DNA of 64,000 nt from Stappia sp. WLB 29 (GTDB lineage: Bacteria; Pseudomonadota; Alphaproteobacteria; Rhizobiales; Stappiaceae): positions 62,001 through 126,000 of the forward strand of contig NZ_JALBGD010000008.1 in NCBI RefSeq assembly GCF_023507705.1, in the 5' to 3' direction. The notes under the pieces were generated by a model. It did not search any database. It saw only the letters and a program-made list of their open reading frames with translations, and was not told the origin of the DNA. Numbering within the stretch: position 1 is the first letter of the stretch; each line of letters starts with the position of its first letter. The position numbers and the translations under genes are program-made. Below are positions 1 to 64,000 of this stretch, in pieces.

Positions 1-449
1 GCCAGCAGCCCGCAGATCAGCACGGCCATGCCGATCTTGCGGTTGAGGCTCATCTTCTGGCCGTCGAGGACCAGCGGCAGCAGGTTGGCGACGATGATCG
101 TCATGCCCGGCGAGATGACCACCGCATGCGCCAGCGGCGCGATGCCGAAACCGGTGTTGAACAGGAAGGCGAAGGGCGGGCCGATGGCGATGGTGAGCAG
201 CGCCAGCCGGGGCAGGGTGAGGGCGCCCGTACGGGAGCGGCGCAGCAGCATCAGAGGGACGAGAAGCAGCGCGGCGACGCCATAGCGCAGGATGGCGAGG
301 TCGGCGCTGGAGAAGCCGTCCGACCGGCCGATATCGACGCCGATATTGTAGAAGGCCCAGGCGATGGAGGCCGAAAGTCCGAGCAGGACACCCGGAAGCA
401 GGCGGCCCGGTTGTCCCGGGCCGCCCGTGTCCGTTGCGATGGGGGGCAT
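1..449 (-). CDS. EamA/DMT-family transporter, N-terminal part (cut by window edge)
   Basis: Reading the minus strand from the ATG at 449 gives 149 codons that run off the left edge. The product is a polytopic inner-membrane protein of the drug/metabolite transporter superfamily. Hydrophobic helices lie near residues 18-38, 50-69, 80-97, 103-125 and from 138. ASIAWAFYNIGVDIGR in helix 1 and LRYGVAALLL in helix 2 are typical of EamA repeats. EamA proteins usually have ten helices and about 290 residues, so roughly half is present. The start lies 2 nt after the stop of the FAD oxidoreductase gene, so the two are probably co-transcribed and the protein may export or import a metabolite of that pathway. 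The substrate cannot be read from sequence. Confidence 0.8.
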   Translation of the reverse strand, partial: MPPIATDTGGPGQPGRLLPGVLLGLSASIAWAFYNIGVDIGRSDGFSSADLAILRYGVAALLLVPLMLLRRSRTGALTLPRLALLTIAIGPPFAFLFNTGFGIAPLAHAVVISPGMTIIVANLLPLVLDGQKMSLNRKIGMAVLICGLL

Positions 450-451
450 GG

Positions 452-2152
452 TCAGTCGTTGGCCCCGGCCATGTGGCGTGCGGCGATGTAGCCGAAGGTG
501 ATTGCCGGGCCGAGGGTGATGCCGCCGCCCGGATAGTTGCCGCCCATGATGCTGAGCGCATCGTTGCCGGCGGCATAGAGCCCGGCGATCGGCCGGCCTG
601 CCTCGTCCAGCACGCGGGCATTCCCGTCGGTCTTGAGGCCGGCGAAGGTGCCGAGATCCCCGATCACCAGCTTGACCGCGTAGAACGGGCCGTTCTCCAC
701 AGGCGCGACGCAGGGGTTGGGCTGGTGCTCGGGATCGCCGAGCGAGCGGTTGTAGGAGGTCGAGCCCTTGTGGAACTCCGGATCCTCGCCCTTGCGCGCA
801 TGCTCGTTGAAGGTGGCGACGGTCCGCTCCAGCTGCGCCCCGTCCGCGCCGATCTTCTCCGCCAACTCGCGCAGGCTCTTGCCCTCGAACAGGTAGCCGG
901 AGCGGATCAGGCCGCGATAGGGCACCGGCGCCGGCTTGACGAAGCCGAGGCCGTATTTGCGCAGCGTCTTGTGGTCGGCGATGAAATAGGCGCAGATCTC
1001 GCCGCTCTCGGCCTCGCAGGCCTTGCGCATCGCCTGGCAGAAGTCGTGGTAGGAATCGGCCTCATTGACGAAGCGCTTGCCCGACCGGGTCACCGCGATG
1101 ACGCCGGGCTTGGAGCGGTCGACGAAATGCGGGAAGACGCCGAGCGTGCCGTCGCGGCGCGGGGGACGCGACACCGGCACCCAGGCCGCGTTGTTTGGCA
1201 GGTCGTCCTTGATGGCGGCACCCACTGCCGAGCCGAGGCGCAGGCCGTCGCCGGTGTTGCCGGGAGGCGCCGGCGACACGTGCTCGTGGCCGGACGGCGA
1301 ATGCGGGAACAGCTCCTTGCGGCGCACCGCGTCCTGCGGGAAGCCGCCGGCCGCCAGCACCACGCCCTTGCGCGCGGTGACTTCCACCGGGCCTTCCGCG
1401 GTGTCGACGATGGCGCCGGTGACGATGCCGCGCTCGTCGCGCAGCAGCTCGCGCACGCCGGCACGGGTCCAGATCGGCACGTTCATGTCGAAGCAGGACT
1501 TGGCGAGCCGCGCAACCAGCGCATTGCCGTTGACCAGGCGCATCGGCCGGCCGTGGAAGGCCATGTCCTTGAGGAACTTGAGGAACAGCTTGGCGACATA
1601 GAAGGCCGAGATCGGCGACTTGGTGACACGGAAGAAGTGCAGCAGCTCCTTGCCCGAGCCGATCATCATGCCGAGGAAGGTGATCTCGGCGAGCGGCGGC
1701 CGTAGACGGCGGATCTCCTTGCCGAGCTCCCGCCCGTCGAAGGGGCGGGCGACGATGGAGCGTCCGCCCGGCATGCCGCCCGGTGCGTCGGGATGGTAGT
1801 CGGCGAAAGTCGGGCCGAGGTCGAACTGCAGCGAGGTCTTCTCCTCGAAGAACTCGACCGCCTTGGGACCGGCTTCCAGGAAGGCGTCGACACGGGCCGG
1901 ATCGAAGAATGCCCCGGTCTCGTGCTGGAGGTAGGTGCGGGCCTTCTCGGGCGAATCCTCGACGCCGGCGCGCTTGGCCGGACCGTTGCACGGGACCCAC
2001 ATCCACCCGCCGGAGCGGGCGGTGGTGCCGCCGAAGACCGGCTCCTTCTCCACCACCAGGACATCGAGCCGGCGGTGGGCGGCCGAGACGGCGCTGGCGA
2101 GGCCGCCGGCGCCCGATCCGACGACGAGAACGTCGCAGCTGTGCTTCTTCAT
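452..2152 (-). CDS. FAD-dependent oxidoreductase (FAD_binding_2; fumarate reductase / 3-ketosteroid dehydrogenase-like)
   Basis: A 566-aa flavoprotein. The dinucleotide-binding motif GSGAGG is at residues 12-17, the ribose-binding acid ends VLVVEKE, and GGTTARSGG at 41-49 is the FAD pyrophosphate loop typical of this family. The C-terminus GGNYPGGGITLGPA closes the FAD site. Length and motifs fit the group of succinate/fumarate flavoproteins and 3-oxosteroid 1-dehydrogenases, which remove hydrogens next to a carbonyl or reduce an activated double bond. The ATG at 2152 is chosen because the motif begins a few residues later; the open frame continues upstream only as a shadow of the SDR gene. 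It lies 29 nt downstream of the SDR gene in the same operon. The exact substrate is unknown. Confidence 0.85.
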   Translation of the reverse strand: MKKHSCDVLVVGSGAGGLASAVSAAHRRLDVLVVEKEPVFGGTTARSGGWMWVPCNGPAKRAGVEDSPEKARTYLQHETGAFFDPARVDAFLEAGPKAVEFFEEKTSLQFDLGPTFADYHPDAPGGMPGGRSIVARPFDGRELGKEIRRLRPPLAEITFLGMMIGSGKELLHFFRVTKSPISAFYVAKLFLKFLKDMAFHGRPMRLVNGNALVARLAKSCFDMNVPIWTRAGVRELLRDERGIVTGAIVDTAEGPVEVTARKGVVLAAGGFPQDAVRRKELFPHSPSGHEHVSPAPPGNTGDGLRLGSAVGAAIKDDLPNNAAWVPVSRPPRRDGTLGVFPHFVDRSKPGVIAVTRSGKRFVNEADSYHDFCQAMRKACEAESGEICAYFIADHKTLRKYGLGFVKPAPVPYRGLIRSGYLFEGKSLRELAEKIGADGAQLERTVATFNEHARKGEDPEFHKGSTSYNRSLGDPEHQPNPCVAPVENGPFYAVKLVIGDLGTFAGLKTDGNARVLDEAGRPIAGLYAAGNDALSIMGGNYPGGGITLGPAITFGYIAARHMAGAND

Positions 2153-2181
2153 TGATACAAATCCTTGAAAGGCGAGGCGGG

Positions 2182-2934
2182 TCAGGCCGCCAGATAGCCG
2201 CCGTCGACGGGCAGGATGGTGCCGGTCACGTAGCTGGACATGTCTGAGACGAGGAACAGGACGGGGCCGACGAGCTCGTCCGGCTGGCCGGTCCGCCCGA
2301 GCGGGGTATGGGCCATGAACTTGCCGATGGCCGCCTCGTTGCCGCGCGTGTGCTCGGTCATCGGCGTGTCGATGACGCCGGGGGCGATGGCATTCACCCT
2401 GACGCCGCGCGGGGCGAACTCGTGGGCCAGCGCCTTGGTGAACTGGCCGACGGCGCCCTTGCTGGCGATGTAGGCGGAGATGCCGAAGCCGGCGGACAGC
2501 GACATGATCGAGGCGAGGTTGACGATTCGCCCGCCGGTCGCCTCCAGCTGCGCCGCATAGGCCAGCACCATGTTGCGCGGCCCGTCGACATTGACGCGGA
2601 ACGTCTGGTCCCACTCGCTCTCGAAGCCGGGATCGCCGAAACGATGTCGCTTCAGGATGCCGGCATTGTTCACCAGGATGCGGGCTTCGCCCAGCTCCGC
2701 GCGGGTCTTCTCGGCAAAGGCGCGGGCGGCCTCAAGGTCCGACACATCGCACTGCGCGCCCAGCGTCTTCACTCCCTCCTGCGCGCCAAGAGCGGCGGTT
2801 TCCGCGGCGGCGTCGGCGTTGATGTCGCAGACCGCGACATGCGCGCCGGCCCTTGCAAGACCCAGCGCGATCGCCCGGCCGTTGCCCTGTCCCGCGCCCG
2901 TCACGATGGCGACGGAGCCCTCGACTCCAATCAT
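2182..2934 (-). CDS. SDR-family NAD(P)-dependent oxidoreductase
   Basis: A 250-aa classical short-chain dehydrogenase/reductase. It has the cofactor motif TGAGQGNG (12-19), NNAG (89-92), catalytic Ser142, Tyr155 and Lys159 (YIASK) and the C-terminal proline-glycine strand GTILPVDGGY. An acidic residue after the second strand (CDIN, residues 36-39) suggests NAD preference. A strong ribosome-binding site, GGGAGAGG, precedes the ATG. It is the first gene of the minus-strand operon with the flavoprotein and the EamA transporter, and it is divergent from a TRAP transporter, so it probably oxidises a hydroxyl group of the imported compound. The substrate is not known. Confidence 0.9.
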   Translation of the reverse strand: MIGVEGSVAIVTGAGQGNGRAIALGLARAGAHVAVCDINADAAAETAALGAQEGVKTLGAQCDVSDLEAARAFAEKTRAELGEARILVNNAGILKRHRFGDPGFESEWDQTFRVNVDGPRNMVLAYAAQLEATGGRIVNLASIMSLSAGFGISAYIASKGAVGQFTKALAHEFAPRGVRVNAIAPGVIDTPMTEHTRGNEAAIGKFMAHTPLGRTGQPDELVGPVLFLVSDMSSYVTGTILPVDGGYLAA

Positions 2935-2948
2935 GGGCCTCTCCCTAA

Positions 2949-3000
2949 ATTAGTGTATTGCTAATCCGTTTGATTATAGATAACACTTGAGTTAGGCAAG
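2949..3000 (-). promoter_or_regulatory. Promoter of the SDR operon with an inverted-repeat candidate operator
   Basis: On the minus strand a perfect TATAAT (2978-2973) lies 16 nt from CTTGCC (3000-2995). Just downstream is the inverted repeat ATTAG-N7-CTAAT (2949-2965), placed where a repressor would block early transcription. The 170-nt gap also has to hold the plus-strand promoter of the TRAP genes; I see no clear -35/-10 for that one. Confidence 0.5.
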
Positions 3001-3071
3001 CGGGAGGTTGAAAAAAGCCGAACGCTGGGCCGGGAGGCCGCCGGACGGCGCGGCAAACAAGATCAAAGAGA

Positions 3072-3088
3072 CGCCCCGTATCGGGGCG
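3072..3088 (+). other. Hairpin directly upstream of the dctP ribosome-binding site
   Basis: CGCCCCG and CGGGGCG form a perfect 7-bp stem with a 3-nt loop, ending 4 nt before AGGGAGG at 3093-3099. There is no U-run, so it is more likely a 5' mRNA-stabilising or attenuating stem than a terminator. Confidence 0.5.
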
Positions 3089-3104
3089 CGTTAGGGAGGT
3101 CCTG

Positions 3105-4136
3105 ATGAAGGCACGGCTCGCATCCGCCGCGTTGGCGGCTACCATGCTTACGGCTGCTCCGGCGCTCGCCGACAGCTACGACCTGCAGAGCGTTTTCGGC
3201 CTGCAGGTGCCCTCGATCGGCCAGAGCCCGGTCAAGTGGGCCGAGCGCGTCAAGCTGATGACCGACGGCGCCATCGACATCAAGGTGCACGGCGCCGGCG
3301 ACTTCGTGCCGCCGTTCGAGGTGTTCGAGGCGGTCAGCACCGGTGCGATCCCGATGGGCTTCGACTGGATCGGCTACTGGGCGAGCTCCATTCCCGTCGC
3401 CAACCTCGTGGGCTCCATGCCCTTCGGCCCGACCCCGGAAGTGGCGCTCGGCTGGATGTTCGAGGGCGGTGGCCTGGAGATCATCCAGAAGGCCTATGAC
3501 CCGCATGGCGTGAAGATCATCCCGTGCCACCTCGTCGTCCCGGAGGCCGGCGGCTGGTTCAACAAGGAGATCAATACCGCTGAGGACTTCAAGGGCCTCA
3601 ACATGCGCATCGCCGGCCTCGGCGGCCAGGCTCTCGCACGTCTCGGCGCCAACACCCAGCTCGTGCCGGCCGGCGAGATCTTCGTGTCGCTCGAGACCGG
3701 CCGCATCGACGCGACCGAGTTCTCCGCGCCGCAGCTCGACATCGGCTTCGGCTTCGAGAAGGTCGCCAAGACCTACTACTTCCCGGGCTGGCACCAGCCG
3801 TCGAGCTGGGACTCCATCATCGTCAACATGGACGTGTGGAACGGCTTTACCGAAGGCCAGCAGCAGATCATGATCGAGGCCTGCAAGGCCAACATCACGG
3901 CGAACCTCGGCGACCAGATCCACCAGCAGGCCGTGGCCATTGCCAAGGTCCGCGAGGCCGGCGTCACGATCAAGCGCTTCCCGGACGAGGTGCTCGCGGC
4001 GCTGCGTACCGCTTCCCAGGAAGTGATGGCCGAGGAAGCCGCCAAGGATCCGATCTTCAAGGAGGCGCTCGACTCGCTCAACGCCTATATCGAGCGCGTC
4101 GGCGAGTGGGGCGAGCTGCAGGCCCTGCCGCGCTGA
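3105..4136 (+). CDS. dctP: TRAP transporter solute-binding protein, DctP family
   Basis: A 343-aa periplasmic binding protein with a Sec signal peptide (MKARLASAAL..., cleavage probably after ALA at 22). It is followed by the DctP fold: an early hydrophobic strand with FEVFEAVSTGAIPMGFDW, and the conserved hinge segment LNMRIAGLGGQALARLGA near residues 165-182. That segment carries the arginine which usually clamps the carboxylate of the ligand. ATG 3105 follows AGGGAGG by 5 nt. It is the first gene of a dctPQM unit, divergent from the SDR/flavoprotein operon, and the ligand is presumably an organic acid or other carboxylate degraded by that operon. The individual ligand is not predictable. 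Confidence 0.9.
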   Translation: MKARLASAALAATMLTAAPALADSYDLQSVFGLQVPSIGQSPVKWAERVKLMTDGAIDIKVHGAGDFVPPFEVFEAVSTGAIPMGFDWIGYWASSIPVANLVGSMPFGPTPEVALGWMFEGGGLEIIQKAYDPHGVKIIPCHLVVPEAGGWFNKEINTAEDFKGLNMRIAGLGGQALARLGANTQLVPAGEIFVSLETGRIDATEFSAPQLDIGFGFEKVAKTYYFPGWHQPSSWDSIIVNMDVWNGFTEGQQQIMIEACKANITANLGDQIHQQAVAIAKVREAGVTIKRFPDEVLAALRTASQEVMAEEAAKDPIFKEALDSLNAYIERVGEWGELQALPR

Positions 4137-4167
4137 TCTCCCCGATTTCTCGGAAAAACAACGGAGC

Positions 4168-4199
4168 GGACGGCATCCTCATGAAGGGTGCCGTCCTTT
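4168..4199 (+). terminator. Hairpin with short T-tract between dctP and dctQ
   Basis: GGACGGCA (4168-4175) pairs with TGCCGTCC (4189-4196); the stem extends to 11 bp with one G-U pair and is followed by TTT. Its position just after the binding-protein gene suggests a partial terminator or an mRNA 3' protector that gives more DctP than membrane subunits. Confidence 0.55.
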
Positions 4200-4235
4200 C
4201 GCAATGATACGCCGTGCAAGCCTACGGAGGTCGCC

Positions 4236-4808
4236 GTGTCCGAACTGAGCCGCAAGGCGGGGGAGGTTCTCGCCTTTCCCGGCAAGATCGTCGGCTGGCT
4301 GGTGCTGCCGCTGATCGTGTCCGTCTGCGCCGGGGTGCTCGCCGCCAAGCTCGGCGTCAACCGTCTCGCCGACTGGGGTGCCAGCATTCCGCTGTTCGAT
4401 ACCGGCATCACCGTCAACACCCTGCTCGACCTGCAATGGCATGTCTTCGCGCTTGTCGTGCTGTTCGGCGGTGTCTACGCCTATCGCGACCGCAGCCATG
4501 TCAGCGTCGACTTCATGGCCTCGAACTTTTCGCCCCGCACGCGGGCCATCGTCGATCTGGTCTGCGACCTCATCTTCCTGCTGCCCTTCTGCGCCATCGT
4601 CGTGTGGTTCGGCACGCGCTTCGCCCACCGCGCCTATGTGACGGGCGAGGGCTCCACCTATGGCGGCATGATCGACCGCTGGATGATCAAGGCCTGCATT
4701 CCCATCGCCTTCTCGTTGCTCGGGCTTGCTGCCGTGAACCGCATCGTCGGCACCGCGATCGGACTGGTGCGCGGCGACTTCTCTTCCAAGGACAAGAAGG
4801 GCTCGTGA
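4236..4808 (+). CDS. dctQ: TRAP transporter small permease, DctQ family
   Basis: A 190-aa protein with four predicted membrane helices. It is the small integral subunit of the sodium-coupled TRAP transporter, which packs against DctM. The family segment YRDRSHVSVDF lies after helix 2. The GTG at 4236 is preferred because GGAGG (4226-4230) is correctly spaced; a GTG at 4188 in the same frame lies inside the preceding hairpin and would add 16 polar residues. The stop overlaps the dctM start by one base (TGATG), indicating translational coupling. Confidence 0.85.
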   Translation: MSELSRKAGEVLAFPGKIVGWLVLPLIVSVCAGVLAAKLGVNRLADWGASIPLFDTGITVNTLLDLQWHVFALVVLFGGVYAYRDRSHVSVDFMASNFSPRTRAIVDLVCDLIFLLPFCAIVVWFGTRFAHRAYVTGEGSTYGGMIDRWMIKACIPIAFSLLGLAAVNRIVGTAIGLVRGDFSSKDKKGS

Positions 4809-6148
4809 TGGAAGACGCTTTCTGGCCGCTGCTGATGCTGCTCGGGCTGATGGGCGGCATCTTCGCGGGCTATCCCGTCGCCTTCGTCCTCGGTGGCATC
4901 GGCATCCTCTTCGCCGTCATGGCCGGCGTGCCGCTGGTCTTCCTGTCGACGACGGTGGCGCGCATCTATTCCGGCACGCTGACCAATTGGCTGCTGATCG
5001 CCATCCCGCTCTTCGTCTTCATGGGGCTGATGCTGGAGCGCTCCGGCGTCGCCGAACGGCTGCTGAAGTCGCTGGCCTCGGTGTTTCGCGGCATGCCCGG
5101 CGGCTACGCCTTCGCAGTCGCCATCATCGGTGTGGTCATGGCCGCCTCGACCGGCATCATCGGTGCCTCCGTCGTGCTGATGGGCATGATGGCGCTGCCG
5201 ACCATGTTGCAGAACCGCTACGACCCGAAGATCGCGACCGGCCTCATCGCCGCCAGCGGCACGCTCGGCATCCTGATTCCGCCGAGCATCATGCTGATCG
5301 TCCTGGGCGACCAGTTGCGCGTGTCGGTCGGCGACCTGTTCATGGCCGCCGTCGGGCCGGGGCTGCTGCTCGGCGCGCTCTACATCCTCTACCTGGTCTG
5401 CGTCGCGATCTTCCAGCCGCACCGCATGCCGCCGGCCGAAGTCGCCGACCCGCTGCCGTTCTGGCGGGCGGCCGGAACGCTGGCGCTCGACCTGCTCGCG
5501 CCGGTGCTGCTGATCGTCTCGGTGCTCGGCACCATCGTCGCCGGCATCGCCACGCCGACCGAGTCCGCCGCCATCGGCGCGTTGGGCGCCATGGTGCTGG
5601 CGCTGGTCTCGCGCCAGCTCGACTGGGCAACGCTCTATGCGGCGCTGCGCGACACCACCAAGACCACCGCGATGATCATCTTCGTCATGCTCGGCGCGAC
5701 CGTCTTTTCCGTCGTCTTCCGCAAGCTCGGCGGCGATGCGCTGATCGCCGACCTTTTCGCGGTGCACGAAGGCAACCCTTACGTCGTGATCGTCATGATC
5801 ATGGCGCTGGTCTTCGTGCTCGGCTTCTTCCTGGAATGGGTCGAGATCACGCTGGTGGTGGTGCCCATCGTCGCCCCCGTGGTGGCGGGCCTCGACTTCG
5901 GCCTGACGCCGGAGCAGACGCTGATCTGGTTCGCCATCGCGCTGGCGGTCAACCTGCAGACCTCGTTCCTGACGCCGCCCTTCGGCTATGCGCTGTTCTA
6001 CCTGCGCGGCATCGCGCCGGAAGGCGTTTCCATCGGCACGATCTACCGGGGCGTCATTCCCTTCGTGGTTCTGCAGATCGTCGCGCTGGCCGCGGTGATC
6101 TACTGGCCGCAGGTCGCGCTCTACATTCCGCTCGCCCTGGCGAAATAA
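4808..6148 (+). CDS. dctM: TRAP transporter large permease, DctM family
   Basis: A 446-aa protein with about twelve hydrophobic segments, the transport subunit of the TRAP system. Family signatures are present: LLIAIPLFVFMG near residue 60, the inverted-repeat hairpin motif SGTLGILIPPSIMLI (about 150-165) and GIATPTESAAIGA (about 235-250), and the second hairpin NLQTSFLTPPFGYALF near 390. These form the Na+ and substrate sites of the elevator fold. The length is normal and no key motif is missing. It is the last gene of the unit. Confidence 0.92.
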   Translation: MEDAFWPLLMLLGLMGGIFAGYPVAFVLGGIGILFAVMAGVPLVFLSTTVARIYSGTLTNWLLIAIPLFVFMGLMLERSGVAERLLKSLASVFRGMPGGYAFAVAIIGVVMAASTGIIGASVVLMGMMALPTMLQNRYDPKIATGLIAASGTLGILIPPSIMLIVLGDQLRVSVGDLFMAAVGPGLLLGALYILYLVCVAIFQPHRMPPAEVADPLPFWRAAGTLALDLLAPVLLIVSVLGTIVAGIATPTESAAIGALGAMVLALVSRQLDWATLYAALRDTTKTTAMIIFVMLGATVFSVVFRKLGGDALIADLFAVHEGNPYVVIVMIMALVFVLGFFLEWVEITLVVVPIVAPVVAGLDFGLTPEQTLIWFAIALAVNLQTSFLTPPFGYALFYLRGIAPEGVSIGTIYRGVIPFVVLQIVALAAVIYWPQVALYIPLALAK

Positions 6149-6155
6149 CCGTCAA

Positions 6156-6178
6156 GCCGCCGCCCGCCGGGCGGTGGC
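6156..6178. terminator. GC-rich hairpin between convergent dctM and lacI
   Basis: GCCGCCGCC and GGCGGTGGC form a 9-bp stem (one G-U pair) 8 nt after the dctM stop. There is no T-tract, so bidirectional termination is only inferred from the convergent arrangement. Confidence 0.35.
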
Positions 6179-6264
6179 CGGACCAGTCCTCCCAAGCTGC
6201 CGGACCGGCGCTTCCGTCCTTGCACGGAAGCCGCTTGTCCGGCGCGGTCCGTTCTGGAGAGCCC

Positions 6265-7293
6265 TCAGGCGAGGGAAGGGGGCGCGACGCTGCCGCGCTC
6301 GACGAGGCCGACCGGCAGGATCGTCGCCTGCGGCACACGCTCGTCCGGCCGCTCGATCAGCGACAGCAGCAGCCGGGCAGCGATGGCGCCGGCCTCGAAC
6401 TGCTGGATGCGGACTGTCGTCAGCCCCGGCGGAATCAGCTCCAGCAGCGGCATGTCGTTGAAGCCGGTGATCGAGATGTCCTTCGGGCACGAGCGGCCGA
6501 TCGACTGGAAGAACGACATGGCGCCGAGCGCGAGACGGTCGTTGGCGCACAGCACCGCCGTCGTGCCGGGCGCGCGGGCGTGGATCTCGGCAGCGCAGCG
6601 CCGGCCTTCCTCCTCGTCGAACCGCTCCGCCTCGGTGATCATCGTGTCGTTGGGGCCAAGGCCCGCCTCGTCCACCATCGCCTGGAACGCCTTGAGCCGC
6701 AGCCGTCCGGTGGAAAGCTCCGCCGGGCCGGCCAGATGCGCGATCCTCCTGTGCCCCTGCCGGCGCAGGAGTTCGAAGACGAGACGGATGCCTTCCTCCT
6801 CGTCGTTGATCACATAGGGGATGTTGGTTTCCTCGATGCGCCGGTTCAGCGTCACCACGGGCAGTCCCTGGCGCGCCGCCTCGACGATCCCCGGATCGCT
6901 GCGCAGCACGGCGGTGTGGATGATGCCGTCGACGCCGCGCTCCTGCAGGATCTCCAACAGCCGCTCTTCGCGCCGCGGCTGGCTGTCCGTGTTGACCAGG
7001 ATCGAGGCATAGCCGGCCGCCTCCATCACGCTCTCGATGCCGCGCACGATGGGCGGGAAGATCATGTTGGTGATGTCGGGGATCATCACCCCGACCGTCA
7101 TGGTCTTCTGCTTGCGCAGGCTGAAGGCGACGCGGTTGGGCCGGTAGCCGAGCGTGCGGGCCGCTTCGCGCACCCGCTCCACCACTTCCTCCGACAGCGA
7201 GGAGCGGGAGGAGGCGTCCAGCGCCCGCGAGACGGTCGAGGGATGCACGCCGGTTGCCCGGGCGATGTCCTTGAGTGTGGGCCGTTTTCTCAT
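6265..7293 (-). CDS. LacI-family transcriptional regulator
   Basis: A 342-aa regulator. The helix-turn-helix TLKDIARATGVHPSTVSRAL (residues 6-25) is followed by a hinge helix ending GYRPNRVAFSLR. The periplasmic-binding-protein-like effector domain includes TVGVMIPDITN and the core-end motif ITGFNDMPLLELIPPGLTTVRI. ATG 7293 is preferred because the DNA-binding domain starts there; an in-frame ATG at 7365 would lie inside the operator palindrome. The gene is divergent from the ABC/catabolic operon, and a copy of the palindrome TGCAATCGATTGCA sits 58 bp upstream of its start, consistent with autoregulation. The effector is probably a sugar-like or ring compound carried by the neighbouring transporter. 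Confidence 0.92.
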   Translation of the reverse strand: MRKRPTLKDIARATGVHPSTVSRALDASSRSSLSEEVVERVREAARTLGYRPNRVAFSLRKQKTMTVGVMIPDITNMIFPPIVRGIESVMEAAGYASILVNTDSQPRREERLLEILQERGVDGIIHTAVLRSDPGIVEAARQGLPVVTLNRRIEETNIPYVINDEEEGIRLVFELLRRQGHRRIAHLAGPAELSTGRLRLKAFQAMVDEAGLGPNDTMITEAERFDEEEGRRCAAEIHARAPGTTAVLCANDRLALGAMSFFQSIGRSCPKDISITGFNDMPLLELIPPGLTTVRIQQFEAGAIAARLLLSLIERPDERVPQATILPVGLVERGSVAPPSLA

Positions 7294-7350
7294 GCCGCGC
7301 GCTGCCTGGTTGCGATCCTGTTTCCTGATATACCGGCCGAGGGGCGTTTC

Positions 7351-7364
7351 TGCAATCGATTGCA
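7351..7364. promoter_or_regulatory. LacI-family operator, copy 1
   Basis: TGCAATCGATTGCA is a perfect 14-bp palindrome with the central CG typical of LacI-family operators. It is the copy nearest to the lacI start codon. The 505-bp interval 7294-7798 holds three copies, a hairpin and no gene that I can support. Confidence 0.8.
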
Positions 7365-7404
7365 TATTCTATATTGACGCATGCGAAATCGGGTGATAGC
7401 GATA

Positions 7405-7418
7405 TGCAATCGATTGCG
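7405..7418. promoter_or_regulatory. LacI-family operator, copy 2
   Basis: TGCAATCGATTGCG matches the palindrome at 13 of 14 positions. Its centre is 54 bp from copy 1, so two dimers could sit in near-helical phase. Confidence 0.75.
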
Positions 7419-7684
7419 TAAATCGCATCGTTCGATGGCTGTCGTGCCGCAAATGCGATCCCGTCCGGCGGCTGCGCTTGCAGTCCAGGGGCGCGCAAAT
7501 GCGACCGAGCAGGCTCTTCGGGCCGGCCGACGCCATCATGAGATTTGCAGCTTCGCCGCAAAGGCCCTCAAGGGCCGGCGATGGGCGGGCATTTCGACAC
7601 GCGGTGCCGCGACGGAGGAGGTCGCGGCCGGCATCTCCGGATCCAGGACGGACAATAGGGATCCGGCACAGGCAGGCGAAGATG

Positions 7685-7698
7685 TGCAATCGATTGCA
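7685..7698. promoter_or_regulatory. LacI-family operator, copy 3
   Basis: A second perfect TGCAATCGATTGCA lies 100 bp before the start of the binding-protein gene. Its spacing of about 280 bp from copy 2 would allow DNA looping across the divergent region. Confidence 0.8.
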
Positions 7699-7761
7699 TA
7701 CAGCTTCCAGGCGGGAAGTCTCGGGCAGTCGGGGCGCACGGGTCCTGCCGCATCTGCAAGA

Positions 7762-7781
7762 CCGCGACCCTTCGGTCGCGG
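7762..7781 (+). other. Hairpin just upstream of the binding-protein RBS
   Basis: CCGCGACC and GGTCGCGG form a perfect 8-bp stem with loop CTTC, ending 3 nt before the ribosome-binding site GGGAGGAGG (7785-7793). It is probably a 5' mRNA stabiliser. Confidence 0.5.
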
Positions 7782-7798
7782 CATGGGAGGAGGAAACC

Positions 7799-9079
7799 AT
7801 GAAACATCTGACTGCGCTTTGCGGCGCGACCGCCCTTCTGCTCGCCGGCACGGCGTATGCGCAGGATGCGGCCCCGCTCAAGATCGGCGCCTCGCTGCCG
7901 CTGACGGGCAATTTCTCGATTGCCGGCGCCAAGCACCGGGCCGGCTACGAGCTGTGCATCGACATGATCAACGAGCGGGGCGGCATTCTCGGCCGCAACG
8001 TCGAGCTGGTCGTCTCGGACAACCGCTCCGATCCGGCCACTGCGATCAACCAGTACGAGCGCTTCATCAATGTCGACGGAGTGGAGGCGGTCTACGGCAC
8101 CTTCTCCTCGCGCCTGTCGTTCCCCGTCGCCAACATCCTGGCGAAGAACAACATGGTGCACCCGCTGCCGGCCGGCGGCGCGCTGCGCATCTATACGCAG
8201 GGCCACAAGAACATCTTCTACTTCCAGCCGAACGCGGCCGAATATGTCGGCGCCTCGCTGGCCGGCGTGATCCGCGACCTGGTGCCGGAGGGCGAGCGCC
8301 CGAAGACCGCGGCCGTGATCTCCGCCGACGACTTCTTCGCCAACGGGGTGTGGGCGGGCCTTCTCGGCGAGAAGGTGATGGACCCGGCCGACGGCAGCGA
8401 GGTCGCCGACCTCGCTCCCGGCTATCTCGCCGACAGCGGCATCGAGGTCGTGTTCTCCGAGCGCTGGCCGGAAGAGGGCTTCAACGACTGGCTCAACCTC
8501 GCCAACCAGGTGAAGCGCGCCAATCCGGACCTCATCATCGGCCTGACCGCCTCCGCCGAGGAGGCCGTACAGCTGACCCGCGCGCTGAAGACCGTCCGGG
8601 CGACGCCGAAGATGGTCTATTTCAGCCAGGGCACCCAGGCCGAGTTTCTGGAAGGCACCGGCGCCAGCGCCGAGGGCGTGCTGGTCCACACCTCCTGGCA
8701 CAAGGACGCGCCCTTCGAGGCGGTGCTCGGCGGCCAGCCCTTCTCCAACCTCGACTTCGTGGCGGCCTATCAGGAGCGCTTCGGCGAGGTTCCGGACGAG
8801 GACGCGGCCATTCCCTTCGCCGTCTGCCAGGGCATCGAGCAGGCGATCCTGGGGGCCGGAAGCACCGACAATGCCGCCATGGGCGAGTGGCTTTCCGCCC
8901 GCACCCGCGAGGAGCCGGTTCGCACCATCCTCGGCCGCTTCAACTGGGATGACCGCGGGCTTCCCGCCGACAAGCCGTTCCTGATGACCCAGTGGAACGA
9001 CGGCGAACTGCAGTTCGTCTACCCGACCGACGAGTTCGTCGGCGTCGACAAGCTGAGCCATCCCAAGAACGGCTTTTGA
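7799..9079 (+). CDS. ABC transporter substrate-binding protein, branched-chain amino acid (LivJ/AmiC-like) type
   Basis: A 426-aa periplasmic receptor with a clear Sec signal peptide ending AYA at residue 21. The family opening LKIGASLPLTGNFSIAGAKHRAGYEL follows, read here as two shorter pieces LKIGASLPLTGNF and SIAGAKHRAGYEL. Later segments NPDLIIGLTASAEE and FPVANILAKNN fit the type I periplasmic fold. ATG 7799 follows GGGAGGAGG; the frame is open upstream to 7478 but without a ribosome site or homologous sequence. It is the first gene of an operon with both ATPases, both permeases and aromatic-degradation enzymes, so the ligand is probably an aromatic or related acid rather than leucine. 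Regulation by the adjacent LacI protein is likely. Confidence 0.92.
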   Translation: MKHLTALCGATALLLAGTAYAQDAAPLKIGASLPLTGNFSIAGAKHRAGYELCIDMINERGGILGRNVELVVSDNRSDPATAINQYERFINVDGVEAVYGTFSSRLSFPVANILAKNNMVHPLPAGGALRIYTQGHKNIFYFQPNAAEYVGASLAGVIRDLVPEGERPKTAAVISADDFFANGVWAGLLGEKVMDPADGSEVADLAPGYLADSGIEVVFSERWPEEGFNDWLNLANQVKRANPDLIIGLTASAEEAVQLTRALKTVRATPKMVYFSQGTQAEFLEGTGASAEGVLVHTSWHKDAPFEAVLGGQPFSNLDFVAAYQERFGEVPDEDAAIPFAVCQGIEQAILGAGSTDNAAMGEWLSARTREEPVRTILGRFNWDDRGLPADKPFLMTQWNDGELQFVYPTDEFVGVDKLSHPKNGF

Positions 9080-9097
9080 GCCAAAGCCTCTCCCTCC

Positions 9098-9121
9098 GGA
9101 CCCGCACCCTGCTGCGGGTCC
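9098..9121 (+). other. Hairpin after the binding-protein gene
   Basis: GGACCCGCA and TGCGGGTCC form a perfect 9-bp stem with a 6-nt loop. No T-tract follows, and the operon continues 28 nt later. It resembles the 3' protecting stems often found after binding-protein genes. Confidence 0.5.
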
Positions 9122-9148
9122 GCCCGGACTGACGAAGAGGATTTCGCC

Positions 9149-9892
9149 ATGCTTGAGGTCAAGGGCCTTTGCAAGCATTTCGGTGGCATTCGCGCCGTCG
9201 ACAATTGCAGCTTCACCGTCGAGCGCGGCTCGATCACCGCCTTGATCGGTCCCAACGGCGCCGGCAAGACCACCGCCTTCAACTGCATCAGCCGCACCAC
9301 CCGCCCCACCAGCGGCGAGGTCTGGCTCGACGGCGAGCGCATCGACCACCTGCGCCCGCACCGGATCACCCGTCTCGGCCTCAGCCGGACCTTCCAGATC
9401 AGCCGCAACCTGGCGGACATGACGGTGCTGGAAAACGTCATCGCCCAGTCCCGCGTGGAGGGGTGGCGGGACCTGTTCAAGCCGGCGATGAGCTCCTCGG
9501 AGATCGACAAGGCGATGGGCCTGCTCGACTTCCTCGGCATCACCCGCATTGCCCACGAGGACGGCTCCAACCTGTCCTATGGCCAGAAGAAGCTGATGGA
9601 TCTGGCCGCGCTCCTGATGAGCGATCCGAAGATCATCCTGCTCGACGAACCGGCCGGCGGCGTCAACCCGTCGCTGCTGGAGGAAATCGTCGGCCATATC
9701 CGCCGGCTCAACGATCAGGGCCTCACCGTGCTCATCGTCGAGCACAACATGGACCTGATCATGCGCCTGTCCCACCGCATCGTCGTCATGGCGCAGGGCA
9801 CCGTCATCGCCGACGGCCGCCCGGACGAGGTGCGCGAGAACCCGGCCGTGCTGGATGCCTATCTGGGCGGCGTTCTGGAGGAGGCTGCGTGA
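9149..9892 (+). CDS. ABC transporter ATP-binding protein, LivG type
   Basis: A 247-aa ATPase. Walker A is GPNGAGKTT at 34-42, the signature is LSYGQKK at 142-148 with Tyr replacing the usual first Gly, Walker B is IILLDEP at 162-168, and the switch histidine is in VEHNMD. The LivG-specific extension with TFQISRNLADMTVLENV is present. It powers uptake through the LivH/LivM-type permeases that follow. Its last codon overlaps the start of the next ATPase gene by one base. Confidence 0.93.
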   Translation: MLEVKGLCKHFGGIRAVDNCSFTVERGSITALIGPNGAGKTTAFNCISRTTRPTSGEVWLDGERIDHLRPHRITRLGLSRTFQISRNLADMTVLENVIAQSRVEGWRDLFKPAMSSSEIDKAMGLLDFLGITRIAHEDGSNLSYGQKKLMDLAALLMSDPKIILLDEPAGGVNPSLLEEIVGHIRRLNDQGLTVLIVEHNMDLIMRLSHRIVVMAQGTVIADGRPDEVRENPAVLDAYLGGVLEEAA

Positions 9893-10620
9893 TGGCCGAA
9901 CTTCTCGAAGTCGAAAGCCTGACCGCAGGCTATGGCGATGGCCCGGCGATCCTCGACGGCGCCCATCTCACCGTCCAGCCCGGCAAGGTCCATTGCATCA
10001 TCGGCCCCAACGGCGCCGGCAAGTCGACCCTGCTCAAGGCGATCTGCGGCATGCTGAAGATCCGCCAGGGCGACGTCCGCTTTCGCGGCGAGAGCCTCAA
10101 GGGGCTGCGGCCCGACCAGGTCCTGCGCCGCGGCATCTGCTTCGTGCCGCAGGAGCGGGCGCTGTTTCCCAAGATGACCGTGCGCGAGAATCTGCGCATG
10201 GGCGGCTATTCGCTCGCCGACAAGTCGGGGCTGGAGCGCCGCATCGACGAGATCGAGGAGCGCTTCCCGATCCTGCGCGAGCGCCGCGACCAGCATGCCG
10301 GCACCATGTCGGGCGGCCAGCAGCAGACGCTTGCCATGGCCCGCACCCTGATCATCAAGCCGGACATCGTCATGCTGGACGAGCCCTCGCTCGGCCTCGC
10401 GCCGAAGATCGTCCAGGAGATGTTCGACATCATGCGGGTGATGGCCTCGGAAGGCATCACGATCCTGCTCGTCGAGCAGAACGCCCTGATGGGGCTGAAG
10501 AATTCCGACTGGGGTGTCGTCCTGGACCTCGGCCGCACCCTGTTCGAGGGGCCGGCGGCCGACGTGCTCGCCGATCCCCGCATCCAGGAACTTTATCTCG
10601 GCGGCCGCAAGGCGGCCTGA
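9892..10620 (+). CDS. ABC transporter ATP-binding protein, LivF type
   Basis: A 242-aa ATPase, the second nucleotide-binding subunit. Walker A is GPNGAGKST at 38-46, the Q-loop lies in CFVPQERALFP, the signature is MSGGQQQ at 139-145 and Walker B is VMLDEP at 160-165. The C-terminal sequence ELYLGG is characteristic of LivF proteins. It starts in the TGATG overlap with the LivG gene, so the two ATPases are probably made in equal amounts. Confidence 0.93.
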   Translation: MAELLEVESLTAGYGDGPAILDGAHLTVQPGKVHCIIGPNGAGKSTLLKAICGMLKIRQGDVRFRGESLKGLRPDQVLRRGICFVPQERALFPKMTVRENLRMGGYSLADKSGLERRIDEIEERFPILRERRDQHAGTMSGGQQQTLAMARTLIIKPDIVMLDEPSLGLAPKIVQEMFDIMRVMASEGITILLVEQNALMGLKNSDWGVVLDLGRTLFEGPAADVLADPRIQELYLGGRKAA

Positions 10621-10634
10621 GCGGGAGCATCACC

Positions 10635-11513
10635 ATGGCAGACTTCATCCAGACCCTAATCCTGGGATTGGCGCTCGGTGGCGTCCTGGCGCTGATGGGC
10701 GCGGGCCTCAGCCTCGTCTTCGGCGTCATGCGCATCGTCAATCTTGCGCATCCTTCCTTCATCATCGCCGGCGCCTATCTCGCTTATTGGGGCTTCCGGC
10801 TGTGGGGCATCGACCCGCTCGTCATGCTGCCGGTCGCGGCGGTGATCCTGGCGGCGATCGGCGTCCTTCTCTACCGCTTCGTCTTCGAGCGCGAGGCCCG
10901 CTCGGCCAAGTATTCGGAGATGACGGTGCTGCTCACCTTCGCCCTGGCGATGGTTGTGGAAGGCGCGCTCGGCGGCATGTTCACCAACACCCAGCGCGTG
11001 ACGTCGCCCTCCTATGCCACCGATGCGATCTTCATCGGCGACGTCTTCATCCCAACCGGCCAGCTTTATGCGGGGCTCGCCTCGCTGGCGATCATCGGCG
11101 GCCTGGCGCTGTTCCTGAAATACTCGCGCTTCGGCTACGCGATCCGCGCCACCACGCAGAACCGCGAGGCGGCCGAGCTGCTCGGCGTCAACGTCAACCT
11201 GGTCAGCATGGCGAGCTTCGCCATCGGCATCGGCCTTGCCGGCGCGGCCGGGGCGCTCGTCTCCTTCGTCTTCTCCTTCTTCCCGGCCAAGCACTGGGAG
11301 TGGATCGCGGTGCTGATGTCGCTGGTCGTTCTCGGCGGCATGGGCTCGATCCTCGGCACCGTCCTCGCAGCGTTCATGCTCAGCGTGGTGGCCGCCTTCG
11401 TCGGCGACTACATCGGCTCGACCTGGTCGACGCTGACCTTCTTCCTCGCGCTGTTCCTCATCCTCCTGCTGAGGCCCCAGGGCCTGTTCGGCGAGAAACC
11501 GGAGCTGGCCTGA
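10635..11513 (+). CDS. Branched-chain-type ABC transporter permease, LivH type
   Basis: A 292-aa inner-membrane protein with about eight helices. GLSLVFGVMRIVNLAHPSF near residues 24-42 and the later RATTQNREAAELLGVN contact loop are diagnostic for LivH; the C-terminus LLRPQGLFGE is also typical. It lies 14 nt after the LivF gene and overlaps the LivM gene by TGATG. It forms the translocation pore with the next gene product. Confidence 0.92.
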   Translation: MADFIQTLILGLALGGVLALMGAGLSLVFGVMRIVNLAHPSFIIAGAYLAYWGFRLWGIDPLVMLPVAAVILAAIGVLLYRFVFEREARSAKYSEMTVLLTFALAMVVEGALGGMFTNTQRVTSPSYATDAIFIGDVFIPTGQLYAGLASLAIIGGLALFLKYSRFGYAIRATTQNREAAELLGVNVNLVSMASFAIGIGLAGAAGALVSFVFSFFPAKHWEWIAVLMSLVVLGGMGSILGTVLAAFMLSVVAAFVGDYIGSTWSTLTFFLALFLILLLRPQGLFGEKPELA

Positions 11514-12550
11514 TGACCATGTCCCTCGACCAGACCTCGTCCGTCCTTGCCGCGCGCAAGGCCCACAACGAGAAGCTTGCCGCCCGTGCCGACAAGACCC
11601 GCGCGGTGTGGTTCCCCTGGACGGTGCTTGCGCTGTTCCTGGCCCTGCCGGCCCTGCAGTTCGTCGGCAACTACAACTACGTCCTGCACCTGGTGCTGTT
11701 CACCGCCTGCTATGTGACCATGGCCTCGGGCTGGAACATCCTCGGCGGCTTCACCGGCTATATCAGCCTCGGCCACAACGTCTTCTTCGCCATCGGCGGC
11801 TATTTCGCCGGCATGATCCTCGCGCGCTACGGCATCTCGACGATCCTGCTGGCACCGCTCGCCGGCGTAGTCTGCGCGGCCTTCGGCTACCTGATCGGCC
11901 GGGTGACGCTGAAGACGCGCGGTCCCAGCTTCATCATCTCCTCGCTCGCGCTGGTGATGATCGCCCGCATCCTGTTCGACCACTGGAGCTTCGTCGGCGG
12001 GGCCAACGGCGTCGCGCTGCCGGCGACCGAGCTGCCGCTGGCCTGGGCGAAGCTGCCCTACTACTACGCCTTCGTGGTGCTGGCCGCCTTCTCGGTCTGG
12101 GCCTCCTACAAGATCAAGCACTCCAAGTTCGGGCTCGGCCTGCGCGCCATCTCCAAGGACGAGATCAAGGCGGAAAGCGCCGGCATCGACACCCGCACCT
12201 ACAAGGTCCTGGCCTTCGCCATCTCCGGCGCCTTCGTCGGAATGGCGGGTGCGATCTGGGGCGAATACCTCACCTACATCCGGCCCAACATCTTCCTGCT
12301 CATTCTCGTCAGCGTGAACATGGTCCTCATGTGCATCCTCGGCGGCAAGGGCACGGTCGCCGGTCCGGTGATCGGGGCGGTGCTGATCGTCATCTTCAAC
12401 GAGCTGTTCGTGGCAACGCTCGGCGCCTCGGAAATCAACATCCTGGCGACCGGCGCGGTGATGGCGCTCGCCCTGATGTTCTTCCCTCTCGGCATCGTCG
12501 GAACGCTGGCGCGCAGCGGCCGTCTGCCGCGCGTGCTGAACTGGGACTGA
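11513..12550 (+). CDS. Branched-chain-type ABC transporter permease, LivM type
   Basis: A 345-aa inner-membrane protein. After a polar 40-residue N-terminus come about eight to ten helices. LivM hallmarks are ASGWNILGGFTGYISLGHNV (residues about 74-93), LGLRAISKDEIKAESAGID and VLMCILGGKGTVAGPVIGA. Start and stop are coupled to the neighbours: a one-base overlap upstream and 4 nt to the GST gene. No substitution in the contact loop is obvious. Confidence 0.92.
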   Translation: MTMSLDQTSSVLAARKAHNEKLAARADKTRAVWFPWTVLALFLALPALQFVGNYNYVLHLVLFTACYVTMASGWNILGGFTGYISLGHNVFFAIGGYFAGMILARYGISTILLAPLAGVVCAAFGYLIGRVTLKTRGPSFIISSLALVMIARILFDHWSFVGGANGVALPATELPLAWAKLPYYYAFVVLAAFSVWASYKIKHSKFGLGLRAISKDEIKAESAGIDTRTYKVLAFAISGAFVGMAGAIWGEYLTYIRPNIFLLILVSVNMVLMCILGGKGTVAGPVIGAVLIVIFNELFVATLGASEINILATGAVMALALMFFPLGIVGTLARSGRLPRVLNWD

Positions 12551-12554
12551 GCCG

Positions 12555-13349
12555 ATGGCCTTCACGCTCTACAACGCGCCCCAGTCGACCTGCTCCCAGC
12601 GCGTGCGCTACCTGCTGCACGCCAAGGGACAGGCCTTCGCGGAGCATAGGCTCGACCTGTTCCGCGGCGACCAGCTGAAGCCGGACTATCTGGCGATCAA
12701 CCCCAACGGCGTGGTCCCGGCCCTCGTCCATGACGGGCGCACCGTCATCGACAGTGCCGTGATCATGGAATACCTGGAGGACATCCTGCCGGACGTGGCG
12801 CCCTCGCGCCCGGCAGATCCCTTCGAGGCGGCGCGCATGCGTGCGATGATCCGCTTCATCGACGAGATCCCGACGCCGGCGATCCGCGTGCCCTCCTACA
12901 ATCTGGCCTTCCTGCCGCACTTCCGTTCGATGAGCGAGGCGGAGTTCCAGGCGCTCGCCGATAGCAAGCCGCTGCGCCGCGAGTTCCTGCTGAAGATGGG
13001 CCGGACCGGCTTCCCCAAGGAGGAGATGGACGAGGCGCTCGGCCGCCTGCGCCGCGCCGTGCTGCGCATGGCCGACTGGCTGGAAGAGGGCGGCGGCCCC
13101 TGGCTGATGGGCGAAAGCCTCACCCAGGCGGACATCGCCGTGATGCCGGTGATCGTGCGCATGGCCGACATCAATCTCGACACGGCCTGGGACGACCGGC
13201 CCGAGATCGGCCGCTGGCTGGAGCGTATCCGCGCCAGCGCGCCCTTCGCGGCGACCTACTACCACGGCTCGCTGCTCACCGAGAAATACCCCCACCTTGC
13301 CGCGCAGCGCGCCGGCATGTCCGGGGACGAGACCAGGAGGCCGGCATGA
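12555..13349 (+). CDS. Glutathione S-transferase family protein (beta-etherase-like length)
   Basis: A 264-aa protein with an N-terminal thioredoxin-like domain (FTLYNAPQSTCSQRVRYLL, then NPNGVVPALVHDG with the cis-proline) and a helical C-terminal domain (GGPWLMGESLTQADIAVMP). A serine or cysteine in STCSQ could activate glutathione. The insertion in the helical domain makes it longer than standard 200-220-aa GSTs, as seen in LigE/LigF-type and dehalogenating enzymes. Its position between the transporter and the ring-cleavage dioxygenase suggests glutathione-dependent removal of an ether or halogen substituent or an isomerisation, but this is inference. It overlaps the dioxygenase start by ATGA. 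Confidence 0.85.
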   Translation: MAFTLYNAPQSTCSQRVRYLLHAKGQAFAEHRLDLFRGDQLKPDYLAINPNGVVPALVHDGRTVIDSAVIMEYLEDILPDVAPSRPADPFEAARMRAMIRFIDEIPTPAIRVPSYNLAFLPHFRSMSEAEFQALADSKPLRREFLLKMGRTGFPKEEMDEALGRLRRAVLRMADWLEEGGGPWLMGESLTQADIAVMPVIVRMADINLDTAWDDRPEIGRWLERIRASAPFAATYYHGSLLTEKYPHLAAQRAGMSGDETRRPA

Positions 13350-14290
13350 AGGATCCGGAACTGACGCGGCTGATCATCTCCCGGGAGGAGGAGGTCACGC
13401 CGAAGGTGCTCAACGCCATGGCTGAGACGGGCGACGCGCGCCTGCGCGAGATCGTCGAGAGCTTCGTGCGCCACGCCCACGCCTTTGTGCGCGAGGTGCG
13501 CCCGACGGAGGAGGAATTCGAGGCGGGCCTGCGCTGGATCACCAGGCTCGGCCAGTACACCAACGACAGCCACAACGAGACGGTACTCGCCGCCGACATT
13601 CTCGGCATCTCGACCCTGATCGACCTGATCAACAACGACGGGATGCAGGGCGAGACCATGTCGGCGCTGCTCGGCCCGTTCTATCGCGGCAACAGTCCCG
13701 AATGCTGTCACGGCGAGTCCATCGCCCGCTCGCCCACGCCCGGGCACGAACTGTTCATCTCCGGCCGCGTCGTCGGTCTCGACGGCGAGCCGATCGCCGG
13801 TGCAAGGCTCGACATCTGGCAGGCCTCGCCCGACGGGCTCTACGAGAACCAGGACCCGGAGCAGGCCGACTACAACCTGCGCGGCGTCCAGACCACCGGC
13901 GAGGACGGCACCTATCTGTTCCACTCGGTGCGGCCGGCCGGCTACCCGGTGCCGACCTTCGGCCCGGCCGGCGACCTGCTCAAGGCGCAGAACCGCAATC
14001 CCATGCGCCCCGCGCATGTGCATTTCATCGTCTCCGCGCCCGGCCGCAAGACGCTGGTCACCCAGATCTTCACCGACACGGAGGAGGCGATGGCCGACGA
14101 CGTGGTCTTCGGCGCCAAGCGCCAGATCAGCGGCAACCTGCAGCGCTACGACGAGCCTCATCCCGACCACCCGGGCGCATCGCTCCCCTTCTACACCTGC
14201 AGCTACGATTTCGTTCTGAAGCCGGGCACGCCCACGTTCCCGGTGCCGCCGATCTCCGGCAAGGCGCGCAAGGAGGCCGAACATGCGTGA
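13346..14290 (+). CDS. Intradiol ring-cleavage dioxygenase, hydroxyquinol 1,2-dioxygenase-like
   Basis: A 314-aa non-haem Fe(III) enzyme that opens a catecholic ring between the two hydroxyls. The N-terminal helical dimerisation domain (residues 1-100, with FEAGLRWITRLGQ and LADILGISTLIDLI) is followed by the beta-sandwich catalytic domain. The four iron ligands can be placed: Tyr166 (SPDGLY), Tyr200 (AGYPVP), His224 and His226 (RPAHVHF). Spacing and length match hydroxyquinol 1,2-dioxygenases better than catechol or protocatechuate enzymes. It is co-transcribed with transporter, GST, SDR, BKACE and quinone reductase genes, so the pathway probably handles a trihydroxylated or substituted aromatic. 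Confidence 0.88.
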   Translation: MKDPELTRLIISREEEVTPKVLNAMAETGDARLREIVESFVRHAHAFVREVRPTEEEFEAGLRWITRLGQYTNDSHNETVLAADILGISTLIDLINNDGMQGETMSALLGPFYRGNSPECCHGESIARSPTPGHELFISGRVVGLDGEPIAGARLDIWQASPDGLYENQDPEQADYNLRGVQTTGEDGTYLFHSVRPAGYPVPTFGPAGDLLKAQNRNPMRPAHVHFIVSAPGRKTLVTQIFTDTEEAMADDVVFGAKRQISGNLQRYDEPHPDHPGASLPFYTCSYDFVLKPGTPTFPVPPISGKARKEAEHA

Positions 14291-15041
14291 GCCTGTGAGC
14301 CATGAACTGGACGGCAAGGTCGCCGTCGTCGTCGGCGGCTCGGGCGGCATCGGCGCCGCCACCTGCCGGCTGCTGGCCGGGCAGGGCGCGCGGGTCGTCG
14401 TCGGCTACCGCTCCAACGCGCAGGCCGCAACAGCCCTTGCCGGGGATTTGCCAGGCTCCGGACATCTGGCGCTGCCGGTCGGCGTCACGGACACCGCCTC
14501 CATCGAGGCGTTCCGCGATGCGGTCCTGTCCGCCATCGGCCGGGTCGACATCCTGGTCAATTCCGCCGGCACGACGACGCCTGTGCCGCATCGCAATCTC
14601 GACGCCCTGACCGACGAGATCATCGACGAGGTCTTCGCGTCCAACTGGCGCGGCGTCTTCGCGACGATCCGCGCCTTCGCGCCGGCGCTGAAGGCGAGCG
14701 GGGCAGGGGTGATCGTCAACGTCTCCTCCATCGCCGCCTTCAAGGGGTTCGGCTCGTCCGTCGCCTATTGCGGGGCGAAGGCCGCGCTCGATTCCATGAC
14801 GCATACGCTGGCGCTGGCGCTGGCGCCGGAAATCCGGGTGCTGTCGGTGTCTCCGGGCATGGTCGCGACCGGCTTCGTGCCCGGCCGCACCAGCGAGGAG
14901 ATCGAGCGCGCGGGGGCGGCAACGCCGCTCGGCCAGGTCGCCCAGCCGGAGCATGTGGCCGAGACCATCTATGCCGTGATCCGCTACATGCCGCTGTCCA
15001 CCGGCATCCGCATCCCGGTCGACGCGGGGAGGGCGCTGTAA
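14283..15041 (+). CDS. SDR-family oxidoreductase
   Basis: A 252-aa short-chain dehydrogenase with cofactor motif GGSGGIG (18-24), NSAG (93-96), catalytic Ser149, Tyr162 and Lys166 (YCGAK). An arginine after the second strand (VVVGYRSN) suggests NADP(H). The start overlaps the dioxygenase stop by 8 nt and the stop overlaps the BKACE gene by one base (TAATG), so translation is tightly coupled. A role in reducing or oxidising a ring-cleavage product is inferred only from context. Confidence 0.88.
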
Positions 15042-15919
15042 TGCAGCCGAAGGTCATCATCACCTGCGCGGTCACCGGCAATCTCACCACCCGCGAGCAT
15101 CACCCCGGCCTGCCGGCGACCCCGCGGGAGATCGCCGATGCCTGCCTGGAGGCGGCGGATGCGGGCGCGGCCATCGCCCATATTCACGTGCGCGATCCGC
15201 AGACCGCAAAGCCCTCGATGGAGCTGCAGCTCTACCGCGAGGTGGTCGAGCTGATCCGTGCCCGCAACACCGACCTGATCCTCAATCTCACCACGGGACC
15301 GGGCGGGCGTTATGTCCCGTCGGACGAAGACCCGGCGGTGGCCGGTCCCGGCACCACCTTGCTGCCGCCGGAAAAGCGGGTGGAGCACGTCGTCGCCCTG
15401 CGCCCCGAGATCTGCACGCTCGACTTCAACACCATGAATTCCGGCGGCCAGGTGGTGATCAACACGCCGCGCAATGTCGGGATCATGGCGGAGATCATCT
15501 CCGATTGCGGGGTGAAGCCGGAGCTCGAGCTGTTCGACACCGGCGACATCTCCATGGCGAGCGACTTCCTGCGCGAGGGGCGCCTGCGCGCGCCGGCGAT
15601 GTGCTCCATCGTCACCGGCATCAAGTACGGGCTCCCGTCGACGCCGGACGCCATGGCGACGGCGGTGCGCATGCTGCCCCCCGGCAGCCAGTGGACGGGC
15701 TTCGGCATCGGCCGCATGGCCTTTCCCATGCTCGTCCAGTCCTGGCTGCTCGGTGGGCATGTGCGCATCGGCATGGAAGACACCAGCTACATCGCCCGTG
15801 GCCGGCTGACCGCCGGCAATGGCGAGCTCACCGAGCGCGCCCGCGACCTCATCGAAAAACTCGGCGGCGAGATCGCCAGCTGCGGCGAGGCCCGCCAGAT
15901 CCTCGGCCTTGCGGCCTGA
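15041..15919 (+). CDS. 3-keto-5-aminohexanoate cleavage family protein (BKACE, DUF849)
   Basis: A 292-aa TIM-barrel enzyme. BKACE proteins are Zn-dependent and transfer acetyl-CoA onto a beta-keto acid, splitting it into acetoacetate and a new acyl-CoA. The opening [29 protein letters not shown], in pieces [11 protein letters not shown] and [12 protein letters not shown], and the metal motif AHIHVRD (His47, His49) are diagnostic, as is LNLTTGPGG. The beta-keto acid used varies with each subgroup. After intradiol cleavage of hydroxyquinol the product maleylacetate is reduced to 3-oxoadipate, which is a beta-keto acid, so a cleavage role at that level would fit; this is inference. Confidence 0.88.
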
Positions 15920-15948
15920 TCCTCCTTCATTCTCAGGGAACCAGTCAC

Positions 15949-16959
15949 ATGAACATCCAGACCACCCCCAAGACCGGCCCGGCGCTGCGGGTCTCCGAAA
16001 AATCGCCCGATCTCGACAACCTGCGCATCGAGCTGGTCGAGCCTTCCGTGCCGGCTCCCGGCCCCGGCCAGGTGCTGGTCGAGATCCACGCGGCCGGCGT
16101 CAACCCGTCCGACGTCAAGGCCTCGCTCGGCCACATGCCGCATGCGGTGTGGCCGCGCACCCCCGGGCGCGATTTCGCCGGCGTCGTCGTCGAGGGGCCG
16201 CAGGCGCTGGTCGGCACCGAGGTCTGGGGCGGCGGCGGCGAACTCGGTATCACCCAGAACGGCAGCCATGCCCGCTACATGGTGTTGCCGCAGGCGGCGG
16301 TGCGGGCAAAGCCTGCGGGCATGAGCTTCGAGGAAGCCGGCGCCATCGGCGTTCCCTTCATCACCGCCTTCGAGGGCTTGCGCGAGGCCGGCGGCGTCCA
16401 GCCCTGGGACAACGTCCTGGTGTGCGGGGCCAACGGCAAGGTCGGCCAGGCGGCGATCCAGCTGGCGACGCTGGCCGGCGCCCGGGTCTTTGCCGCCGAA
16501 TACAAGCCGACGCCCTATCTCGGCCATGCCAATGCCGAGATCGAAATGCTCGACAGCTCTTCGCAGGACATTGCGGCTATCGTGCGCGAGAAGACCGGCG
16601 GCCATGGTGCCGACATCGTCTTCAACACCGTCGGCAGCCCGTATTTCGAGATCGGCAATTCCGCGCTGGCCAAGCAGGGGCGGCAGATCTTCATCTCCAC
16701 CTTCGACCGGGCGGTGCCCTTCGACATCTTCAATTTCTTCCGTGGTCGCCACAAGTTCATCGGCATCGACACGCTGGCGCTCGACAGCGTCTATGGCGCG
16801 CGCATCTTCGACAAGCTGAAGCCGAAGTTCGAGCAGGGCCTGCTGAAGCCTTTCCCGATCAACCAGCGCGCCGTCTACGGCCTCCGGGACGCCGCCACCG
16901 CCTATGCCTCCGTGCTGCGCTCCACGCCGGATCGCGTGATCCTGAGGCCGCAGGGATGA
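15949..16959 (+). CDS. Quinone oxidoreductase-like MDR alcohol dehydrogenase family protein
   Basis: A 336-aa medium-chain dehydrogenase/reductase. The N-terminal GroES-like fold contains VEIHAAGVNPSDVKASLG and PGRDFAGVV; the NADP-binding domain has GANGKVG at 160-166. No structural or catalytic zinc cysteines are visible, which places it with quinone reductase / enoyl reductase types. It could reduce hydroxyquinone back to hydroxyquinol or act as the maleylacetate-type reductase, though the latter are normally from a different family. ATG 15949 is preceded by AGGGAACC. The stop overlaps the cupin gene by ATGA. Confidence 0.85.
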   Translation: MNIQTTPKTGPALRVSEKSPDLDNLRIELVEPSVPAPGPGQVLVEIHAAGVNPSDVKASLGHMPHAVWPRTPGRDFAGVVVEGPQALVGTEVWGGGGELGITQNGSHARYMVLPQAAVRAKPAGMSFEEAGAIGVPFITAFEGLREAGGVQPWDNVLVCGANGKVGQAAIQLATLAGARVFAAEYKPTPYLGHANAEIEMLDSSSQDIAAIVREKTGGHGADIVFNTVGSPYFEIGNSALAKQGRQIFISTFDRAVPFDIFNFFRGRHKFIGIDTLALDSVYGARIFDKLKPKFEQGLLKPFPINQRAVYGLRDAATAYASVLRSTPDRVILRPQG

Positions 16960-17291
16960 AGGTCACCCGCATCGACGAGGCGCCCGCCTATGAGGCGCCG
17001 GAGCACTACGGCATGGCGATGGCCCGCCTGCAGGGCCATGAGGCGAGCGAGACGGCCGCCATGTGGGCCGGCCTCTCCCATCTCCTGCCCGGCGGCCATA
17101 CGTCGCTGAAGGCCTCGCCGCACGAGAAGATCTATGTCGTGATCGCCGGCGAGGTCACCATCGGCAACGGTGAGGAAGAGGCGGTGCTCGGTCCGCTCGA
17201 TTCCTGCGTCATCGCCCGCGGCGAGGCGCGCAAGCTGGTGAATCGCGGCAAGCTCCCCGCAACCGTCCTGCTGGTAATGGAGAAGGGCTGA
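16956..17291 (+). CDS. Small cupin-domain protein
   Basis: A 111-aa single-domain cupin. Motif 1 is partly degenerate (SPHEKIYVVIAGEVTIG, with one His and one Glu of the usual metal set) and motif 2 is GPLDSCVIARGEARKLVNRG. It ends the LacI-controlled operon, overlapping the quinone reductase gene by four bases. Small cupins in such operons often bind pathway intermediates or metal; the function here is unknown. Confidence 0.82.
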   Translation: MKVTRIDEAPAYEAPEHYGMAMARLQGHEASETAAMWAGLSHLLPGGHTSLKASPHEKIYVVIAGEVTIGNGEEEAVLGPLDSCVIARGEARKLVNRGKLPATVLLVMEKG

Positions 17292-17302
17292 CGCGTTGCT
17301 TG

Positions 17303-17335
17303 CTGCCGGCGGGGCTGGGCAGCCCGCCGGCAGCG
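17303..17335 (+). terminator. Strong hairpin at the end of the aromatic operon
   Basis: GCTGCCGGCGGG and CCCGCCGGCAGC form a perfect 12-bp stem with a 9-nt loop, 11 nt after the cupin stop. A clear T-tract is missing, so it may work with Rho. Confidence 0.6.
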
Positions 17336-17416
17336 GGCGCCTGTCCTGCCGATGCAATAAGTCCGGCGCCGCGCGTTCTGGGCCGAGAGTCCGACTCGTC
17401 GGCAAAGCCGCAGCCC

Positions 17417-17665
17417 ATGCAATCTATTGATTTTTCTTCTTGTCTCCCGTCCTTGTTGCTACCCTAAGGGCTTGTTATTTATTGCAGGTGCGTGTGCGGG
17501 TTGCTTGCGGGATTGCATGTTTTTCACGATAATTTTCAAAAAATTCTAGCAATTTTTCTTGGAGAGAACGGGCTGGTATCGCTTGTTGAGGGCTCATTCA
17601 TAGTTTGTTGATAAGTTATCGGTCTTCATTTTGAAAAATTTACTTGTCGCAGGCATAGTGGGCGC
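17417..17665 (+). promoter_or_regulatory. AT-rich leader upstream of the GGDEF gene
   Basis: After the operon end the sequence becomes sharply AT-rich for about 240 bp, with T- and A-runs (for example AATTTTCAAAAAATTC near 17530). It starts with TGCAATCTATTGAT (17417-17430), matching the upstream LacI operator at 11 of 14 positions. No gene is supported here. The base composition suggests a promoter region bound by nucleoid proteins. Confidence 0.35.
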
Positions 17666-20600
17666 ATGAGCTCGATGATCCTCGACGTGCTGCCCGACAA
17701 CGAAGAGACCCGTCTCCAGGCGTTGCGCCGCCTGGGCATCCTGGATTCCGGGCGCTCGAAGGAGTTCGACGCGCTGGTCGAGACCACTGCCGCGGTCTTC
17801 GGCTGCCCCATCGCGCTCTTGACCTTCGTCGACGAGCACGAGCAGTGGTTCAAGGCCCGATGCGGCCTGGAAATGGACGGGACGGCACGAAGCGCCGCCA
17901 TCTGCCGCCACACCATTCTGGGGTCCGGCCTGCTGGTCGTGCCCGATCTTGCGAGCGATCCGCGCTTCCGCCACGATCCGCTGGTGACCGGCGCGCCGCA
18001 CGCCCGCTTCTATGCCGGCTATCCCTTGTCGCTCGACGGCGTGCATCGCCTCGGCTCGCTTTGCGTCATCGATACCGTGCCGCGCACTCCCTCTCCCGAG
18101 CAACTGCAGCAGCTCAGCCACCTGGGTGTCGCCGCCGAAGGGCTGATTCGCGCCTATGCGGCTCGGGTGGAGGCGGCAGCCCTGCGCGAGGAGGCGCAGC
18201 GTCAGCAGGCCCTGGTCCAGACCCAGGCGCAGCTGATCGCCCAGACCACCAGCATTTCCGGCGTCGGCGGCTGGGAGCTCGACCTGGAACTGGACCGGCT
18301 CTTGTGGACCGATCAGGTCCGCCGCCTGCTCGAGGTCGACGACGACTACGAGCCGGACATGAAGAAGGCTCTCGGCTTCTTCACGCCCGAGGCGAGGTGC
18401 GAATTGCGCCGGGCGCTCGAGAATGCCCGCCTGCACGGCTTTCCGTTCAGCCTCGAGCTTCCCGCACGCACCGCCAGCGGACGCGAGCGTTGGGTGCGGC
18501 TCGCCGGCAAGCCGCTGACGCGCGACGACAGGGTCGTGCGCATCGTCGGCGCCATTCGCGACGTGACCGACCGCAAGATGGCCGAGATCCGGCTGCAGCA
18601 GTCGGAGGCGCTCTACCGCACAACCCTGCTGTCCTTGTCCGAAGGCGTGATCGTCGTCGACGCCGAAGGGCGGATCCTGTCCCACAATCCGGCGGCTCTC
18701 GTCATGCTCGGGCTTCGGGGGCGCGAGATCGTCGGGCTCTCCCTCTCCGCCCTCGATCTCGATTTCATCGGCAAGGGGCAAGACGGCGTCCGGCTCGGCA
18801 ACCTGCTTGCCAGGGGCGCGGAAGATCCTGCCTGCCTGTCCAGCACCGTCGCCGGCCTCACGCTCGGGGAAGGAGCGCCGCGCTGGCTGAACCTCAATGC
18901 CGTGGCTTTCGGCAGCTCCGTCGAAGGGACGGGAGGCGGTGTGGTGATTTCACTCACCGATGTGACGCGGACCGTGCGCCAGGCCATGATGATCGAGGGC
19001 GTGTTCCAGAACTACCCCGGCGCGGTCGTCTATTTCGACCAGGACCTCGTCGTCGCAGGCTGGAACAGGACATTCGAGACGCTTCTCGACGTATCGCCCG
19101 AATATCTCGCCGGGCGGCCGTCTCTGGCCGATTACGTCCTGATGAATGCTGAGCGCGGCGAGTATGGCGAGGGCGATCCGCAGGAACTGGCCAACGATCG
19201 CCTCAAGACGATCCTCGGAGGCCGCGAGCACGGCTACGAGCGCAGCCGTCCCAATGGCGATATGCTGGAAATCCGCGGCACTTTCCTGCCTGGCGGCGGC
19301 CTGTTGTCGACCTTCACCGACATTTCCGGCCGCAAGCGGATCGAACGGCAGCTGATCGAGAAGGAGCGGCTGGCGCGCGAGAAGTCGGACGAACTCGGCG
19401 CCGTTCTGGCCAACATGAACCAGGGCGTCAGCGTCTTCGACAGCAACGCGCGCCTCACGCTGTGGAACGAGCAATATGCCGTCCTGTTCGGGCTCGACGA
19501 CGGCGGCCGCAGCCATGGCGGTAGGACATTGCACGAACTGATCGCCGAGACCAATGCCAGTGCAACGTCGCCTGAGGTCGTGGAGGCCCGGGTGAAAGAG
19601 ATCAGGCAGCAGCTTTCGGCTGGCGAAACGGTCCGCTCCATGTTCAGCCTGCGCTCCGGACGGATCATCTCCACCGTCCATGCCCCGCTGCCCGACGGCG
19701 GCTGGGTCGGCACACACGAGGACGTCACCGAGCGGGAGAAGGCGGCGGACAAGGTGCTGCATGCCGCCCGCCACGACACGCTCACCGGCCTTGCCAATCG
19801 CACCTATCTCAACGAGCGGCTTCAGAAGCTCGTCGCGGACGGGGCAGCGGATCCGTCCTGCCTCGGCATTCTGATGCTGATCGACCTCGACCGGTTCAAG
19901 CCGGTCAACGACGCGCTGGGCCACAATGCCGGCGATCTGCTGCTGTGCGAGGTGGCGAACCGGCTGCGGCGTTGCGCGCGCGACAAGGACTTCGTCGCCC
20001 GGATCGGCGGCGACGAATTTGCGGTCCTGCTGTCTTGCGAGTCGGGCTGCGACCGTCCGTCCGACCTAGCGGAAGCCGTGGCGCAGCGGATCCTGACCGC
20101 GATCTCCGCACGGTTTTCCATCGACGGCAGCAGCGTCCAGATCGGCGCCAGCATCGGCATCGCGCCGGTCATGCGGGGCTCCGACCTGTCGGAGCTGATG
20201 CGTCAGGCCGATGCCGCGCTCTACGACGTGAAGAACCAGGGGCGAAACGGCTTTCGCGCCTACAAGCCTGTTGGAAGGATGTCGGAAGCTGCCCTCGACC
20301 AGGACAATGTCACCGTCGTCTGGCCGGCCTTCGCCTCGGCGGGCGTCGAGGTGCGCACCAATGCGATGCACGCCGGCGGCATCGTCCAGTACCAGCCCAT
20401 CGTCTGCCTGCGCAGCCGCGAGCTTCGCGGCTATCAGGTCCTGCAGCCGGGTGCGGGCCAGGGCGGCGCGTCCGGTGACGGTCCGCAGGAGACGACAGTG
20501 CTGGAAAGCGTGACCTCCGCGCTGCTGCGCGAGGTCCTGGCGGCCGCCGTGCGCACGCCGGCAGACCAGAAGATCGCGCTGTCCCTGAGCGTGCGTCAGT

Positions 20601-21055
20601 TCAGCCTGGAAACGCTCGCCTCCATCGTCGAGAACGAGATCGACATTGCCGGCATCGCGCCCGAGCGCATCCACCTGCAGGTGGCCGACAGCTACTTCCT
20701 CGTCAATTCCGGCGCGGCCCTGCGCCAGTTCGAGGCACTGCGTTCCATCGGGGTGCGGCTGGTTCTCGACCGTTTCGGCTCGGACTCGTCCTCGCTTCAG
20801 CTGCTCGGCCGGTTCAGCTTCGATTCCCTGCGCATCGACCGCAGCGCCCTCCAGGACATGCTGGCCGGGGCGCGCGGCGAGACGGTGATCCGTGCGCTGG
20901 TGGCCGTGGCCAGAACGTTCGACGTCGATGTCGCCGTCGACGGCATCGACAGCGAGGAGGCGGCGCAACTGCTGCAAGCCTCCGGCTGCGTGCAGGGGCA
21001 GGGCGGACTTTTCGGCCTGCCAGGTCCCATCGAGACCTTCCTTTCCGTCGCCTGA
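17666..21055 (+). CDS. GAF-PAS-GGDEF protein with degenerate EAL domain (c-di-GMP signalling)
   Basis: A 1129-aa cytoplasmic signalling protein without obvious membrane helices. Domains in order are: GAF (about 15-160), a short helical linker rich in Gln/Ala (165-195), four PAS-like segments (about 200-305, 310-435, 440-555, 570-695), GGDEF (700-865) and an EAL-like domain (885-1129). The diguanylate cyclase site is intact (RIGGDEFAVLL, GGDEF at 781-785), with an inhibitory I-site RDKD at 772-775. The EAL domain has lost its catalytic set: the EAL motif reads GYQVL (922-926), the usual Asn is Ser in LSLSVRQF, the DDFGTG loop reads DRFGSDSS (1035 on) and the EGVE motif reads VDGID. It should therefore make, not degrade, c-di-GMP; the EAL part may bind c-di-GMP or a partner. 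Confidence 0.9.
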   Translation: MSSMILDVLPDNEETRLQALRRLGILDSGRSKEFDALVETTAAVFGCPIALLTFVDEHEQWFKARCGLEMDGTARSAAICRHTILGSGLLVVPDLASDPRFRHDPLVTGAPHARFYAGYPLSLDGVHRLGSLCVIDTVPRTPSPEQLQQLSHLGVAAEGLIRAYAARVEAAALREEAQRQQALVQTQAQLIAQTTSISGVGGWELDLELDRLLWTDQVRRLLEVDDDYEPDMKKALGFFTPEARCELRRALENARLHGFPFSLELPARTASGRERWVRLAGKPLTRDDRVVRIVGAIRDVTDRKMAEIRLQQSEALYRTTLLSLSEGVIVVDAEGRILSHNPAALVMLGLRGREIVGLSLSALDLDFIGKGQDGVRLGNLLARGAEDPACLSSTVAGLTLGEGAPRWLNLNAVAFGSSVEGTGGGVVISLTDVTRTVRQAMMIEGVFQNYPGAVVYFDQDLVVAGWNRTFETLLDVSPEYLAGRPSLADYVLMNAERGEYGEGDPQELANDRLKTILGGREHGYERSRPNGDMLEIRGTFLPGGGLLSTFTDISGRKRIERQLIEKERLAREKSDELGAVLANMNQGVSVFDSNARLTLWNEQYAVLFGLDDGGRSHGGRTLHELIAETNASATSPEVVEARVKEIRQQLSAGETVRSMFSLRSGRIISTVHAPLPDGGWVGTHEDVTEREKAADKVLHAARHDTLTGLANRTYLNERLQKLVADGAADPSCLGILMLIDLDRFKPVNDALGHNAGDLLLCEVANRLRRCARDKDFVARIGGDEFAVLLSCESGCDRPSDLAEAVAQRILTAISARFSIDGSSVQIGASIGIAPVMRGSDLSELMRQADAALYDVKNQGRNGFRAYKPVGRMSEAALDQDNVTVVWPAFASAGVEVRTNAMHAGGIVQYQPIVCLRSRELRGYQVLQPGAGQGGASGDGPQETTVLESVTSALLREVLAAAVRTPADQKIALSLSVRQFSLETLASIVENEIDIAGIAPERIHLQVADSYFLVNSGAALRQFEALRSIGVRLVLDRFGSDSSSLQLLGRFSFDSLRIDRSALQDMLAGARGETVIRALVAVARTFDVDVAVDGIDSEEAAQLLQASGCVQGQGGLFGLPGPIETFLSVA

Positions 21056-21207
21056 CCTTCCGATGCCCGACGTCCCATGCGGGTCCCGCGCCAACTCGGC
21101 GGTTGCTTTGGCGCGTGAATTCATTAGGTAAGGGCCGAGGGCCGGTCGCCTTTCGGCGCGCCGGCCGCGGGCACAAGTCCCGGCACAACCCATGAGGCGG
21201 CTGATCC

Positions 21208-21645
21208 ATGCAGCAACTGAAGCTGGCGGCACTGGACGAAGAAGACCTGTCGGTGATTTCCGCGCAGGTCCAGGACGCCGTCCTGAAGGTCGGCGATATC
21301 CGCTACTATCCTGCCGACCGCCATCTGGTGCTCGTCATGAACCGCTTCGCCTGGGACGTCACCGCCACCGGCAACCGGGCGTCCAACGAGCGGCGGCGCG
21401 CCGCCCTGTCCTTCGCCCGAGCCGGGCGCCCACGCACGCGCAACATCCGCCAGGATGCCAAGGACGCGGTCCTGTCCCTGCTTGCGGTGAATTTCGTGGT
21501 CTCCGAGGAGCCGGCAGGACGCATCGACCTCGTCTTCGCGGGCGGCGGCACCCTGTCCTTCGACGTCGAGTGCATCGAGGCCCAGCTTGCCGATCTCGGC
21601 GCGGCCTGGGCGACCGAGCATCGCCCCAGCCACGAGACCGACTGA
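21208..21645 (+). CDS. DUF2948 family protein
   Basis: A 145-aa soluble protein of the alphaproteobacterial DUF2948 family, usually found directly upstream of hisD as here. The conserved opening KLAALDEEDLSVISAQVQDA and the segment NRFAWD are visible, and the C-terminus DVECIEAQLADLGAAW is typical. The function is not known. The gap to the hisD GTG start is 52 nt, so co-transcription is likely. Confidence 0.88.
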   Translation: MQQLKLAALDEEDLSVISAQVQDAVLKVGDIRYYPADRHLVLVMNRFAWDVTATGNRASNERRRAALSFARAGRPRTRNIRQDAKDAVLSLLAVNFVVSEEPAGRIDLVFAGGGTLSFDVECIEAQLADLGAAWATEHRPSHETD

Positions 21646-21697
21646 CCTTTCTCCAGACCTTCCGGGCCCGGCCCGGTCAATTGTGGAGCTTCCTCCC

Positions 21698-22993
21698 GTG
21701 GCGATCCGCCTGTCTACCCGTGCAACCGGCTTCAAGGCCGACTTCGACGCCCTCCTGTCCAGCAAGCGTGAGGCCTCCGCCGATGTCGACACGGCGGTGC
21801 GAGACATCATCGAGGACGTGAAGCAGCGCGGCGATGCGGCGCTCCTCGACTACACCCGCCGCTTCGACCGGCTGGAGGCGGCAAACCTTGCGGACCTGAC
21901 CGTCACGGCTGGGGAGATCGAGGACGCGGTGAAGAAGGTCGACCCGCGCACGCTCGACGCGCTGAAGCTGGCGCGCGACCGGATCGCCTCCCATCACGCC
22001 CGCCAGATGCCGGCGGACGACCGCTATACCGATCCGCTCGGCGTCGAGCTCGGCTCGCGCTGGACGGCCATCGAGGCGGTGGGCCTCTATGTGCCCGGCG
22101 GCACGGCCAGCTATCCCTCGTCCGTTCTCATGAACGCGGTTCCCGCGGGCGTTGCCGGCGTGTCGCGCATGGTCATGTGCGTGCCCAGCCCCGGCGGCGC
22201 GCTCAATCCCCTGGTGCTGGCCGCCGCCCATCTTGCCGGCGTCACCGAGATCTACCGCATCGGCGGGGCGCAGGCCGTTGCCGCGCTCGCCTTCGGCACG
22301 CAGACCATCCGTCCGGTCTCCAAGATCGTCGGCCCCGGCAACGCCTATGTCGCGGCCGCCAAGCGGCGGGTCTTCGGCACGGTCGGCATCGACATGATCG
22401 CCGGTCCTTCCGAGATCCTGGTCGTCGCGGACGGCGCCAACGATCCCGACTGGATCGCCGCCGACCTCCTGTCCCAGGCCGAGCACGACACCAGCGCCCA
22501 GTCGATCCTGATCACCGACGATGCCGGCTTTGCCGAGGCGGTCGAGAAGGCGGTCGAGCGCCAGTTGAAGACCCTGCCGCGCGCCGATGTGGCGGGCGCA
22601 AGCTGGGCCGATTTCGGCGCCGTCATCACCGTTGCGTCGATGGACGAGGCGCCGGCGCTGGTCGATGCCATCGCGCCCGAGCATCTGGAACTGGCGGTGG
22701 AAGACCCCGAGGCCCTGTTCGCGCGCATCCGCAATGTCGGCGCCGTCTTCCTCGGCCGCCACACGCCCGAAGCCATCGGCGACTATGTCGGCGGGTCCAA
22801 CCACGTGCTGCCGACGGCCCGCTCGGCGCGCTTCTCCTCCGGCCTGTCGGTGCTGGACTTCGTCAAGCGCACCTCGATCCTGCGCTGCAACGCGGAGAAC
22901 CTGCGTGCCCTCGGCCCGGCTGCGATCGCCCTTGCCGAGGCGGAAGGCCTTGCCGCCCACGGCCGCTCGGTCGCCATCCGCCTCAATCTCTAG
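21698..22993 (+). CDS. hisD: Histidinol dehydrogenase
   Basis: A 431-aa enzyme that catalyses the last two steps of histidine synthesis (L-histidinol to L-histidine, NAD-dependent, Zn-dependent). Family motifs are clear: [63 protein letters not shown] and GGSNHVLPT with the Zn-binding histidines. The GTG at 21698 is chosen because it gives the standard length and is preceded by GTGGAG; the frame is open upstream only by 37 codons overlapping DUF2948. In this group hisD stands apart from the other his genes. Confidence 0.96.
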
Positions 22994-23106
22994 GGGCCTC
23001 GCCCCAGGGGCTTGGCGGATGGCCCTTCGACGCGATAGGTGTTGGGCAGCCGCTGACGGGCGCGCCGGAACCACGGTGCGGGCAATGGAGGGCGCAAGCG
23101 CAGGTC

Positions 23107-23586
23107 ATGGGACAGAACAACAGCGCCCGGCTGGTTGCGGTGGAGCTCGACGAGGATTCCATCCAGCGTTCCACGCCCGACGTGGAGCACGAGCGCGCGG
23201 TCGCGATCTACGACCTCATCGAGGAAAACGAGTTCGAGCCGCTCGGCGATGACGGCGGTCCCTACCGGCTGAGACTGTCGCTCGTCGAAAAGCGTCTGGT
23301 CTTCCTGGTCGAGCGCGAGGAGGGCGATCCCGTAGTCACGCACATCCTGTCGCTGACCCCGCTGCGCAAGGTGGTGAAGGACTACTTCCTGATCTGCGAG
23401 AGCTATTTCGAGGCGATCAAGACGGCGACGCCCAGCCAGATCGAGGCCATCGACATGGGCCGGCGCGGCGTCCACAACGAGGGCTCGCGCATCCTGATGG
23501 AGCGTCTGGAGGGCAAGATCCGGGTCGACATGCAGACCGCCCGCCGGCTCTTCACCCTCGTCTGCGCCCTGCACTGGAAGGGTTAG
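23107..23586 (+). CDS. UPF0262 family protein
   Basis: A 159-aa protein of the uncharacterised UPF0262 family, restricted to alphaproteobacteria and almost always next to hisD. The segments [31 protein letters not shown] and [11 protein letters not shown] are characteristic. ATG 23107 gives the normal length. The gap to hisD (113 nt) starts with a small hairpin (GGGGCC/GCCCC) right at the hisD stop. The function is unknown. Confidence 0.92.
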
Positions 23587-23590
23587 CAGC

Positions 23591-24091
23591 GTGTCTGGGC
23601 CGGGCGACGTACCCGGTAAGAGCCCCGACATGGTACTTGGCACCGCGCCATCCGCGGCGCCGGGGGCGGTGTTGTTCGTCTGCGGAATGAACGCGGTGCG
23701 CTCGCCGATGGCGGCGGCGATCCTCGCCAAGCTGTTTCCCGGCCGCGTCTACGTGAAGTCCTGCGGCGTGCGGGCCGGCGAGCCCGATCCCTTCGTCGAG
23801 GCGGTGATGAGCGAGATCGGCTGCGACCTTGCCGCGCATCGGCCGAAAACCTTCGAGGATCTCGACGAGTCGGGCTTCGACCTGGTGGTGACGCTGGCGC
23901 CGGAGGCCCATCACAAGGCGCTGGAGATGACGCGCACGGACGCGGTCGAGGTCGAATACTGGCCGACGCCCGACCCCACGCTCGCCACCGGCTCGCGAGA
24001 CCAGATCCTCGACAGCTATCGCGCCGTCCGCGACCTGCTGATGACCCGCATCAAGAAGCGTTTCGGCTGGGCCGCGACCCCGGGCGGATAG
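23591..24091 (+). CDS. Low molecular weight phosphotyrosine phosphatase-like protein
   Basis: A 166-aa protein with the phosphate-binding loop CGMNAVRS (Cys then five residues then Arg-Ser) near residue 31 and the general-acid motif PDPT near 127. These are the two elements of LMW-PTP/arsenate-reductase-type enzymes. It starts with GTG four nt after the UPF0262 stop; an internal ATG at 23630 is an alternative that trims 13 weakly conserved residues. Its genomic place beside UPF0262 and infA is conserved in the class. The natural substrate is unknown. Confidence 0.85.
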
Positions 24092-24099
24092 CCTGCCTT

Positions 24100-24126
24100 C
24101 TGCGGCTCTGCACAGCCGCGGATTTT
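24100..24126 (+). terminator. Hairpin with T-tract ahead of infA
   Basis: CTGCGGCT and AGCCGCGG form an 8-bp stem (one G-U pair, loop CTGCAC) followed by ATTTT. It probably ends the hisD transcript. Confidence 0.6.
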
Positions 24127-24204
24127 CGCGAATCCTTCTGTTCCCTTTCGCGGCCCGATCCGTTAGGTTCCCCGCCACATCTGGCTCGACAATCAGGAAT
24201 CCAT

Positions 24205-24423
24205 ATGGCCAAGGAAGAAGTGCTTGAATTTCCGGGGGTGGTCACCGAACTGCTTCCCAACGCGACGTTCCGCGTGAAGCTCGAAAACGACCACGAAATC
24301 ATTGCCCACACGGCCGGGCGCATGCGCAAGAACCGTATTCGCGTTCTCGCCGGCGACCGCGTGCTTGTCGAAATGACGCCCTACGACCTGACCAAGGGGC
24401 GCATCACCTACCGTTTCAAGTGA
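24205..24423 (+). CDS. infA: Translation initiation factor IF-1
   Basis: A 72-aa single OB-fold protein that binds the ribosomal A site during initiation. The sequence starts [20 protein letters not shown] and has [20 protein letters not shown] and [13 protein letters not shown], which are near-invariant. Length and start (after AGGA) are standard. The position upstream of maf is conserved in alphaproteobacteria. Confidence 0.98.
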
Positions 24424-24478
24424 CGCCGCAGGGCCGCCCGGCCCGGTCCGTCACCCGCGACAGAGAGACAGCGGTCCG

Positions 24479-25162
24479 ATGATCGCCGCAGCTTCCGACG
24501 AGAGCAATACCGACGGGACCCGTGCCAAGGGCGCGCGCCCCGCGTTGGTGCTTGCCTCCGGCTCGCCGCGCCGGCTGGCGCTGCTCCAGCAGATCGGCAT
24601 CGATCCCGACACGCTCCTGCCCGCCGACATCGACGAGACGCCGCGCCGGGGCGAGACTCCGCGTGCGCTGGCGCAGCGCCTGGCGCGCACCAAGGCCGAG
24701 GTGGCGCGGCGTGCCGCCGACCGCAACGCGGCCAATGTCGACGGGCTGGTGCTTGCCGCGGATACCGTCGTCGCGGTCGGTCGCCGGATCCTGCCCAAGG
24801 CGGAAACCCACGAGCAGGCCCGTGCCTGCCTGGAGCTGCTGTCGGGTCGCGGCCATCGGGTCTATACCGCGCTGTGCATCAGCGCGCCGAAGGACGTGGT
24901 GCGTCAGCGTCTCGTCGAGACGCGCGTGCGCTTCAAGCGGCTGTCGCGCGCCGAGATCAATGCCTATCTGGACAGCGGCGAGTGGCGCGGCAAGGCCGGC
25001 GGCTACGCCATTCAGGGACTTGCGGGCGCCTTCGTCGCCAAGCTGGTCGGCTCCTATTCCAACGTGGTCGGCCTGCCTCTGCACGAGACGGCCAATATGC
25101 TGGCAGGCCTCAAGTATCCGGTCCTTGCCGGCTGGGCCGACCCGGCCGCCATCCGGCCCTGA
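24479..25162 (+). CDS. maf: Maf-family nucleotide pyrophosphatase
   Basis: A 227-aa protein; Maf enzymes hydrolyse non-canonical or modified NTPs to the monophosphates. The diagnostic [17 protein letters not shown] is preceded by an extra 22 polar residues. The acidic metal/substrate motif [13 protein letters not shown]-like KAETHEQA, and the C-terminal [12 protein letters not shown] and [11 protein letters not shown] are all present. The gene follows infA by 55 nt, the usual order. Confidence 0.94.
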
Positions 25163-25318
25163 TCTGAGGTCCCGTCCCCCGGCGCGCCCTTCGCTGCGGC
25201 GGGGCAATTCCCGCTTGGCCTTGCCGGCGGTTCCTTGTCATAACGGGGCGGGTCATGCGGCAATGGGCACGCCCGTGCCTCCTTGCCGTCGGATGATCAT
25301 GCAAAGCGGGGAATCTCG

Positions 25319-26830
25319 ATGAATCTCGCAGCCTGGCTGGCGCGGGCCGGAAGGTCGCGCGCGGACGCGGTCGCGCTGGCGCGCGGTGCCTCGCCGGTCG
25401 CCAGCTACCGCGACTTTGCCGGCCGCTCGGCCCGGCTGGCCGGCAGCCTCCTTTCCCACTACGGCCTTGCCCGCGGCGACCGGGTCGCCATCGTCGCCAA
25501 GAACGGCCCGCATTACCTGGAGGCGCTCTACGCGATCTGGTGGGCGGGCCTGGTCGCCGTGCCGGTCAACGTCAAGCTGCACAGCGCCGAGATCGGCTGG
25601 ATCCTGGAGAATTGCGGCGCGCGCCTTGCCCTCGTCAGCTCCGGCATGGAGGCCGATGTCGCCGCCTATGCGCCCGAGGGCCTGCGCGATGTGGTGACGC
25701 TGGGCGGGCCGCAGTTCTGGTCGCTGGTCGCCGGCGATCCGGCGCCGCTGGCCGAAGCTGCGCCCGACGATCTCGCCTGGCTGTTCTACACCTCCGGCAC
25801 CACGGGGCGGCCGAAGGGAGCGATGCTCAGCCATCGCAACCTTGTGGCCATGAGCCTTGCCTATCTCACCGATGTCGACCCGGTGGCGGAGGGCGACACG
25901 CTGTTGCATGCCGCGCCGATGAGCCACGGCTCGGGCCTTTATGCCATGGCCCATGTCATGCGCTTCGGCATCAATGCGGTCGCCGAGTCCGGTGGCTTCG
26001 AGGCCGACGAGGTGCTGGAGATCGTTTCGCGCAGCCGCGGCGTGTCGATGTTCGCCGCCCCCACCATGATCCGGCGGTTGACCGAGTGTCCGATGGAGGC
26101 GATGACGGAGAACATCCGCACCATCGTCTGGGGCGGTGCGCCGATGCACGTGGCCGACACCCGCCGCGCCATCGACCGGTTCGGACCGCGCTTTGCCCAG
26201 ATCTACGGCCAGGGCGAAACGCCGATGACCGGCACGGTTCTCTCGAAGGCCGACATCGCCGACCGCGACCACCCACGCTGGGAGGCGCGCCTTGCCAGCG
26301 CCGGCCTCGTCAGTTCCCTCGTCGAGGTACGGATCGACGGGGCGGCGGCCGATCATGGCGAGACCGGCGAGATCCTCGTGCGCGGCGACACGGTGATGCT
26401 CGGCTACTGGAACGATCCGCAGGCAAGCGCCGAGGCGCTGCGCGGCGGGTGGCTCCATACCGGCGATGTCGGCATCTTCGATGCGGACGGCTACCTGACG
26501 CTGCTCGACCGTTCCAAGGACGTCATCATCTCCGGTGGCACCAACATCTATCCGCGCGAGGTGGAGGAGGTGCTGCTCACCCATCCGGGCGTGCGGGAAG
26601 TCTCCGTCATCGGCCGGCCGGACGAGGAATGGGGTGAGAGCGTCGTCGCCTGTTATGCCGGGGATGCCGAACCGGGCGAGCTCGATGCGCTGTGTCTGGA
26701 ACACATCGCCCGCTTCAAGCGTCCCAGGGACTACCTGCAGCTTCCCGAACTGCCGAAGAACGACTACGGCAAGATCCTCAAGACGGAGCTGCGGGCGATG
26801 GACCGGCGGCGGATCCGCCGCGGCGGCTGA
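25319..26830 (+). CDS. AMP-dependent acyl-CoA synthetase/ligase
   Basis: A 503-aa adenylate-forming enzyme activating a carboxylic acid to its acyl-CoA through acyl-AMP. The P-loop-like motif YTSGTTGRPKG is at 157-167, the A5-type segment is QIYGQGETPMTG, then GGWLHTGD, DRSKDVIISGGTNIYPREVE and the C-terminal catalytic lysine region PKNDYGKILKTEL. ATG 25319 follows GGGGAATC; the longer frame from 25283 has no ribosome site. Between maf and yacG one does not expect a ligase, so this gene is probably an insertion into the housekeeping block. The acid used cannot be told; short- or medium-chain or malonyl-type acids are options. Confidence 0.9.
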   Translation: MNLAAWLARAGRSRADAVALARGASPVASYRDFAGRSARLAGSLLSHYGLARGDRVAIVAKNGPHYLEALYAIWWAGLVAVPVNVKLHSAEIGWILENCGARLALVSSGMEADVAAYAPEGLRDVVTLGGPQFWSLVAGDPAPLAEAAPDDLAWLFYTSGTTGRPKGAMLSHRNLVAMSLAYLTDVDPVAEGDTLLHAAPMSHGSGLYAMAHVMRFGINAVAESGGFEADEVLEIVSRSRGVSMFAAPTMIRRLTECPMEAMTENIRTIVWGGAPMHVADTRRAIDRFGPRFAQIYGQGETPMTGTVLSKADIADRDHPRWEARLASAGLVSSLVEVRIDGAAADHGETGEILVRGDTVMLGYWNDPQASAEALRGGWLHTGDVGIFDADGYLTLLDRSKDVIISGGTNIYPREVEEVLLTHPGVREVSVIGRPDEEWGESVVACYAGDAEPGELDALCLEHIARFKRPRDYLQLPELPKNDYGKILKTELRAMDRRRIRRGG

Positions 26831-26949
26831 GCGGCGTTCCGCCGGGCCGCACACACCTTTCCCGCCGATGTTGCGGTCGACGTCGGCGGAGTGCTCCAGT
26901 ATAGCTGGAACAGCATCAACCGGCCCTGCTTCGGGCCGAGGGAGACAGA

Positions 26950-27177
26950 ATGACGAACGCACAGGACGAAGGCACAAGGCAGAGGCGGGCGCGGCCCTGT
27001 CCCGGCTGCGGCAAGCTGTCGGTGGAGCGTTACCATCCCTTCTGCTCCGCCCGCTGCGCCGACGTGGACCTCAACCGCTGGCTGTCGGGCAGCTACAGCG
27101 TGCCGGTGGTCGAGCTGGAGCCGGAAGACCTTGCAGCGCTCGAGGCGGCGCAGGAAAATCTCGAAAACCGCGAGTGA
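26950..27177 (+). CDS. yacG: DNA gyrase inhibitor YacG (zinc-binding)
   Basis: A 75-aa zinc-finger protein. The metal ligands are CPGC (about 18-21) and FCSARC (35-40), followed by the conserved DLNRWLSGSYSVP. YacG binds GyrB and blocks DNA binding in E. coli; the physiological role is unclear. The C-terminus is acidic, as usual. It lies 119 nt after the ligase gene, in a gap that includes the small stem CGGCCC/GGGCCG. Confidence 0.93.
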   Translation: MTNAQDEGTRQRRARPCPGCGKLSVERYHPFCSARCADVDLNRWLSGSYSVPVVELEPEDLAALEAAQENLENRE

Positions 27178-27292
27178 CGCGGGGGATTTCGCCGGTTTGT
27201 GACGTCTGTCACCCCGGCGCGCGGCAAAGACGATAGGGTAGCAACGAGACGAGCGGCAGATCCGCTTGCGATCCGCCGACAGGAGACTGGAC

Positions 27293-28126
27293 ATGGCTAT
27301 GACCTTCCGCCCCCTTGCGCTCGCCGTTGCGACCCTGCTCACCGTGGCCGGCCAGCCGGCTTTCGCCAGCGAGCCCGTCGGCGTCGCCAGTGCCGTCAAC
27401 CAGAGCGCCCAGAGCCAGCGCGGCGGGGCGGGTATGCGCACCATCCGTATCGGCTCCGACTTCGTAAACCGGGAGAAGATCGAGACCGGCGCCTCGGGCC
27501 TGGTACAGGTCCTGCTTGCCGACGGGTCCAACTTTGTGGTCGGACCCAATTCCAGCCTGGTCATCGACGAGTTCGTCTATTCGCCGTCCGCCGGCACGGG
27601 GCGCATCGTCGCCACCTTCGGCAGGGGCGTTGCCCGCTATGTCGGCGGCCGCATCTCCAAGCAGCGCGGCGGCGTCACCATCAACACCCGCCAGGGCACC
27701 ATCGGCGTGCGCGGCGGCATGGCCAACCTCGTCGACCGCGACGGCGAGACGGTGTTCTCCTTCCTCTATGGCAAGGACCTGACCTTTACCGGCAGCAACG
27801 GCAAGACGACCCGGGTCTACCGGCCGGGCTTCTCGATCTTCGCCAATGGCGGGCAGGGTGCCTCCCAGCGCACGCCCGCCGCGGTCGTTGCCGCCGTGAA
27901 CCGCATCCTGAAGGGCAACCGTCCGTCCGGCAGCCGTCCGACCGCCAGCCAGATCGCCCGCTTCTCCACGTTCAACTCCGCGCTGCCGCCCAAGTTCGAG
28001 GCGCAGTATCCGGCGCCGGTGCTGAACAGCGGGCCGACGGGGCCGGACCCGCGCGATGTCAATCACGCCAACTCCGTCTACATCAGGTCGAACGCCAACA
28101 CCTATTGCGGCAACTACTGCAACTGA
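27293..28126 (+). CDS. Secreted FecR-domain protein
   Basis: A 277-aa exported protein. Signal peptide cleavage is probably after AFA near residue 23. The FecR domain covers about residues 30-150 (GSDFVNREKIETGASG, VQVLLADGSNFVVGPNSSLVIDEF read as two parts, VGGRISKQRGGVTINTRQGTIGVRG). It is not the sigma-regulator type: there is no anti-sigma N-terminal domain or membrane helix, and no sigma gene is nearby. Residues 150-260 are basic and low in complexity, and the C-terminus ends CGNYCN with two cysteines. ATG 27293 follows AGGAG by 7 nt. Its FecR part is clearly paralogous to residues 25-150 of the 939-aa protein at 31582. It is probably periplasmic or surface-exposed, of unknown function. 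Confidence 0.82.
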   Translation: MAMTFRPLALAVATLLTVAGQPAFASEPVGVASAVNQSAQSQRGGAGMRTIRIGSDFVNREKIETGASGLVQVLLADGSNFVVGPNSSLVIDEFVYSPSAGTGRIVATFGRGVARYVGGRISKQRGGVTINTRQGTIGVRGGMANLVDRDGETVFSFLYGKDLTFTGSNGKTTRVYRPGFSIFANGGQGASQRTPAAVVAAVNRILKGNRPSGSRPTASQIARFSTFNSALPPKFEAQYPAPVLNSGPTGPDPRDVNHANSVYIRSNANTYCGNYCN

Positions 28127-28321
28127 AATCCTGCGATCTTGCGTGGATGAGCGGCAGGCCGCCGTTGCCGTGCTGCGGGAACGGTTGATCTGCCCCCGGC
28201 AAGCTGGCAGTCTCGCAATCGCGAATAGGGGGCAGAGGGCGTGAACGCCTTCCTCTTGTCGGCAGCCTGGGCAGTCGCCGCATCGACGGTGCGCGGCCCC
28301 ATCCTACGGGGAGTGGACAGT

Positions 28322-29959
28322 ATGCGGGTTGCTTCTTTCGGCGCGGCCATGCTGGCCGCCGCGGGCGGCATGGTGCTGTCGGCATCCCTGGCGGTCGCCC
28401 CGGCCCAGGCCGATTACGCCCTGACGATCCTCCACATCAACGACCTGCATTCGCGCCTCGAGCCCATCAACAAGTACGATTCCACTTGCAGCGCCAAGGA
28501 CGATACCGAAGGCAAGTGCTTCGGCGGCATCGCCCGCGTAAAGAGCAAGATCGACGAGCGCCGCGCGGCCCTTTCCGCCGCCGGCCGCAACGTGCTGACG
28601 CTCGATGCCGGCGACCAGTTCCAGGGCTCGCTCTTCTACACGACCTATAAGGGCGCCGCCGCTGCCGAGTTCATGAACATGATCGGCTTCGACGCGATGG
28701 CCGTCGGCAATCACGAATTCGACGACGGACCGGCTGGCCTCGCCGGCTTCCTCGACAAGGTCGATACCAAGGTCCTGTCCGGCAATATCGAGGTGGAGAA
28801 CGAGCCGACGCTGAAGGGCCGGGTGCCCGGAACGCTGGTGCTCGAGATCGGTGGACAGAAGGTCGGCATCGTCTCGGTTCTGGCCGAGGATACGGTCGAG
28901 ACCTCCTCGCCCGGACCCAACGTGTTCTTCCAGCGCGCCGAGACCTATCTGAAAGGCGCGGTCGAGGGACTGCAGGCAGCCGGCGTCGACAAGATCGTCG
29001 CGCTGACCCATATGGGCCTGCCGCGCGACATGGAGATCGCGACGCGCGTGCCCGGCATCGACGTCATCGTCGGCGGCCACTCGCACACGCTCCTGTCCAA
29101 CACCCACGAAGGGGCCGCCGGTCCCTATCCGGTGCTGGTGCAGAACCCGGCCGGCCGTCAGGTGCCCATCGTCCAGGCCTATGCCTATGGCAAGTTCCTC
29201 GGCGAGATCGAGATCGTCTTCGACGATGCCGGCAAGGTCGTCTCGGCGACCGGCAATCCGATCCTGCTCGATGCCTCGGTGCCGGCGGACAAGACGGTGG
29301 CCGCCCGCCTTGCCGAGCTTGCCGCACCGCTCGAGGAACTGCGCGCCAAGGTCATCGGCAGCACCAGCGAGACCATCGACGGCTCGCGCGACACCTGCCG
29401 CGCCGGCGAGTGCGCCATGGGCACCCTCATCGCCGATGCCATGCTGGAGCGCACGCGCGGGCAGGGCGTGCAGATCGCCATCCAGAACGGCGGCGGCATT
29501 CGCGCCTCCATCGATGCCGGAGAGGTGACTATGGGCGAGGTGCTGACGGTGCTGCCGTTCCAGAACACGCTCGCCACTTTCCAGCTCAAGGGCCGCGATA
29601 TCGTCGCCGCGCTGGAAAACGGCGTCTCGCAGGTGGAGGAGGGGGCCGGCCGCTTCCCGCAGGTCGCCGGCATGCGCTTCACCTGGACCCGCACGCGCAA
29701 GCCGGGCGACGGTCGCATCATACAGGTCGAGGTCGAGGAGGAGAACGGCTGGCAGCCGCTCGACATGGACAAGACCTACGTGGTCGCCACCAACAACTAC
29801 ATGCGTGGCGGCGGCGACGGCTACAAGATCTTCTCCGAGGCCGGCACCAATGCCTACGATTACGGTCCGGGTCTGGAGACGGTTCTGGCCGACTACATCG
29901 CCGCGCGCCCCGACGGCTACAAGCCCTATACCGACGGCCGGGTGCGCGAGGTCAAGTGA
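28322..29959 (+). CDS. Periplasmic bifunctional metallophosphatase/5'-nucleotidase (UshA/CpdB family)
   Basis: A 545-aa exported enzyme. Signal peptide 1-30 ends AQA. The calcineurin-like metal motifs follow in order: HINDLHS (38-44), DAGDQFQGS, GNHEFDDG and GGHSHT. The C-terminal nucleotide-binding domain has NGGGIRASI, and NNYMRGGGDGY near the end carries the stacking aromatics. It would dephosphorylate extracellular nucleotides in the periplasm for phosphate or nucleoside scavenging. ATG 28322 with GGGGAG 8 nt upstream is chosen over the frame opening at 28241. It stands between the FecR gene and the Slam-like gene on the same strand. Confidence 0.92.
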   Translation: MRVASFGAAMLAAAGGMVLSASLAVAPAQADYALTILHINDLHSRLEPINKYDSTCSAKDDTEGKCFGGIARVKSKIDERRAALSAAGRNVLTLDAGDQFQGSLFYTTYKGAAAAEFMNMIGFDAMAVGNHEFDDGPAGLAGFLDKVDTKVLSGNIEVENEPTLKGRVPGTLVLEIGGQKVGIVSVLAEDTVETSSPGPNVFFQRAETYLKGAVEGLQAAGVDKIVALTHMGLPRDMEIATRVPGIDVIVGGHSHTLLSNTHEGAAGPYPVLVQNPAGRQVPIVQAYAYGKFLGEIEIVFDDAGKVVSATGNPILLDASVPADKTVAARLAELAAPLEELRAKVIGSTSETIDGSRDTCRAGECAMGTLIADAMLERTRGQGVQIAIQNGGGIRASIDAGEVTMGEVLTVLPFQNTLATFQLKGRDIVAALENGVSQVEEGAGRFPQVAGMRFTWTRTRKPGDGRIIQVEVEEENGWQPLDMDKTYVVATNNYMRGGGDGYKIFSEAGTNAYDYGPGLETVLADYIAARPDGYKPYTDGRVREVK

Positions 29960-30129
29960 TCCGGCCTGTCGCTTCGCGCGGCCCTCGGGCGCAGGTCGTC
30001 AGGGGCAGGTTGTGCCCGGAATGCAACATAACCCTCATTATTTGACAGGGACTGCCCTTTGGGCGGGACTCTCACAGGGCACGTAACGTAATCTCCCCCC
30101 GTTCAGTACATGTTTTTCCGGAGGGGGTC

Positions 30130-31533
30130 GTGAACGTGGCGGTGGTTGCCCGGCGTGGGGTTCTGCGTATTGCTGGAGTTGCTGCTGCCGGACTGCTCGC
30201 TGTCGCCGGCGCGGCGCAGGCACAGAACGTCGCACCTCAGGCCCAGAGTCAGTCCGTGCTCGCCGGGGCGCCCCTGTCTCAGGAGCAATTGCGCGCCCGC
30301 CAGACCGAGCTTCTGGCTGCGATGATGCGCGATCCCGCCAATCTCGACATCGCCTTCGAATACGCCACCCTGTCGGCCCGCATGGGCGACTACGAGGCGG
30401 CCATCGGCACCTTCGAGCGCATGCTGATCTACGCGCCGGGTCTGCCGCGCATCCAGCTCGAGCTCGGCGTCCTCTACTTCCGCCTCGGCTCCTTCGATGC
30501 CGCGCGCTCCTATTTCGAGCAGGCCCTGCAGGCGCCGAACGTGCCGCCGGAAGTGACCGAGCGCGTCCAGACCTTCATGACCGCCATCGAAACGGCCGAG
30601 GACCCGACCAAGTTCTCGGCAACGCTCATGACCGGCCTGCGCTGGCAGTCCAATGCCAATGCCGGTCCCGGCGGTCGGCAGGTCACGCTGAACGGCGTCA
30701 CCTTCCTCCTGGACGATACCGCCATCGGCCGCGCCGACTGGAACGCTTTCGTCGCCGGCAACGTGCATGCGGCCTATGATCTCGGCACCCAGGGCGATCT
30801 GCTGGAGGCGGACCTGCTGTTCTACGGCGGGCGCTATTTCGACAGCACACGGCTCAATACCGAGCTGGCGGAGCTGACTTTCGGTCCCTCGTTCAACCTG
30901 GCCCGCTTCGACATCGACAATGCCCGCCTCGGCCTTTACGGCATCCTGACCGGCGTGCGGCTCGACAATTCCAACTATTCCGGCGCGACCGGCTTCGGCG
31001 CCCGCTTCGGCATCCAGCCGAGCCCGCTGTCGAGCGTCAACGCCAAGATCGAGTACCGCTATCGCTGGTACCGCGACAGCCGCACCTATCCGACCGTCAG
31101 CGACCGCAACGGCTACCAGATCCTCGCGCAGCTGACCAACAGCTACCAGTTTTCCTCTGCCTGGTCGGGCCGCGTCGCGCTGCTCGGCGACTACGAGCAT
31201 GCCTCCGTGCGCTACGAGCAGAGCTGGGAGGCGGGTCTTTCGGCCGGTCTCACCTATCGCTTCGCCTCGCCGGTGGAGATGCTGCGCACCGTCTGGTCGG
31301 TCGATGCCGATGTCGGCTACATCCGCCGCGAGTTCGACGCGCCGGACCCGGCGATCAGCGCCACCGAAAGCCAGACCGACAACGAGCTGTGGGTGCGCGG
31401 CGCGCTGAACGTGCCGTTCCGCCAGGACATAGCCATGTCGCTGGCGGCCGAATACCGGCGGATGCAATCGAATTACCAGACGCGCGACTATTCCAACACG
31501 TCGCTGACGCTGAGCCTGATCAAGACGTTCTGA
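30130..31533 (+). CDS. Slam-like outer-membrane translocator (TPR plus DUF560-type beta-barrel)
   Basis: A 467-aa outer-membrane protein. A signal peptide (to about residue 32, AQA-Q) leads to TPR-like helical repeats at about 55-150 (FEYATLSARMGDYEAAIGTFERML and LELGVLYFRLGSFDAARSYFEQAL, each given here as one repeat, shortened as ATLSARMGDYEAAIGTFERM and YFRLGSFDAARSYFEQAL). Then comes a barrel of alternating strands ending in the aromatic C-terminal signature LTLSLIKTF. This architecture is that of Slam proteins (surface lipoprotein assembly modulator, type XI secretion), which move TbpB-barrel-bearing cargo across the outer membrane. It starts with GTG after GGAGGGGG; GTG 30136 is an alternative. 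The next gene encodes a protein with such a barrel. Confidence 0.8.
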   Translation: MNVAVVARRGVLRIAGVAAAGLLAVAGAAQAQNVAPQAQSQSVLAGAPLSQEQLRARQTELLAAMMRDPANLDIAFEYATLSARMGDYEAAIGTFERMLIYAPGLPRIQLELGVLYFRLGSFDAARSYFEQALQAPNVPPEVTERVQTFMTAIETAEDPTKFSATLMTGLRWQSNANAGPGGRQVTLNGVTFLLDDTAIGRADWNAFVAGNVHAAYDLGTQGDLLEADLLFYGGRYFDSTRLNTELAELTFGPSFNLARFDIDNARLGLYGILTGVRLDNSNYSGATGFGARFGIQPSPLSSVNAKIEYRYRWYRDSRTYPTVSDRNGYQILAQLTNSYQFSSAWSGRVALLGDYEHASVRYEQSWEAGLSAGLTYRFASPVEMLRTVWSVDADVGYIRREFDAPDPAISATESQTDNELWVRGALNVPFRQDIAMSLAAEYRRMQSNYQTRDYSNTSLTLSLIKTF

Positions 31534-31581
31534 CATCGCCTGATACTCGACATTACACGCGCCGTTCCGAAGGGGGCTGAA

Positions 31582-34401
31582 ATGCGCAGGCAATATGTGA
31601 TGGCGGCTCTCGGTGCCGCCCTTGTCATGGTGCCGGGGGCCGCGACGGCCCGAAGCGACGTCGGCGTTGCCGCCGCCGTGAACCAGGATGCCCTGCGCAC
31701 GCCGCCGGGCGCGCCCACCCGCACCGTCGTGCTCGGCGACAACCTGATCTTTCGCGAGCGGATCGAGACGGCTGGCGAGGGGCTGGTGCAGATCCTGCTG
31801 GTCGACGGTTCCACCTTCACCGTCGGCGCCAATTCCGATCTGGTCATCGACGAATTCGTCTACGATCCCGATGCGGGCACCGGCAGGCTCGTCGCCACGC
31901 TCGGCAAGGGCGTTGCCCGCTTCGTCGGCGGCCGGCTCAGCAAGAATGCCGGCGGGGTGACGGTCAAGACGCCGGTCGGCACCATCGGCATTCGCGGCGG
32001 CATCGCCAATCTCAACCTGCTGGACGGCGGCGCGCGCTTCTCGCTGCTGTTCGGCGACGAGTTGAGCTTCACCGGCCTCAACGGCGAGAGCCGGCGCATC
32101 TACGAGCGCGGCTACACGCTGGCCATCGCCTCGGCGCAGGCGGGCAACTACCGGCCGGAAATCCGCCGCACCAACCAGGCCGACATCGCCGGCGTGCAGC
32201 AGGGGCTGGCCGGGCGCAGCGGCCAGACCGGCGGCATCTCCGCTCCGCCGACCGACACCCAGGTCCGCAATTCCGGGCTCGGTCAGACCAATTCCGGTCG
32301 GCCGGTCGTCGCCGTTCTGCCGCGCCCGCGCCCGGAGGTCGTCCAGTCCACCCGCATCACGGAAGGCGGCCAGGTCGTCAACGAGATCAATCACGGCGCC
32401 ACCGGCGATATCATCCGCGAGGTGGTCGGCGATCCGCCGCCGCCGGTCGATGGGGGCGAGGTGGTGATGCGCGTGCTCACCGCCGCCGCGTCCTACGATC
32501 CGGCCTTCGAGACCTTCACCGTCACCGATCCCGGCCGCCAGGGCCTCATCGGCGGCACCCCGGGCAGCGACATCACCGCCACCTTCACCGTGACCGGCGG
32601 CGGCACCCAGCTCACCGGCACGATCGGCGGCGAGACCATCACCATCCCGCTGCCGACGGGCGGGGAGGCAGCGTTCCGCGTCGTCACTTCCGGCGGACGC
32701 ACGGTTGCCGGCTCCGTCTATCGCAACGGCGACCATTTCCTCGCCTTCACCTATTTCGAGGAGATCACCGCGCCGCTGCTCATCCCTTCCGAGGTTCCGG
32801 GCGATATCGGCGGGCCGCTCGTCGTCAACGAGCCGACCTTCGGCTTCTGGGGCGTGCGCACCGACCCCGATGCGCTTCGTGTCGCCGGCGCCAACCAGAT
32901 CCGCCGCTATCACCTGTCGTCCGATCCGGTGCATGTCGCCCGCACCGGCATCGGCCATGACCTGTATTTCCTCAATCCGCTGGCCGGCGAGATGCTCGGC
33001 TCGTATTTCCTGCAGAACGTGCGCACCAGCGATCTTCTGACGGTGACGGGACCGAACCTTACCGAGAACGACACGCGATTCCTGGTCGCCTCCATGCTGA
33101 TCCAGGGGCAGGGCGCCAACCAGGCCTCGGCGATCTCCGTCTCGGCGGGCCGGATCTACGAGGACGAGGAGGACGGGCTCGTCGTCGGCGGGCCTCGGCG
33201 CGGCGGCTTCCGCGTGTCCGGCTACGACCCTTCCGTGCTCTATGCCGGTCCCGTCTCCTCCGTTCCGGGGGGCGATGGCAGCCATGTGTTCGGCCCGAAC
33301 GGCGAGAATTTCGTTCTCGGTTTCGGCGTCGGCGACCTCGACACCGGCAACGACAGTTCCGCGCGCCTGCCGCTTCCCTACGAATCCGTCACCGACACGG
33401 TCTCCGGCTACATGCATGTGGCGCAGGTTGCGTCGATCTCTCCGGTCGGCGAGTTCACCCGCACGAGCCGGCTCCTCAACGGCTATGCCTCCGGAATGGT
33501 CGAGGTCGGATCGAATGGCGGCGCTGCCGTGCCGTTCTGGTCGCTGACGCCCGAGATGCTGACCATCGGCTTCGACGCGGTCAACAATTCGGTCGGCGCC
33601 AGCATGACCGTGCTCGACACCTTCGAGGCGGACGATCACCTGGCCGCGCTGGTGCTGGGCTTCGGCGACAGCCTGTTCACCACCGGCCCGAACGGCCAGT
33701 CGGCGCTGATCGACGACGACCGCTATGCCCTGACCTACAATTTCGGCGAGACCTTCGCGGTCACCGACGAGGGATCGATCATTGCCCCCGACAGCAATCC
33801 GCGCAGCTACATGGTGCCTTCGACCCTGGTCGCCGGCGCGGACAACGACCTGTTCACGGACGTTGCGCGCTGCACCTGCGCTTTCCTGGAATGGGGGTAT
33901 TGGGGCACGCGCTTCCGGGGCGAGGACGTGTCGGAGACGGCGCCGTTCGACCCGCGTCGGCGCGACTTTGTGCATCTGGGCACTTGGGCGGCCGGCGATG
34001 TGTCGACCTTCGGCGAGTTGCCGACCGTCGGCTCGGCCTCCTATGCCGGCCATGCGGTCGGCAATGTGGCGCGCACCACGACCGACGGTCCGGTGCAGTA
34101 TCTCGCCGCCGGCAATTTCAACATGACCTACGATTTCGGCGCGCGCAGCGGCACGGCCAGCATCACCAATTTCGACGGATACAATTTCGGCGGATCGGTG
34201 CTCGGCCCGTCGGGCAACCCGGAGGGGCTGAACCATTTCATCGGAGGTCTGGGCAATCCCGAGGAGACCCTGTCGGGCGTTCTGACCGGTTCCTTCGTGC
34301 GCGGCCCCGGCGGGCCGGCGCAGGGCGTCGTCGGCAGCTTCGGCGTGTCCGATCCCAGCGGCTCCTACACCGCGACCGGCGTGGTCGTCGGCCAGCAGTA
34401 G
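31582..34401 (+). CDS. Large exported protein: FecR domain plus C-terminal TbpB-like beta-barrel, probable Slam cargo
   Basis: A 939-aa protein with signal peptide (MRRQYVMAALGAALVMVPGA, cleaved near ATA) and no lipobox cysteine, so it is predicted non-lipidated. Residues 25-150 are a FecR domain closely similar to the small protein at 27293 (shared LVIDEFVY, GTGRLVATLGKGVAR and VGTIGIRGG). Residues 200-300 form a Pro/Thr-rich linker. A long beta-rich middle (300-790) follows, with one CTC cysteine pair. The last 125 residues read as a TbpB-type small barrel: GSASYAGHAVGNV, GNFNMTYDFGARSGTASI, FGGSV, LSGVLTGSFVRG and VVGSFGVSD. This barrel is the recognition module of Slam cargo. The gene follows the Slam-like gene by 48 nt. 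Function beyond secretion is unknown. Confidence 0.82.
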   Translation: MRRQYVMAALGAALVMVPGAATARSDVGVAAAVNQDALRTPPGAPTRTVVLGDNLIFRERIETAGEGLVQILLVDGSTFTVGANSDLVIDEFVYDPDAGTGRLVATLGKGVARFVGGRLSKNAGGVTVKTPVGTIGIRGGIANLNLLDGGARFSLLFGDELSFTGLNGESRRIYERGYTLAIASAQAGNYRPEIRRTNQADIAGVQQGLAGRSGQTGGISAPPTDTQVRNSGLGQTNSGRPVVAVLPRPRPEVVQSTRITEGGQVVNEINHGATGDIIREVVGDPPPPVDGGEVVMRVLTAAASYDPAFETFTVTDPGRQGLIGGTPGSDITATFTVTGGGTQLTGTIGGETITIPLPTGGEAAFRVVTSGGRTVAGSVYRNGDHFLAFTYFEEITAPLLIPSEVPGDIGGPLVVNEPTFGFWGVRTDPDALRVAGANQIRRYHLSSDPVHVARTGIGHDLYFLNPLAGEMLGSYFLQNVRTSDLLTVTGPNLTENDTRFLVASMLIQGQGANQASAISVSAGRIYEDEEDGLVVGGPRRGGFRVSGYDPSVLYAGPVSSVPGGDGSHVFGPNGENFVLGFGVGDLDTGNDSSARLPLPYESVTDTVSGYMHVAQVASISPVGEFTRTSRLLNGYASGMVEVGSNGGAAVPFWSLTPEMLTIGFDAVNNSVGASMTVLDTFEADDHLAALVLGFGDSLFTTGPNGQSALIDDDRYALTYNFGETFAVTDEGSIIAPDSNPRSYMVPSTLVAGADNDLFTDVARCTCAFLEWGYWGTRFRGEDVSETAPFDPRRRDFVHLGTWAAGDVSTFGELPTVGSASYAGHAVGNVARTTTDGPVQYLAAGNFNMTYDFGARSGTASITNFDGYNFGGSVLGPSGNPEGLNHFIGGLGNPEETLSGVLTGSFVRGPGGPAQGVVGSFGVSDPSGSYTATGVVVGQQ

Positions 34402-34421
34402 GTAAGTTCCGTCAAGGGTTT

Positions 34422-34439
34422 GCCGGGCGAAGGCCCGGC
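34422..34439 (+). terminator. Hairpin after the FecR/barrel gene
   Basis: GCCGGGC-GAAG-GCCCGGC is a perfect 7-bp stem with a GNRA-type loop, 20 nt after the stop codon. It lacks a T-tract. Confidence 0.45.
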
Positions 34440-34508
34440 GGCCGCACCCTCGAACGCAGCCGCGCCGGACGCTGCTTGCGCGCTTGTGCAAAACTTTGGC
34501 GAGGGAAC

Positions 34509-34537
34509 TGGACAGGCCTTGTGGGAGCCTCTATAAG
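34509..34537 (+). promoter_or_regulatory. Promoter of tRNA-Phe
   Basis: TGGACA (34509-34514) and TATAAG (34532-34537) are separated by exactly 17 bp, 46 bp before the mature tRNA 5' end. Confidence 0.6.
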
Positions 34538-34583
34538 ACCGGCACTTCGATGCGACGCGGGCTTGCCGCGACACGCTTCGCGG

Positions 34584-34659
34584 GCCCAGGTAGCTCAGTT
34601 GGTAGAGCAGCGGATTGAAAATCCGCGTGTCGCTGGTTCGATTCCGGCCCTGGGCACCA
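34584..34659 (+). tRNA. tRNA-Phe (anticodon GAA)
   Basis: A complete 76-nt cloverleaf with encoded CCA. Acceptor GCCCAGG pairs with CCTGGGC, the D arm is GCTC/GAGC, the anticodon arm is GCGGA-TTGAAAA-TCCGC with GAA at positions 34-36, the variable loop is GTGTC and the T arm is GCTGG-TTCGATT-CCGGC. The 3' end is repeated at 36661, marking an integration site. Confidence 0.98.
34646..34659 (+). repeat. attL-like repeat (tRNA-Phe 3' end)
   Basis: GGCCCTGGGCACCA, the last 14 nt of tRNA-Phe, recurs as an exact direct repeat at 36661-36674. Integrases of the tyrosine family commonly recombine at such tRNA 3' ends and leave the tRNA intact. Confidence 0.75.
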
Positions 34660-36660
34660 TTCATTTTTAAGTTGAATTTGACCATAAAGTTATCCAGAGG
34701 ATCAATAGATTATTATTTCGCGCTCCCAAAAAAATCGGAGCAGTGGAGAAATTGATGGTATTTTCCACGGTACATTGGGAGGTATCCTCACCGATACCGT
34801 CAAGATCCGCCGAAAACGCTTTAAATCGACTACTTGATTTCATTTAATAACTTAAAAAATGAAATGCTGGTGGATCGATCCTCATATGCGGAGCCGCAAT
34901 GGTAGGTTGGTAATTGACGTCTATCTATCCATCGTGCTTCGGCGTCCTCGGAGCAGGATGATAGTTAGGTTCTGACCCTGCCGACGACAGGCCAGCCACA
35001 ATGTCATGTTGCGGTGTTGGTAAATTCCCTCCAAATTGTCACCAGGCTACCGGGAGGGGGAGCAAAATGACTACGTTTTCCAATCCATTATTGTTCTCGC
35101 AGCACTTCAAAATCGATCCCAAAAACTTGGCTGATGCGGGTCTAATCGATCCATTCCTAACCGTGGACACGCAGTTATTTGTTGATCCGATTCTCTTGGG
35201 TAAATCGGAACACAGGCTCATTCGCGAAGATGGCTATCGAAGCTTCTGCGCTCATTTTCAACGGGTCATCCGGTTGCTTGCTATGTGCAAGCGAGAAGGA
35301 GATCCTGCTTGGAAGGCTGCGCAGCAACAGATGAGCTTGCGTGAGGCCCCCGCAAATGGTCTTGGCTATGGGACCAGCGATAGGCCGGGGAATTCGCGAC
35401 CTAATGAATTGCGTGACGTGATACTCCGCACTGCAAAGGAGATCGTGGAGCTTGGGACACAAGATCCCGAAATGATTTCGCTTATGGGCTTTTTTGAGGA
35501 AAACGTTGGGCCTGACACGATCAGCGATCTCACATCTCGTGTCATCCAGCCACAACTTGCTAGGCTAACAAACGAGTTCTGTGATCCGCTGGGCATCCCT
35601 TTGAAGGTTTCGGACGCAACACCGGACATTGCTCTGCCGCACTACACCAACGCCGGCGGAAAAGAACGGGCGCTTGTACTCGTTCCCTCGGACATTGTTC
35701 GGGAACTCCCCGTCGCGAGAAGCTGGGACGATATCGAAGCAGCTATTGATGCCAATGCCTTAATTCGCCAGCGCGTGAACGCGCTCCTTGCAAGCATCGC
35801 TCAACCAACAGTAGCGGATCGGAAGGAAGCACTTCGCAGTGCAGCCATGCAATCGAAGGATGTCTTTGAGGCTTTCATTGCCGCGGTTAAAGAGAGTGCA
35901 ACCTATTACGACCCCAATATTGACGCGCTCGGGTATTATCGAATCAAAGAAATACTCCAAGGTGACTTGAATCTCTTCAGGAGCGATCAGAAATATGACG
36001 TATCAAAAGGAGTTAATGAAATTAAGAAGGTCGTTTTGGATACAATTGAACGGTTTGCTCATCATATTGAGAAGGGGAATTTATGGGAGGCCCTTTGGAT
36101 TGGCGATAAACCGAAGAAAGAAAGAGCCGCTCAGCTTATATATTTTGCGATGTCAGACTGCTTTTGTGAAGCGAACGACATCGACATATCACCAGAAGCA
36201 AACATGGGTGGCGGACCTATCGATTTCAAATACTCCAAGGGATACCACGCCCGGGTCCTAGTCGAGATGAAGCGCTCAATGGGCCAAGTAGTTCATGGCT
36301 ACAATCGTCAGCTCGAAATCTATAAGAATGCTTCAGGCACCGATCATGGGTTTTTCGTGATTCTTGACTACGGTGGCTTGGGGAACAAGTTGGAAAATAT
36401 TCAACAGACGAGACGTGAACGTCTCGCCCGGGGTGAGCCTGCATCGGAGATAGTAGTGATAGATGCCAGCAAGAAGGCTTCTGCAAGCAAACGAGAATAG
36501 ATGGAGTATGAACAACAGTGCCTGATTTAGCCACGATAACAGATAGATGCGACAACCAAAATGTAGTTAATTTCAATTTTCTGGTGATTTACAGTGTCGA
36601 TATATCTGACGGCATCTGAACACCAGTGAGAAGGGCAAACATTTAATATCAGTAATATAA
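34660..36660 (+). mobile_element. Small AT-rich genomic island in tRNA-Phe, without integrase
   Basis: The 2.0 kb between the two 14-bp repeats is visibly more AT-rich than the chromosome on either side, with a sharp change right after the tRNA. It contains one large gene (35067-36500). The 407 nt before it (34660-35066) and 160 nt after it hold no gene I can support and no recognisable recombinase. The element is therefore either a remnant of a larger integrative element or a satellite-type cargo that depends on an integrase encoded elsewhere. The boundaries are defined by the repeat only. Confidence 0.7.
35067..36500 (+). CDS. Island protein with PD-(D/E)XK nuclease signature, candidate defence gene
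   Basis: A 477-aa soluble protein with codon use unlike its neighbours. I do not recognise a named family. The N-terminus (FSNPLLFSQHFKIDPKNLAD, then GLIDPFLTVDTQLFVDPILL) is followed by a mainly helical middle. The C-terminal quarter holds a restriction-endonuclease-fold motif: GGGPIDFKYSKGY with Asp386, then VLVEMKRS with Glu400-x-Lys402, and a downstream helix GYNRQLEIYK with Gln415. This order (D, ExK, Q) is what active PD-(D/E)XK nucleases show. ATG 35067 follows GGGAGGGGGAG; the frame to 35001 is not supported. Alone in a tRNA island, it may be a single-gene anti-phage or anti-plasmid system. This is inference. Confidence 0.6.
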   Translation: MTTFSNPLLFSQHFKIDPKNLADAGLIDPFLTVDTQLFVDPILLGKSEHRLIREDGYRSFCAHFQRVIRLLAMCKREGDPAWKAAQQQMSLREAPANGLGYGTSDRPGNSRPNELRDVILRTAKEIVELGTQDPEMISLMGFFEENVGPDTISDLTSRVIQPQLARLTNEFCDPLGIPLKVSDATPDIALPHYTNAGGKERALVLVPSDIVRELPVARSWDDIEAAIDANALIRQRVNALLASIAQPTVADRKEALRSAAMQSKDVFEAFIAAVKESATYYDPNIDALGYYRIKEILQGDLNLFRSDQKYDVSKGVNEIKKVVLDTIERFAHHIEKGNLWEALWIGDKPKKERAAQLIYFAMSDCFCEANDIDISPEANMGGGPIDFKYSKGYHARVLVEMKRSMGQVVHGYNRQLEIYKNASGTDHGFFVILDYGGLGNKLENIQQTRRERLARGEPASEIVVIDASKKASASKRE

Positions 36661-36674
36661 GGCCCTGGGCACCA
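36661..36674 (+). repeat. attR-like repeat of the tRNA-Phe 3' end
   Basis: An exact 14-nt copy of 34646-34659 where the sequence returns to GC-rich composition. The 96 nt between it and the LysR stop codon hold no gene. Confidence 0.75.
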
Positions 36675-36770
36675 CCACTCCCCCACCGATTCCGATCAGA
36701 TCAGGCCCTTGACGACATCGCGCGTTGTGGCCAGCCGCTCGCTGGGCGCTGTCCCGACAGTCGCGCGATC

Positions 36771-37670
36771 TCAGGTGCACTCCGCGAGAGCTTGCGGGAT
36801 ATGCGTGAGAAAGGCGTCGTCGACATCGCTTCGCACATGCCGCGACGATGTGATCAATGCGATTTCGAGATCGATCCTGGGGACGAACGGCCGGATGGTC
36901 GTTCTGCTCTGGTCTGCGGACCGGGCGGAAACGGAATCCAGCAGAGCAACGCCCAGCCCTTGCGACACGAAGGCCGCGCAGGACAGCGCATGCTGCATTT
37001 CGCCGACGATGCGCGGGGCGATCTGCCTTTGCGCGAAAACCTCGTTGATCTGCGGCCGGATGGCGCCGCTGCGCCCGAGAACGTAGAGGCTTACCCCGTC
37101 GAGATCCTCAGGGATGATCCGGGGCCGCTCGGCCAGCGGATGATCGGCTGGCAGCAGGCAGACGGTTTCGACCTCATGGCGCGACAGGACGTTCAGCTCC
37201 CGTTCCCACCTGCCGGGCATGCAGATGCCGAGGTCGTGCTCGCCGCGGGAGACCTGTTCGGCGATGGCGCGCGAGGTATCGGAATGCAGGCTGATGGCGA
37301 GGTCCGGAATATCGGCAGAAACGCGCGCCACCAGTTTTGCGGCGAAGCTGTAGGAGAGGAACGGCGGCACCGCCAGCCGATAGGGCTCCAGCGCAAACCG
37401 CCGGATCCGCCGCGCCGCTTCCTCGACGAAATCGAGGCCGAGAAAAACGCGGTCCACCTCTCCGATGAGGCGCCGGGCGGCCGATGTCGGCAACAGCCGC
37501 GGCCCGACCCGCTCGAACAGCTTGAGATCCAGCGTCTCTTCCAGGTCGGAGATCAGCCTGCTGACGGCGGGTTGTGAGATCGACATCTGCTCCGCCGCGA
37601 TGGTCATCGTGCGGTTGGTCATGATCAGGCGGAACGCCTGGACCTGTCTCAGGGTGATGCGGGCGGCCAT
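36771..37670 (-). CDS. LysR-family transcriptional regulator
   Basis: A 299-aa regulator. The N-terminal winged helix-turn-helix is ITLRQVQAFRLIMTNRTMTIAAEQMSISQPAVSRLI, given here as RQVQAFRLIM and MSISQPAVSRLISDLEETL, and the effector-binding domain starts near residue 90. It is divergent from a DctP binding-protein gene with a 134-bp gap, so it most likely controls that TRAP operon in response to its substrate or a metabolite. Confidence 0.92.
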   Translation of the reverse strand: MAARITLRQVQAFRLIMTNRTMTIAAEQMSISQPAVSRLISDLEETLDLKLFERVGPRLLPTSAARRLIGEVDRVFLGLDFVEEAARRIRRFALEPYRLAVPPFLSYSFAAKLVARVSADIPDLAISLHSDTSRAIAEQVSRGEHDLGICMPGRWERELNVLSRHEVETVCLLPADHPLAERPRIIPEDLDGVSLYVLGRSGAIRPQINEVFAQRQIAPRIVGEMQHALSCAAFVSQGLGVALLDSVSARSADQSRTTIRPFVPRIDLEIALITSSRHVRSDVDDAFLTHIPQALAECT

Positions 37671-37699
37671 GGCTGTCCTGGCAAGGATAATGCCAGGTT

Positions 37700-37735
37700 A
37701 TGATAGCATCGATTATTGAGATTAGAAATTATCAT
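37700..37735. promoter_or_regulatory. Inverted repeat between divergent lysR and dctP
   Basis: ATGATA (37700-37705) and TATCAT (37730-37735) flank an AT-rich core containing ATTATTGAGATTAG. A second inverted repeat, CTGGCA/TGCCAG, lies at 37678-37696. Either could be the LysR binding site or promoter of this 134-bp gap. Confidence 0.3.
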
Positions 37736-37804
37736 TGAACCTCGGCAGATTAGGCAGATCGGAGCCCGGCACGATGAGCCGGCACAGCTTCTGGCAGGGA
37801 GATA

Positions 37805-38794
37805 ATGATGAAACGATACGCCATGTCCGCGCTTGCAGGCGCCATGATCGCCGTCCTTTCGGGAGGAGCCGAGGCCCAGACGCTCCGTCTTTCCACCCAG
37901 GGCAATGCCCCGCATCCCTGGCTCGATGCGGCCGAGGTCCTGAAGGCCGAGGTCGAGCAGGCGACGGAAGGCCGCGTGAAGATCGACATTCATCCCGGCG
38001 GCGTGCTCGGCAACGACGCGACCGCACTGGACGAGATGCGGATGGGCACCATCGACCTGCTGATCGGCGGCACCCAGGAGGCGACGCCCTTCTTCCCGCA
38101 GTTCCAGCTGTTCAGCATCAGCTACCTGTTCCCGGACGAGAAGGTGTTCCGCACGGCCATGGACCCGTCGGGTCCGGTGACGGACCACTATCGGCAGGTC
38201 TATCGCGATGCCGACAACGGCCTGACCCTGCTCGCGCTGACCGGCGGCGGCATCCGCAACCTCAGCAACAACATCAAGCCTGTCGAAACGCTGGAAGACC
38301 TCAGTGGCATGAAGCTGCGCGTGCCGGGGTCGCGCATGGACGCGCAGATGTGGGAAACCTCGGGCGCGCAGCCGATCTCGCTGCCCTTCACCGAGCTCTA
38401 CACCGCCCTGCAGACCGGGGTGGCGAATGCTTTCGAGAGCTCGATCAGCGCCTATGTCGGCGCCAAGCTCTTCGAGGTCGCGCCCTACCATTCCAAGACC
38501 CAGCACCAGTTCATGGTCAGCCACATCACCATGAGCCGCTTCGCCTTCGACCGCCTGTCGGCGCAGGATCAGGAGATTTTCCTCAAGGCGGCGGCCAAGG
38601 CTTCGGCGACGGGCATCGACCGGGGCATCGAGTATGACGCCTCGCTGCTGGAGCCGCTGATCGCGTCGGGCAAGGTCACGGTGACGGAGGTCGACAAGAC
38701 GCCGTTCATCGAGATCATCCGTCCGCTGCACGATCAGGTCGCCGCGGAAATCGGCGCCACCGACGTCCTGCAGATCATCCGCGACATCAAGTGA
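37805..38794 (+). CDS. dctP: TRAP transporter solute-binding protein, DctP family
   Basis: A 329-aa periplasmic binding protein with a signal peptide ending AEA near residue 24. It has the DctP opening LRLSTQGNAPHPWLDAAEVL, then FPQFQLFSISYLFPDEKVF and the ligand-clamp segment LRVPGSRMDAQMWETSGA with its conserved Arg. TELYTALQTGVANAFESS is a family signature. Two ATGs (37805, 37808) are possible behind GGGAG. It leads a dctPQM operon with an opine-dehydrogenase family gene at the end, so an amino-acid-derived carboxylate is a reasonable ligand guess. Confidence 0.92.
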   Translation: MMKRYAMSALAGAMIAVLSGGAEAQTLRLSTQGNAPHPWLDAAEVLKAEVEQATEGRVKIDIHPGGVLGNDATALDEMRMGTIDLLIGGTQEATPFFPQFQLFSISYLFPDEKVFRTAMDPSGPVTDHYRQVYRDADNGLTLLALTGGGIRNLSNNIKPVETLEDLSGMKLRVPGSRMDAQMWETSGAQPISLPFTELYTALQTGVANAFESSISAYVGAKLFEVAPYHSKTQHQFMVSHITMSRFAFDRLSAQDQEIFLKAAAKASATGIDRGIEYDASLLEPLIASGKVTVTEVDKTPFIEIIRPLHDQVAAEIGATDVLQIIRDIK

Positions 38795-38803
38795 CTTTCC
38801 GGT

Positions 38804-38830
38804 GCCGGTCCCGGTGCGTCCGGGGCCGGC
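38804..38830 (+). other. Hairpin between dctP and dctQ
   Basis: GCCGGTCCCGG and CCGGGGCCGGC make an 11-bp stem with one G-U pair and a 5-nt loop. It sits 9 nt after the dctP stop. No T-tract follows. Confidence 0.5.
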
Positions 38831-38850
38831 CCCGTGATGGGAGGCAGCTT

Positions 38851-39345
38851 ATGCTGATAAGATTCAATGCCGGGCTGGAGCGATTTTTCTACCTGGTCGG
38901 CGGCGCCTTCTTCCTGGCGTTCATCCTTTGCGTCCTGTTCCAGATCGTTGCGCGCAACTCGTCGCTCGGAACCTTCGTGTGGACGGACGAGGTGGCGATG
39001 TTCTGCTTCGTCTGGACCGTCTTCCTGGGATCGGCGGTCGGCTACCGGCGCGGCGTCCACTACGTGGTCGAGGTGCTGCCCGGCAGCTTCACCCGCACCA
39101 ACACGGCGCTGACCCTGCTGGCGCTGGTCCTGTGTCTTCCCGTGATCTGGGTGCTGACCGTCGAGGGCTGGACCTATGCCGAGATGAGCTGGCGCCGCTT
39201 TTCGTTCTCGCTCGGCTTTCCGATGTTCTACCAGAACGCGGCCGTCGCCGTGTCGGGCGCGGCCATGGCGCTCTTCTCGGTCGAACTGATCGCGACCACC
39301 GCATGCCGCCTGTTCGGCACCCGGCAAGCCGGGGTGCAGGGATGA
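38851..39345 (+). CDS. dctQ: TRAP transporter small permease, DctQ family
   Basis: A 164-aa four-helix membrane protein. The motif VWTDEVAMFCFVWTVFLGSAVGYRRGVHYVVE, seen as TDEVAMFCFVWTVFLGSA and YRRGVHYVVE, is typical of DctQ. ATG 38851 with GGGAGG six nt upstream is chosen; the frame opening at 38791 reads through the hairpin. It overlaps dctM by ATGA. Confidence 0.88.
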   Translation: MLIRFNAGLERFFYLVGGAFFLAFILCVLFQIVARNSSLGTFVWTDEVAMFCFVWTVFLGSAVGYRRGVHYVVEVLPGSFTRTNTALTLLALVLCLPVIWVLTVEGWTYAEMSWRRFSFSLGFPMFYQNAAVAVSGAAMALFSVELIATTACRLFGTRQAGVQG

Positions 39346-40640
39346 CGCCTATCGTCACGCTGATCGCAGGGTTCCTGTTTCTGATCCTCCTGCGCGTTCC
39401 GATCGCCTTCGCCATCGCGCTTGCGTCTCTGGTCACGGTCGTCCAGCTGGGCCTTCCCGCGACGTCGGTCGTCAACCAGATGGTCTCCAACATCAACTCC
39501 TTCGCGCTGCTCGCGGTGCCGTTCTTCCTGCTGCTCGGCCGGCTGATGAACGACAGCGGCATCACCGACCGGCTGATGACCTTCGCGCAATCGATGGTCG
39601 GCCACATCAAGGGCGGGCTCGGACATATCAACGTCCTGGTCAGCATGATGTTCGCCAGCATGTCCGGATCGGCGGCAGCGGATACGGCGAGCGTCGGCGC
39701 GATCATGATCCCGGCGATGAAGAAGGCCGGCTATCCCGCGCCCTTCGCCGTCGCTCTGACGGCGACCTCCTCGACGCTCGGCGTGATCATTCCGCCCTCG
39801 ATCCTGTTCGTGATCTACGGCGCCTTCGGCAATGTCTCCATCGCCGGGCTGTTTCTGGCCGGCGTGCTGCCGGGCCTGCTGATCGGTCTGGGGCAGATGG
39901 CCTATACCTATTACGTCGCCCGGCGCTACGGGGTCGCCAACACGCCCTACATGCCGTGGCAGGCACGCAAGGAGAGCGCGCGGCGTGCCGCACCGGCCCT
40001 GCTCATTCCCCTGATCATCCTCGGCGGCATCATCTCGGGCTTCTTCACCGCCACCGAGGCCTCGGCCATCGCCGCGCTGGTCGGCCTGGTGCTGGCGGTC
40101 GTCGTCTATCGCACCGTGCGGCCCGCGGCCCTGTTCGACATCCTGGCATCCACCGTCGTCGCCTATGCCCTGCCGATGTTCGCGGTCGCGGCCGCAGGGA
40201 TCATGGGCTGGCTGATCGCCTATCTGGGCGTCGCCCGCGAGGTCGCGACGTTCATCACCTCGATCTCGGATACGCAGACGGGCGTCATGCTGCTGCTGAT
40301 GGCCTTCTGCCTGATCGTCGGCACCGTGCTCAGCCCGATGACGGCGGTCATCATCTTCCTGCCGATCATCAAGGAGCTGGGCGTTCTCGCGCAGATCCCG
40401 GACATCCATCTGGCGCTGGTCGTCTGCCTGTCCCTGGCGATCGGACTGACGACGCCGCCCTACGGGATCTGCCTGCTGATCGCCGCGCAGATCGGCGAGG
40501 TCGACATGCCGCGCGCCTTTCTGGCCGTGCTGCCGATCATCGCGATCACGGTCGGGATCATCCTGATGGTCATCCTGCTGCCGGGGGTCTTCCTGTACCT
40601 GCCCGCGACCTTCTTCCCCGAGGCCTTCCCGGCCTCCTGA
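39342..40640 (+). CDS. dctM: TRAP transporter large permease, DctM family
   Basis: A 432-aa polytopic membrane protein. The conserved segments LLAVPFFLLLGRLMNDSGI, TATSSTLGVIIPPSILFVIYG, FFTATEASAIAALVG and LAIGLTTPPYGICLL line the transport path. Length and motif order are complete. The gap to the next gene (opine dehydrogenase-like) is 30 nt, so the enzyme is probably co-expressed. Confidence 0.92.
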   Translation: MTPIVTLIAGFLFLILLRVPIAFAIALASLVTVVQLGLPATSVVNQMVSNINSFALLAVPFFLLLGRLMNDSGITDRLMTFAQSMVGHIKGGLGHINVLVSMMFASMSGSAAADTASVGAIMIPAMKKAGYPAPFAVALTATSSTLGVIIPPSILFVIYGAFGNVSIAGLFLAGVLPGLLIGLGQMAYTYYVARRYGVANTPYMPWQARKESARRAAPALLIPLIILGGIISGFFTATEASAIAALVGLVLAVVVYRTVRPAALFDILASTVVAYALPMFAVAAAGIMGWLIAYLGVAREVATFITSISDTQTGVMLLLMAFCLIVGTVLSPMTAVIIFLPIIKELGVLAQIPDIHLALVVCLSLAIGLTTPPYGICLLIAAQIGEVDMPRAFLAVLPIIAITVGIILMVILLPGVFLYLPATFFPEAFPAS

Positions 40641-40670
40641 CGGCGCGCCTGCCCAACCCAAGGAAAAACA

Positions 40671-41717
40671 ATGAAGATTACCGTGATCGGCGGCGGCCCC
40701 GTCGGTTTGACCTACTGCGCGCTTCTCCAGCAGGGCGGCCACTCGGTCGGGCTGTGGTCGCAAACCCACCCGAACGGGCTGAGCCAGCGTTTCGACGGCG
40801 CGTTTTCCGGCGATCATGCGATCCCCGGTGCCGGCAGCCTCGAGGATGCGGTGCGCGGCGCCGACGTCATCGTGCTGGCGCGCTGTGCGCAAGGCATGCA
40901 GGACGTGCTCGACCGCCTTGCCCCGATCCTCGATGGCCAGACGGTCGTCTTCAGCGCCGAGCTCTCCTTCGGGTCGATCTATCTGGCGCATGCCCTGGAG
41001 CGGTCGAAGACCCGCGCCGGCATCGTGTCATGGTCCACCACCGTGGCGACCGCACAGCGCCGGGACGGGGTCGTCCGCGTCGGCACGGTGCGCGATGTGA
41101 TCGACATGGCGGTATCCGGATCGATGCCCGCGGAGGATGGCCTGCGCCTGTGTCGGGCGCTGTTCGGAGATCGCTTCCGCCTCAAGGAGAGCCCGGCGCT
41201 CATCGGCATGAGCAACCTCAACCCGCCGATCCACCTGGCGAATTCGCTCGCCAACCTGACCCGGATCGAACAGGGCGAGGACTGGGAGAACTACCAGTGC
41301 ATCACGCCCGTCGTCGGCCGCATGATCGAGGCGCTGGACACCGAGCGCCTGGCGCTGGCCGGCCGCTTCCGGTTCCAGGTGCGCGACGTCTTCGACCACT
41401 ACATGATGACCTTTCCCGGCATCCGGCGCGGCAGCGTGTCGGACATGGCCCGGCAGGTCTTCGAGCGGGCGCCCGGCACCATGGGCCCCCGCAGCCTCGA
41501 CACGCGCTACATCACCGAAGACGTGCCCTTCGGCCTGATCCCGCTCTGCGAACTGGGCCGGCGCTGCGGTGTGCCGATGCCCTTGCACGAGGCCGCGATT
41601 GCGACGCTCTCCGCCTATCTCGGACGCGATTTCCGTGCGCAGAACGGGATGCTGGAAACGGTCGTCGCCGAACTCCAGGACCGTCTCAAGGCGTCTACCT
41701 CGCGAACAGGCGGTTGA
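40671..41717 (+). CDS. NAD/NADP octopine/nopaline dehydrogenase family protein
   Basis: A 348-aa enzyme. The N-terminal Rossmann domain starts KITVIGGGPVGLTYCALLQQ with GGGPVG at 7-12. The C-terminal helical Octopine_DH domain has SNLNPPIHLANSLANLTRI, RYITEDVPFGLIPLCELG and the catalytic His region MPLHEAAIATLSAYLGRDF. Opine dehydrogenases join or split an alpha-keto acid and an amino acid with NAD(P)H. As the last gene of a TRAP operon, oxidative splitting of an imported opine-like compound is likely; the specific opine is unknown. Its 3' end overlaps the convergent lysR gene by 23 bp. Confidence 0.82.
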   Translation: MKITVIGGGPVGLTYCALLQQGGHSVGLWSQTHPNGLSQRFDGAFSGDHAIPGAGSLEDAVRGADVIVLARCAQGMQDVLDRLAPILDGQTVVFSAELSFGSIYLAHALERSKTRAGIVSWSTTVATAQRRDGVVRVGTVRDVIDMAVSGSMPAEDGLRLCRALFGDRFRLKESPALIGMSNLNPPIHLANSLANLTRIEQGEDWENYQCITPVVGRMIEALDTERLALAGRFRFQVRDVFDHYMMTFPGIRRGSVSDMARQVFERAPGTMGPRSLDTRYITEDVPFGLIPLCELGRRCGVPMPLHEAAIATLSAYLGRDFRAQNGMLETVVAELQDRLKASTSRTGG

Positions 41718-42615
41718 CGTTCTCGACCTGATCGCGAACGACATCCTGGAACACGAGGGAAAAAAGTTCGCCCCCGCGGCTGCGGCCGGTCGCCGGAAAG
41801 ATCGCCGAGAAGCGGAATTCGATCGCGGGGGTGAACGGCCTGACAGCAATCTTTTGCAGGTCGACGCTGATGACGGAAAAGATATCGGCGATCGAGATGC
41901 CGAGCCCGGCCGACACGTAGCTGGGCACGGTGTTGGAATAGAGCGTCTGTGCGGTCCTGCCCGGCTGGACGCCCGCGGCCTCCATCTCGGCCTCGATCTG
42001 CATCCGCAACAGGCTGCTGACACCGAGCGAGATGAAGGGTTGGCCGTCCAGGTCGGCGACCGAGATCACCTCCCGCTGCGCCAGCGGGTGCGCCTTCGGA
42101 AGCAGGCAGATCGCGGTGGAGACGGGCATCTCGATATGGTCGACATCGGTTCGCTCGGGCGGGACGCGGCCGAGCCCGATGGAAAACTCGCTGCGCTGCA
42201 AGGCGTCGAGGATGTGCACCGAATTGTCCGAGTGGATGAAGAAATCCATGTCCGGCCCCTTCTGGCGATACCGGCGGATCGCCTCGGGCAGGGCGCCGGA
42301 CGACAGGGTCGACATGGCGGCGATGCGCAGCCGCCCCTCGGACTTTTCGCGCATCTCCCGCGCGCTCTCGCGAACGCGCTCCATCGCCTCGAAATACTTC
42401 TCGACCTCTCGAAACAGCGCGACCGCCTCGGGCGTCGGACGCACGCTCGACCATTTGCGGATGAACAGCGTCAGCCCGAGATCGGCCTCGAGATCGCGCA
42501 CCAGGCGTGTCACCGCAGGCTGGGTGATGTTCAGGATGCGGCCGGCGGCCGTCATGCTGCCGCTGATCATCACGGCGCGAAACGCCAGCATCTGTCGATG
42601 GTTGAGCGAGCGCAA
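41695..42615 (-). CDS. LysR-family transcriptional regulator
   Basis: A 306-aa regulator when started at the TTG at 42615 (reads LRSLNHRQMLAFRAVM...), which has GGAGGGAAGAG in front and puts the HTH at the usual distance; an in-frame ATG at 42735 would add 40 residues without homology. HTH core: GSMTAAGRILNITQPAVTRL. The effector domain begins near SEGRLRIAAMST. It is divergent from the D-glutamate-cyclase-like gene and its TRAP system, which it probably regulates. Confidence 0.88.
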   Translation of the reverse strand: MRSLNHRQMLAFRAVMISGSMTAAGRILNITQPAVTRLVRDLEADLGLTLFIRKWSSVRPTPEAVALFREVEKYFEAMERVRESAREMREKSEGRLRIAAMSTLSSGALPEAIRRYRQKGPDMDFFIHSDNSVHILDALQRSEFSIGLGRVPPERTDVDHIEMPVSTAICLLPKAHPLAQREVISVADLDGQPFISLGVSSLLRMQIEAEMEAAGVQPGRTAQTLYSNTVPSYVSAGLGISIADIFSVISVDLQKIAVRPFTPAIEFRFSAIFPATGRSRGGELFSLVFQDVVRDQVENVNRLFAR

Positions 42616-42712
42616 CGTCTCTTCCCTCCGCCGCGAATCTTCCAGGGCCAGCCAAACATGACAGTTCCGGAGCCAGGAGGGGCATAACTTTATCTGATGA
42701 CGTATTCGGTAA

Positions 42713-42730
42713 TTCGATTCGCCAATCGAA
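42713..42730. promoter_or_regulatory. Candidate LysR binding site
   Basis: TTCGATT-N4-AATCGAA is a perfect 7-bp inverted repeat in the 167-bp gap between the divergent lysR and DUF4392 genes. It contains a T-N-A arrangement compatible with LysR boxes. Confidence 0.5.
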
Positions 42731-42782
42731 GGCACGGCTTCCTACGATCTGCGGCATTCCGAGACCCGAGAAGGAGCCGAGC

Positions 42783-43829
42783 GTGCCGGACATCATTGGT
42801 GAATATGTCGATCGCCTGATCACCGTCGAGATGCGCAACCGGGGCATGAATCACAATATCATCGCTCCGATCTATGACGAGGCGCGGCGCGAGGGCGGCG
42901 GCCGCCCCATCACCGCCCGTGCAGCCGAGGCGCTGGTGGATCGGGTCGGCGAGGGCGATGTGGTTCTGATCGTGACGGGCGCGGGCTACCTGCCCGAGGT
43001 GCCGCACGGCGAAAGCGACGGGCCTCCGGGCGCCGTGTCGCTGGCGCGGGCGCTGTATTGGGGCCTCAAGGCCGTCCCGGTCTACGTGTCCGAAGTGTGT
43101 CACGCTCCCCCGATCAAGGCCTCGTCCGAGGCCGCCGGCATCATGATCCGCGATTACGAGCTGGCGACGGGCCGCCGCATGGGCGCCGCCCAGGTCACCG
43201 CCCCCGAGGAGCAGGGCGACATAGACCGGTGGGCGAGGGACCTCCTCGACCGCACCCGGCCCAAGGCGATCATCGCCATCGAGCGGCTCGGGCCGAACGA
43301 GAACGGCATCGTCCACTACTCGACCGGCGTTGCGCCGAAGAACTGCGTGAATCTAGGCCCTCTGTTCGACCAGGCGGCCGAGCGCGGCGTGCTCAGCATC
43401 GGCATCGGCGACAACGGCAACGAGATCGGATTCGGCCGCATCCATTCCTTCATGCAGGATTTCCACCCCTATGGCCGCGAGACGCAGACCGACAAGCCCG
43501 GCGGCGCCATCACGGTGACGGCCACCGACATCTTCCTGCCGGCCTCCATCTCCAACTGGGGCGCCTACGGCATCTCCGCGATGCTGGGCTTCCTGTTGAA
43601 GGACAAGGAGCTGGTCCAGGATCCGGAGACGGAAAGGCGCATCATCCGCGCCTGTCTGGATGCTGGCGGCTGGGAGATGCGCTACTGCACCTCGCGCTTC
43701 ATCGTCGACGGGGCGGAAGGGGAGAGCTCCATGGCCATCGTGCAGCTGCTGCGCGACATGGTCCGACTGAACATTGCGCCGCCCGACCGCGGGTTGTCGC
43801 ACGGCAAGATGAAAGAGGCGGCGCGATAA
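42783..43829 (+). CDS. D-glutamate cyclase-like protein (DUF4392)
   Basis: A 348-aa protein of the DUF4392 family, whose mammalian member converts D-glutamate to 5-oxo-D-proline. Signatures are VLIVTGAG (61-68), GESDGPPGAVSLARAL (76-91), IERLGPNENGIVHYSTG (166-182) and IGIGDNGNEIGFGRI (206-220). GTG 42783 follows AAGGAG. The gene leads an operon with a complete DctPQM TRAP system, suggesting that the transporter brings in 5-oxoproline, a D-amino acid or a relative. The bacterial reaction has not been inferred from active-site data here. Confidence 0.8.
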   Translation: MPDIIGEYVDRLITVEMRNRGMNHNIIAPIYDEARREGGGRPITARAAEALVDRVGEGDVVLIVTGAGYLPEVPHGESDGPPGAVSLARALYWGLKAVPVYVSEVCHAPPIKASSEAAGIMIRDYELATGRRMGAAQVTAPEEQGDIDRWARDLLDRTRPKAIIAIERLGPNENGIVHYSTGVAPKNCVNLGPLFDQAAERGVLSIGIGDNGNEIGFGRIHSFMQDFHPYGRETQTDKPGGAITVTATDIFLPASISNWGAYGISAMLGFLLKDKELVQDPETERRIIRACLDAGGWEMRYCTSRFIVDGAEGESSMAIVQLLRDMVRLNIAPPDRGLSHGKMKEAAR

Positions 43830-43846
43830 AGCCGCCCGACCCCGCA

Positions 43847-43874
43847 CGGCCCTGCCGGAACAAGGGCAGGGCCG
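43847..43874 (+). other. Hairpin upstream of the third dctP
   Basis: CGGCCCTGCC and GGCAGGGCCG form a perfect 10-bp stem with an 8-nt loop. It ends about 12 nt before the dctP ribosome-binding site AGAGAGGA and lies 18 nt after the preceding stop. Confidence 0.5.
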
Positions 43875-43900
43875 GCCCCACCCTCCAGAGAGGACTGTCC

Positions 43901-44983
43901 ATGAACACTCTTGCGAAACGGCTCGGCGCCACGGCGCTGGCATGCCTGCTTCCCATGGTCGCCGCGGCTCAGGACCTGCCGCAAACCAAGCTTTCGGTCA
44001 TCGGCTCGCCGGTGAACTCGCCGAACTGGACGAACGTGCTGCAGCCGTTCTGGAACGAGACGGTTCCGGCCGACAGCAACGGCCGCGTCACGGCAAACGC
44101 GGTCAGCATGACCGACCTCGGCGCCAAGGGCCCGGAGCTGATGCGGCTCGCCGCCTCCGGCGTTGCGGACATCGTGGCGGGCAGCACGACCCTGATTTCC
44201 GGCGAACTGCCGGAGAACGACTCCATCGATCTGGCCGGCCTCGCACAGGACATCGATACGCTGCAGCAGATCATCGACGCCTATCGCCCGACGCTGGAAG
44301 AGCGCTACCGCGACCGCCTCGGGGTCGTCCCGCTCGGCTTCTGGCCGACCGGTGCGCAGGTCCTGTGGTGCGCCACCCCGGTCGAAGGGCTCGACGATCT
44401 GGCCGGCAAGAAGGTCCGCGTGTTCTCCACCACCACCTCGTCGTTGACCGCGGCGCTGGGCGCCACGCCCGTCACCATGGCCTTCAACGAGGTGGTTCCG
44501 GCTATGCAGCGCGGCGTCATCGACTGCGCGTTCACCGGCTCGAACTCGGGCAACAACGCGAAGTGGACGGACGTTTCCACGCATCTGGTCGACCTGACCG
44601 TCGGCTGGGGCGTCAACTTCATCGTCGCCAATTCCAAGACCTGGGACGCGCTGAACCCGGCCGTCCAGGCCTTCCTGCGCGACGAGGTGCGCACCAAGCT
44701 GGAGCCGGCGGGCTGGGAGATGGCCCGTGTCGCCACGCAGCAGGGCATCTGGTGTTCGGTCGGCGACGACCGATGCGAGCCCGAGGCGACCGCGCCGCGC
44801 AACCTGACGAAAACCGACCTGAAGCTGGTGGAACTGACCGAGGCCGAGAGCGCACGCCTTCGCGAGATCGTCGCCGGGCACGTCATGCCCGAATTCACGC
44901 AGGCCTGCGGCGCGGACTGCGTCGCCCGCTGGAACGAGACCGTCGGCAAGGTTCTGGACATCCAGCTGACAACGGCGAGGTGA
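43901..44983 (+). CDS. dctP: TRAP transporter solute-binding protein, DctP family
   Basis: A 360-aa periplasmic binding protein. The signal peptide ends AAA near residue 23. The DctP core includes KKVRVFSTTTSSLTAALGA (arginine clamp near 170) and MAFNEVVPAMQRGVIDCAFTGS. Two cysteine pairs are unusual: CSVGDDRC and CGADC near the C-terminus, probably disulfides. It is followed directly by dctQ (GTGA overlap). Confidence 0.9.
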   Translation: MNTLAKRLGATALACLLPMVAAAQDLPQTKLSVIGSPVNSPNWTNVLQPFWNETVPADSNGRVTANAVSMTDLGAKGPELMRLAASGVADIVAGSTTLISGELPENDSIDLAGLAQDIDTLQQIIDAYRPTLEERYRDRLGVVPLGFWPTGAQVLWCATPVEGLDDLAGKKVRVFSTTTSSLTAALGATPVTMAFNEVVPAMQRGVIDCAFTGSNSGNNAKWTDVSTHLVDLTVGWGVNFIVANSKTWDALNPAVQAFLRDEVRTKLEPAGWEMARVATQQGIWCSVGDDRCEPEATAPRNLTKTDLKLVELTEAESARLREIVAGHVMPEFTQACGADCVARWNETVGKVLDIQLTTAR

Positions 44984-45540
44984 TCAGCTTGGCCGATCCT
45001 CTGATCTCTCGCAAGCTGGCGCGACTGGCCCGGCTTGCCGCCATCGGCAGCGGACTGCTGCTGCTGGGGGCGGCCGGGCTGATGACAGTGGAAATCCTGT
45101 CGCGCCGCCTCTTTCACTTCGGCCTCATCGGCGTCGACGAACTGGCGGGCTACGCCTTCGCCATCGCCATGGCCTGGGGCTTTGCCCAGGCCCTGTTCAT
45201 GCGGGCGCATATCCGCGTGGACCTCGTCTATCTGCGGCTGCCGACCGGGGTGCAGCGGTTTCTGGACGTCGTGGCCCTCGGGGCATTCACCGGGATCATC
45301 GGCATCCTCGTCACCCATGCCTTCGGGACGCTCGCGGAATCCCTGCGTCTCGGCGCGCGCGCCAGCACGCCGCTGGCCACGCCCCTGTGGATCCCGCAGG
45401 CGCTCTGGCTGGCGGGGCTGATCTTCTTCCTGATCTGCCTTGCGGGCTTGCTGTTCGATCTCGTGCGTGCGCTGGCCCGCGGCGACCAGGCCCTGGCGGC
45501 CGAGCTGGGCGCCTCGGAATCGGCATTGCGGAGGCCGTGA
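44980..45540 (+). CDS. dctQ: TRAP transporter small permease, DctQ family
   Basis: A 186-aa four-helix membrane protein. Family features are GVDELAGYAFAIAMAWGFA and MRAHIRVDLVYLRLP. The GTG at 44980 overlaps the dctP stop; TTG 44989 is an alternative. One nucleotide separates the stop from dctM. Confidence 0.85.
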   Translation: MISLADPLISRKLARLARLAAIGSGLLLLGAAGLMTVEILSRRLFHFGLIGVDELAGYAFAIAMAWGFAQALFMRAHIRVDLVYLRLPTGVQRFLDVVALGAFTGIIGILVTHAFGTLAESLRLGARASTPLATPLWIPQALWLAGLIFFLICLAGLLFDLVRALARGDQALAAELGASESALRRP

Positions 45541-45541
45541 G

Positions 45542-46822
45542 ATGGGCATTGCGCTGATCCTTCTCTTCGTCCTCATCGCGCTCGGATTGCCGATCGCGGC
45601 GGTTCTCGGCTGGCTGGCCGTGCTGCTCGACTGGCTGCTGTCGCCCTTTCCCCTGCAGCGGGCCTTCGGCGAAATCGCCTGGTCGCACAGCATCGAGTTC
45701 ACGCTGATCGCGATCCCCATGTTCATCATGATGGGCGAGATCCTGCTGCGCTCGGGCATCGCCGACCGGATGTACAACGGTGTCGCGGCCTGGCTCGGCT
45801 GGCTGCCCGGCGGCTTGATGCACGCCAATATCGGCGCCAGCGCCCTGTTCGCGGCAACGTCCGGCTCCAGCGTCGCGACCGCCGCCACCATCGGCACCAC
45901 CGCCATGCCGCAGGTCGACCGCCACGGCTACGGCGAGCGGCTTTTCCTTGGCTCTCTTGCGGCCGGAGGGACTCTCGGCATCCTGATCCCGCCCTCGATC
46001 AACATGATCATCTACGGCTTCCTGACCGACACATCCGTCCCGCGCCTGTTCATGGCGGGGCTGATCCCCGGCATCGTCCTTGCGGCGATCTTCTCGCTGG
46101 TCATCGTCGTGCTGTGTGTCGTCAGGCCGTCGCTGGACGGCGACCGCAGCGCGCCGACCGCGCGGGCCCTGCTGGCCAGCCTGCCGGCGCTGGCGCCGCC
46201 TGTCGGGCTGTTCGCGGTGGTGATCGGGTCGATCTATGCCGGCTGGGCCACTCCGACCGAGTCCGCGTCCATCGGCGTCATCGTCTCCTTGATGCTGGCC
46301 GCGGTTTATCGGCGGCTCAGCTGGGCGATGCTGGTCGAGGTGTTCGTCGGCACCATCCGCACCTCCTCGATGATGATCCTGATCACGCTGCTGGCCTTCC
46401 TGCTGAACTTCGTCATCGGCGCGACGGGAATGGCCGGCGTGGTCAACGACTTCGTGAGCGGCCTCAACTGGAGCCCGCTGGCGACGATGCTGATGATCCT
46501 GCTCGTCTATCTGGTGCTCGGCATGTTCATGGACACGCTGGCGATGATCGTGCTGACCATCCCCATCGTCACGCCCATCGTCGTCGGCCTCGGCTACGAT
46601 CCGATCTGGTTCGGCGTCATGATGGTGCTGGTGGCCGAAACCTCGGTGCTGACCCCGCCCATCGGCATGCTGTGCTATGTCGTGCACGGGGTCCGGGGCA
46701 GGGGCGACCTGACGGATGTGTTCATCGGCGTCACGCCGTTCATCGCCGCGCTGATGGGCATGATCGCCCTGATGCTGGCATGGCCCGAACTGGCCCTGTG
46801 GCTGCCCGGTCGTCTGTACTAG
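45542..46822 (+). CDS. dctM: TRAP transporter large permease, DctM family
   Basis: A 426-aa polytopic membrane protein. TLIAIPMFIMMGEILLRSG, LAAGGTLGILIPPSINMIIYG, WATPTESASIGVI and ETSVLTPPIGMLCYVV are the conserved DctM segments. The stop codon TAG (46820-46822) is part of the CTAG that starts the MITE-like element at 46819, so the element sits exactly at the end of this gene and separates it from its terminator. Confidence 0.92.
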   Translation: MGIALILLFVLIALGLPIAAVLGWLAVLLDWLLSPFPLQRAFGEIAWSHSIEFTLIAIPMFIMMGEILLRSGIADRMYNGVAAWLGWLPGGLMHANIGASALFAATSGSSVATAATIGTTAMPQVDRHGYGERLFLGSLAAGGTLGILIPPSINMIIYGFLTDTSVPRLFMAGLIPGIVLAAIFSLVIVVLCVVRPSLDGDRSAPTARALLASLPALAPPVGLFAVVIGSIYAGWATPTESASIGVIVSLMLAAVYRRLSWAMLVEVFVGTIRTSSMMILITLLAFLLNFVIGATGMAGVVNDFVSGLNWSPLATMLMILLVYLVLGMFMDTLAMIVLTIPIVTPIVVGLGYDPIWFGVMMVLVAETSVLTPPIGMLCYVVHGVRGRGDLTDVFIGVTPFIAALMGMIALMLAWPELALWLPGRLY

Positions 46823-47088
46823 GTCGTGGACTCATAATTGTGCCGGAAACGGCGTCTGGCCCGGCAATGATATGCCAGGAGGAGCGTGATGGCCGGGGCA
46901 AGTCCCCCGGCCGAGCGGTCCGACGCCGCAGATCGAAGTCGGGCCGACGCCCTCCGGGTCTGGGCGAACCTGCCGGCAGCAGCGTCGCAAGACCTTGAAA
47001 ACCGGACGGTTTCCTGCGGACTTGCTCCTTGTATCCGATCAGGTTCGCGCAGACCGTTTCTCGCCAGAATTATGAGTTCACGACCTAG
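46819..47088. mobile_element. MITE-like palindromic element, copy 1 (270 bp)
   Basis: Bounded by CTAG at both ends (46819-46822, 47085-47088), which fits a 4-bp target duplication. Terminal inverted repeats are GTCGTGGACTCATAATT on the left and, as reverse complement, GTCGTGAACTCATAATT on the right (one mismatch). Inner inverted repeats GGTCTGGGCGAACCTG and CAGGTTCGCGCAGACC pair with one mismatch. No transposase gene is inside. It shares both ends and the core (CAGCGTCGCAAG, TTTCCTGCGG, CTTGCTCCTTGTATCCGATC) with copy 2 at 60163, but has about 95 bp extra between the left end and the core. The CTAG target resembles that of IS5-group transposases; this is inference. Confidence 0.85.
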
Positions 47089-47116
47089 GCAACGCCCGCT
47101 TCGGGGCCGAAGAGGC

Positions 47117-47162
47117 AAGGCCCGGCTGAGCCGTTACGCGGCGGGCCGGGCCTTTGTCTTTC
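47117..47162 (+). terminator. Rho-independent terminator of the TRAP operon
   Basis: AAGGCCCGGC (47117-47126) pairs with GCCGGGCCTT (47145-47154), followed by a T-rich tail TGTCTTTC. It lies 295 nt from the dctM stop because the MITE-like element is between them. Downstream, 47200-47371 is AT-rich with AACCTGC/GCAGGTT inverted repeats and probably holds the promoter of the next operon. Confidence 0.75.
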
Positions 47163-47371
47163 CCGCTCCCCGCCCGCCTTGCGCTTGCAGCAAAACCCGA
47201 CCATCCCGTCGCCAACGGGAGAACTGCCTCCGTACAACCTGCAATTTTTATCGGAAAAACCAATAATTATATCCAAAAAAGGCAGGTTATCCGATGAAGC
47301 CTTCTGGCGCAGGGTTGGATGTCCGGCGCGTTTTTTGACCGCGCCACTCCAATATCCCTCGGGAGCCAGAG

Positions 47372-48262
47372 TTGAGCGCTGTCTATCTGAATTACACGCA
47401 AGCCGAACTGGACCAGGCGTATGATCAATCGTGCTGGGCTCCGGAAATGGCGGATACGCTCGCTGCCTATGCCGCGCTGAGCCTTGCGCAGCGCGAGGAA
47501 ACGCCGCCGGAAGTCTTCCGCTACGAAGAAGACGCCATGGGCGGCATCGATGTGTTCAACGGGTCTGCCGAGGGGCCGCTGATCTATTTCCTCCACGGCG
47601 GCGCCTGGCGCTCGGGCGACCGTTCCATGTACAGCTTTCTCGCGCGCAACCTTGGCCGGATCGGCTGCCCGCTGGCTGTGCCGGATTACCCCAAGATCCA
47701 GTCGGTCGGCTTGCCGGCGATGGTCGGCCGCGTGGCCTCGGCTCTGCGCGCCCTGCTGGCGCGCCGGCGCGAGTATGCCGGGCGCGGCCTGGTTCTGGCG
47801 GGCCACAGTTCCGGTGCGCACCTGGCCGCGTGTCTGGCGACCGGGGCAGGGGGCGTCGACATCGCGCAGCGCGTGTCCGCCTGTCTGCTCGTCTCGGGCA
47901 TCTACGACATGGAGCCGGTGCTGCTGTCGAGCCGGCGCAGCTATGTGGACGTGACAAGGGCCGAGGCCCGGCGGCTGAGCCCGCTGGAGCATATCGAGGC
48001 GCTGGGGCCGGGGCGCATCACCCTGGCCTACGGATCCCGCGAAAGCCCGGAATTCATCCGGCAGGCGGAAGAGTTCGGCCGGGTGCTTGCTTCGAAGCGG
48101 CGCGATGTCCGGATGCTGCGGGTCGAGGACCGCGATCATTTCACCATCCTTTTGGAATGCAACGATCCCGCCAGCGCGCTCTGGCAGGCCCTGGCGTCGC
48201 TGGCGGCGTCGATGCAGCGCTGTGAAGCGCCGCGGACCAAGGAGATGCAAGAACCGGAATAG
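47372..48262 (+). CDS. Alpha/beta hydrolase (kynurenine formamidase / BD-FAE-like)
   Basis: A 296-aa soluble hydrolase. Oxyanion motif HGGAWRSG (75-82), nucleophile elbow GHSSGAH with Ser146, and the catalytic His in EDRDHFTILLE (His256). The HGGAW motif and length match arylformamidase-like carboxylesterases that split formamides or small esters. TTG 47372 follows GGGAG by 6 nt. The next genes encode a TAXI-TRAP transporter, so the hydrolase probably acts on the imported compound. Confidence 0.85.
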   Translation: MSAVYLNYTQAELDQAYDQSCWAPEMADTLAAYAALSLAQREETPPEVFRYEEDAMGGIDVFNGSAEGPLIYFLHGGAWRSGDRSMYSFLARNLGRIGCPLAVPDYPKIQSVGLPAMVGRVASALRALLARRREYAGRGLVLAGHSSGAHLAACLATGAGGVDIAQRVSACLLVSGIYDMEPVLLSSRRSYVDVTRAEARRLSPLEHIEALGPGRITLAYGSRESPEFIRQAEEFGRVLASKRRDVRMLRVEDRDHFTILLECNDPASALWQALASLAASMQRCEAPRTKEMQEPE

Positions 48263-48295
48263 ACACACTGCAGAGGGAAAATGGGAGAGAAGCCA

Positions 48296-49249
48296 ATGAG
48301 AATGAAGTCGATTGTCTGCGTTGCCGCGCTGCTTTGCGCAGCATCGCCCGCCCTGGCGGACCAGTATTCGATCGGGACCCTGCCCCAGGGCAGCAGCGGC
48401 TACGTCATCGCCGCCGCCATCGCCTCGACGGCCAGCGATCACACGAGCAACGACTTTATCGCCGTTGCGACCGGCGGTGCGAACCTCGTCTTGCCGCAGG
48501 TGAATTCCGGCGAGATGGACTTCGCCACCTCGAACATGATCGAGGCCTCCTATGCCGTCACCGGCACGGGCAACTTCGAGGGCACGCCCTTGCCCGAGCT
48601 GCGGATCGCCGCGGTGCTGCCGCGCTATCAGGTCGGGCTCCTGGTGCGCCGCGACAGCGAGTTCAAGACGGCCGCCGATCTGGCCGGCCGGCCGGTGCCG
48701 ACCCAGTACAGCGCGATGAAGATGATCGAGCTGATGCAGGATGCCACGCTCGCGGCGGAAGGGCTGGACTCGTCTCGCTTCGAGGCGACCGCGGTGCCCA
48801 ATTTCGCCAAGGCCGTCGAGCTGCTCGCCGCCGGCCGTGTCGATGCGGCCTATGCGGCGGCGACCAGCGCCCAGGTGCGCGAGGCGGACGCCTCCGTCGG
48901 CGTCCGCTTCCTCGGCGTCAATCCCGTGCCGGGCGGCGAGGAGAAGATGCAGGAGATCGCGCCCGGGTCCTATCTCGACACGATGGAGCCGGGTCCGGGC
49001 CTGGTCGGCGTCGACAAGCCGCTGACCATGTTCAGCTACGAATATGCCCTGCTCGTCGGCGCCCATGTGCCGGATCAGGTGGTCCACGACCTGGTCAAGG
49101 CGCTCTACGAAAACCAGCAGCAGCTGGCCGAGACCTCGCCGCACTTCAAGGGATGGGAGCCGGCCAAGATCTATCGCCCGTCGAAGAAGGCGAAATATCA
49201 CCCGGGCGCGGAAGCGTTCTTTCGTGAAGTCGGTCTTTTGAAGAACTGA
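48296..49249 (+). CDS. TAXI-family TRAP transporter solute-binding protein
   Basis: A 317-aa periplasmic protein with a signal peptide (MRMKSIVCVAALLCAASPALA). The fold start YSIGTLPQGSSGYVIAAAIA and the segments GGANLVLPQVNSGEMDFATSN and AVELLAAGRVDAAYAAATS are those of TAXI proteins, the TRAP receptor class with a type II periplasmic fold. ATG 48296 with GGGAGAG upstream is chosen over ATG 48281. It pairs with the fused membrane protein that follows. Confidence 0.88.
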   Translation: MRMKSIVCVAALLCAASPALADQYSIGTLPQGSSGYVIAAAIASTASDHTSNDFIAVATGGANLVLPQVNSGEMDFATSNMIEASYAVTGTGNFEGTPLPELRIAAVLPRYQVGLLVRRDSEFKTAADLAGRPVPTQYSAMKMIELMQDATLAAEGLDSSRFEATAVPNFAKAVELLAAGRVDAAYAAATSAQVREADASVGVRFLGVNPVPGGEEKMQEIAPGSYLDTMEPGPGLVGVDKPLTMFSYEYALLVGAHVPDQVVHDLVKALYENQQQLAETSPHFKGWEPAKIYRPSKKAKYHPGAEAFFREVGLLKN

Positions 49250-49257
49250 TCGAGGAT

Positions 49258-49289
49258 ATCGGGCAGCGGGCGGATGTCCGTTGCCCGAT
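49258..49289 (+). other. Hairpin after the TAXI binding-protein gene
   Basis: ATCGGGCA and TGCCCGAT form a perfect 8-bp stem around an inner CGGATGTCCG palindrome, 8 nt after the stop codon. Confidence 0.5.
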
Positions 49290-49311
49290 CCCCAGTTGAA
49301 AGGTCTTGACG

Positions 49312-51243
49312 ATGAGGCACCCTCAGGACGGTTCGGGCGCGTGGACTGGCGTCGACCGGCTTTTCGCCGGCCTTCGCACGGCCTTTGCCGTGTCGATACC
49401 TCTCCTTGCCGTCGGCTTCTGTCTGGATGGGCCGCGCAGGCTGGGCTACGTCATCTACGACGAGCAATTCCTTGCGCTGCTGGTCGGCCTGTGCCTGTCG
49501 CTGGTCTTTCTGTCGACCGGTGCGCGCGGTACGGTCCGCGAGGGGGCCGCGCCCTGGTACGACGTCCTGGCCGCCATGATCGGCCTTGGGGTCTGTCTTT
49601 ACATCGCCTCGGACTACGAAGGGATTTCCATCGCTTCCGCGATGGATCCCATGGTCCACCTGTTTCCCGCCCTTGCCGTGATCCTGCTGTTGCTGGAGGG
49701 GGTGCGCCGGGTTGCCGGCCTCGCCCTCACGGCCATCATCCTCGTCTTCCTGGTGTACGGGCTGTGGGGCTACCTGATGCCCGCGCCCCTGACCGGCCAG
49801 CAGGTTTCGCCCCAGCGGCTGGCGGTCCAGATCGCCTTCGACCCGAGCGCCATCCTCGGTACGGCGCTGTTCATCTGCGCCACCGCCGTGGTCACGTTCA
49901 TCCTGTTCGGGGCGATCCTGGAGAAGGCGGGCGGCACCGAGTTCTTCAACGACATCTCCCTTGCGCTGTTCGGCGGATATCGCGGCGGTGCCGCGAAAAT
50001 CGCCGTGACCTCGTCGGCGCTGATGGGCTCGATCTCGGGCAGCGCGGTCGCCAATGTCGTCTCCTCCGGCGTCGTCACCATCCCCTTGATGAAGCGCAGC
50101 GGCTACCGCGCGCAGACCGCGGCGGCGGTCGAGACCGTCGCCTCCACCGGCGGACAGCTGGCGCCCCCGGTGATGGGCGCTGCGGCCTTCCTCATGGCGG
50201 ACTTCCTGCAGGTGGACTATTCGCAGGTCGTCCTTGCCGCGTTGATCCCGGCCTTGCTCTACTTCCTGTCCATCTTCTTCCAGGTCGACCTTGCCGCAGC
50301 GCGCAAGGGCCTGCGCGCGCTTTCGAAGTCCGAGCTGCCCTCGGCGCGGGCGGTCATGGCCAAGGGGTGGATCTATCCGCTTCCCTTCATTGTTCTGATC
50401 GTCGCGATGTTCTGGCTCCATCTGCGCGTCGAGGAAGCGGCCCTTTGGGCCTGCGCCTCCCTGCTGCCAATCCTCCTCTGGCGGAAAGGCGGCCGGCGCA
50501 GTCCGGGCGACCTGTTCAGCGCCTTCGCCTCGGCCGGCCGGTCGTCGACCTCCGTCATCCTGATCGCGGCGGCGGCGGGCATCATCATCGGCATTCTCAA
50601 CCTGACCGGGCTCAGCTTCTCGCTGACGCGCATCCTGACGACGCTCGGCGAGAACAACCTGTTCCTGCTGCTTCTGCTGTCGGCGGCCCTGTCGATCGTT
50701 CTGGGAATGGGCATGCCGACCGTCGGCGTCTATGTGCTGCTGGCGACCCTGGTGACCCCTTCCATGATCAAGCTCGGGGTCGAGCCCATCGCCGCCCACA
50801 TGTTCGTTCTCTATTTCGGCATGATGTCGATGATCACCCCGCCGGTCGCCGTGGCCGCGTTCTCGGCGGCGACCCTTGCCTCCAGTTCGCCGATGCGAAC
50901 GGCGATGGAAGCGACGGTCATGGCCTGGCCGGCCTTCGTCGTGCCGTTCCTCTTCGTCTTCTCGCCGACCTTGCTGGGCGTCGGGCCGGCCGTCTCGGTG
51001 GTCGCCTCCACGGTGACGGCCCTTGCCGGCGTATGGTGCGTCACGGCAAGCGTCGTCGGCTATATTCGCGAACCCGCCGGTCCGCTGTCGCGCCTGATCA
51101 TCTTCGCGTGCGGTGCGGCATTGCTGATGCCGACCGACCTGTTCCCGGGCGCGCTGCTGGTCAACATCGCCGGCCTAGCGGCGATGGTCGCGATGCTCCT
51201 GTGGTCGAGCAGGAGCAAGGCCGTGTCGGTGCCCGCCCGATAG
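49312..51243 (+). CDS. TRAP transporter fused permease (DctQM fusion, TAXI-associated)
   Basis: A 643-aa polytopic protein in which DctQ- and DctM-like parts are one chain, as is usual for TAXI systems. Residues 1-150 hold the small-subunit helices. From about 170 follow DctM motifs: SSALMGSISGSAVANVVSSG, ASTGGQLAPPVMGAAAFLMA (hairpin 1), LGMGMPTVGVYVLLATLV and GMMSMITPPVAVAAFSAATLA (hairpin 2). ATG 49312 follows AAAGG at good spacing; TTG 49306 is too close. It would import the substrate of the TAXI protein with sodium or protons. Confidence 0.92.
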   Translation: MRHPQDGSGAWTGVDRLFAGLRTAFAVSIPLLAVGFCLDGPRRLGYVIYDEQFLALLVGLCLSLVFLSTGARGTVREGAAPWYDVLAAMIGLGVCLYIASDYEGISIASAMDPMVHLFPALAVILLLLEGVRRVAGLALTAIILVFLVYGLWGYLMPAPLTGQQVSPQRLAVQIAFDPSAILGTALFICATAVVTFILFGAILEKAGGTEFFNDISLALFGGYRGGAAKIAVTSSALMGSISGSAVANVVSSGVVTIPLMKRSGYRAQTAAAVETVASTGGQLAPPVMGAAAFLMADFLQVDYSQVVLAALIPALLYFLSIFFQVDLAAARKGLRALSKSELPSARAVMAKGWIYPLPFIVLIVAMFWLHLRVEEAALWACASLLPILLWRKGGRRSPGDLFSAFASAGRSSTSVILIAAAAGIIIGILNLTGLSFSLTRILTTLGENNLFLLLLLSAALSIVLGMGMPTVGVYVLLATLVTPSMIKLGVEPIAAHMFVLYFGMMSMITPPVAVAAFSAATLASSSPMRTAMEATVMAWPAFVVPFLFVFSPTLLGVGPAVSVVASTVTALAGVWCVTASVVGYIREPAGPLSRLIIFACGAALLMPTDLFPGALLVNIAGLAAMVAMLLWSSRSKAVSVPAR

Positions 51244-51265
51244 GCGGATGCGGGGCCGGCTGGTC

Positions 51266-52189
51266 TCATTCGGGCTGTTCGGGATCGGGGGCGACCCCGG
51301 CCCGCTGCAGGACGGCGCGCAGCTGCTTGATGAACGTGTAGCCTGCCGGGCTCAGCGAGCGGCTGGCGGGGTAGACGCAGGAGATCTTGCGCACGATGTG
51401 CGGCTGACCGAGAGGCAAGGCAACGACATGCGTGTTGTGAACTCCGAGAATGGTGTAGCGCGGCAGGATCGCGATACCCAGGTTCTCGGCCAGCATGCCG
51501 AAAATGGTGGTGATTTGCTCCACCTCCCACTGCGGCTGGAAGTCGACGCCCGCGCGGGCGAAGCCCAGCTCCACCAGTTCGCGCAGGCCGCTGCCCCGCA
51601 CCAGCGTGATGCAGGGAAACCGGACGGCCTCGCGCCAGTCGGGAGCCTCGCTCGCCGTGAGCGGGTGGTCCTTCAGGCAGAATATCATCATGTCTTCGCT
51701 CAAGAGCGGCATCGACCGCAGGTCGGTCTGGCCCGGCGTCATGGTTCCGATGCACAGGTCGACCCGGCCGTCCATCAACCGGATCAGCATCTCGTCGTTG
51801 GTGACGTCGGAGATTTCCACCTTGATGCCGGGATGGAGCTTTGAGAAAGCGGCGATCGCGCGCGGCAGGATGGTCGCGGCAAGGAAAGGGGGCGCGGCGA
51901 GGCGCAACCGGCCTTCCCGCAGTTCGGTCAGGTTGCGCACATCCGAAAACGTCTGCTCCAGTTCCTCGAACGTGCGCAGCGCACCCTTGCGAAAGGTCCG
52001 GCCGGCTTCGGTCAGCTCGACCCGGCGCGTGGTCCTGTCGAACAGGCTGGTGCCCAGTTCCGTTTCGAGATCGCGGATGATCTGCGAAAGCGTCGGCTGG
52101 CTCAGGCCGATGCGTTCCGCCGTCCGCGAGAAATTGCAGGTGTCGGCCAGGACGAGGAAGGCGTTGAGCTGTCGGAATGTGATCTTCAT
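51266..52189 (-). CDS. LysR-family transcriptional regulator
   Basis: A 307-aa regulator starting MKITFRQLNAFLVLADTCNF; HTH core TAERIGLSQPTLSQIIRDLE. The effector domain begins REGRLRLAAPPFLAATILP. The gene is convergent with the fused TRAP permease (22 nt apart) and divergent from the amidohydrolase, 75 nt away, which makes the amidohydrolase its most likely target. Confidence 0.92.
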   Translation of the reverse strand: MKITFRQLNAFLVLADTCNFSRTAERIGLSQPTLSQIIRDLETELGTSLFDRTTRRVELTEAGRTFRKGALRTFEELEQTFSDVRNLTELREGRLRLAAPPFLAATILPRAIAAFSKLHPGIKVEISDVTNDEMLIRLMDGRVDLCIGTMTPGQTDLRSMPLLSEDMMIFCLKDHPLTASEAPDWREAVRFPCITLVRGSGLRELVELGFARAGVDFQPQWEVEQITTIFGMLAENLGIAILPRYTILGVHNTHVVALPLGQPHIVRKISCVYPASRSLSPAGYTFIKQLRAVLQRAGVAPDPEQPE

Positions 52190-52264
52190 GCCGTCCCACT
52201 TTATCAGACAATCACCAGGGATGTGGCGCGGCCCGTCGCACGCCTGCCGAAGGAAGGAGCCAGG

Positions 52265-53950
52265 ATGACCCTCGAGGCAAGGGACGCGGAAATTATCTTG
52301 CACGGCGCGCGGCTCGTCGACCCTGCGGGGGACGATCCGGCCGGCGATGCGATTGCCGTCGGCGGCGGGCGCATTCTCGCGCTGGGCCCGCACGAGCAGC
52401 TGAAGGCCCTGGCGACGCCCGCGACCGTCTCGCTTTGCTGCAAGGGCCTGTCCCTGATGCCGGGCATGATCGACGGCCACGCCCATCTCGACCGGGAGGG
52501 GCTGAAGACCGTACTGCCGTCCATTTCCGGCGCGCGGTCGATTGCCGAAATCCAGGCGGTCTTGCGGGAGGTGGCCGCGCGCACGCCGCCGGGCCGGTGG
52601 ATCGTGCTGTCGCCCTTGGGCACGCCGCCGCTGTTTCTCGACGGCTGGTCCGGCCTTGCCGACGGGCGCTGCCCGGATCGGCACGATCTCGACGCGGCCG
52701 CGCCCGATCACCCGGTCTGGATCCGCCCCGCCTGGGGCTACTGGAGCAACAAGGCGGATCTGGTCTGCGTGGCCAATACCGCCGCCCTGAGCCTCGCCGG
52801 CGTCGGCAGGGACACCCCGTCGCCGCATCCGCTGGTCGAGATCCACCGCGAAGCGAACGGAACGCCGGACGGGCGCTTCAGCGAGGCGACGCGCATCTCC
52901 ATCGTCGAGACGACGCTGATGTCCGCCGCACCCGGCTTCGACGTGGCGACCAGAACCGATGCGCTGGCCCGCTCGATGGATACCTACGCCCGCTTCGGCA
53001 CGACCGGCGTCTACGAGGGACACGGCGTCGCGCGGGAGGTCATCGCCGCCTACGGCGCCTTGCGCGGACGTTGCAAGCCCGGCATGCGGGCGACACTGGT
53101 CGTCAGCCCCTCCTGGTCGAATGTCGATGCCGCCGCCGACATGGCTGCGCTGATCGCGGACTGGACGCGATGGGCGAAGCGGGACCTCGACGACGACGAC
53201 CGCCTGCGCATCGAAGGCATCTACGCCGAGATCGACGAAACCGGCGAGGGGCTCGTCCGGGCGAAGGGCGGATGCTGTACCGGCTGGGCGGGCTTCCATC
53301 TCGACAGCGGGGCACCGCGCGCGCGGATCCGCGAGCTGCTGCTGGAGGCAGCCCGGCAGCGCCTGCGCGTCTCGACCATCTTCGACGACGTCATGGGGCT
53401 GATGGAGGAGGTGAACCGCTCGCAGCCGCTCGCCGGGCTGAACTGGGTCCGCGGCCATGTCGCGACCCTGGACGACCGTACCCTCGGGGCCATTCAGGAC
53501 ATGGGCCTGATGCTCGTCACCCATACCAACCGGCACATCGCCAAGGGCGGCTCCGCCCATCTTGCGCGCCTCGGGCCCGATCGCTGCGACGAGATCGTGC
53601 CCATGCGCAAGATCCTGGATCGCGGCATTCCGGTCGCCCTCGGCTCGGACAATCTGCCCCCGTCCTTGCTGCATCCGGTGGCCGACCTGGAGCTGCGGCG
53701 CGACCACGGCACGGGCGAGCGCATTGCCCCGGATCAGGCCCTGACCCGCCGCGAGGCGCTGGCGCTGGCGACCGCCGGCGGGGCGAACCTCCTGCTTCGC
53801 GGAGACGAGCTCGGGCGGCTCCAGCCCGGCCATCTCGCCGACATCGTCGGCTTTCCCGGCGACATCCTGACGATGGAGGCCGACGAGTTGAGGCATCTCG
53901 AGGCGCGCCTGGCCCTCGTCGGCGGCCGGATCGTCTTCAACGACGGCTAG
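52265..53950 (+). CDS. Amidohydrolase family protein (Amidohydro_3-like)
   Basis: A 561-aa metal-dependent hydrolase. The small beta-domain (GARLVDPAGDD, GGGRILALGP) frames the barrel. The metal motif is GHAHLD (His72, His74) in GLSLMPGMIDGHAHLD; later VTHTNRHIA and VALGSDN carry further likely metal/catalytic His and Asp. The C-terminal LADIVGFPGDILT is typical. Members remove amide or formyl groups from varied substrates; a secreted form is unlikely because no signal peptide is seen. ATG 52265 follows AAGGAGCC. The stop TAG lies in CTAG. Confidence 0.85.
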   Translation: MTLEARDAEIILHGARLVDPAGDDPAGDAIAVGGGRILALGPHEQLKALATPATVSLCCKGLSLMPGMIDGHAHLDREGLKTVLPSISGARSIAEIQAVLREVAARTPPGRWIVLSPLGTPPLFLDGWSGLADGRCPDRHDLDAAAPDHPVWIRPAWGYWSNKADLVCVANTAALSLAGVGRDTPSPHPLVEIHREANGTPDGRFSEATRISIVETTLMSAAPGFDVATRTDALARSMDTYARFGTTGVYEGHGVAREVIAAYGALRGRCKPGMRATLVVSPSWSNVDAAADMAALIADWTRWAKRDLDDDDRLRIEGIYAEIDETGEGLVRAKGGCCTGWAGFHLDSGAPRARIRELLLEAARQRLRVSTIFDDVMGLMEEVNRSQPLAGLNWVRGHVATLDDRTLGAIQDMGLMLVTHTNRHIAKGGSAHLARLGPDRCDEIVPMRKILDRGIPVALGSDNLPPSLLHPVADLELRRDHGTGERIAPDQALTRREALALATAGGANLLLRGDELGRLQPGHLADIVGFPGDILTMEADELRHLEARLALVGGRIVFNDG

Positions 53951-54002
53951 CTGCGGAGGCTATGAAGGTTGTTCGCCCGCGTGCATCGCCCCGGCTGCGA
54001 GG

Positions 54003-54731
54003 CTAGTCCGCGTCCGCGCCGCCGGGCCCGCCTGCCTTGCTCGCCTTGCGGATGCGGCTGAAGCTCATGGCGATATGCGCGCGCCGCACATGGCCGGCGG
54101 CGGCGAGGTCGCCATGCTCCACCGCCTCGGTGATGTCCGTCACCTCGCGCTGGAAGGTGGTGAACTCGGTATGGATCAGCTCTTCGAAATTCTTCAGTCG
54201 TGAGGCCGCCTTCAACCAGATCCGCGCCGTCTGGTAATAGAGCCGCTCGCTGATCTCGCGCAGCGGCGCATTGGTCGTCAGAGAGTTGAACAGGTGGAAG
54301 AAGTCCATGTTGATCCGCGAGAAGGTGCGCGGATCGCCCTCATGCACCATCTCGTCGCAGCGCGCGCGGATCTCGCGGAAGCGGGCGATCAGCGCCGCGT
54401 CCACCGGGGTGGGCGACAACTTGCCGACCAGTTCGGCCAGCTCCACCCGCAGCTCGTAGACCTGCGCCAGCGCGTCGACCTCGATGTCGGTGACGATGGT
54501 GCCGACCCCGTGCACCGAGCGCAGCAGCCCCTCCGCCTCCAGCTTCACCAGCACGCGGCGCACCGGCGTGCGCGAGACGCGGAATTCCTCGGCCAGATCC
54601 TCCTCGCGCAGCCGGCTGCCGGGCGCATAGTCGAGCAGGCAGATCCGCATTCTCAAGGTCTGGTAGATCCGCTCGAACCGGCCGCGCGCGCCTTCTTCCG
54701 CCGGCCGTCCGGCACCCTGGTCCACCGTCAT
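54003..54731 (-). CDS. GntR-family transcriptional regulator with FCD domain
   Basis: A 242-aa regulator. The GntR winged helix (ILRLRMRICLLDYAPGSRLREEDLAEEFRVSRTPVRRVL in outline; RLREEDLAEEFRVSRTPVRR is the core) is followed by an all-helical FCD effector domain with the metal/ligand histidines around FFHLFNSL and HVRRAHI. ATG 54731 is chosen; 54755 is an in-frame alternative with a weaker ribosome site. It is divergent from the ectoine transporter genes and probably binds the palindromes in between. Ectoine clusters more often use the MocR-type regulator EnuR; none is seen here. Confidence 0.88.
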   Translation of the reverse strand: MTVDQGAGRPAEEGARGRFERIYQTLRMRICLLDYAPGSRLREEDLAEEFRVSRTPVRRVLVKLEAEGLLRSVHGVGTIVTDIEVDALAQVYELRVELAELVGKLSPTPVDAALIARFREIRARCDEMVHEGDPRTFSRINMDFFHLFNSLTTNAPLREISERLYYQTARIWLKAASRLKNFEELIHTEFTTFQREVTDITEAVEHGDLAAAGHVRRAHIAMSFSRIRKASKAGGPGGADAD

Positions 54732-54911
54732 CAGGCCTGTCCGCTCCCGTCGCATCTGTGCGCGCCGCCTGTCCGGCGGGGCCGCGTCTTGTCCGGCATT
54801 TCCGCTCTCCCGGCAAGCGTCTTGCCGTCGCGTAGCCTTGCGGGAAAGGCGAGCTTTCCACAATCCGTCCAAAGCCTTGGTTGCGACCCTGGAGGGGGCG
54901 TCGTTCCCTGT

Positions 54912-54921
54912 AATGTGTACA
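54912..54921. promoter_or_regulatory. Secondary GntR-type half palindrome
   Basis: ATGTGTACAT is symmetric at 8 of 10 positions and resembles the stronger palindrome at 55004. It lies on the regulator side of the 324-bp divergent gap, which otherwise holds no gene. Confidence 0.35.
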
Positions 54922-54980
54922 TCTGGCGGCGTCCTTGAAAGGATCGCAAGGAAGCCGCTCCGTCATTTATGCAAATTCCG

Positions 54981-55019
54981 TTGACACAGTCTGACGCAGC
55001 ATGATGTTGTGCACAACAT
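54981..55019 (+). promoter_or_regulatory. Promoter and operator of the ehu/eut operon
   Basis: TTGACA (54981-54986) is an ideal -35 box. Seventeen bp later begins the perfect 16-bp palindrome ATGTTGTGCACAACAT (55004-55019), which contains TTGTGCACAA, a form expected for FCD-type GntR regulators. It covers the -10 position, so binding should repress. Confidence 0.65.
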
Positions 55020-55055
55020 AAGAAGCAAGAGTTGGTGGAACAGAGGAGCTCAACC

Positions 55056-55907
55056 ATGAAAAACACGATCTTTAAAGGCCTTGCCACGCTTGGCATGGCC
55101 GCGCTCGCCTTTGGCTTTGCCGGCAGCGCAAACGCCCAGTCGCTGCTGGAGCGCGCCGAGAAGGGCGAGCCGATCCGCATCGGCTTCGCCAACGAGGTGC
55201 CCTTCGCCTATCCGGGCGAGGACGGCAGCCCCAAGGGCTTCGTGAACGCCTATACGATCGGCGTTCTCAAGACGATGGGCTTCGAGAACATCGAGCCGGT
55301 GCAGACCGAGTGGGGCGGCCTCATTCCGGGCCTCAACGCCAACCGCTTCGACATCGTCACCGGCGGCATGAACATCCTGGCCAGCCGCTGCGAGAACATC
55401 GCCTTCTCCGAGCCGATGGCCAAGGTCGGCGACGGCTTCATCGTCGCTCCGGGCAATCCGAAGAACATCAGCGACTATGCCAGCCTGGTGGAAAGCAATG
55501 CGGTGATGGTCACCGGCGCCGGCTATTCCAACATCGAGGCCGCCAAGGCCGCGGGCGTGCCGGAATCCAACATCATGCAGGTGCCCGGACCGACCGAGAT
55601 CCTGGCCGCCGTGCGTGCGGGCCGCGCCGATGCGGGCGCCGGCACCTACTTCACCATGAAGCAGCTCGCCGACAGCTCGAACGGCGCCGTCGAGGCGTCC
55701 GATCCGAACGCCATGCCGGAAGACTCCTTCAACTGGGCCGGCATCGGCTTCCGCAAGGCCGACCAGGCCTTCCTCGACAAGTTCAACGAGGCTCAGGCCA
55801 AGTATCTCGGCTCGGAAGAGATGCTCGCCGCCGTCGCCGAATATGGCTATGGCGAGGGCTCGCTGCCCGGCGATCGGACCACCGAGTGGGTCTGCGCCAA
55901 CCGCTGA
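55056..55907 (+). CDS. ehuB: Ectoine/hydroxyectoine ABC transporter substrate-binding protein
   Basis: A 283-aa periplasmic receptor with a signal peptide ending ANA near residue 27. The EhuB-type core is visible: IRIGFANEVPFAYPGEDGSP, EWGGLIPGLNANRFDIVTGG, RCENIAFSEPM and the C-terminal TTEWVCA cysteine. Identity as ectoine receptor rests on this pattern and on the eutB/eutC genes downstream. ATG 55056 follows GAGGAGC. It leads the operon ehuBCDA-eutBC. Confidence 0.85.
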   Translation: MKNTIFKGLATLGMAALAFGFAGSANAQSLLERAEKGEPIRIGFANEVPFAYPGEDGSPKGFVNAYTIGVLKTMGFENIEPVQTEWGGLIPGLNANRFDIVTGGMNILASRCENIAFSEPMAKVGDGFIVAPGNPKNISDYASLVESNAVMVTGAGYSNIEAAKAAGVPESNIMQVPGPTEILAAVRAGRADAGAGTYFTMKQLADSSNGAVEASDPNAMPEDSFNWAGIGFRKADQAFLDKFNEAQAKYLGSEEMLAAVAEYGYGEGSLPGDRTTEWVCANR

Positions 55908-55967
55908 CATGACGACGACGGCGTGCGGCGGGCCGGCTCTGCCAGCCTTCCGCCCCGTCTCCCGCAT

Positions 55968-55989
55968 CCGGGCAGGGGATCCTGCCCGG
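55968..55989 (+). other. Hairpin between ehuB and ehuC
   Basis: CCGGGCAGG-GGAT-CCTGCCCGG is a perfect 9-bp stem followed by GCTTTG. It is a partial terminator or 3' protector of the ehuB message. Confidence 0.55.
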
Positions 55990-56033
55990 GCTTTGCGGCC
56001 TTGAACAAGGTCTGACAGCAAGGGCTGGGCGGC

Positions 56034-56699
56034 ATGTCCTATTTCGAATTCCTCGGCCAATACGGCGACCGGATCGCCAGCGGCACGCTCATCACCATGG
56101 CGCTGACGGTCCTGTCGGCGCTGCTGGCGGTGGCGATCGCCGTGGCCGCGGGCCTGATGCGCATGGCGCCCAACATGGCGGTGCGCGGCTTCGCCACCGT
56201 CTATATCGAGATCTTTCGCGGCACGTCGCTGCTCGTCCAGCTCTACTGGATCTTCTTCGTGCTGCCGCTCTTCGGCATCACGCTGGAAAAGTTCACGGCC
56301 GGCTTCGTGGCCGTGGGCATGAACCTCGGCGCCTACGGCGCGGAGCTGGTGCGCGGCGCCATTCTCTCCGTGCCCAAGGGGCAGTGGGAAGCGGCGCTGG
56401 CGCTCAACATGTCGCCGGCCAAGCGGATGATCCGGGTGATCCTGCCGCAGGCCGTGCTGATCATGCTGCCCTCCTGGGGCAACCTCCTGATCGAGCTGCT
56501 GAAGGGCACCGCGCTGGTCGCGCTGATCTCCGTCGCCGACCTGATGTTCCAGGTGAAGCAGATCAACGGCACCACCTTCATGTCGGCCGAGAGCTTCGGC
56601 ACCGCGCTCATCATCTACTACGTGTTGGCCCGCTTCATGATCACCCCGTTCATGCGCTGGCTGGAGCGGGTCATGATGCGCAAGATGGGGAGGGCCTGA
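56034..56699 (+). CDS. ehuC: Ectoine/hydroxyectoine ABC transporter permease
   Basis: A 221-aa polar-amino-acid-type permease with about five helices. The EAA loop is VPKGQWEAALALNMSPAKRM followed by RVILPQA, the contact for the ATPase. FRGTSLLVQLYWIFFVLPLF is characteristic of this permease family. It lies 3 nt before ehuD. Confidence 0.88.
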   Translation: MSYFEFLGQYGDRIASGTLITMALTVLSALLAVAIAVAAGLMRMAPNMAVRGFATVYIEIFRGTSLLVQLYWIFFVLPLFGITLEKFTAGFVAVGMNLGAYGAELVRGAILSVPKGQWEAALALNMSPAKRMIRVILPQAVLIMLPSWGNLLIELLKGTALVALISVADLMFQVKQINGTTFMSAESFGTALIIYYVLARFMITPFMRWLERVMMRKMGRA

Positions 56700-56702
56700 G
56701 CC

Positions 56703-57370
56703 ATGTTCGACTGGCGCTGGGACTTCACCTTCGAGATCCTGCCCCGGCTGATCGTCGCCACCGGCAACACGCTGCTGGCCGCCGGCCTCGGCTATGCCAT
56801 CGCGGTCGTGCTCGGCCTCGTCTTCGCGCTGGCGCAGCGCACGCCGTTCCGTCCGCTCACCATGGTGGTGCGCGAGGCGGTGGAGTTCATCCGCTCCACG
56901 CCGCTCGTGCTGCAGATTTTCTTCGTCTTCTATGTCGGCCCGCAATTCGGCATCCGCCTGTCGCCCTGGACGGCCGGCATGATCGCCATCGGCCTGCACT
57001 ATGCCGCCTACCTCTCCGAGGTCTATCGCGGCGGCCTGGAAAGCGTGCCGAAGGGCCAGTGGGAGGCGGCCAAGTCGCTCAACCTGTCGACGGCGCGCAC
57101 CTACTTCCGCGTCATTCTTCCCCAGGCGCTGCCGCCCTCGCTCGCCGGCATGGGCAACTATCTCGTCGGCATCTTCAAGGACACGCCGATGCTGTCGGTG
57201 ATCGGCGTCGCGGAGCTTATGCACACGGCCAACGCCATCGGCTCGGAGACCTACCGCTTCCTTGAGCCGTTCACGCTGGTCGGCATCATCTTCCTCTGCA
57301 TTTCGCTGCCAACGGCGGCCTTGATCCGGGTCTTCGAGACCTGGGTGCGCCGCAAACTCGGATTGGGCTG

Positions 57371-57371
<1 letters not shown>
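56703..57371 (+). CDS. ehuD: Ectoine/hydroxyectoine ABC transporter permease
   Basis: A 222-aa permease, paralogous to EhuC, with EAA loop SVPKGQWEAAKSLNLSTART then RVILPQALPPSLAGMGN, and the helix IRSTPLVLQIFFVFYVGPQF. It forms the heterodimeric channel with EhuC. Its stop overlaps the ehuA start by one base. Confidence 0.88.
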
Positions 57372-58188
<817 letters not shown>

Positions 58189-58192
<4 letters not shown>

Positions 58193-59184
58193 GCATCCAG
58201 CTTGCCGACATTCTCGCCGCGCGGCGCACCATTGCCGGTGTCGCCGCGCGCACCCCGATGGTGCCCTCGCTCGCCGTGGACGGGGAGCTCCTGCTGAAGC
58301 TGGAGACGGCCCAGCCCATCGGCGCATTCAAGCTGCGCGGCGCATTGAACGCCGTCGCCGCCGTGCCGGCGGGCGCGCCCGGCGTCACCTGCTGCTCCAC
58401 CGGCAATCACGGCCGCGGCGTCGCCTTCGCCGCGCGCGCCGCCGGCCTTCGCGCCGTCGTGTGCATGTCCGAACTGGTGCCCGGCGCCAAGGTCGAGGGC
58501 ATCCGTGCGCTGGGGGCGGAAGTCCATATCGCCGGCCGCAGCCAGGACGATGCCCAGGGCGAAAGCCTGCGGCTGGTGCGCGAGGAGGGGCTCATTGAGA
58601 TCCCGCCCTTCGACGATCCGCTGGTGATCGCCGGCCAGGGCACCATCGGCCTCGAAATGCTGGAGGACCGCCCCGACCTTGCGGCGATCCTGGTGCCGCT
58701 GTCCGGCGGCGGGCTTGCCGCCGGCGTTGCGCTTGCCGCAAAGGCGATCAAGCCGTCGATCCGCCTCATCGGCGTTACCATGGACCGCGGCGCGGCGATG
58801 CACGCTTCCATCCGCGCCGGCCGTCCGGTCGAGGTGGTGGAGGTGGCGAGCCTTGCCGATTCCCTCGGCGGCGGCATCGGGCTGGAGAACCGGCTGACCT
58901 TCGCCATGTGCCGGGATCTGCTGGACGACTGCATCCTCGTCACCGAGGACGAGATCTACGACGCCATGCAGGCGCTCTACTACGAGGACCGGATGGTGGC
59001 CGAGGGCGCCAGCGTCGTCGGCATCGCCGCGATGCGCTCGGGCCGCCTCCCGCCCGTTTCCGGACCGCTCGCCACCATCCTGACGGGCCGCAATGTCGAC
59101 ATGACCACCTTCACCGAGATCGTCGCCGGGCGCGGCGTCCGCCTCGGCGAGGTGGAACTGAAAGGGCGCAGCTATGGCGCATGA
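58189..59184 (+). CDS. eutB: Hydroxyectoine utilization dehydratase EutB (PLP-dependent)
   Basis: A 331-aa fold-type II PLP enzyme related to threonine dehydratase. The Schiff-base lysine is Lys48 in GAFKLRGALNA; the phosphate loop appears as SGGGLAAGVALA, and STGNHGRGVAFAARAAGL is the cofactor contact. EutB is thought to help convert hydroxyectoine to ectoine with EutC. It starts with TTG 58189 (AAGGAGG ahead), overlapping the ehuA stop, and overlaps eutC by 11 nt. Confidence 0.85.
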
Positions 59185-60166
59185 AGTGACCGTCCTGACC
59201 GCCGGCGAGCTGCGCGGGCTGGTGCAGCTGGATCTTGCCGCCGTCGATGTGGTCGAGCGGGCCTTCGCCGCGCTCGCTTCCGGCACGGTGGTGATGCCGC
59301 CGATCCTGTCGATGGCGATCCCCGAGGCCAATGGCGAGGTCGACGTCAAGACCGCCTATATCCCCGGCTTCGACGGTTTCGCGATCAAGGTCAGCCCCGG
59401 CTTCTTCGACAATCCGAAGCTCGGCCTGCCGAGCCTCAACGGGCTGATGATCCTGTTTTCCGCCAAGACCGGCCTTGTCGAGGCCCTGCTGCTCGACAAC
59501 GGCTACCTGACGGATGTGCGCACGGCCGCCGCCGGTGCCGTCGCCGCGCGCCATCTTGCGCCCTCGAAGGTCGAGACGGCGACCGTCATCGGCACCGGCA
59601 TCCAGGCGCGGCTGCAGATCGAGGCGGCCCATCTGGTGCGCCCGTTCTCCCGCGTTCTCGTCTGGGGCCGCGACATGGCCAAGGCGGAAGCCTGCGCCGC
59701 CGACATCGCCGAGCGGCTGAAGATTACCGCCGAGGCCGTCGCGGACCCGGCCCAGGCCGTGGCGCAGAGCCAGCTCGTCGTCACCACCACCCCGGCCGAG
59801 CACCCGGTCTTCAAGGCCGAATGGCTGCATCCCGGCCTCCACATCACGGCGATGGGCTCGGACCAGGCCGGCAAGAACGAGATCGACCCGGCAGCGCTCG
59901 CCACCGCCGATCTCTATGTCTGCGACCGGGTCAGCCAGTGCGAGGCCCTCGGCGAGCTGCGCAGCGCCATTGCTGCGGGCCTGTGGCAAGGCGGCACGCC
60001 GCCGGAGCTCGGCGAGATCGTCACAGGCCGCCATCCGGGCCGCCGCTCGGACGACGAGATCACCCTCTGCGATCTCACCGGCACGGGCGCGCAGGACACC
60101 GCGATCGCCACCTCGACCATCGCTGCCGCCCGCAAGGCCGGCGCCGGCTCGACGATCCTGACCTAG
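59174..60166 (+). CDS. eutC: Ectoine utilization protein EutC (ornithine cyclodeaminase/mu-crystallin family)
   Basis: A 330-aa NAD(P)-binding protein. KTAYIPGFDGFAIKVSPGFF and the Rossmann motif TVIGTGIQARLQIEAAHLVR are typical; the lysine in FAIKVSPG is the usual substrate contact, and GSDQAGKNEID closes the active site. Its TAG stop (60164-60166) is part of the CTAG at the left end of MITE copy 2. In other alphaproteobacteria eutD and eutE (hydrolase and deacetylase) follow; here the operon ends. Confidence 0.87.
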   Translation: MAHEVTVLTAGELRGLVQLDLAAVDVVERAFAALASGTVVMPPILSMAIPEANGEVDVKTAYIPGFDGFAIKVSPGFFDNPKLGLPSLNGLMILFSAKTGLVEALLLDNGYLTDVRTAAAGAVAARHLAPSKVETATVIGTGIQARLQIEAAHLVRPFSRVLVWGRDMAKAEACAADIAERLKITAEAVADPAQAVAQSQLVVTTTPAEHPVFKAEWLHPGLHITAMGSDQAGKNEIDPAALATADLYVCDRVSQCEALGELRSAIAAGLWQGGTPPELGEIVTGRHPGRRSDDEITLCDLTGTGAQDTAIATSTIAAARKAGAGSTILT

Positions 60167-60337
60167 GTCGTGGACTCATAATTGTGCTGGAAACGGCGCC
60201 CTTCGGGTATGCCGGAACCCGCCGGCAACAGCGTCGCAAGCCCTTGAAAACCTGATGGTTTCCTGCGGCCTTGCTCCTTGTATCCGATCGGGTTCGGGCA
60301 TACCGTTTCTCGCCAGAATTATGAGTTCACGACCTAG
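60163..60337. mobile_element. MITE-like palindromic element, copy 2 (175 bp)
   Basis: The same ends as copy 1, bounded by CTAG at 60163-60166 and 60334-60337, with the same single TIR mismatch. Inner repeats GGTATGCCGGAACCCG and CGGGTTCGGGCATACC pair with one mismatch; they differ in sequence from those of copy 1, yet each copy pairs with itself. The element supplies or preserves the TAG stops of both flanking convergent genes. No coding capacity. Confidence 0.85.
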
Positions 60338-61467
60338 CCGGCTGCGGTGGAAGTGGCAGCCGCCGGCCGCAGCAGCTCGGCCAGCACCAGCGCGCTCGCC
60401 ACCACCACCAGGATCGGCGTCGCTCCGAAGGCGGCGGGCAGTAGGTAGAACGAGCCGACCAGCGCCGCACCGAGCAGCAGCGCCATCTGCAACCCGGCAA
60501 TGGTTGCGACCGGCATGGTCTCCAGTCCCCGGGCGGCGTCCGCCGGGCGCACGGGCACGCGCAGATAGGCCTTGAGGAACAGCGGCACCAGCAGCGCGGT
60601 CAGCACGAAATGCGCCGCGTGGAGCGGCCAGCCCATGGCGCCGACCTCGTCCGGCAGCACCGACCACACCAGCAGGACCAGATAGTTCGCTGCGGTGCTT
60701 GCCAGCACCGGCGGCCACAGCAGCAGGGTCAGCCAGGCGGACGGTGCCGCGCCGGTCTGTCGCGCCGTCGTCTGCAAGCCTCTGGCGACGGTGATCGCCG
60801 CAGCCGTTGCCACCGCGACGAAGGCGAGGGGGACCAGCAGGTCCATCGGCAGGCCGGACTGCAGGAACATGCCGGAGCGGTACTGCGCGAAGGCCATCTC
60901 GAGTTCCGACGGCAGGCTGGCGATCATGGGAAAGACCATCAGCAGCAGGATGCCCTGTCCGGCCCCCGGCAGGCGGAGGCGTCCGGCCAGCCAGATCAGC
61001 ACCGCGGTCGCGCCGCAATAGGCGGCAAGGCTGGCGACCAGTCCGCCGGTGGACAGGTCCCGCAGCAACCGGCCTGCCTGCATGGCCTGCAGCGCGCCGG
61101 CGCCCTGCGCCAGCGTCATCAGCAGGGCAATCAGGCCGGTGATGGCGACCAGCACCTGCGCGTTGCGGGCCGAGGCCGCCTGCCAGCGCGCCAGCGGCGG
61201 GATCAGCAGGCGGGCGATCTCCACATGGACGATGGCCACCAGCAGCGGCCCGGTCCACAGGGCGAAGATCGAGGCCGTCCGGATCGAGCCGCCGCCCATG
61301 AAGCCGTCGTGGTAGTCGAGCCGCTGCGCATCCACCCCGGGAATCGGGATCCACAGTCCCATCAGATAGATGGCCAGCGCGGCGGCAAGCGGCCACAGCA
61401 CCGGCCAGAGCGTCCGGGAAGGCGCGGTGGCGGACGGGGAGGGCGGGGCAGACGAGATCTCGCTCAT
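60334..61467 (-). CDS. Orphan SecY-like membrane protein, reduced
   Basis: A 377-aa protein with about ten hydrophobic segments and very short loops. Several stretches follow SecY in order: IPIPGVD (40-46) after TM1, GGGSIRTASIFALWTGPLL (58-76) resembling the SecY plug/TM2 sequence with SIFALG, GAGQGILLLMVFPMIASLP (168-186) resembling the GNGISI segment, WPPVLAST (251-258) resembling IPPIFAS, and PILVVVASALVLAE (351-364) resembling the last-helix VVVVIMD segment. SecY is about 440 aa with long cytoplasmic loops 4 and 5; those loops are largely missing. No ribosomal-protein genes are near. The stop TAG comes from the right CTAG of MITE copy 2. It may be a divergent second translocon subunit or a repurposed relic; function unproven. 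Confidence 0.6.
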   Translation of the reverse strand: MSEISSAPPSPSATAPSRTLWPVLWPLAAALAIYLMGLWIPIPGVDAQRLDYHDGFMGGGSIRTASIFALWTGPLLVAIVHVEIARLLIPPLARWQAASARNAQVLVAITGLIALLMTLAQGAGALQAMQAGRLLRDLSTGGLVASLAAYCGATAVLIWLAGRLRLPGAGQGILLLMVFPMIASLPSELEMAFAQYRSGMFLQSGLPMDLLVPLAFVAVATAAAITVARGLQTTARQTGAAPSAWLTLLLWPPVLASTAANYLVLLVWSVLPDEVGAMGWPLHAAHFVLTALLVPLFLKAYLRVPVRPADAARGLETMPVATIAGLQMALLLGAALVGSFYLLPAAFGATPILVVVASALVLAELLRPAAATSTAAG

Positions 61468-61528
61468 CGTGATCCTGTGTGCGGACGGGGCCTTTGCGAA
61501 GTGCTTGCGCCCGTTCTCGGGCACAATC

Positions 61529-61605
61529 CTAGTGTGGTGAATTTGAAATACGCCTCATTTTGCGGCAACCGTCGGAGCGTATTTCAAATTCGAAAACCAC
61601 ACTAG
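61529..61605. repeat. CTAG-bounded hairpin element A
   Basis: Arms are CTAGTGTGGT plus GAATTTGAAATACGC on the left (61529-61553) and the exact complement on the right (61577-61605), interrupted only by a 4-nt bulge GAAA (61592-61595). The loop is 23 nt with CATTTTGCGGCAA. It lies in the gap between two minus-strand genes. It is homologous to element B in opposite orientation. Confidence 0.8.
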
Positions 61606-61618
61606 AAACATAAACATG

Positions 61619-61694
61619 CTAGTCACCCTTTTGAATCTGAAGTTCGTACAGAGCTTGCTGCCAAATGTGACGAACTTCAGATTCGGGTGACTAG
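61619..61694. repeat. CTAG-bounded hairpin element B
   Basis: On the minus strand the arms are CTAGTCACCC plus GAATCTGAAGTTCGT and their exact complement, with a 4-nt bulge AAAA at the same position as in element A. The loop, also on the minus strand, has CATTTGGCAGCAA. The 40 nt to the stop of the SRPBCC gene are otherwise empty; either hairpin could also end that transcript. Confidence 0.8.
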
Positions 61695-61734
61695 CGGTCC
61701 GCTTGCCGCACCTGCAAGGGGTGCGAGTGCGCTC

Positions 61735-62655
61735 TCAGCCTGCCCCGCCTCCCAGTTGCGCCTCCAGCGTGTCGAACGCCTTCTGGAAGACGTTGCCGTG
61801 CACGTTCGGGATCAGTTCCAGATCGTCCTGCGGCGAGGCGGTCCAGTCGGCGGTCCACACCGCGAAGGTGTGGTCCCGGTCGGTGACCGGATAGAGCCGC
61901 GCGCCGGCATGGTAGTTCAGCCAGGGCATCGGGCTTTTCAGGATGCGGTAGCGGAAGGCCCGCTCCGTGTCGGACAGATAGGTCAGCTGCTCCCACAAGG
62001 CGCCTTCGCCGAACAGGAAGTCGCGCACGCCCGACACCTTGTCGGAGCGGGCGCCCTCCAGCATGTGCATCTTGGTGATGTCCTCGTGCCAGCCGCCCAT
62101 GCCGGCAAAGTCCCGCATCTTCGCCCAGACCCGGTCGACCGGCGCGGTGATGGTGCTGGAGGTGAACACCTTGGCCGGCCGCAGGCCCTGCCAGCGCTCG
62201 GCGCCGTCCGGCGCGCTCGCCCCCGAAAGCTTCTTGGCAAGCGCGGCAAGGCCGGCGGCGAAGACGTCGCGCGAGACGATCTCGGCGAAGCGCCCCGCAT
62301 CCTCCGGCTTTTCGTCGAAGGTTGCCCACCACTGGACATAGGTGCGCTCGCCCTTCGTCTCGGGGATCAGCTCCATGCCGGCGACATAGTTCTCCACCGG
62401 AAAGGCCGGCGTCTCAAAATTGTAGGTGAAGCTGTAGCGGCTGTCGTCGAGCGACAGCAGCCGCTCGCGCACGAAGGTGCCGTCGGAAAGCGTGAAGGCG
62501 CGCACGCAGCCGACCACGTCGGCGGCGAGCCCGTCCTCGATGGCGCTTTCGCGCACGCCCGGGTTCCAGTCCGGCAAGCCGTTGAAGTCGCGCACGCATG
62601 CCCAGACCGTCTCCACCGGCGCATCGATCATGGTGCTTGCGAAAGCCCTGGCCAT
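61735..62655 (-). CDS. Tandem SRPBCC-domain protein
   Basis: A 306-aa protein with two SRPBCC (START-like/polyketide cyclase) domains in a row: residues 1-150 (STMIDAPVETVWACVRDFNG) and 160-300 (SSTITAPVDRVWAKMRDFAG). The two openings align residue by residue, showing an internal duplication. Single-domain members bind hydrophobic ligands; the tandem form is uncommon. ATG 62655 follows GGGAGG. It ends a minus-strand operon with the PEP-hydrolase-like and Tm-1-like genes, 15 nt behind the former. Confidence 0.85.
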   Translation of the reverse strand: MARAFASTMIDAPVETVWACVRDFNGLPDWNPGVRESAIEDGLAADVVGCVRAFTLSDGTFVRERLLSLDDSRYSFTYNFETPAFPVENYVAGMELIPETKGERTYVQWWATFDEKPEDAGRFAEIVSRDVFAAGLAALAKKLSGASAPDGAERWQGLRPAKVFTSSTITAPVDRVWAKMRDFAGMGGWHEDITKMHMLEGARSDKVSGVRDFLFGEGALWEQLTYLSDTERAFRYRILKSPMPWLNYHAGARLYPVTDRDHTFAVWTADWTASPQDDLELIPNVHGNVFQKAFDTLEAQLGGGAG

Positions 62656-62670
62656 GGATGGTCCTCCCAA

Positions 62671-63537
62671 TCAGAAGTTGAGTTGCTTGAAGCGCCGGGT
62701 CTGGTCGATCAGTGCCGATTCCGCCGGCAACCGCTCCATCGAGCTGGCGCCGTAGAAGCCGTTGCAGCCCGGCGTGTTGCGCAGCACGTATTCGGCGTCC
62801 TCCGGGTTGGCGATCGGCCCGCCATGGCACATCACCAGGATGTCCGGACGCACGCTGCGCGCCGCCTGCGCCCAGGCGCCGATGTCGCGCACGCAGTCCT
62901 CCAGGGTGCGCGCGGTCTCCGCGCCGATCGAGCCGCCGGTGGTCAGGCCCATATGGGCGACCAGGATGTCGGCGCCGGCCTCGGCCATCGCGATGGCTTC
63001 TTCCGAGGAGAAGACATAGGGCGTCGTCAGCAGGTCCTTTTCGGCGGCCAGCCGGATCATCTCCACCTCGTGGTGGAAGCCCATGCCGGTCTCCTCCAGG
63101 TTCTGGCGGAACATCCCGTCGATCAGCCCGACGGTCGGGAAGTTCTGCACCCCGGCGAAACCGAGCGCCTTCAGCCGGTCGAGGTGGTCGTGCATGATCA
63201 CGAAGGGATCGGTGCCGTTGACGCCGGCCAGCACCGGCGTGTGGTCGACCACCGGCAGCACCTCGCGCGCCATGTCGAGCACGATCTCGTTGGCATTGCC
63301 GTAGGCCAGCACGCCGGCCAGCGAGCCGCGCCCGGCCATGCGATAGCGGCCGGAATTGTAGATGACGATCAGGTCGATGCCGCCGGCCTCTTCGCATTTC
63401 GCCGAAAGGCCGGTGCCGGCGCCGCCGCCGATGATCGGGACCCGGCGCCGGGCCATGTCCTGGAACCGGTCCAGAAGCTCGCGGCGCGTCGGCCGGGCGG
63501 GGCGCGGGGAGGTCTTGGGGGTGGGTGCTTCGTTCAT
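62671..63537 (-). CDS. Phosphoenolpyruvate hydrolase-like TIM-barrel protein
   Basis: A 288-aa TIM-barrel of the PEP_hydrolase/TIM-barrel signal-transduction family. Conserved segments are [20 protein letters not shown] (43-62 approx.), [32 protein letters not shown] and [15 protein letters not shown], with [14 protein letters not shown] near the end. ATG 63537 overlaps the stop of the upstream gene by ATGA, and the pair Tm-1-like plus this protein is a recurring, sometimes fused, unit. The reaction is not known. Confidence 0.87.
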
Positions 63538-64000
63538 GACGCGATCTTTCGGAATTCGGCGACCGCCGCATCGGCGAAGGCCGGATCGTTGATGTTGAAG
63601 GGCAGTTCGATCAACTGGCGCTTGGGGGTGGCGATGAAGGTGTCCCGGATGGCGGCGAACAGCGCCGCATCGGCCTCCGGGTCGTGGAAGGGCATGCCGG
63701 GCGCGTCGATGGCCGAGACGCCGCCGAGCGGCAGCAGGAAGCGCACCTCGCCCTCGCAGCGGTTCAGCCGTTCGGCAATCCACCGGCCGATGGCCGCGTT
63801 CTCCTGCGCCGTGGTGCGCATCAACGTCACCTGCGGATTGTGGACATAGAGGTTGCGGTCCCGGTACTTCTCCGGAACCGTTTCCAGCGCGCCGAAATTC
63901 ACCATGTCCACCGCCCCGACCGAGCCGACATAGGGCAGGCGGGTGCGCGCCACCGCGCCGAAGCGGTCCTGCGTGCAGGGAAACACCCCGCCCATCAAAA
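63534..64000 (-). CDS. Tm-1-like ATP-binding protein (UPF0261), C-terminal part
   Basis: The last 154 codons of a UPF0261/Tm-1-like protein; the gene begins beyond the right edge, since family members have about 400 residues. The segments [30 protein letters not shown] and [20 protein letters not shown], then [20 protein letters not shown], are family hallmarks. The tomato Tm-1 homologue binds ATP and a viral replicase; the bacterial function is unknown. Translationally coupled to the next gene. Confidence 0.88.

Follow-up and report, generated by a model that had tools for sequence, protein, structure and literature searches.

The locus described here lies in a 64,000-nucleotide stretch (the window) of the genome of the marine bacterium Stappia sp. 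WLB 29. On its plus strand, the genes follow the order FecR-only protein, 5′-nucleotidase family protein, TPR outer-membrane protein (OMP), FecR-barrel protein, and tRNA-Phe (Table 1). The OMP and FecR-barrel genes, which a sequence-only reading had taken for a Type XI secretion pair of translocator and cargo, are ORFs on the same strand separated by 48 bp, with the boundaries assigned in that reading, and the second indeed encodes a 939-residue protein with a signal peptide. The pair recurs in relatives at identities from 97% down to about 35%, and thus is not a chance pair of ORFs; the translocator on a Stappia indica contig is 95% identical to that of the window. The genome contains two FecR genes only (E ≤ 0.01), both at this locus, and the FecR parts of their products are about 52% identical. 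A scan of the locus for promoters and terminators returned nothing above shuffles.

The 5′-nucleotidase family gene is located directly 5′ of the translocator gene in 41 of 45 Stappiaceae loci. Just 3′ of the tRNA-Phe, at 35001 to 36500, there is a 499-residue ORF that has no Pfam match and matches phrog_30194 at 2e-184 and PADLOC PDC-M36A at 1.5e-7; it is a putative phage- or defense-type cargo at the tRNA site.

Table 1. Genes and protein features of the locus, with positions in the window
Feature	Residues	Position	Strand	Remarks
Second exported FecR protein, FecR-only, without barrel		27293..28126	+	Start set by comparison with G004
5′-nucleotidase family protein, between FecR-only gene and translocator		28322..29959	+	ORF opens at 28241; start chosen
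Slam/DUF560-like translocator	467 aa	30130..31533	+	GTG start
Translocator signal peptide	about 1-31
Translocator TPR helices	51-157	30280-30600	+	AF2
Translocator 14-strand barrel	160-467	30607-31530	+	AF2
FecR-TbpB-barrel protein, likely cargo	939 aa	31582..34401	+	No lipobox
Cargo signal peptide	about 1-23
Cargo FecR domain, PF04773	60-158	31759..32055	+	Pfam; AF2 confidence poor
Cargo linker	207-292	32200..32457	+	Nearly all pLDDT <50
Cargo beta-rich middle	293-763	32458..33870	+	AF2, Foldseek
Cargo conserved C764-x-C766 motif and two strands preceding barrel	764-814	33871..34023	+
Cargo TbpB/fHbp-type C-terminal barrel	815-939	34024..34398	+
tRNA-Phe		34584..34659	+	Fixed landmark downstream

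Homology of the translocator to Slam/DUF560 proteins

The AF2 model of the translocator (mean pLDDT 90.5) shows the N-terminal TPR region and C-terminal 14-strand barrel that mark membership in this family: six helices (residues 51 to 157) are followed by 14 long strands (160 to 466), and the last residue is Phe467. Together with Pfam TPR matches around residues 83 to 135, the model agrees with the signal peptide, TPRs and Phe-terminated barrel of the sequence-only reading. The remaining Pfam matches were weak generic barrels, and the match to TPR_Slam was subthreshold (E 0.038). The two profiles by which that reading had proposed to recognize the pair failed, with neither SlipAM (PF04575) matching the window translocator nor Pfam TbpB_B_D the window cargo at E ≤ 1.

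Of 34 translocator homologs, SlipAM matches eight and TPR_Slam four at E ≤ 0.01. SlipAM scores above the cut-off were obtained in L213 and L234, and in G244 and G329 the protein encoded directly 5′ of a FecR-barrel gene exceeds the cut-off of 22 (24.1 and 35.1 bits, respectively). In hhalign, 29 family rows aligned with 12 SlipAM proteins free of FecR neighbors over 430 columns with a probability of 100 and an E-value, calculated for one comparison, of 1.1e-38; the barrel alone scored 161, compared to 16 for the reversed profile. These 12 proteins were used in a repeat of a comparison with 20 SlipAM proteins (score 253, with 23.5 for the reversed profile and no more than 18 in any of 10 column shuffles), a set that had included six members of the FecR-linked branch. 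At the level of sequence profiles, the translocator is homologous to canonical-side SlipAM proteins over its full length, which bears out its description as Slam-like. Foldseek was also tried as a Slam identifier and rejected, as it does not separate Slam from other porins. The PDB matches listed for the translocator model were generic porins, FadL, PelB and BcsC, with no Slam among them, and fold alone is therefore indecisive.

Domain architecture of the FecR-barrel protein

The cargo begins, as the sequence-only reading had it, with a FecR domain, which matches PF04773 with 32.7 bits (cut-off 24). With phmmer, residues 45 to 96 also matched 5ix9 weakly (E 0.02), a solved N-terminal region whose annotation reads "Antifreeze protein." At the C terminus, FHBP_C matched residues 812 to 866 with an E-value of 0.0069 and 17.7 bits, below its cut-off of 28.1, and NCBIfam slam_lipo matched residues 801 to 864 at 2.8e-4, again below cut-off. 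At E ≤ 0.01, Pfam profiles find FecR in all 33 cargo homologs, FHBP_C in 22 and TbpB_B_D in 13.

The AF2 model of the cargo has a mean pLDDT of 75.9; values for residues 293 to 939 are mostly about 80 to 97 (except 397 to 411, at <50), those of the FecR part are about 50 to 68, and those of residues 207 to 288 are nearly all <50. Eight strand segments, counted as segments and not by their pairing, are present in the last 125 residues (818 to 938), in line with the eight-stranded fold proposed for this module. Indeed, TbpB, fHbp or NHBA entries make up 34 of the 35 Foldseek matches in the PDB at E ≤ 0.001, with a DUF3598 protein as the exception, and together with the Pfam matches in homologs this upholds a C-terminal barrel of the TbpB type. 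TM-scores are low because only parts superpose (0.10 to 0.16 when normalized by query; up to 0.70, for NHBA, when normalized by target). With the large rmsd values, this indicates that the PDB match of the cargo is local. The alignments with TbpB extend over as many as 779 columns in Foldseek, suggesting that the middle region is probably lobe/handle-like. Profile comparison of the cargo middle with the C-terminal module, examined for an internal barrel duplication, detected no sequence similarity.

The only cysteines of the cargo are residues 764 and 766, and the protein therefore lacks a lipobox, as had been claimed. The lipobox pattern occurs in one of 64 FecR+barrel proteins (a doubtful case), in none of 53 barrel-free FecR proteins and in 10 of 31 FecR-free barrel proteins. 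A CxC motif ahead of the barrel was found, with a loose pattern, in 64 of 65 FecR+barrel ORFs, and 48 of the 65 have exactly two cysteines after residue 40.

TbpB, fHbp and NHBA are Slam cargo, which for TbpB is supported by PMC12282271. The window pair shares with these systems (T11SS/TXISS, comprising DUF560/Slam proteins with cargo of the TbpB, fHbp, NHBA, HphA and HrpC types) the TPR plus 14-strand OMP ending in Phe, profile homology, the C-terminal TbpB-type barrel of the cargo and adjacent genes. Unlike them, the window translocator falls below Pfam recognition, the cargo has a FecR N terminus and is not lipidated, and the branch has constant FecR neighbors, mostly with no barrel detected, and often a nearby CHASE2 cyclase. 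In Haemophilus parahaemolyticus, a Pls-barrel fusion with TepS likewise joins a foreign functional part to a Slam-type C-terminal barrel (PMC12282271, partial text); the window cargo has FecR and a long TbpB-like region instead of Pls repeats, and whereas secretion of the Pls fusion was shown by experiment, export of the window cargo is predicted from sequence. PF04773 is also shared with the FecI/FecR/FecA sigma regulators. Unlike those, the cargo has no room for a cytoplasmic anti-sigma part, because its signal peptide (residues 1 to 23) directly precedes the FecR domain (from residue 60). The remark that a nonlipidated fusion of this kind is not known as characterized stood in part: the word "FecR" is absent from the main text of PMC12282271 and PMC8406197, but DUF560 cargo that is not lipidated has a precedent in principle, since HrpB of Xenorhabdus is said to transport an unlipidated protein (PMC8406197, partial text).

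FecR linkage of the translocator branch

Translocator profile A1, which comprises 34 rows, four to five of them from loci already seen with FecR beside the OMP, detected 74 places in 65 of 289 alphaproteobacterial genomes (E ≤ 1e-12). The class-wide sample consisted of 52 of the 54 strongest places, excluding the window itself, one fragment and the 20 weaker places. A FecR gene lies within 2 kb at 39 of these 52 loci, in 36 cases downstream and in the same orientation. The other 13 loci have no FecR gene in this range, although several of them come from genomes with FecR-barrel genes elsewhere (for example, G430, G336 and G309). Among the 39 FecR neighbors, two of which are cut by contig ends, the profile finds a barrel in 12, and single-sequence hhalign adds two more (L304, probability 96.7; L290, 92.9); in the uncut remainder no barrel was seen. 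When the C-terminal tails of 14 profile-negative FecR proteins were compared with the barrel, L290 resembled it, L311 did so weakly (probability 18) and the rest gave noise; five FecR-only tails were also at noise level. The constant partner of this translocator branch is FecR proteins, not barrels, and most have no detectable barrel.

Barrel profile A3 matches 29 of the 289 genomes, and the regions around these matches contain 24 ORFs with FecR plus barrel, 12 of them with an adjoining translocator gene. Five other strong matches have no FecR; four run off a contig end and one is a short broken piece. Most of the weak matches, with E-values of about 1e-4 to 1e-9, are to small proteins of known cargo type, some beside SlipAM genes, and A3 also finds proteins adjoining non-FecR SlipAM genes (G316, G189). 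Phylum-wide, A3 matched eight of 398 genomes at E ≤ 1e-6, window included. A survey for FecR-TbpB fusions beside Slam, as the sequence-only reading had suggested, gave a co-directional upstream translocator for 53 of 65 FecR+barrel ORFs (one locus counted twice); in 51 of these cases the two genes overlap or are no more than 74 bp apart. At L117 (6650 to 13657), two FecR-barrel proteins and one FecR-only protein are encoded in a row after one translocator.

The split between canonical and FecR-linked Slam proteins was first drawn from gene neighbors and then by translocator-profile score alone. By A1 score, six of 20 Pfam-SlipAM proteins reach E < 1e-50, five with FecR beside them; the other 14 are weaker than 1e-45 or have no A1 score, and FecR is present in none of the 14 (1.5-kb flanks). 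A quick tree of 98 translocators (midpoint root, several long branches, no second-class sequences, placement of L103, L147 and L148 unsure) separates 17 FecR-neighbor-free SlipAM proteins (SH-aLRT 97) from 81 others, 66 of which are linked to FecR. Profiles and tree thus place the translocator in a branch of the Slam/DUF560 superfamily that is linked to FecR. A1 also matched 34 of 274 genomes from a second class of the phylum (42 places; best E 6.7e-32), and FecR is directly downstream on the same strand in 18 of 30 loci examined (1.5-kb flanks). The SlipAM profile gives these OMPs higher scores than A1 does, indicating that linkage to FecR extends beyond the closest branch. At two second-class loci, L345 and L350, FecR genes flank the Slam-like OMP on both sides.

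Closer to the window, A3 was found in 43 of 151 genomes of relatives (the window's included), and FecR lies within 2 kb of the translocator at 39 of 45 Stappiaceae loci. Of the remaining six, five have a FecR-only gene further up and one (G006) is cut by a contig end. Nine genomes (G005, G006, G009, G010, G011, G013, G019, G024 and G029) have the translocator without a barrel gene. In all nine, tRNA-Phe directly follows the translocator; at each of 11 scanned loci that do have the cargo, tRNA-Phe comes after the cargo gene. A search of the nine genomes with A3 found no unlinked cargo; TbpB_B_D also found none there, which says little because this model misses the window's own cargo. The FecR-only gene is present in the locus of eight of the nine relatives, the ninth contig being cut before its position. 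Conversely, the locus of G007 contains the cargo but lacks a FecR-only gene. Thus, either FecR protein can accompany a retained translocator, and since some strains have only the FecR-only protein, that protein probably serves the same translocator as the cargo. "Type XI secretion pair" therefore appears a good reading of the window genes that is too narrow for the translocator family, because its FecR proteins are mostly barrel-less and nine relatives keep the translocator without a barrel protein. The C termini of FecR-only proteins often form a two-Cys tail (e.g., YCGNYC), in most Stappia copies and a few distant ones. In G027 (L079), translocator and cargo are both in pieces, which fits joint decay.

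Candidate mechanism and alternatives

We consider it reasonably probable that the locus encodes a Slam-type exporter and a co-transcribed, nonlipidated cargo that is recognized by its barrel and whose TbpB-like part reaches the surface. The product of the first gene would be a diverged outer-membrane translocator of the Slam/DUF560 type. Its cargo, encoded by the second, co-transcribed gene, would cross the inner membrane through Sec, to judge from the signal peptide. In the periplasm, the translocator would use its TPR part and its barrel to recognize the C-terminal TbpB-type barrel of the cargo, and the TbpB-like part would reach the cell surface. Because the cargo has no lipid anchor, it may be released, or it may stay attached through its N-terminal FecR domain or through the translocator. 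The FecR domain would act as a contact module on the periplasmic side, a typical feature of a translocator branch whose constant neighbors, by gene linkage, are FecR proteins with or without a barrel. The class-wide translocators with no FecR within 2 kb (13 of 52) and the nine relatives without cargo count against this mechanism, as do the missing SlipAM and TbpB_B_D matches of the window proteins, the merely local PDB match of the cargo and the generic porin matches of the translocator model.

A possible, though on balance unlikely, alternative is a trans-envelope signaling unit, in which OMP and FecR protein sense a stimulus at the surface and signal via periplasmic FecR to an inner-membrane CHASE2 cyclase; the role of the OMP could be to position the FecR protein across the membrane or simply to hold on to it. 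Consistent with this, a CHASE2 adenylate/guanylate cyclase (Pfam) is encoded within 6 kb at 23 of the 52 class-wide loci, FecR also being present at 21 of the 23. In Shinella sp. H4-D48 and in Paracoccus aminophilus, plasmid-borne genes for OMP, FecR-barrel protein and CHASE2 cyclase follow in this order on one strand with small gaps. A similar linkage is seen in Campylobacterota, in which genes for CHASE2 cyclase, phosphodiesterase, an outer-membrane protein with a FecR domain and a TPR protein are clustered (PMC9239204), although the partial text of that source describes the TPR protein neither as Slam-like nor with a TbpB barrel. In S. meliloti, the FecR protein SMc02177, two loci from the CyaD1 gene number, is needed to control secondary infection, but smc02177 was reported dispensable for plant-signal perception (both PMC5498481, partial text). 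Also against a signaling unit, no CHASE2 cyclase lies within 6 kb at any of the 45 Stappiaceae translocator loci, and the two CHASE2 genes of the window's genome are on another contig than the translocator locus. Azospirillum thermophilum has OMP and FecR protein with no adjoining cyclase. Citing papers describe NsrA as a receptor in the outer membrane that acts upstream of CHASE2 cyclases and whose barrel comprises residues 600 to 1200; compared by this description, it is therefore no obvious homolog of the translocator. The literature covered also includes PMC5192318, PMC7529298 and PMC13001267. At the Shinella locus L328 (13019 to 15245), NHLP bacteriocin export genes directly follow the OMP, FecR and cyclase genes.

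That the OMP is a Slam relative mainly exporting or anchoring FecR proteins, with the cargo barrel a dispensable accessory and not the recognition module, we regard as unlikely. The minority of class-wide FecR neighbors with a barrel and the FecR-only proteins of cargo-less Stappiaceae argue for it; on the other side, barrel-dependent recognition is the published rule for T11SS cluster 1 cargo (PMC12282271, partial text), and FecR tails could hold barrels too diverged for the profile. It is highly improbable that a TPR porin of undefined kind, as the direct Pfam matches of the OMP would allow, merely neighbors an unrelated surface protein by chance, because gene linkage is conserved across many families and into the second class and the genome's only two FecR genes are both here.

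No description of a FecR-linked Slam branch was found in the open-access literature, to which the search extended, subscription papers being outside its scope. Current annotations read "FecR domain-containing protein" for the one gene and "hypothetical" or "tetratricopeptide repeat protein" for the other. The locus joins three separately described things, Slam/T11SS export, exported FecR proteins and CHASE2 cAMP signaling, and predicts a cargo class together with a translocator branch that Pfam does not recognize as Slam. It also raises the question of whether Slam relatives can recognize a partner without a TbpB barrel. In a bolder version, which we hold to be distinctly unlikely, the Slam-type OMP would thread the TbpB-like part outward while FecR stays periplasmic, giving a nonlipidated, membrane-spanning sensor that reports to CHASE2 adenylate cyclases. 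If true, Slam would serve here in assembling a receptor instead of releasing a product.
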